From the NCBI GenBank assembly GCA_017551645.1, contig JAFZLE010000099.1:1-20327 (forward strand): 20,327 nucleotides of DNA, in the 5' to 3' direction. Under the pieces are notes generated by a model. That model ran no database searches. It had not been told where the DNA came from and was given only the letters and a program-made list of their open reading frames with translations. Each line of letters starts with the position of its first letter. Position 1 is the stretch's first letter. The stretch is from Clostridia bacterium (GTDB taxonomy: Bacteria > Bacillota > Clostridia > Christensenellales > Aristaeellaceae). Both the position numbers and the translations under genes were made by a program. Shown in pieces: positions 1-20,327 of this stretch.

Positions 1-205
1 ACAGCAGGTCGCCTTCCCGCATTTCCTTTTCAACCGGCTCAAACAGGCCTTCCTTGCGGAATGACAGGCTGCTGCGTCCGGACAGCGCGTGGTTTTTCAC
101 TTCTACGCCCTGCCTGACGTGCTCCGGCAGCGCCCAGCCCCAGCCCCTGAAGGGAGGCTTATTGTCCTCCACCGTGGAATCGCCGATAATAAAGATACGT
201 GGCAT
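1..205 (-). CDS. Rhamnogalacturonan acetylesterase, GDSL/SGNH family (N-terminal part, cut by window edge)
   Basis: This is the first 68 codons of a gene running leftward off the window. The start has the block I motif IIGDSTVED with the presumed nucleophile Ser10, followed by a GWGW stretch (about 21-24) and NHALSGRS (about 38-45). This spacing is typical of rhamnogalacturonan acetylesterases of the SGNH hydrolase superfamily (CE12-like), which remove O-acetyl groups from galacturonate in RG-I. The catalytic Asp/His block near the C-terminus is outside the window. There is no signal peptide, since the GDS motif begins at residue 8, so it should act in the cytoplasm on imported oligosaccharides. 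The ATG lies one base after the TAA of the upstream lyase-like gene, and the AAGGA ribosome binding site sits within that gene's last codons, so the two are probably translationally coupled. The family call is firm; the substrate comes from context. Confidence 0.85.
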   Translation of the reverse strand, partial: MPRIFIIGDSTVEDNKPPFRGWGWALPEHVRQGVEVKNHALSGRSSLSFRKEGLFEPVEKEMREGDLL

Positions 206-206
206 A

Positions 207-1268
207 TTACCAGTCCTTCTTCACCTGTTCAAGGTCGATCACGCACACCTGTCCTATGCCGTTCTCGTCCGGATTGGAGAACAAGATCTTGTCCCCCGCG
301 CGGTTAAACGAAGGATGCTGGTGGTCCGCGCCGGTCTTGCAGGAGCCGGTAGTGGCGATGAGCTTCGCCTTTTTGGTCGCCCGCTCCACAAGCACCACGC
401 CTTCCTGAACGGTGGTGCCCAGGTAGCTTATCCTGTCCGCGCACAGCCACTTGCGGTCGCGGCTGATGCAGGGGTGCAGCAGCTGGGTACTGGTAGCGGC
501 CACGTCGAAATGCCGGCCGTCCTTGTCGCCAATTATGATGTTGCCTGTGTGGACCTCGCCCTTGCTGCCGTCCACGAAGCCCGCGGGATCCAGCTTCATA
601 AGCGCCATCTCCTGCCCGTCGCTGCTCCATACCTCGTGGGTTATCCATTCGGACGGATGCTCCACATAATAGGGGCGCACATACCTTTCCTTCACGTCGA
701 ACATCCACGTGCGCTGGAAGGCGTCGCCCTCGGTCTCGTGAATGTAGAAGATCAGGTTCTCGTCAGAAGGGCAGATCTGGGCGTGGCCCAGCCGGTAGTC
801 GCTCTGGTACACGACCTCGGCTTCCTTGCCGGGGTCAAGTATCACCAGCCCGTAATACTTGTTTGCCAGATGGTAGCTGCACGCGATGCGCCCGGTGTTC
901 GCGGCGGTCAGATGCCCCGTGATTTGTCCTCCTCTGGGCAGGTCGCCGACCTTGGTCATCTCAAGCGTGTCCAGATCGACCGCGTACACCTCGGTTTCGT
1001 TTTTGCAGGTGTAGCCTATGTTCTTCTCCCTGTCGGTTGCGAAGCCCCGGTAACTGTAATCCGTCACCCGCTGAAGCTCCCCGGTCTCCACATTGGCGCG
1101 GTAGCAGCCGCCGTCCGTCCAGCCTTCCAGCTGCTGCTTCATGAAGAAGAAATACTTGTCGTCGGTGGAAAAGTTTTCACAGGTAAAATACAGTTTGCTG
1201 TTGCGCTCCGGCCCGAATGCGTACTGCCTTACCTCGTAGCCCGTTATCTTGTCGCGGTAAACCTGCAT
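207..1268 (-). CDS. Oligogalacturonate lyase-like seven-bladed beta-propeller (PL22-like)
   Basis: The 353-residue protein resembles oligogalacturonate lyase (Ogl, PL22), which cleaves short and unsaturated galacturonides in the cytoplasm to a keto-deoxyuronate. Repeating propeller-blade patterns run along the whole length (for example ADRISYLG, NIIIGDKDG, KILFSNPD). Candidate active-site elements are YRLGHAQ (about 158-164), WITHEVW (His211), LLHPCISRD (His265) and GADHQHPSFN (His316, His318). In the characterised Yersinia enzyme a metal is held by a similarly spread His/Gln set near the C-terminus; equating the residues here is my inference. It is somewhat shorter than the roughly 390-residue classical enzymes and lacks a signal peptide. 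An AGGGGGAG ribosome binding site precedes the ATG. It lies between the deacetylase and the acetylesterase in the pectin operon. A non-catalytic TolB-like propeller is the main alternative. Confidence 0.68.
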   Translation of the reverse strand: MQVYRDKITGYEVRQYAFGPERNSKLYFTCENFSTDDKYFFFMKQQLEGWTDGGCYRANVETGELQRVTDYSYRGFATDREKNIGYTCKNETEVYAVDLDTLEMTKVGDLPRGGQITGHLTAANTGRIACSYHLANKYYGLVILDPGKEAEVVYQSDYRLGHAQICPSDENLIFYIHETEGDAFQRTWMFDVKERYVRPYYVEHPSEWITHEVWSSDGQEMALMKLDPAGFVDGSKGEVHTGNIIIGDKDGRHFDVAATSTQLLHPCISRDRKWLCADRISYLGTTVQEGVVLVERATKKAKLIATTGSCKTGADHQHPSFNRAGDKILFSNPDENGIGQVCVIDLEQVKKDW

Positions 1269-1296
1269 GGTGATCTCCCCCTTTTAATACACAGCG

Positions 1297-2097
1297 TTAT
1301 ATTATCAGCGTCTCCCCCGCCTTCACGCACACGGCGGGGCCGTCGTTTACGGATATATAGCAGTCTCTGGCGTTGGGATTATATACAAACGAATTGTCAG
1401 CCGCGAAGCACAGGCGCCCGAAATCGTCCATGCAGTCCATGAACTCGATGTTGGTGCAGTACCAGATGTCCTCTTTACCGCCCATCATATCGCAGAAGCG
1501 CTCCATCAGCTCCCAATTGTTCTTGTCGTCAAACTCGTAAGAATGCCCCCACACGTACATCAGATACAGGTACTGACGCTTGAACAGCCCCAAAAACTGT
1601 TCGCCCAGTTCCAGCAGCCTGTGGTTGTGGTGGCACGTCGCCTGCCAGCGGTAAGGATTCTCCGGCAGGGCAAAAGAATCGCTGGAGCCCACCACGCGGC
1701 TGTAGCGTATGCCCAGCGCGGGCAGCAGCTCCTCTATCTCTTTGGATACGGAACCGTTGGGGTAGCTTAAGCCCCTTACGGGATAGCCCGTAAACTGTTC
1801 CAGCGCCTTCCTGTCATCCAGTACTTCCTGGGCGACTTCGGAAATGGGACAGCGGGCTATGGTCGGGTGCGTAACGGTGTGGCAGGCCACTTCATGGCCC
1901 TTGTACAGTTCCGGTATCTCTTCCAAAGGCACCCGGTCGCCCCTGCTTATCAGGCCGCTGTTGATGTGGAATGTGCCCTTGATGCCGTTTTTATTGAATA
2001 TCTCTATCAGCCGCCGGTCCTGGGTGCGGCCGTCGTCGTAGCTCAGGGTGAGCGCTTTATGCTTTCCGCCGGGAAAGCAGCAGTAAACTCTGTTCAT
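1297..2097 (-). CDS. Polysaccharide deacetylase-like protein, NodB/CE4 domain
   Basis: The 266-residue protein carries the metal-dependent CE4 fold. Motif 1 is LTLSYDDG (Asp21, Asp22), motif 2 is the metal-binding CHTVTHP (His73 and His77), motif 3 resembles RGLSYPNG (about 108-115), and a late His occurs in WGHSYEFDD (His185). CE4 enzymes remove N- or O-acetyl groups from chitin-like, peptidoglycan or xylan-type polymers. No signal peptide or membrane segment precedes the domain, so unlike most CE4 cell-wall enzymes this one should be intracellular. It sits between the sugar-binding protein and the lyase-like gene of the same operon, which suggests an acetylated imported oligosaccharide as substrate; that is inference. 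About 30 residues after the catalytic core are unassigned. AGAGGAA lies upstream of the ATG. Confidence 0.82.
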   Translation of the reverse strand: MNRVYCCFPGGKHKALTLSYDDGRTQDRRLIEIFNKNGIKGTFHINSGLISRGDRVPLEEIPELYKGHEVACHTVTHPTIARCPISEVAQEVLDDRKALEQFTGYPVRGLSYPNGSVSKEIEELLPALGIRYSRVVGSSDSFALPENPYRWQATCHHNHRLLELGEQFLGLFKRQYLYLMYVWGHSYEFDDKNNWELMERFCDMMGGKEDIWYCTNIEFMDCMDDFGRLCFAADNSFVYNPNARDCYISVNDGPAVCVKAGETLII

Positions 2098-2115
2098 AAG
2101 GTTCCTCTTCTTGGC

Positions 2116-2161
2116 AAAAAGGTCCTGTTCACAGGAAGGGCTGCCGTTTGCACGGCAGCCC
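2116..2161 (-). terminator. Hairpins after the solute-binding protein gene (partial terminator or mRNA-stabilising element)
   Basis: Nineteen bases after the binding-protein stop codon, the leftward transcript can form a perfect 10-bp stem (2138-2147 with 2152-2161, arms GGGCTGCCGT and ACGGCAGCCC, 4-base loop). It is followed by a small 5-bp hairpin (CCTGT/ACAGG at 2124-2135) and, three bases on, by five U residues (2116-2120). Such structures commonly raise the amount of binding-protein message relative to downstream enzyme genes by protecting a 3' end or causing partial termination. The operon continues to the deacetylase, so full termination is unlikely. Confidence 0.6.
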
Positions 2162-2179
2162 CTGATGCTAGTCGATCAA

Positions 2180-3688
2180 TTACTGATGGTCAGCCTGGTA
2201 CAGCTCGTTGAGCTCGCTGGTCACGGCGTTGCCGCCCTGCTCAGCCCACCTGTCCCACTCAGCGCGCAGCTCGTCCTCGGTGATGAGGCAGGCGATGTAC
2301 TGCACAGCCGCGTTGGAGATGATGTCGTCCAGTTCCTTGCCGTGGGCGACATAAGTCTCTCTGGTGTAGGGCAGGCAGGGATTGGCTACCGCGTACTTGG
2401 CGTACTCACGGTTCAGTTCGTCGTAGCGCTCGCGGGCAAACACCCAGGCTTCGCTGCCGACGTACTTGGCTCTGGGAGACTCGAGGTCGCCGGGAACGCC
2501 CATGCCAAGCTGGTTCAGATTCTGATGATACTTGCCTTCGTTGGTGCTGTAGTCGCCGTCTTCGGGAGTGTAACGATAGCCTTCTTCGTCCACTTCGTAG
2601 GTCACGCCCTGCAGACCGGCGTTGATGACGGTCTGGCCGTCGGGGCTGTTGCACCAGTCGAGGAACTTGAGCACCTTGGGCAGGTCTTCTTCCTTAACGG
2701 ACTTGGTCACCAGCACGGCGCCGGCGTAGCCGGGGTTCTGGGGCCATACGCTGATGGTACCGTCTTCCTTCTCAAGGCCGCATACGCTCATCCAGATCAG
2801 GCCGGTGGCGCCGGCGTTGTCGTCGAACCACTTCTGCTGACGATGGGCGTTGTCCATGCAGTCAAAGCGCATATAGGCCTTCTCCTGGCGCTCAATGGGA
2901 TCCCAGTCGGCGGTGGAGATCTGCGCGAAGTTGGGGTCGATGCCGCCGATCTCGTAGAGATGGCGCAGCCAGTTAAGACCTTCCAGATAGGCGGGATCGG
3001 TGTGGGCGGGATATACGTTGCCGTCCTCATCGATGCCCCAGGTGTTGGGGGCGCCCATGGCCACGGTGATCACGCTGATGGTGCCCGCGGTGTAGGAGCA
3101 CATATTCAGGCAGTAGGTGTCTTCCTTGTAGGTGGCCAGCGCCTCAGCCAGCTCGGTCAGCTCTTCGATGGTCTCGGGAGCCTTGTCAAAGCCCAGCTCG
3201 TTGGCGATGTCCCAGCGGTAGTAGATACCGCCGCGGGGGAAGGCACGTCCGCGGGGCAGACCGTACAGCTTGCCGTCGATGGACATGTTCTGATATACGG
3301 CAGCGGAACCGGCGGCCAGGTAAGGATACTCTTCGGCGTCCTTCACATAGTCGGTCAGCTCCCAGAAGCCGCCCGCCCTGGCGGTGTCGACGACCACGGG
3401 GGCCTTCGCGTCGGTGGCGGAGATCAGCATGGCCTTGTTGTCATCGGTCAGCTCGGTGTTGAAGATGGTGGAATACTGATCGTTGGCACCCCACTTGATC
3501 TGCAGTCTCACGCCGGTCTGGGCTTCGATGTAGTCAAAAATGGGGTTGTTCTCCTGCTGGAAATCGATCTCAGAGGGGAACTGGGGCAGCAGCACGGTGA
3601 CTACGAAGGGCTCTTCCTCAGCCATGGCAATGCTCATGGCGGTCAGGGCCATCACCAGCGCCAGCATAAGGGCAACCAGTTTCTTCAT
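2180..3688 (-). CDS. Extracellular solute-binding protein of a carbohydrate ABC importer (LplA/YtcQ type)
   Basis: The 502-residue protein begins with a clear signal peptide (MKK, hydrophobic run, cleavage probably after AMA at residue 23, before an acidic EEEPF). No cysteine lipobox is present. The mature part has the layout of family-1 oligosaccharide-binding proteins of the LplA/YtcQ group: PFVVTVLLPQFPS strand, the FDYIEAQTGVRLQIKW lobe-1 segment, LYGLPRGR, AYMRFDCMDN, KFLDWCNSPDGQ and a C-terminal RAEWDRWAEQGG helix. This size class binds oligogalacturonides or rhamnogalacturonan oligosaccharides in characterised relatives. It works with the two permeases transcribed before it. A GGAGG ribosome binding site lies nine bases before the ATG. 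A long open frame on the opposite strand (2111-3691) is a codon-bias shadow. Role is firm, ligand inferred. Confidence 0.9.
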   Translation of the reverse strand: MKKLVALMLALVMALTAMSIAMAEEEPFVVTVLLPQFPSEIDFQQENNPIFDYIEAQTGVRLQIKWGANDQYSTIFNTELTDDNKAMLISATDAKAPVVVDTARAGGFWELTDYVKDAEEYPYLAAGSAAVYQNMSIDGKLYGLPRGRAFPRGGIYYRWDIANELGFDKAPETIEELTELAEALATYKEDTYCLNMCSYTAGTISVITVAMGAPNTWGIDEDGNVYPAHTDPAYLEGLNWLRHLYEIGGIDPNFAQISTADWDPIERQEKAYMRFDCMDNAHRQQKWFDDNAGATGLIWMSVCGLEKEDGTISVWPQNPGYAGAVLVTKSVKEEDLPKVLKFLDWCNSPDGQTVINAGLQGVTYEVDEEGYRYTPEDGDYSTNEGKYHQNLNQLGMGVPGDLESPRAKYVGSEAWVFARERYDELNREYAKYAVANPCLPYTRETYVAHGKELDDIISNAAVQYIACLITEDELRAEWDRWAEQGGNAVTSELNELYQADHQ

Positions 3689-3724
3689 TAAGGGTTTCCT
3701 CCTTTTTGATTTGTTATCTTGTCA

Positions 3725-3738
3725 GCGGCCTGAGCCGC
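3725..3738 (-). other. Short GC hairpin between permease and binding-protein genes
   Basis: A 5-bp inverted repeat (GCGGC, CTGA loop, GCCGC) lies in the 160-base gap between the permease stop and the binding-protein start. It has no U-run, so it is not a standard terminator. It could help define a 5' end for the binding-protein message, but it is short enough to be incidental. Confidence 0.3.
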
Positions 3739-3787
3739 GGATAACCTTTGTTTGCTGCAGAATTCGCTGCGGCACAAGAGTTGTAAC

Positions 3788-3822
3788 GGATTGCCGCGGC
3801 GCTGATGCGCCTCGCAATGACG
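3788..3822. repeat. Interspersed REP-like palindromic repeat (GGATTGCC...CTCGCAATGACG type)
   Basis: The 35-base element starts GGATTGCCGCGGCGC and ends GCGCCTCGCAATGACG. The arms pair imperfectly around a TGAT loop: GGCGC with GCGCC next to the loop, then TTGC with GCAA across a small internal loop. The end sequences match a short repeat type I recall from many bacterial genomes, usually lying between genes. It sits in the gap between the permease and the binding-protein gene, alongside the shorter hairpin at 3725-3738. Only one copy is present in the window, so repetition in this genome is inferred from its resemblance to that class. Confidence 0.6.
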
Positions 3823-3848
3823 TTTGTATTTGTTCGCAATGAACGGAA

Positions 3849-4799
3849 CTATCCTTTGAGCGCGCCCACCATGACGCCCTTCACGAAGTACTTCTGCAGG
3901 AAGGGGTACACACACATGATCGGAACGGTGGAAACGACTATGACCGCCATCTTCACGGACTGCTCCGGCGGCTTTACGAACTCGGGGTCCATGTTGGACA
4001 TATCGCCTGCCGAGCCCGTAGCCAGTATGATTATCTCGCGCAGCAGCACCTGCAGGGGCCACTTTTCGGGAGTGCTGGTCATATAGATCATGGCGGAGAA
4101 GTAGCTGTTCCAGTGGCCCACCGCGTAGAACAGGCCGAAGGTGGCCAGTACGGGCAGCGACAGGGGCAGCACTATCCTTATCAAAACGCCCACGTCGTTG
4201 CAGCCGTCTATGGAAGCGGATTCCTCCAGTTCCTGGGGTATGCCCTGGAAGAAGTTCTTGACTATCATCATGTTGTACGCGCTGATGGCGCCGGGCAAAA
4301 GCACCGACCAGTACGTGTTTTTGAGTTTCAGCACATTGGCTACGACTATGTAGCCCGGGATCATGCCGCCGGAGAAGAACATGGAGATTATGACCAGGTT
4401 GAGGAAGAAGTTCCTGCCCCTTAAGCGCTGCTTGGATATGGCGTATGCCATTGTCACGGTAAAGAAAAGGTTTATGCCTGTGCCCGCCACCGTGATGAAC
4501 ACGGAGTTGCCGAAGCCTCGTAATATCTTGTTTGAGGAGAAGATGTACTCGTAGGCGCTGAACGATACGTCCCTGGGAAAGAAGAACAGCGGACGTGTGT
4601 TGATCTCGTACTCCGTAGCGAATGACGCCGCTATGATGTAAACGAAGGGAAGTATCGTGGTTGCCGCGACGAGGGTAAGGATTATGTAATTGAGCGTGTC
4701 GAACACTCTGCTGCCTACGGTGGCGTGCTGACCTACCGGGCCGGAGCTTTCCAGCCTTTTGCGGGCTTTATTGTCTAAAACCGCTGTCTGCTGTGCCAT
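3849..4799 (-). CDS. Carbohydrate ABC transporter permease, LplC/YtcP type
   Basis: The 316-residue inner-membrane protein has a soluble N-terminus of about 30 residues and then six predicted hydrophobic segments, beginning with LNYIILTLVAATTILPFVYI. The cytoplasmic EAA loop, which contacts the ATPase, is at about 191-216 with EESASIDGC and a following IVLPLSLPVL. Length and order fit the second permease of importers that take up pectin-derived oligosaccharides. No ATP-binding subunit is encoded nearby; in Bacillota such systems usually share an MsmX-type ATPase encoded elsewhere. GGGAGG lies seven bases before the ATG. The gene follows the LplB-type permease by 15 bases, so they form one transcription unit. 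Confidence 0.92.
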   Translation of the reverse strand: MAQQTAVLDNKARKRLESSGPVGQHATVGSRVFDTLNYIILTLVAATTILPFVYIIAASFATEYEINTRPLFFFPRDVSFSAYEYIFSSNKILRGFGNSVFITVAGTGINLFFTVTMAYAISKQRLRGRNFFLNLVIISMFFSGGMIPGYIVVANVLKLKNTYWSVLLPGAISAYNMMIVKNFFQGIPQELEESASIDGCNDVGVLIRIVLPLSLPVLATFGLFYAVGHWNSYFSAMIYMTSTPEKWPLQVLLREIIILATGSAGDMSNMDPEFVKPPEQSVKMAVIVVSTVPIMCVYPFLQKYFVKGVMVGALKG

Positions 4800-4814
4800 A
4801 ACGGAGCCTCCCTT

Positions 4815-5771
4815 CTAATACAGACCCTGCTCGCCCAGCAGGTGTGCAATCTTGTTGGAGGTCAGCACCATGCTCACGCTCACCACGGCTTTCATAAGGC
4901 CGATGGCGGAGGCGTAGGAGAACTGGCCTGCCTGTATGCCCTGTTGGTACACGAACACGTCCAGGGTCTGGGAGACTTTGTAGTTAAGCGGGTTCGTCAT
5001 AAGGATAAGGTGGTCGTAGCCCGTATCCAGCACGCTGCCCATGCGCAGGATCAGCATGAGCACGATGGTGGAGCGGATGGCGGGCAGGGTGATGTGCCAC
5101 AGCCTGCGCAGGCGCCCCGCGCCGTCCACCATGGCAGCTTCGTACAGCTGGGTATCCACATTGGTGAGGGCCGCCAGGAAGATGATGGTGCCCCAGCCGG
5201 TCTCCTTCCAGATGGTCTGGCCGATTATCATCCAGCGGAAGGTGTTGGGAGAGCCCATGTAGTTGATGGCGGTGCCGAGCAGCTGCTGAGTGAGCTTGTA
5301 CACTATGCCGCTGGGCCCGAACATAACGAACGTGATGGAGACCACGATGACTATGGAGATGAAATGCGGCACGTACAAAAGCGTCTGCAGCAGCTTTTTG
5401 TACTGGAGCGAACGCATCTCGTTGAGCAGCAGGGCGAGTATGATGGGCGCCGGGAAATACAGCACCAGGTTCATGAAGCTGAGTATCAGCGTGTTGATAA
5501 GATAATCGACCCATGTCTTGAACGAGAAGAAGTAACTGAACCACTTCACGCCGACCCACGCGCTGCCCAGCACGCCCGTGTAGGGATTGTAGTTCTCAAA
5601 CGAAATAAGAATGCCGAACATGGGCAGGTATTTGAATATGACAAAGTAGACCAGACCGGGCAAAAGCAGCAGATACAGCCACTTGTCCCGTCTGACTTCC
5701 GAGAACAGGGTCCGCCAGTACTTGGCGCCGCTGCCGTAAAGCGCTTTGCGCTCCATCGCCTTGATGCTCAT
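4815..5771 (-). CDS. Carbohydrate ABC transporter permease, LplB type
   Basis: The protein has the features of the first permease of an LplA/B/C importer: WLYLLLLPGLVYFVIFKYLPMFG as first membrane segment, PAPIILALLLNEMR, LLYVPHFISIV, and the EAA loop QLYEAAMVDGAG followed by HITLPAIRST at about 209-236. Six membrane spans are likely. The open frame extends four codons upstream to a TTG at 5783, but the ATG at 5771 gives MSIKAMERKAL with a TTGGA-like site at suitable spacing, while the TTG has the AAAGG directly abutting it; I therefore prefer 5771 (318 residues). It is separated from the GH105 gene before it by about 60 bases and pairs with the downstream permease as a heterodimeric channel. 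Confidence 0.9.
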   Translation of the reverse strand: MSIKAMERKALYGSGAKYWRTLFSEVRRDKWLYLLLLPGLVYFVIFKYLPMFGILISFENYNPYTGVLGSAWVGVKWFSYFFSFKTWVDYLINTLILSFMNLVLYFPAPIILALLLNEMRSLQYKKLLQTLLYVPHFISIVIVVSITFVMFGPSGIVYKLTQQLLGTAINYMGSPNTFRWMIIGQTIWKETGWGTIIFLAALTNVDTQLYEAAMVDGAGRLRRLWHITLPAIRSTIVLMLILRMGSVLDTGYDHLILMTNPLNYKVSQTLDVFVYQQGIQAGQFSYASAIGLMKAVVSVSMVLTSNKIAHLLGEQGLY

Positions 5772-5833
5772 TCGCGCATCCAACCTTTCGTATTTGGTGA
5801 GGGTGTGCCGATTTAGAAACAGGAGCCGGTTTG

Positions 5834-6877
5834 CTATTCTCTTTGCATAAGTTCCGTGAGCATGAGGAACGTGAGGCCCTGGCCGTATGCGGTGGGCGTC
5901 ACGATGATGTCTTTATAATGCTGCAGGTTATGTCCCATGCCGGTGCCGCCGCTCACGCCCTGCACCGCGCCGGTCTCGTCGATCTGCTCAAGCACGGCTT
6001 TTGCGGACAGCATGCCCATCGGCCCGTAGGTCTCCTGGGTCAGCCAGCCCAGCCTTACGCCTTTCAGAATGCCGTAGGCGATGGCGGCGGTGGCGCTGGT
6101 CTCGCAGTAGGTCTCCTCCACATCGATAAGCGTGGTATACAGGCCGTTAACCCGCTGGTACTTCCACAGCGCAAGAGCCTGGTCCTGCCACGCGCTCTTT
6201 ATCATGCGCATCGCCGCGCTGCCGCTTTTGGTGATGTCGTAAAGCTCTATCGCGGACACGGTGAACCACGCGTTGCCCCGCGCCCAGAACGCCTCGGCGA
6301 AATTGTGCCGTCGGTCAAACGTCCAGCCGTGGTAGAACAGCCCGTTAACTTTGTTTTGGAGATAGCGGATGTGGATAAGGAACTGATATTCCGCCTCGTC
6401 TATAAGCTCCTGTCTGCCCAGCACGACGCCCGCCTTGGCAAGGAACAGCCCCACCATGAACAGCGTATCGCACCAAAGCTGCTGATAGTGTTTGTTCCAC
6501 ACGGTGCAGTGCTGCAGTCCGCCGTATTCGGTGCGGGGCATCTCGCCCAGCACCCAGCCGAGCCACTCCTCTATCACCGGGAGATACTTTTCGTTTTTCG
6601 TCTCCTGATACAGGCAGGTAAGCGCCAGCACGGGCGCCACGGTATTCACGTTCTTATGCGGCTTCTCCGGACGGGACAGCATGTCGTCGTACCAGGAGGT
6701 GAGATAGTCGAGTATCTTCGTGTCGCCGCTTAACTGATAAGTCTTGTATATGCCGTATAGGGCTACGCCGGTAGGCCATTCCCAGTTGTTCATGGTGAGA
6801 TGCCCGCGGGAAGGGTCGTTCCCGTCCGCTCTTTGCAGCATCCCAAGCACCTTGTCTGCGGTCTCCTTGTAACCCAC
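5834..6877 (-). CDS. Unsaturated rhamnogalacturonyl hydrolase, GH105 (copy A)
   Basis: The 347-residue cytoplasmic enzyme fits the GH105 (YteR/YesR) family, an (alpha/alpha)6 barrel that hydrates and releases the 4,5-unsaturated galacturonate left by rhamnogalacturonan lyases. The presumed general acid Asp137 is in QQLWCDTLFM, and the second conserved residue His183 is in YHGWTFD; their 46-residue separation equals Asp143/His189 of YteR. Other family signatures are FWARGNAWF (about 197-205), ETSATAAIAYG and YGQGLTFLML at the end. The start codon is GTG at 6877 with GGAGGG seven bases upstream. It is the first gene of the leftward operon, about 30 bases after the likely transcription start. 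Family very sure; RG-I substrate inferred from neighbours. Confidence 0.93.
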   Translation of the reverse strand: MGYKETADKVLGMLQRADGNDPSRGHLTMNNWEWPTGVALYGIYKTYQLSGDTKILDYLTSWYDDMLSRPEKPHKNVNTVAPVLALTCLYQETKNEKYLPVIEEWLGWVLGEMPRTEYGGLQHCTVWNKHYQQLWCDTLFMVGLFLAKAGVVLGRQELIDEAEYQFLIHIRYLQNKVNGLFYHGWTFDRRHNFAEAFWARGNAWFTVSAIELYDITKSGSAAMRMIKSAWQDQALALWKYQRVNGLYTTLIDVEETYCETSATAAIAYGILKGVRLGWLTQETYGPMGMLSAKAVLEQIDETGAVQGVSGGTGMGHNLQHYKDIIVTPTAYGQGLTFLMLTELMQRE

Positions 6878-6899
6878 CGAATCGCCCTCCAGAAAATGT

Positions 6900-6913
6900 C
6901 ACAAATCCATGTG
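6900..6913. promoter_or_regulatory. Inverted repeat CACA-N6-TGTG at the start site of the leftward operon
   Basis: The repeat covers the expected +1 (about 6908) of the promoter driving the GH105/ABC operon. A repressor bound here could block transcription. The arms are only 4 bp, so this is a weak candidate operator. Confidence 0.3.
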
Positions 6914-6914
6914 T

Positions 6915-6943
6915 ATTATATGGAAATACCCGTGATTTGTCAA
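6915..6943 (-). promoter_or_regulatory. Sigma-A promoter of the leftward rhamnogalacturonan operon
   Basis: On the minus strand, TTGACA (6938-6943) and TATAAT (6915-6920) are separated by exactly 17 bases, a perfect consensus promoter. Transcription would begin near 6908 and reach the GH105 GTG after about 30 bases. A perfect promoter on a substrate-utilisation operon implies strong control by a repressor or by catabolite regulation. I see no convincing CcpA site. Confidence 0.85.
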
Positions 6944-7030
6944 GGGGCGGAGGCCGATTTCGCTTTGTCTTTTGCGCGCGCATTTCTGTCCTTACAGTGT
7001 CAAAACATACATAGCGGTGCCATTTTCGCC

Positions 7031-7059
7031 TTGTTATATTTTCACCCGTGTTGTATAAT
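7031..7059 (+). promoter_or_regulatory. Sigma-A promoter of the rightward lyase-like/GH105 pair
   Basis: TTGTTA (7031-7036), a 17-base spacer and TATAAT (7054-7059) match a good sigma-A promoter. The start would fall near 7066, about 27 bases before the ATG at 7093. Its spacer contains ACCCGTG (7044-7050), a heptamer also found at 6928-6934 inside the spacer of the opposite promoter. Confidence 0.8.
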
Positions 7060-7070
7060 AGCTTAAGCTA
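7059..7070. promoter_or_regulatory. Perfect 12-bp palindrome TAGCTTAAGCTA, candidate operator
   Basis: The palindrome begins at the last base of the -10 box and covers the predicted transcription start of the rightward pair, a classic place for repressor binding. No regulator gene with an obvious link is adjacent; the closest regulators in the window are the TetR-type proteins about 7 kb away. Confidence 0.5.
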
Positions 7071-7092
7071 AACTCACAGGCTCGGGGGAATT

Positions 7093-8772
7093 ATGCTTAC
7101 ACATAAAGATCTATGGCTCAAAGGCGTTCAGGACGCCGTTTCCGACGCGCTCCGGCGCCAGTGTACGGACCCATCAGACCGGTTTTACGGCACGATAGAA
7201 GGCGTGGCGGGCGGTTATACCAATCCCCACTCCGCGCTGTATACCGCGCGCACGTTCCTGCAGGCGTACTACTGTGACGGGCAGAAATACTTCCATGATC
7301 CCCTTATGCTTGAAAGGAGCATACCCGCACTCGAATACGCCCTGCGGCTTCAGCACGACGACGGCACCATGGACCTGCTGGAGACGAATTTCCACGACGG
7401 CGCGGAGACCTCCTTTACCGTGGGCACCATTGCCCCCATCGCGCTGCTCATGAAGGCGAAAACCCAGAACACTCCCCCGGAAAACCGGGCATGGGAGCTT
7501 ATGTACAGGTATCTGGAAAACTGCGCCCGCGGCGTCGTGGACGGCGGTTTCCACACTCCCAACCACAGGTGGGTGATGAGCGCGGCGCTGGCGTTCCTAT
7601 ACAAGATCACGGGATACGCGCCCTGTCTTTACAAGCTGCGCCATCTGCTGGACGAAGGCATAGACTGCGATGCGGAAGGCGAATTCACCGAGCGTTCCAG
7701 CGGCACATACAACCTCGTCTGCGACCGGGCGCTGATATTCATAGCCGAAGCGGCAGATATGCCCGAAATGCTCGACTATGTAAAGCGCAACCTCAAAATG
7801 ATGACCATGTATTTCGAGCCGGACCTGACCATAAACACCATGAACTCCACCCGTCAGGATGCGGGCACTTCTCCCGACTGGCGCATCTACTACGGCCTTT
7901 ACCTGTACATGGCGCTCAGGACCCGGGATGCGGAATTCATCTGGATCGCCAACAGGATGCTGGAGCAGAGCGCCGGCGCGATGAGCTGGGCTGCCTCCAA
8001 AGCGCCCGGTCAGATGCTGCCAGGCTTCGAGTATCTTCCCTTCGTGCTGCTGGATCCGGCGCTCGACCCCGGCTGCATGGAGACGGAGGGCACTCCCCCG
8101 TGCTTTGACTATGTCAAGCACTTTGAAAACAGCGGCGTCGTGCGTATGCGCAAGGGCGACACCTCCCTCACGCTTATCCAGCACAACCCCATGTTCGCCA
8201 AGCTCAAGCTGCTCAATCACTGGGTAGGTCTGCGTTTCTGCGGCACTTTCTACGCGAAGGGCCAGTTCGAAGCCCAGGAGATCACCCGCGACGGAGAGTT
8301 TTTCATACTCACCTACCGCTGCCGCTGGGGCTACAAAGGCCCGCTGCCCGAAAAACCCGCCTCTTCCGTATGGAGGGAGATGGACCATTCCTCAAGGCCG
8401 AACGTGTTCATGCAGGATTATATCGTCCGCGTGCGCATGCGCTTTACCGGCAGAGGCCTGGAAGCGCATATAACCACCGAAGGCGTTGAGCGCGTGCTGT
8501 GCAAGCTGGAGCTGCTGCTGGAAAGCGGCGGGCACTACATGACCTCCGACAGCGAACTGCGCGCCCGTCCCGGGGATTACGTGTACCAGAAATGCCCGCG
8601 CGCCGGCTACCGTTACAACGACTCCAGGACGCTGGTCATTGAGGGCGGCGCATTTAACGAGCCCTACGGAGAAAACATGCGCGGCAGCGTTCCCGTTCCG
8701 GACGGCGTGTTTACCGTGTGCTGCACGTTTGAAACGCCCATCGACCACACTGTCAGGCTCAGTTTCGTTTAG
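7093..8772 (+). CDS. Unassigned (alpha/alpha) toroid plus beta-sandwich protein, likely polysaccharide lyase or hydrolase
   Basis: I do not recognise a named family for this 559-residue soluble protein. The first ~320 residues are helical with repeated aromatic/hydrophobic pairs (NPHSALYTARTFLQAYY, SIPALEYALRLQ, DWRIYYGLYLYMALRT), as in toroid lyases. The last ~220 are strand-rich and look like an antiparallel beta-sandwich, as in heparinase II/III-like and PL8-like enzymes. Candidate catalytic features are FHTPNHRW (Asn157, His158, Arg159), GEFTERSSGTYN (Glu200, Arg201, Tyr206), which resembles the DGxxxERSxxYH element of heparinase II/III-type lyases, and NSTRQD (Arg254). There is no signal peptide. 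A GGGGGA site precedes the ATG, and the stop overlaps the ribosome binding site of the following GH105. The pairing with an unsaturated-uronyl hydrolase supports an intracellular exolytic lyase on uronate oligosaccharides; this is inference. Confidence 0.6.
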   Translation: MLTHKDLWLKGVQDAVSDALRRQCTDPSDRFYGTIEGVAGGYTNPHSALYTARTFLQAYYCDGQKYFHDPLMLERSIPALEYALRLQHDDGTMDLLETNFHDGAETSFTVGTIAPIALLMKAKTQNTPPENRAWELMYRYLENCARGVVDGGFHTPNHRWVMSAALAFLYKITGYAPCLYKLRHLLDEGIDCDAEGEFTERSSGTYNLVCDRALIFIAEAADMPEMLDYVKRNLKMMTMYFEPDLTINTMNSTRQDAGTSPDWRIYYGLYLYMALRTRDAEFIWIANRMLEQSAGAMSWAASKAPGQMLPGFEYLPFVLLDPALDPGCMETEGTPPCFDYVKHFENSGVVRMRKGDTSLTLIQHNPMFAKLKLLNHWVGLRFCGTFYAKGQFEAQEITRDGEFFILTYRCRWGYKGPLPEKPASSVWREMDHSSRPNVFMQDYIVRVRMRFTGRGLEAHITTEGVERVLCKLELLLESGGHYMTSDSELRARPGDYVYQKCPRAGYRYNDSRTLVIEGGAFNEPYGENMRGSVPVPDGVFTVCCTFETPIDHTVRLSFV

Positions 8773-8783
8773 GAGGCACATAA

Positions 8784-9833
8784 ATGGATAAGACCGCATT
8801 GGATGCCGCCATAGCCAAGATAATCTCAGGCATCACTGATAAAAACAATCCCATGGCCTTCACGGCAAGGGACGGTTCCCATTTCATGGACGCGTGGGAC
8901 TGGTTCCAGGGCGTGGCGCTGTTCGGGCTGTACGAATACTACCGCGACAGCGGGGACAGAAAGATCCTTGAATACCTGACGAACTGGTTCGACGAGCGCA
9001 TGGACCGTCAACCCACGAAGAATATAAACAGCATGTGCCCTCTGCTGACGCTCAGCTATCTTTATGAGATCACCGAAAGGCAGGACTATCTGGCGGTCTG
9101 CTCCGAGTGGGCCGAGTACGCCATGGCCTCGCTCCCCCGCACGGAGGAAGGCGGCTTTCAGCATATCACCATAGATTCGGACAACTACATGCAGCTGTGG
9201 GACGACACGCTTTACATGACGGTGCTGTTCATCGCCCGCATGGGCCAGCTGCTCAAACGCTCCGACATGACCGAGGAAAGCGTGCGCCAGTTCCTGGTGC
9301 ACATAAAGTATCTTACCGACACCAAAACGGGGCTTTTGTTCCACGGCTTCAACTTTGACGGCCGCCACCACTACGCAGAGGCGCTGTGGGGCCGCGGCAA
9401 CGCCTGGTTCACCGCGGGACTGGTGGATTATCTGGATATGGCCCGGATCCCGGAAGGCGTAAAACTGTTCCTGCTTTCTACGCTCGAGACCCAGGCGAAA
9501 GCGCTGAAAAAATACCAGGATGCGGACGGCATGTGGCACACACTTATAAACGACCCTGAAAGCTACAAAGAAGCCTCTGCCACCGCCGGGTTTTCCTACG
9601 GCCTTATGAAGGCGGTCAGAAAGGGCTATCTTGACGAAAGCTGCCGCGCGGCGGCGCTCAGGGGGCTTGACGCCATCATGTCCCGCATAGACGAGAACGG
9701 TCTGCTCAAAGACGTTTCCGCGGGCACCTGCTTAAGCGACAGCCTGGACTATTACCGCAATATCCGCGTAAACGCCCAGCCTTACGGCCAGTCCATGGCT
9801 CTATTGCTGCTCATGGAAGCGAAAAAGCTGTAG
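8784..9833 (+). CDS. Unsaturated glucuronyl/rhamnogalacturonyl hydrolase, GH105 (copy B)
   Basis: The 349-residue protein is a diverged paralogue of the GH105 at 5834-6877. The presumed catalytic Asp141 lies in MQLWDDTLYM and His187 in FHGFNFD, again 46 residues apart as in YteR. The ALWGRGNAWF, EASATAGFSYG and PYGQSMALLLL blocks are conserved. It differs at substrate-site loops, for example QHITIDSDNY in place of the other copy's QHCTVWNKHY, suggesting a different neighbouring sugar. There is no signal peptide. AGGAGG, overlapping the stop of the upstream gene, sits nine bases before the ATG, so the two rightward genes form one unit and are probably expressed together. It ends eight bases before the terminator at 9842. 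Confidence 0.92.
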   Translation: MDKTALDAAIAKIISGITDKNNPMAFTARDGSHFMDAWDWFQGVALFGLYEYYRDSGDRKILEYLTNWFDERMDRQPTKNINSMCPLLTLSYLYEITERQDYLAVCSEWAEYAMASLPRTEEGGFQHITIDSDNYMQLWDDTLYMTVLFIARMGQLLKRSDMTEESVRQFLVHIKYLTDTKTGLLFHGFNFDGRHHYAEALWGRGNAWFTAGLVDYLDMARIPEGVKLFLLSTLETQAKALKKYQDADGMWHTLINDPESYKEASATAGFSYGLMKAVRKGYLDESCRAAALRGLDAIMSRIDENGLLKDVSAGTCLSDSLDYYRNIRVNAQPYGQSMALLLLMEAKKL

Positions 9834-9841
9834 ATCCATAC

Positions 9842-9885
9842 AAAAACCGCCCCGGAAGCTTTGGCTTCAGAGGCGGTTTCATTTT
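9842..9885. terminator. Bidirectional intrinsic terminator between converging operons
   Basis: An 8-bp outer stem (AAACCGCC 9844-9851 with GGCGGTTT 9872-9879) encloses an inner 5-bp stem (GAAGC 9855-9859 with GCTTC 9864-9868). Reading right, the stem's own TTT is followed by CATTTT; reading left, GGCGG is followed by five U. It serves the GH105 copy B transcript and the GH38 operon transcript, which converge here. Confidence 0.88.
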
Positions 9886-9890
9886 GCGTT

Positions 9891-12746
9891 CTATTTGACT
9901 TCGATCATCCAGATGCCGTGCGCGCGGACGGGGAACGTGACGCGCCTGGCTTTTAGCGGCAGATATTCTTCCCGCTCGTTTTCTTTCAGCGTGCGTTTAT
10001 ATGCGCAGCTTATGGGCATTGTAAACTCGATCTCGGCTTCTCCCGCCTTGCCTGCGGTCTCGTAGCCTCTCAGGATCAGGCTCCCGTCCGATTCGTCTAT
10101 GCTCGTCACGGCGACGCTGCCTCTGATCTCCTTTATCAGCCCCGCCTCCAGAGGAAGCGTGCCCGCGTGCGCGCCCACGGACTGGTACAGGATCGGGTGG
10201 TTGTTCAGGTCAGCAGTCATTTCCGGCTGCAGGCCCGTTCCCGCCCTGAGATAGAGGTTGATCTCGTGTATGCCCCTCTCCGGGTACGGGTCGGGGTTCG
10301 TGGCGGAGTTGATCAGCGTTACGGACAGCGAATCGCAGCCGAGCCTGTAGCCGTACTTGCAGTCGCTGGTCAGCGTAAGCGCCGTGCCCAGCCCGTTTTC
10401 GGCGGTAACGGCGAAGGCAGGCACGTCATTGTTCACGACTTTGCGCGTGATCCTGCCCTGGGGTATCAGGCACTCAAAGGCACCCGTGAGCGCCTTGAGC
10501 GGGCAGCGGTAGCTCAGCACGGGAATGATCTCGTGACCCTGCTCCTGCCAGTCCACCTTGAGTTCCACCCTTATCGCGTCGCTGCCCGCGTCCAGGTGAT
10601 AAGTCACTTCCGCCTTGGAAGGCACGCGGCAGATGCCGTCCATAAGGAACGTGGCCTTCACGCTCTGCCTGAGTTTGCCGTCAGCCAACGTTTTGAGCTC
10701 CACGCAGCGGTCCACTTCGTTCTCTTTGATCGTCCTGCCTATGTTCCAGGCGCTGGAGGTGGCGCGCTCGGTCTCAAGGAAGCACAGCCCCGCGCTTTCA
10801 CCCTCTTTAAGCAGGTTTACGCCCATGTTCAGGTCGATCATCTCCGTCAGCCTGCCGGTCCTGCTGTCTACGCGCGCCCGTATGATGCCGTTGTCCAGCA
10901 CTTTGTCGTCGTAGAACCCGCTGGTGCGCTCAGGCTCCAGCAGGAAGGAAGGGTAGTTTTCCGCCTGTGCCTGGTACAGCGCCACGGTGGTGTAGCCCAG
11001 CGCGGGCACTTCCGCCTCGACCAGCACGCGGAAATACATGTGATCCCAGTATTTCTGCACCTGCCTGTCCAGCAGCTGCATCCTCAGGGCTTTGCCGTCC
11101 TTGTCGCAGACCGCCAGGCGCTTGAGATCACCCGTCCAGTCCCATACAGTGAGCTCGCACACGGCTGTGCGGGCGTAAGGCAGCGTGTTGAACAGCGTGA
11201 ACGCCCTGTTAAGCCCCTTGCCCCTTTCGGGTGAAGGTGCGCCTTTGAAGCTTTCTATGCCCCAGCCCGCGCCCGCGCCTTCGCTTTGGGTGTAGCTGAC
11301 GTCTTCCGGCGCGGCAAACACTTTAAGACTAATGGTATCCAGGTTTTTACACACGGCGCTCATGGCCTGCTGGGACAGCGTATTGGTCACGGACGCGGTC
11401 TTCTGGTACAGGCCCATGGCCCATTCGCGGGAATCCTGCACGCAGGAACCGGTGAGTATGTCGTGGAAATGGGTGAACAGCACGTCCCTCTGGGCTTCCT
11501 CCAGCTTCGCCTTGTCGCATGCATGACCCGTTTGAACCTTCGCCAGCGCGGTGAGCGCGCGGGTATCGATAAGCGCGTTCTCCATGCGCCGGTTGCCCCG
11601 TTTGATGCGGCTCTGGGTAGTGTAGCATCCCTGGGCAAAGTAGTTGATTTCTTCCGTCACGACGGGTGTTTTGTCCCTGACCTGCTCCGCGTCACGGAAA
11701 TAATCCCTGAGCCCGCCAAAGCGAATAGTCGGGAACACGGGCCATTTCTGCATACGCAGGGCGGCTTCCACGTCCCTGCGGGTGGGCCCGCCGCCGTGGT
11801 CGCCCACGCCGTACACCACCATGCCCGTTTTAAGCCCACTCTGGCGCTTCACCACGTCGAACAGGCCGTGGGCGATGTGGGGCTTGATGCTGCCATTGTA
11901 CCAATTCGCTTCCTTCAGCAGCAGTATCTCCGCTCCCGACGCAGCCCGGTAGCGGTAAAGGTACTCGTCCAGGTCGTTGCCGCGGCAGTGGTACATGTAT
12001 TTGACGCCGCCGAAAGCGTCTATCTCCGGTATGGTCAGCGCATGGCCGAAAGTGTCCGGCACGAAATCCAGGTCAAACTGTTTTACGCCCCAGACCTCTT
12101 TCAGGTATTTGCGCGTAAGCTCGATGTGCTTTAACAGGCTCTCGCCGGAAGGCATGTTTTTGTCGGATTCCACCCAGCTGGTGGCGGCAACTTCCCACCT
12201 GCCCTCGTCTATGCGCTGCTTAATGCGGCGCATGAGCTCAGGGTCATATTCCTCTACGATCCTGTATACCGAGCCCTGGGACTGGGTGAACGTGAAATCA
12301 GGATACTCGTCCATTATGTCGCACATGGTGGTGAATGTGGCCAGCGTGACCGCCACGGTCTCCTGCCAGCTCCACATCCAGTTCATGTCGATGTGCGCGT
12401 GCCCCGTGAGGATGAGCTTGTAGCTCTTCGCGGCTTCCGACAGGGGCATCAGCAGTTTTTCGGCCTCTTCGCACGCCCCGTCAGTCAGCGCGCCGTCCCG
12501 GTCAAGCGCGTTTTCAAGGTATTCGAAGCAGCTTATCACCTCTTTGTCGAAAGCGCCTTCGTTTGCTTCGCTCAGCCTCAGCGCGAATTCCGCCTCGCTG
12601 AGTATGCGCTCGTTCCAGCGGGTCATGGGCGTTATGCCGTCTTTCTCGTGTACCGTCACCCCAAACGAGTATTCAAAGGCCTTTTGTTCCCTGTTGCCCG
12701 CCACACGCGTCTTCAGGCGGATAAATCTTTCAAACAGCTCTTTCAT
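9891..12746 (-). CDS. Alpha-mannosidase, GH38
   Basis: The 951-residue protein is a full-length bacterial GH38 retaining alpha-mannosidase. After an N-terminal helical region, the catalytic domain shows the zinc site HAHIDMNWMW (His118, Asp120), the nucleophile in VPDTFGH (Asp231), GVGDHGGGPTRRD (about 313-325), and FTHFHDILTGSC (His428 as the likely third zinc ligand). It continues through the middle helical bundle into the C-terminal beta-sandwich (DNGIIRARVDSRTGRL onward). It releases alpha-linked mannose in the cytoplasm; no signal peptide is present. GGGGGAG lies five bases before the ATG, and the gene follows the sialidase-like gene after 19 bases. The known substrates of this family (N-glycan or mannan fragments) do not match RG-I, so this operon may serve a different glycan from its neighbour. 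Confidence 0.93.
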   Translation of the reverse strand: MKELFERFIRLKTRVAGNREQKAFEYSFGVTVHEKDGITPMTRWNERILSEAEFALRLSEANEGAFDKEVISCFEYLENALDRDGALTDGACEEAEKLLMPLSEAAKSYKLILTGHAHIDMNWMWSWQETVAVTLATFTTMCDIMDEYPDFTFTQSQGSVYRIVEEYDPELMRRIKQRIDEGRWEVAATSWVESDKNMPSGESLLKHIELTRKYLKEVWGVKQFDLDFVPDTFGHALTIPEIDAFGGVKYMYHCRGNDLDEYLYRYRAASGAEILLLKEANWYNGSIKPHIAHGLFDVVKRQSGLKTGMVVYGVGDHGGGPTRRDVEAALRMQKWPVFPTIRFGGLRDYFRDAEQVRDKTPVVTEEINYFAQGCYTTQSRIKRGNRRMENALIDTRALTALAKVQTGHACDKAKLEEAQRDVLFTHFHDILTGSCVQDSREWAMGLYQKTASVTNTLSQQAMSAVCKNLDTISLKVFAAPEDVSYTQSEGAGAGWGIESFKGAPSPERGKGLNRAFTLFNTLPYARTAVCELTVWDWTGDLKRLAVCDKDGKALRMQLLDRQVQKYWDHMYFRVLVEAEVPALGYTTVALYQAQAENYPSFLLEPERTSGFYDDKVLDNGIIRARVDSRTGRLTEMIDLNMGVNLLKEGESAGLCFLETERATSSAWNIGRTIKENEVDRCVELKTLADGKLRQSVKATFLMDGICRVPSKAEVTYHLDAGSDAIRVELKVDWQEQGHEIIPVLSYRCPLKALTGAFECLIPQGRITRKVVNNDVPAFAVTAENGLGTALTLTSDCKYGYRLGCDSLSVTLINSATNPDPYPERGIHEINLYLRAGTGLQPEMTADLNNHPILYQSVGAHAGTLPLEAGLIKEIRGSVAVTSIDESDGSLILRGYETAGKAGEAEIEFTMPISCAYKRTLKENEREEYLPLKARRVTFPVRAHGIWMIEVK

Positions 12747-12765
12747 GGAAACTCCCCCAACAGTG

Positions 12766-14157
12766 TTATTTCAAGGCGTAGCGCCGGAAACGCTCGATCT
12801 TCCCGAATACGGAATAGTTCGCGTCGTGGAAGGAATGCGCCTGATTGTCCGCCGCGCGGGTCAGGTACAGTATGTCATCACCGTCGAAAATGAAATCCGT
12901 GTACTGGAAGCCCGTAAGCTTCGGGTCTTTGTCCGTAGCGTCTATAATGTCCGCCGCGAGGCTCCAGCTAATGCAGTCGCGGCTCACCATGAGCGAGACC
13001 AGGTTCCTGTCCAGCCGGTGCTCGTGGGAACGCAGGCGGTCTATTATGCTGTAATAACAGCGGCTTGTCTCGTCGTACTTCACCACGAATTTGGCATGAT
13101 TCCCCGGAAAATCTATGGTGCCCAGGTACGAAAGCGGTCTGTCCGGCGCGACCACTTCAAAATACATTATCTTACCGTAGCTCGGCTCGCAGTTGGCGAT
13201 CTCGTACCTCATCAGGTTTACCAGCCTGCCGTCGGGAAGCACGGTCAGGCTGCCTTCCAGCAATCCCACGCTCTTTCCCTTAGCCGCTCCAGGCCAAGTG
13301 GAATCATAGCTGACCGGCGGAGTGAATTCCCAGCTGGCAGGATCCAGCAGGTCGCTGTCCTCGGGCGCTGAGAACACCATCACATCGTGCCCGCCTTTTG
13401 CCCAGCTGCCCCATTCGCAGCTGTTCCATATCCTGCCTTTCCAGCAGACCACCGGCTGCGGGTTTTTGTGTATGCCCTTTTCCGCCCAGTGGCACGCCCC
13501 GCGCCAAAGCACGCTGGGAGGAGAGAACGTATTGCCGCCGTCAGTGGACTTGCCAATGAGCAGGTCGCCGTACTCGGTGGAGCACGCCAGCATGTAGATA
13601 TCGCCCCTGTGCACGAACAGCCTGCCCCAGAAGCAGGGAAACAGGTCGCACACCCAGTGCCACGTCCGGCCTTCGTCGTCGCTTCTGAATATCAGGCTCA
13701 GGTTCTGCGGCGCTTTGGGCCCGAACAGGTCCATGGAGCACAGCAGATGCCCCTGCGGCGCGCGTATCAGGCTGGGAGAGCACAGATACTGCCCGGAAAA
13801 GGCGTAAAATCCATCCTCCGGGTGCAGATAGTTTACCGTAACGCCGCCTCCGGCGCGTTCCCCGGTCCTGAACAGGCGGGCACGGCTGCGCTCGCCGGCG
13901 CATTCGAGCCTGAGCTCATAATCCGTATCGGGCTCAAGGCCCGTGAACTCGCAGAAGTTATCCCGGGCCACAGCCACACGCACGGCCTCTTTGTCCCTAT
14001 ACCGCAGTTCCGCTTTGACAGGTCCGCGATCCCGGGGGCGCAAAAATTCCGCCCTGACACAGTCTTTTCCGGGCACGAGACGGTCAATGAACAATCCCGC
14101 GTCTTCTGTTCCGGGCGGAACGTAAGGCTTCCAGCTCCATTGCGTATGTGGTTTCAT
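12766..14157 (-). CDS. Sialidase-superfamily (BNR/Asp-box) beta-propeller with N-terminal FN3-like domain
   Basis: The protein is 463 residues from the ATG at 14157, chosen because GGGGTGA lies five bases upstream; the frame is open nine codons further to 14184, without a comparable site. Residues about 20-98 form a fibronectin-III-like module ending in FTGLEPDTDYELRLE. A propeller follows with Asp boxes SDDEGRTW (159-166), STDGGNTF (204-211) and a weaker SRDCISW near the C-terminus, and with sialidase-like strand pairs such as SPSLIRAPQGHLL and EGSLTVLPDGRLVNL. Such proteins include exo-sialidases and several other glycosidases and lyases, so the reaction is open. There is no signal peptide, so it probably acts on imported sugars together with the GH38 enzyme encoded just after it. 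The upstream TetR-type regulator is 33 bases away in the same orientation. Confidence 0.72.
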   Translation of the reverse strand: MKPHTQWSWKPYVPPGTEDAGLFIDRLVPGKDCVRAEFLRPRDRGPVKAELRYRDKEAVRVAVARDNFCEFTGLEPDTDYELRLECAGERSRARLFRTGERAGGGVTVNYLHPEDGFYAFSGQYLCSPSLIRAPQGHLLCSMDLFGPKAPQNLSLIFRSDDEGRTWHWVCDLFPCFWGRLFVHRGDIYMLACSTEYGDLLIGKSTDGGNTFSPPSVLWRGACHWAEKGIHKNPQPVVCWKGRIWNSCEWGSWAKGGHDVMVFSAPEDSDLLDPASWEFTPPVSYDSTWPGAAKGKSVGLLEGSLTVLPDGRLVNLMRYEIANCEPSYGKIMYFEVVAPDRPLSYLGTIDFPGNHAKFVVKYDETSRCYYSIIDRLRSHEHRLDRNLVSLMVSRDCISWSLAADIIDATDKDPKLTGFQYTDFIFDGDDILYLTRAADNQAHSFHDANYSVFGKIERFRRYALK

Positions 14158-14190
14158 AGAATCACCCCGTGCAGATAATTCCACGCGTCG

Positions 14191-14793
14191 TCAGATAATT
14201 CCTGCTTTTTCCGAACGGCTGTACGCCTTTACCCCTATGCGCTGACCCTGCAGTATGTCGTTTACCCGGCGCGCCAGCTTCTCGCTCGTCTCCGGGCAGC
14301 TCCGGTCTATCCATGCCATCACCAATCCAGCGCAGCCAAACGCCACGAAGTTGTAGTCATAGTTGAACTCGCTTTCACGTTCTGTGGTGATGTCCCAGAT
14401 CGTCATGCACTTTTCGCGGATCAGCCTGTTCAGCCTGTACAGGAAGCAGATGTCGCCCCTGAACGACATGAGCACGCCCATGATCTCCCGGTTCTCGCGG
14501 ATGAACTCGAACATTTCCGTGAGCATCTGCTCGTTGAGCGGGGTCTCGCCGAGTTTCTCGCCCAGGATCTGATTCAGGGCTTCCAGCAGTTCATCCTCTA
14601 TGCTTTCCAGCATCTGGAATATGTCCCTGTAGTACAGGTAGAACGTACCGCGGTTCATGTCCGCCCTGTCGGTCAGCTCCTTGACCGTGATATCCTTTAT
14701 CTGCTTCTCCTTCATGAGCGACGTCAGCGCCTGGGTGAGCAGTTTCTTTGTGCGCCTTACGCGCCTGTCTTCACTGCGGGGCTTGTTTTCCAA
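14191..14793 (-). CDS. TetR/AcrR-family transcriptional regulator (copy 1)
   Basis: The 200-residue protein has an N-terminal TetR helix-turn-helix at about residues 34-58 (DITVKELTDRADMNRGTFYLYYRD) and a C-terminal ligand domain of the DhaS-like type (FVAFGCAGLVMAWIDRSCPETSEKLARRV). The start codon appears to be TTG at 14793, with AAAGGAGG nine bases upstream; the next internal ATG (residue 27) would remove part of helix 1. It leads an operon with the sialidase-like and GH38 genes, so the obvious inference is that it controls that operon and itself, possibly responding to a sugar or sugar-acid. A near-consensus promoter at 14920-14948 drives it. TetR-type control of a glycosidase operon is uncommon. 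Confidence 0.9.
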   Translation of the reverse strand: MENKPRSEDRRVRRTKKLLTQALTSLMKEKQIKDITVKELTDRADMNRGTFYLYYRDIFQMLESIEDELLEALNQILGEKLGETPLNEQMLTEMFEFIRENREIMGVLMSFRGDICFLYRLNRLIREKCMTIWDITTERESEFNYDYNFVAFGCAGLVMAWIDRSCPETSEKLARRVNDILQGQRIGVKAYSRSEKAGII

Positions 14794-14810
14794 AACTTAA
14801 CGCCTCCTTT

Positions 14811-14870
14811 AATGAACACATTCAGCCATATATGTTCAATTACATATGTATAAACTGTACACTGTTCATT
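14811..14870. promoter_or_regulatory. Clustered TGTTCA half-sites in the leader of the TetR operon
   Basis: TGAACA (14813-14818) and TGTTCA (14833-14838, 14863-14868) occur within 60 bases, with a further TGTTCA at 14954-14959. The outer two extend to a perfect 8-bp inverted pair (AATGAACA at 14811, TGTTCATT at 14863). A separate perfect palindrome, TACATATGTA, lies at 14841-14850. These sit between the TetR promoter and its start codon and could be regulator binding sites; AT-richness raises the chance background. Confidence 0.4.
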
Positions 14871-14898
14871 TTCGTGCATGTATAATTATAGATGCGTA

Positions 14899-14927
14899 TT
14901 GAAAATATACACAAAGATAATTATAAT
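14899..14927 (+). promoter_or_regulatory. Sigma-A promoter for the rightward TetR gene
   Basis: TTGAAA (14899-14904), a 17-base spacer and TATAAT (14922-14927) form a near-consensus promoter. The start would be near 14934, giving a leader of about 135 bases to the ATG at 15070. Its -10 box overlaps that of the opposite promoter by four bases, so both cannot be occupied at once. Confidence 0.7.
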
Positions 14928-14948
14928 TCATGAAGTCGATATAGTCAA
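14920..14948 (-). promoter_or_regulatory. Sigma-A promoter for the leftward TetR/sialidase-like/GH38 operon
   Basis: On the minus strand TTGACT (14943-14948) and TATAAT (14920-14925) are separated by 17 bases. The start would be near 14913, leaving a leader of about 120 bases to the TTG start. A weaker second candidate has its -10 at 14885-14890. The spacer contains the palindrome TTCATGAA (14927-14934). Confidence 0.75.
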
Positions 14949-14979
14949 CACCATGTTCAGTATTTCAAATTCGTGAATT
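14925..14979. promoter_or_regulatory. Two AATTC(A/G)TGAA palindromic boxes, candidate TetR operators
   Basis: AATTCATGAA (14925-14934) lies in the spacer of the leftward promoter and overlaps the rightward -10. AATTCGTGAA (14968-14977, extending to the perfect inverted repeat AATTC-GT-GAATT through 14979) lies 43 bases further, about four helical turns. Two near-identical palindromic boxes in the same orientation between divergent regulators suit an autoregulated operator pair. Confidence 0.5.
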
Positions 14980-15069
14980 CCGATGCGGACACGGAATACC
15001 GGGCAAAAGCTGACACGGTGCAAGTATAAAAAATCATTCCCACAGGTTTAAACTGCTACAGGAGGACAC

Positions 15070-15630
15070 ATGAAATCCGACGAGACCAAGCGGCATCTTT
15101 CCCTGGCGTTTTTGGAGTTGTTGGACAAGCGGCCCATCGGCAAGATCAGTATCTCCGACATTACCGTTCAATGCAGCGTCAGCCGCATGACCTTTTATTA
15201 CCATTTCAGGGACATATACGACCTGGCGGGCTGGACGCTGGAAAACGAGCTGGGACAGGCGATCGACCAGAACCGGGAGATGGTGAGCTGGCAGCAGCGG
15301 TTCATGGAAATGCTCAACGCCTTAAAGCCCAGAAAGCGGCTGCTGCTGAACCTTAAATCCTCCTTCAACAGGGAATTCCTGGAGCGTTTCATACTTGGCG
15401 AATTCCAAAAGCTCCTTATGCCGGTAATAGAAGCCTGCCCGATAAGTGAGAATGTGGACAGAGAGGATCAGGAATGCGTCTGTGCCTTCTACTCCTACGC
15501 GCTGATGGGGATCGTGTTAAAGTGGATCTCCGAAGGCATGGTCCAGCGCCCGGAAGCCCTCGCCAGGCAGGTCTCGGCGATCATGGAAGGCGGCTTTGAG
15601 AACAGTCTGAGCAAGCTGATCAAGCGGTAA
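15070..15630 (+). CDS. TetR/AcrR-family transcriptional regulator (copy 2)
   Basis: The 186-residue protein has a TetR DNA-binding domain with the recognition region ISDITVQCSVSRMTFYYHFRDIYDLAGW (about 28-55). Its helical C-terminal domain ends in YALMGIVLKWISEGMVQRPEALARQV, again of the DhaS-like type. Both regulators share this arrangement but are clearly different in sequence, so they are an old pair rather than a recent duplication. AGGAGG lies five bases before the ATG. It is divergent from copy 1 and followed at once by a strong terminator, so it is transcribed alone. Its target is not shown; mutual control with copy 1 is likely given the overlapping promoters. Confidence 0.9.
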   Translation: MKSDETKRHLSLAFLELLDKRPIGKISISDITVQCSVSRMTFYYHFRDIYDLAGWTLENELGQAIDQNREMVSWQQRFMEMLNALKPRKRLLLNLKSSFNREFLERFILGEFQKLLMPVIEACPISENVDREDQECVCAFYSYALMGIVLKWISEGMVQRPEALARQVSAIMEGGFENSLSKLIKR

Positions 15631-15636
15631 AACGCG

Positions 15637-15664
15637 GCGGGAGAACGCTTCTCCCGCTGTTTTT
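15637..15664 (+). terminator. Intrinsic terminator after the second TetR gene
   Basis: A perfect 9-bp stem (GCGGGAGAA 15637-15645, TTCTCCCGC 15649-15657, loop CGC) is followed by TG and then five T (15660-15664). It separates the regulator from the downstream binding-protein operon. Confidence 0.9.
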
Positions 15665-15717
15665 ATGCTATTTTTTTGTAAAATCACGTCTTTTCTTCCG
15701 TTTGCATTTCCTCTTTG

Positions 15718-15732
15718 TGGTACAATTATACT
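15718..15732 (+). promoter_or_regulatory. Promoter of the orphan binding-protein/NYN operon
   Basis: An extended -10 element TGGTACAAT (15718-15726) lies directly beside a second -10-like TATACT (15727-15732). A weak -35, TTGCAT (15702-15707), sits 19 bases from the latter. Transcription would start near 15733-15739, about 30 bases before the ATG at 15767, which supports that start over upstream in-frame codons. Confidence 0.55.
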
Positions 15733-15766
15733 GTGTATGAATACTCACGCGCATATGGAGGGCTGT

Positions 15767-17350
15767 ATGAGAAGGGTGTTATGCGTCCTTGTTGTGCTGG
15801 CGTTTGTGTGCGCCTTGCCGACCCTGTCTGCCTTTGCGGAGGAAGTGACTGTCTCCTCCGCCATGAAAGGCGCGCTGTTCTCTTCCCTGTGGGGTGGCAC
15901 GCAGGATGACGCTTTCGCGCGGCGCCTGCTTAACGGTCTGAGCCCCGTTTACTGGGACGAGGAACATCACAGATATCGGCAAAACGGGAACGTAGCCGAA
16001 GGTATCAGCATCTCCGAGACGCCGGACGGAGGAAAAGAATACCTTATCGAATTCAGTCAGCAGCTGCGTTTTTCTGACGGAAGCTCCGTTACCGCGCGTG
16101 ATTACGCTTTGACCGTACTGGTCCTGGCTTCCCCGTACATGGAAGAGCTTGGCGCCCGGGGCAGCGCATACTGTCACCTTTCGGGCTGGAGCAGCTATCA
16201 TACGGGCAAATCGCGGGTGTTCTCCGGAGTCAGGCTTATCGGCGACCATCAGCTCGCGCTCACCGTTGCTCCCGAATACCTGCCCTGCTTTTTTGAGAGT
16301 GGCCTGATAAGCGTCACCCCCCTGCCCATGTCCTCGCTGTTTCCGGACCTTGGGTTATATGACGAGGGCGACGGCGCGTTTATAGCTTCGGCCGAAGACA
16401 GCAGCCGGGGCGGGCTTTCCGCCGATATGCTGCGCGCAGCCCTGCTGGACCCGGTCACGGGATACCTTTCAGCCCCCGCGGTAACGTCCGGCGCGTACCG
16501 CTTTGTGAGCTTCGACGGCGAAACGCTGGTGCTGGAAGAAAACCCGTATCACTCCGGCCCGGTCGCGGCGTGCTCACCCATGCCGGACACCTTCACCTGC
16601 CTGGCGTTCGCCTGCGAAAGGAAAACGCTTTCCAGCGCCAACCTGCGCAAAGCCATAGCCCTGTGCGTCGACAGGGACGGGCTTCTGAGCGCGGCTAAGA
16701 TCGGGGCTGACAGCGCTGTGAACGGCTTCTGCTCCGTAAACGATCCCGCTCTTACGTACCCCGCCAATACTCTGAGCTGGCCCTATCAGAGCGATATGGA
16801 CGCGGCAGTAAAGCTGCTCGAGGAAGACGGCTGGACGCTGGATGAAAACGGCGAAAGCTACGACGCTGCCTTCGACGGCGTGCGCTGCCGGCTTGAAGAC
16901 GGGGAGCTTGTGCGGCTCAGCCTGAGCATATCCTATGAAATGGACGGGGCATTTGACGACGGCGCGATAGCCGCCTGCCTGGTCGACAGGCTTGCCCAAA
17001 TAGGCGTAGAGCTGATATGCGAGCCGCTGGATACGTCGGAACTTGACCGCATCGCCCTCTCCCCCGGAAAGCGTTTGAGCGACCTTATGCTCGTTTCCGT
17101 TGAGCTGAGTCCGGACGAAGACCTGTCCGCTTTCTTTAAGCCAAACGGCGCCGGCAACATTTTCGGCATAAACGACCCGGAGCTTTATCAGGCCGCCCGG
17201 AACGCGTACCGCACACCGGAAGGAGATTACGCGGAGTATTTTGCCCGCTGGCTTGAATTCCAGTCGGCCTTTACCGGGACACTGCCCGCCATACCCCTTT
17301 ACTGCGTAGAGTATCCATACCACATACAAGACGAAAGGAACTTATCTTAG
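15767..17350 (+). CDS. Family-5 extracellular solute-binding protein (oligopeptide/dipeptide type), orphan
   Basis: The protein is 527 residues from the ATG at 15767, chosen because GGAGGG precedes it and a clean signal peptide follows (MRR, hydrophobic LCVLVVLAFVCALPTLSAFA, cleavage before EEVTV). The open frame upstream to 15665 is untranslated leader. The mature part fits SBP_bac_5: LNGLSPVYWDE, LRFSDGSSVTARDYALTV, ATVAPEY-like strand LALTVAPEYL, and the C-terminal half with LRKAIALCVDRDGLL and MDAAVKLLEEDGWTLDENGE. These proteins deliver peptides or other amines to a Dpp/Opp permease. No permease or ATPase gene is adjacent, and no lipobox cysteine is at the cleavage site. Its TAG overlaps the GTG start of the next gene by one base, tying it to an intracellular nuclease-like gene, an odd pairing. 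Confidence 0.83.
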   Translation: MRRVLCVLVVLAFVCALPTLSAFAEEVTVSSAMKGALFSSLWGGTQDDAFARRLLNGLSPVYWDEEHHRYRQNGNVAEGISISETPDGGKEYLIEFSQQLRFSDGSSVTARDYALTVLVLASPYMEELGARGSAYCHLSGWSSYHTGKSRVFSGVRLIGDHQLALTVAPEYLPCFFESGLISVTPLPMSSLFPDLGLYDEGDGAFIASAEDSSRGGLSADMLRAALLDPVTGYLSAPAVTSGAYRFVSFDGETLVLEENPYHSGPVAACSPMPDTFTCLAFACERKTLSSANLRKAIALCVDRDGLLSAAKIGADSAVNGFCSVNDPALTYPANTLSWPYQSDMDAAVKLLEEDGWTLDENGESYDAAFDGVRCRLEDGELVRLSLSISYEMDGAFDDGAIAACLVDRLAQIGVELICEPLDTSELDRIALSPGKRLSDLMLVSVELSPDEDLSAFFKPNGAGNIFGINDPELYQAARNAYRTPEGDYAEYFARWLEFQSAFTGTLPAIPLYCVEYPYHIQDERNLS

Positions 17351-18378
17351 TGAAAATAGCCATACTTATAGACGCTGAAAACGTCCAGCCCGTGTTCGCG
17401 GACCAGATCTTTTCCCACGCCGCGAAGCTGGGCGACATAGCCTGCAAAGAGCTTTACGGCGCGGCGCAGGCGCTCAACAGCTGGGTGGAGCCCGCGCTTA
17501 AATACGCAATACATCCCAATCTCACCATCCGCCCTTCAAAGTATAAGAATTCTTCCGATATAGCGCTGGTTATAGGCGCCATGGACCTGATCGGCAAGTG
17601 CGACGCAGTGATAATCGCATCCTCCGACTCCGACTTCTCCTCCCTTTCCGTACGGCTCAGGACCGGCGGCATCGAAGTCATCGGCATGGGCACCGAGAAG
17701 GCGAATCCACTGTGGAAGACCGCGTGCTCTTCCTTTGTGACGCTGGCGCTCAATAAGCCCCAACCCAAACCCCAGCCCCAGCAGGCTGCGAAACCCGCGC
17801 AGGCAAAACCCCAGCAACCCGCACCGGCGCCCGCGCCCAAGCCTCAGGAAACACAGGAAAAGCCCCAGGAAACCCCCAAATCCCAGCCCAAGGCCGAGGC
17901 GACCCACGCGGGCCGCGCCCAGGTCATCCGCGCTTTCATAAAGGAGCAGCTCGCTTCCGCGGGCGGAAAGATCGCCTCCTCGCAGCTGTTCACCGCCCTC
18001 AACACTTTGACCGATTACCGGGTGGACCAGCAGCGTTCCCACAGAAAGCCGATAGACTACATTCGCAGGCAGTACGGGGACTCCTTCAAATTTGAGGAAT
18101 CCGATGAGGGCACCTTCCTGGTGGAGGCCGCCCAGCCCGCCGAGGCTCCAGCGAAAGCGGCGTCCGCCAAGTCTGCCGAGGCCCCCGCGTCCGACGAGGT
18201 CGCGCTGCTCGTGCAGGCAGGTATAGAAGCGGAGCACGCGGGCCGGATCGCCGAGATATTCTCCACCAGCAAGGGCATGCGCGCCGCGTACAACCGGCTG
18301 CGCGCCACCTTCGGCCAGAAGGACGGCAGCAGGTACTACCAGATAGTCAAAGACCTGGCGGACAGGATACAGCAGTAA
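17350..18378 (+). CDS. NYN-domain (PIN-like) ribonuclease-type protein with LOTUS/OST-HTH-like domain
   Basis: The 342-residue protein begins with an NYN domain (1-135): AILIDAENV (Asp8, Asn11), NSSDIALVIGAMDL (Asp70) and VIIASSDSDFSSL (Asp93, Asp95) supply the acidic cluster of a metal-dependent PIN-like nuclease. A Pro/Gln/Ala/Lys-rich linker (about 136-185) leads to a winged-helix segment (about 187-260, AQVIRAFIKEQLASAGGKIASSQL to SDEGTFLVEA) that resembles the LOTUS/OST-HTH RNA-binding module. A second Ala-rich linker precedes a small helical end domain (about 281-342). Bacterial NYN-LOTUS proteins are proposed to act in RNA processing; the target here is unknown. The start is GTG, with AAAGGAA eight bases upstream; the TAG of the binding-protein gene overlaps it by one base. 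Confidence 0.85.
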   Translation: MKIAILIDAENVQPVFADQIFSHAAKLGDIACKELYGAAQALNSWVEPALKYAIHPNLTIRPSKYKNSSDIALVIGAMDLIGKCDAVIIASSDSDFSSLSVRLRTGGIEVIGMGTEKANPLWKTACSSFVTLALNKPQPKPQPQQAAKPAQAKPQQPAPAPAPKPQETQEKPQETPKSQPKAEATHAGRAQVIRAFIKEQLASAGGKIASSQLFTALNTLTDYRVDQQRSHRKPIDYIRRQYGDSFKFEESDEGTFLVEAAQPAEAPAKAASAKSAEAPASDEVALLVQAGIEAEHAGRIAEIFSTSKGMRAAYNRLRATFGQKDGSRYYQIVKDLADRIQQ

Positions 18379-18411
18379 CACAACGAACAATTCACTTGGG
18401 AGGCACCGCCG

Positions 18412-19131
18412 ATGAGCCGGATGGGCGACACCATACGTCAAAACCGTCTAAAATACAAGCTTACCGAGAAACAGCTGGCCAAGAAGACCGGGCTGGCGGA
18501 AAGCTTCATAAAGGAAGTGGAGTCCGGCAGGCGCATCCCTTCCGACGACCAGGTCAAGCGGCTGCTCAAGGCCTGCGGCATCACGGAAAGCATGTCCACT
18601 GAGATAGACACGTTCAACGCCGTGGAAGAAAAGCCCCGTCCCCGTCCCAGGCCCTACATCATACCCGTAGAAAAGCCTTCCGAGGCCTCCGGCAAGTCTG
18701 AAAAGCAGGCCGAGCAGGATGCGGAAAGCTCCGCAGCCTGGCTGGACGCGCTGGGAGGTGTGGTCAAGCGGGTGCCCATAACCGACGAGAAAGGCATAGT
18801 TATAGACCACATGCTTTTCCCCGTAGTGGGCGGGAAGATCGAAGGCGGCACGCCGGACAAAGTCACTCTGTTCAGGGTGCCCGACGATTCACTGAGCGGC
18901 TTCAGGGTACATGCAGGAGACCTGCTTTTGTGCGTGCCCGAGAAAACGCCTGTGGACGACGCATTCATGCTGGTGCATTACGGCGGAAAGCGGCTGGTCA
19001 GGCGCATCAAAAAACTGGATCCATCCCACCTTATGCTCCAGTCCTATGACCGGGAGCTCAGGATAGACAGCATGCTGTGGGGAGAGATAACCATACTCGC
19101 CCGCTGCGTCAAGCTGATCCGCACTCTGTAG
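18412..19131 (+). CDS. XRE-family regulator with S24/LexA-like C-terminal domain
   Basis: The 239-residue protein has a Cro/cI-type helix-turn-helix at about 6-56 (IRQNRLKYKLTEKQLAKKTGLAE, then ESGRRIPSDDQVKRLLKACG) and a charged, Pro/Arg-rich linker (about 72-108). The C-terminal half (about 115-235) looks like the LexA/cI signal-peptidase-like fold: FPVVGGKIEGG, then VPDDSLSGFRVHAGDLLLC with Ser160 at the nucleophile position, and LVRRIKKL followed by LMLQSYD. Where active S24 members have the catalytic Lys, this has Arg197, and the usual Ala-Gly cleavage bond is not evident. It may therefore dimerise or sense without self-cleavage. GGGAGG lies upstream of the ATG, 33 bases after the NYN gene. 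Targets are not shown. Confidence 0.8.
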   Translation: MSRMGDTIRQNRLKYKLTEKQLAKKTGLAESFIKEVESGRRIPSDDQVKRLLKACGITESMSTEIDTFNAVEEKPRPRPRPYIIPVEKPSEASGKSEKQAEQDAESSAAWLDALGGVVKRVPITDEKGIVIDHMLFPVVGGKIEGGTPDKVTLFRVPDDSLSGFRVHAGDLLLCVPEKTPVDDAFMLVHYGGKRLVRRIKKLDPSHLMLQSYDRELRIDSMLWGEITILARCVKLIRTL

Positions 19132-19139
19132 GAGGTCAC

Positions 19140-20327
19140 ATGGCAGGGATAAAAGAAAGCTATACAGGCAAAATAAACCGCAAACTGCAAAAGAAGCTGA
19201 GGATAGTAGACGTAGCCGCCGGGCGGCAAAAGGCCGACCTGGTGCTCAAAAACGCCAGGTACCTGAACGTGTTTTCCAACGAGTTCTGCATCGGTGACAT
19301 CGCCGTGGCGGAGGGGCTCGTGGTAGGCATGGGCGAATACTCCGGCATAAACGAGGTCGACGTCAGCGGCAAGCTGGTGCTGCCGGGGCTTATCGACGCC
19401 CACATCCACCTGGAAAGCACGCTCCTCTCCCCCGCGGAGTTCGCCCGCGCGGTGCTCCCCCACGGCACCACCACCGTCATCTGCGACCCGCACGAGATCG
19501 CCAACGTAATGGGCGTGGACGGCATAGAATACATGCTGGAGGCCACCGAGGGTCTGCCCGTGGACGTGCACTTCATGCTCCCCTCCTGTGTGCCTTCCAC
19601 TCCCCTGGACGAAAACGGCGCGCGCCTTGACTACCGGGCGATAGACTCCTTCTACGAGCACGGCCGCGTGCTGGGCCTGGCGGAGATGATGAACTATGTA
19701 GGCGTGATCAACGGTGACAGCGACTGCATCGAGAAGATCGTTGCCGCCCAGAGCCACCACAAAAAAATCGACGGCCACGCGCCCGGGCTCACCGGCAACG
19801 CGCTTAACGCCTATATGTCCGCGGGCGTATACTCGGAACACGAGTGTGCCACGCTCGATGAAGCGCTCGAAAAGCTGCGCATGGGCCAGTTCATTATGAT
19901 CCGCGAGGGCACCGCGGCCAAAAACCTTAACGCGCTGCTGCCCCTCTTGAACGAGAAATACTATTCCCGCTGCATGTTCGCCACCGACGACAGGCATCCC
20001 AACGACATCCTCGCTGAAGGGCATATAGACTGTATAGTCAAAAAAGCGATCGCCGCCGGCATCGATCCCATAATCGCGCTCAAGGTCGCCGGGCATCACG
20101 CCGCCAGGTATTTCCTTATGAACAACAAGGGAGCCATCGCCCCCGGTTATCTGGCTGACCTGATAGTCGTTGACAATCTGGAAGACTTCAACGTGCTCGA
20201 CGTATACAAAAAAGGCTCCCTGCGCTACTCCAACGGCCATGTGCTGGACTTTGAAAAGCCCGAGATAGACGAGAACCTGCGCCAGCAGGCGCTTGACACC
20301 TTCCGTGTGAACGAGCTTACACCTGCC
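19140..20327 (+). CDS. ade: Adenine deaminase (N-terminal two thirds, cut by window edge)
   Basis: The 396 codons present match adenine deaminase, which converts adenine to hypoxanthine and ammonia in purine salvage. The start MAGIKESYTGKINRKLQ leads into the amidohydrolase core: LPGLIDAHIHLESTLLSP (metal-binding HxH), HGTTTVICDPHEIANVMG, HFMLPSCVPSTP, LAEMMNYVGVINGD, KKIDGHAPGLTG, EHECAT and FATDDRHPNDI. The C-terminal third is outside the window. The ATG at 19140 is preceded by GGAGG that overlaps the stop codon of the regulator gene, with only eight bases between the two genes. Other amidohydrolases such as dihydroorotase lack this MLPSCVP/DGHAPG combination, so the call is firm. Its join to a nuclease-like protein and a regulator could hint at nucleobase recycling from RNA, but that is speculation. 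Confidence 0.95.
   Translation, partial: MAGIKESYTGKINRKLQKKLRIVDVAAGRQKADLVLKNARYLNVFSNEFCIGDIAVAEGLVVGMGEYSGINEVDVSGKLVLPGLIDAHIHLESTLLSPAEFARAVLPHGTTTVICDPHEIANVMGVDGIEYMLEATEGLPVDVHFMLPSCVPSTPLDENGARLDYRAIDSFYEHGRVLGLAEMMNYVGVINGDSDCIEKIVAAQSHHKKIDGHAPGLTGNALNAYMSAGVYSEHECATLDEALEKLRMGQFIMIREGTAAKNLNALLPLLNEKYYSRCMFATDDRHPNDILAEGHIDCIVKKAIAAGIDPIIALKVAGHHAARYFLMNNKGAIAPGYLADLIVVDNLEDFNVLDVYKKGSLRYSNGHVLDFEKPEIDENLRQQALDTFRVNELTPA

Follow-up and report, generated by a model that had tools for sequence, protein, structure and literature searches.

A large lyase-like protein family lacking Pfam and NCBIfam matches, with a possible role in degrading plant GIPC head groups

What reaction is carried out by a protein that falls into no named family and is encoded directly upstream of a GH105 gene? 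The question is raised by an open reading frame of 559 codons plus stop in a 20,327-nucleotide stretch of DNA (hereafter the window; Table 1) from what is probably a rumen bacterium. An original prediction, made from the sequence letters, had proposed a possible undescribed toroid/beta-sandwich polysaccharide lyase in a rhamnogalacturonan locus, with exo-lyase action inside the cell on imported oligosaccharides as a hypothesis. The reading frame is present and is a real gene, because a search of 5.8 billion proteins returned 2006 homologues at E ≤ 1e-3 and because, of 381 nucleotide differences from an 81%-identical gene (locus L002), 74, 50 and 257 fall at codon positions 1, 2 and 3, respectively (dN 0.12, dS 1.36, dN/dS about 0.09). 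A GGGGGA stretch lies upstream of the ATG. No hydrophobic segment occurs within the first 40 residues (highest 11-residue mean hydropathy, 0.44), so no signal peptide is expected, in agreement with the prediction.

Table 1. Features of the window, with positions counted from its first nucleotide.
Feature	Position	Strand	Basis or remark
Target, 559-aa putative uronate beta-eliminase	7093..8772	+	toroid lyase type by profile kinship
Asn157-His158 codons	7561..7566	+	aligned to N-H of heparinase II/III-like lyases
Glu197-Tyr206 codons (EFTERSSGTY)	7681..7710	+	aligned to DGG..E.S..Y motif
Arg254 codon (with Asp256)	7852..7854	+	invariant; putative carboxylate binding
Arg435 codon	8395..8397	+	invariant, C-terminal half
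GH105 (Pfam Glyco_hydro_88), NCBIfam name BglB	8784..9833	+	E 5.3e-89
GH105 Asp141 codon	9204..9206	+	aligned to YteR Asp, which is Asn in 2gh4
Second GH105, divergent from target	5834..6877	-	Pfam
GH38 alpha-mannosidase-type protein, convergent	9891..12746	-	Pfam
ABC sugar permease	4815..5783	-	Pfam
ABC sugar permease	3849..4799	-	Pfam
Putative solute-binding protein	2180..3688	-	judged by position and length; Pfam gave nothing at E ≤ 1
Polysaccharide deacetylase	1297..2097	-	Pfam
PL22-like oligogalacturonate-lyase-type protein	207..1268	-	PF14583, 32.4 bits, cut-off 30 (weak)

Searches of Pfam and NCBIfam with the target protein returned no family at E ≤ 1, which bears out the claim that no named family can be assigned, and none of the best 120 of the 2006 homologues had a Pfam family. 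Most homologues that carried a name were called 'hypothetical protein'; among the UniRef names were 'Heparinase' and 'Alginate lyase domain-containing'. Sequence searches of the PDB found nothing significant with either the protein (best E 1.6) or a first family profile, A1 (best E 0.3). When 85 family members were compared singly with Pfam, 16 families were matched by any of them, PF07940 not being among these; the matches included Lyase_8_N in eight members (best E 0.0079), GH127 in two (best E 0.0014) and Alginate_lyase in one (E 0.041). The target itself has no match to the Pfam Lyase_8 profile.

Kinship to lyases emerged from comparisons between profiles. A1 reached a match probability of only 3.7% against A4, a profile of 29 heparinase II/III-type proteins (all percentages below are such probabilities). 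A 194-sequence family profile reached 59.6% and 50.9% against lyase profiles (41.4% and 13.3% under other settings), and a 358-sequence profile reached 53.7% against A4, 66.8% against an Alginate_lyase set and 68.8% against a Hepar_II_III set, three sets that overlap and whose matches are therefore not independent. The alignment spans target residues 92-376, and the lyase set's own PDB search led to heparinase and alginate lyase structures. Controls in the 358-sequence comparison scored 0.1-0.2% for reversed profiles, 0.1-0.4% for GH38, the solute-binding protein, PL22 and permease and 0.5% for GH105, the last five being easier to beat because they are single sequences, and 5.1% for a multi-sequence GH127 set. 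PL8, for which the family shows the weak Lyase_8_N matches given above and a profile value of 0.7% on three sequences only, was dropped as a candidate parent family.

Judged by these alignments, the family is very probably distant kin of the toroid lyases. The predicted toroid/beta-sandwich lyase type stands in this distant sense with the deep profile, but the smaller A1 profile did not recover it. A hydrolase, isomerase or other non-lyase enzyme built on an alpha-toroid scaffold would fit the GH127 single-sequence matches, whose best E value lies below that of any lyase family, and the 5.1% of the GH127 control; set against the far higher values of the lyase profiles and the alignment of the catalytic motifs, we regard it as highly improbable. 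By sequence, the target belongs to a large, undescribed, lyase-like enzyme family.

The candidate active site agrees with this kinship. Residues N157-H158-R159-W160, Y206 and R254 lie where they had been placed, but the longer motif, GEFTERSSGTYN, spans residues 196-207 and not 197-207. In two printed profile alignments, N157-H158 falls on the N-H of the lyases and E200, S202 and Y206 on their DGG..E.S..Y motif, as expected for the catalytic Asn-His and Tyr that had been proposed. Because the motif had been part of the pattern by which loci L002-L081 were picked out, conservation was assessed on 281 sequences (one of them the window's) from whole-protein searches, with proteins outside 500-620 or 540-640 residues dropped; such searches, too, are seeded by short stretches of shared sequence, and some bias in the set may remain. 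N157, H158, E200, S202, Y206, R254, D256 and R435 were found in 281/281 sequences and E197 in 280/281, while Arg435 was kept in 355 of the larger set of 358, the remaining three being gapped. The alignments end at residue 376, before the HxHxD motif of the heparinase II/III-like C-terminal domain; His432 is present in 261/281. Asn157, His158 and Tyr206 would presumably serve as neutraliser, base and acid, like their counterparts in lyase families, which makes Tyr206 a putative acid/base.

Ten proteins of the window (reading frames within about 210-14184) were scanned against Pfam. Only 11 bases (GAGGCACATAA) separate the target's stop codon from the ATG of the GH105 gene on the same strand, so co-transcription, which had been stated as a fact, is likely. 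The partner is a GH105 protein as claimed and keeps the YteR aspartate, which we take to be the catalytic one, so that unsaturated-uronyl hydrolase activity is plausible. NCBIfam names the same protein beta-galactosidase BglB (428 bits against a cut-off of 420), and its substrate therefore need not be an unsaturated uronide; the papers searched did not reveal the basis for this name. Counterparts of all the neighbouring genes in Table 1 occur at L002 with 85-97% identity. Two further observations concern this genome: a 472-residue protein at 12766-14184 has weak BNR/Asp-box traces (E 0.096), is possibly sialidase-like and was found only in the window among 87 loci compared, and a heparinase II/III- and alginate-lyase-type protein distinct from the target is encoded elsewhere in the genome (G000:C311; L107, L131), in an open frame of 672 residues.

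The neighbours bear directly on the predicted substrate. An exo-lyase on pectin-derived oligosaccharides, from rhamnogalacturonan I or homogalacturonan, would suit the PL22-like protein, the deacetylase and the two GH105 genes, and a GH78-type rhamnosidase lies near relatives at 4/87 loci. However, the PL22 match is weak, the ten scanned proteins include no rhamnosidase, PL9, PL11, GH28 or other pectin-backbone enzyme, GH38 and the inositol genes of relatives do not suit galacturonan, and some relatives point instead to hexose-glucuronate-inositol glycans. We consider a pectic substrate quite unlikely, and the description of a rhamnogalacturonan locus finds no support among the proteins scanned.

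Relatives were gathered from several sources. A two-peptide-pattern scan of named genome contigs found 460, of which the best 80 are L002-L081. In protein searches the family occurred in 7/299 genomes of the window's phylum and 9/60 close-relative genomes (own genome included in both), in 24/391 genomes of the class of G142 and in 48/118 of the family of G219, which is Paenibacillaceae (a protein of genome G105 is a 100% match to Paenibacillus kandeliae). Further loci comprised 6 stretches, 20 loci from 17 of the 24 G142-class genomes and 20 from 20 of the 48 in the G219 family. Context was counted over 126 loci, many of them on short stretches, with labels set by score thresholds of our own choosing; these are not 126 genomes, because nine targets of L254-L273 are identical to targets of L002-L081. 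Direct-neighbour Pfam tallies (70 + 71 proteins, 141 of 144) are rich in housekeeping genes, which leaves many loci without a catabolic signal, and 46 of the 126 have no labelled neighbour.

Overall, GH105 was found at 32 of the 126 loci, GH38 at 17, U234 (a small protein of 220-262 residues) at 14 and at least two inositol genes at 12. The inositol-linked loci all fall in two deep clades; 9 of them have GH105, 4 have GH38 and 4 have U234. GH38 and U234 occur together at none of these 12, and GH38, U234 and inositol genes together at 0 of 126. At L181, the target gene lies between GH105 plus ROK and IolC-IolD-IolB-IolE-IolG, with IolC, IolD, IolE and IolG above their NCBIfam cut-offs and IolB below its own; inositol genes elsewhere were named by similarity to this set. 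L075 combines five inositol genes with GH38, the target gene, GH2 and, two genes downstream, D-lyxose isomerase. L073 has GH105, IolE, IolG, transporter, U234 and IolC. L258 has five inositol genes and ROK on a stretch without GH105, and L292 has a transporter, the target gene and inositol genes, again without GH105. The gene order common to L281, L283 and L284 runs transporter, AP_endonuc_2 protein, U234 (absent from L281), target gene, GH105-domain protein, IolD, IolE and IolC, with a 4-base overlap of the target gene and the GH105-domain gene; L287 and L289 are alike, L289 lacking U234 and AP_endonuc_2.

Other genes recur beside the target's relatives. The GH105-domain protein at L281:10729-12972 has 747 residues, of which 385-735 have PDB matches and the N-terminal half none at E ≤ 0.01. 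A second unassigned protein family, of 726-734 residues, lies upstream at L055:7768-9945, L032:3973-6177, L052:7798, L060:6742, L081:7812 and L027:1; two members were scanned and had no Pfam match, and the family often accompanies uroporphyrinogen-decarboxylase-like genes, which adjoin relatives at L032:11655-12800, L060:11603-12757 and L003:11290-12444. Directly upstream of relatives at L025:7035-8876, L022:4847-6826, L024:2418-4319 and L034:8022-9881 is a heparinase II/III-like gene (by Pfam for the first three and by similarity to L025 for L034), placing two lyase types in tandem.

The inositol link was checked against 20 offset control windows, taken from as many of the genomes that supplied the loci. 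IolD matches of at least 600 bits occurred at 9/40 loci of the G142-class and G219-family sets versus 0/20 offset windows (Fisher one-sided p 0.018, kinship ignored). No inositol, GH105, GH38 or U234 gene was present in the 20 control windows, of which 4 and 2 had permease matches. Several of the nine IolD loci are close kin, and the stronger point is that the inositol link occurs in both deep clades. A quick maximum-likelihood tree of 125 rows, for which the program warned of long branches and uneven composition (L013, without a full target, was left out), set the Paenibacillaceae loci, a 45-row clade holding the inositol-linked Clostridia and a 55-row clade holding the window far apart. Inositol linkage and U234 are found in the first two, GH38 in the 45-row and 55-row clades and GH105 in all three. 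On the 88 rows of at least 15 kb, inositol linkage took 9 changes by parsimony. In sign tests that allowed for kinship, neither GH105 nor U234 was significantly associated with inositol (median p = 1; few pairs).

GH38 invites another reading, in which this enzyme would first uncover a saturated glucuronate at the chain end, from which the target, as a dehydratase, would take water across C4-C5 to give the unsaturated uronate for GH105. In the ulvan pathway P29_PDnc feeds GH105 in the same way (PMC8511951, excerpt), this enzyme had earlier been described as a lyase and modelled as toroid plus beta-sandwich (PMC6168547, excerpt), and GH38 is the target's neighbour at the 17 loci counted above. 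However, P29_PDnc needs Asp, Arg and Lys and can dispense with the Tyr that was tested (PMC8511951, excerpt), whereas the target family keeps the lyase-type Asn-His and Tyr throughout. GH38 is also found at 0/24 Paenibacillaceae-type loci, where O4 would therefore keep its hexose if no other enzyme took it off. A dehydratase seems unlikely on this evidence, and we favour elimination of the O4 substituent.

Taken together, the pooled neighbours of the family suggest hexose-alpha-1,4-GlcA-alpha-1,2-myo-inositol, the plant GIPC head group, as the best-fitting substrate. Rose cells release GIPC-derived Man-alpha-1,4-GlcA-alpha-1,2-myo-inositol (PMC4230332, excerpt). Its breakdown would call for a mannosidase, for a lyase that cuts where GlcA is substituted on O4, for an unsaturated-uronyl hydrolase that acts on alpha-1,2 linkages, and for inositol genes. 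The natural linkage of YteR is alpha-1,2. A GIPC-type substrate is quite possible, if just short of probable, for the inositol-linked clades.

U234 offers a second pointer towards GIPC. It is encoded, among other places, at L177:8241-8945, L284:8288-8956, L073:20267-20977, L057:3584-4357 and L260:8307-9011, and three members scanned had no Pfam match. In the PDB a 13-row U234 profile matched nothing but Nep1-like sequences at E ≤ 1, five in number: MpNEP2 (5.1e-4) and four '25 kDa protein elicitor' entries (0.013-0.073). A single U234 sequence reached only 0.32. Nep1-like proteins bind GIPC head groups (PMC6743777, excerpt); U234 resembles them weakly but has no signal peptide by eye and lies in catabolic operons. 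Among 118 Paenibacillaceae-type genomes, 45 had U234 and 48 the target; 35 had both, 10 had U234 without the target and 13 the target without U234 (Fisher p 9e-11, not corrected for kinship). The genes for the two were less than 3 kb from each other in 17 of these 35 (in two cases with U234 only as fragments) and lay apart in the remaining 18.

For the window's own member, a substrate can be inferred from GH38 and GH105 only. IolD had no match in the window genome (75% complete) and none above the cut-off in six same-genus genomes, which gave one weak match; of the 60 relatives, 4 genomes had IolD above the cut-off, none of them among the 9 that bear the target. In target-bearing G326 (C262, C236), IolD matches appear in several frames, as broken pieces. 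U234 was found in none of the 60 genomes, the window's included, and the same query worked in the Paenibacillaceae-type set. Mannosidase and GH105 would also suit a lyase that acts on side chains like those of xanthan (Man-1,4-GlcA-1,2-Man), with GH105 and GH38 finishing in the cytoplasm: the window holds a putative lyase with both, and the xanthan locus of P. taichungensis I5 has PL8, GH88 and GH38, one lyase being assumed by its authors to be intracellular (PMC12827396, excerpt). Yet the ten scanned window proteins include no xanthanase-type or GH94-type gene, and the inositol genes of relatives would be left unexplained, so that we hold this reading to be improbable. A GIPC-type substrate for the window's own member is itself doubtful.

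The mechanism that we infer, as to fold, chemistry, exo mode and substrate, would begin with import of a small uronic-acid oligosaccharide by the ABC transporter. Asn157, with Arg254, would neutralise the glucuronate carboxylate, and His158, Tyr206 or both would take the C5 proton; the sugar on O4 would leave, and the 4,5-unsaturated uronate remaining on the aglycone would be hydrolysed off by GH105. On sequence grounds the target probably carries out an elimination on a uronate, and it is reasonably likely to be a uronate beta-eliminase with the toroid/beta-sandwich build that works inside the cell, in exo mode, and feeds GH105. Of the predicted intracellular exo-lyase working with GH105, then, the lyase kinship, the lack of any sign of secretion and the GH105 partner stand, but the rhamnogalacturonan label is not supported.

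More tentatively, the family may account for a step otherwise lacking in an undescribed, widespread pathway by which bacteria use plant GIPC head groups, comprising a transporter, a lyase that opens Hex-1,4-GlcA-1,2-inositol, GH105, a myo-inositol operon and, in some lineages, GH38 for mannose or, in others, an intracellular Nep1-like relative as partner. The window enzyme would be another clade's version, with inositol unused or a related glycan met. GIPCs make up as much as 40% of total sphingolipids in the plant plasma membrane (PMC8099651, excerpt), an abundance by which herbivore guts and soils would receive GIPC head groups. Among the matches listed from open-licence papers we recognised none on bacterial GIPC head-group degradation or on the target family, and a term search of the main text of a review devoted to inositol derivatives and gut microbes found no mention of GIPC (PMC12482443). 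Once its substrate had a name, such a lyase family would offer a first way into this degradation, would allow 'hypothetical' proteins in Paenibacillus and gut Clostridia to be annotated and could become a tool for releasing GIPC glycans. Should the guess at the substrate prove wrong, there would still be a large family of lyase-like proteins that neither Pfam nor NCBIfam matches.

Several known systems resemble this proposal in part. The heparinase II/III-like toroid lyases (in the PDB, heparinase, heparinase III, PL17 and oligo alginate lyase) align with the target family by profile, but the target lacks a Pfam match at E ≤ 1 and the family profile, even at E ≤ 10, does not reach any of their sequences in the PDB; PL12, PL15 and PL21 are presumably further families of this type. 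P29_PDnc, like the enzyme proposed here, supplies GH105 with an unsaturated uronate and has a toroid plus beta-sandwich by homology model, but it differs in its essential residues and in its predicted signal peptide and periplasmic location (PMC8511951 and PMC6168547, excerpts). The intracellular xanthan side-chain pathway shares the logic of lyase, unsaturated-uronyl hydrolase and alpha-mannosidase, but it uses another lyase family and, in the excerpted text, mentions no inositol genes (PMC12827396).
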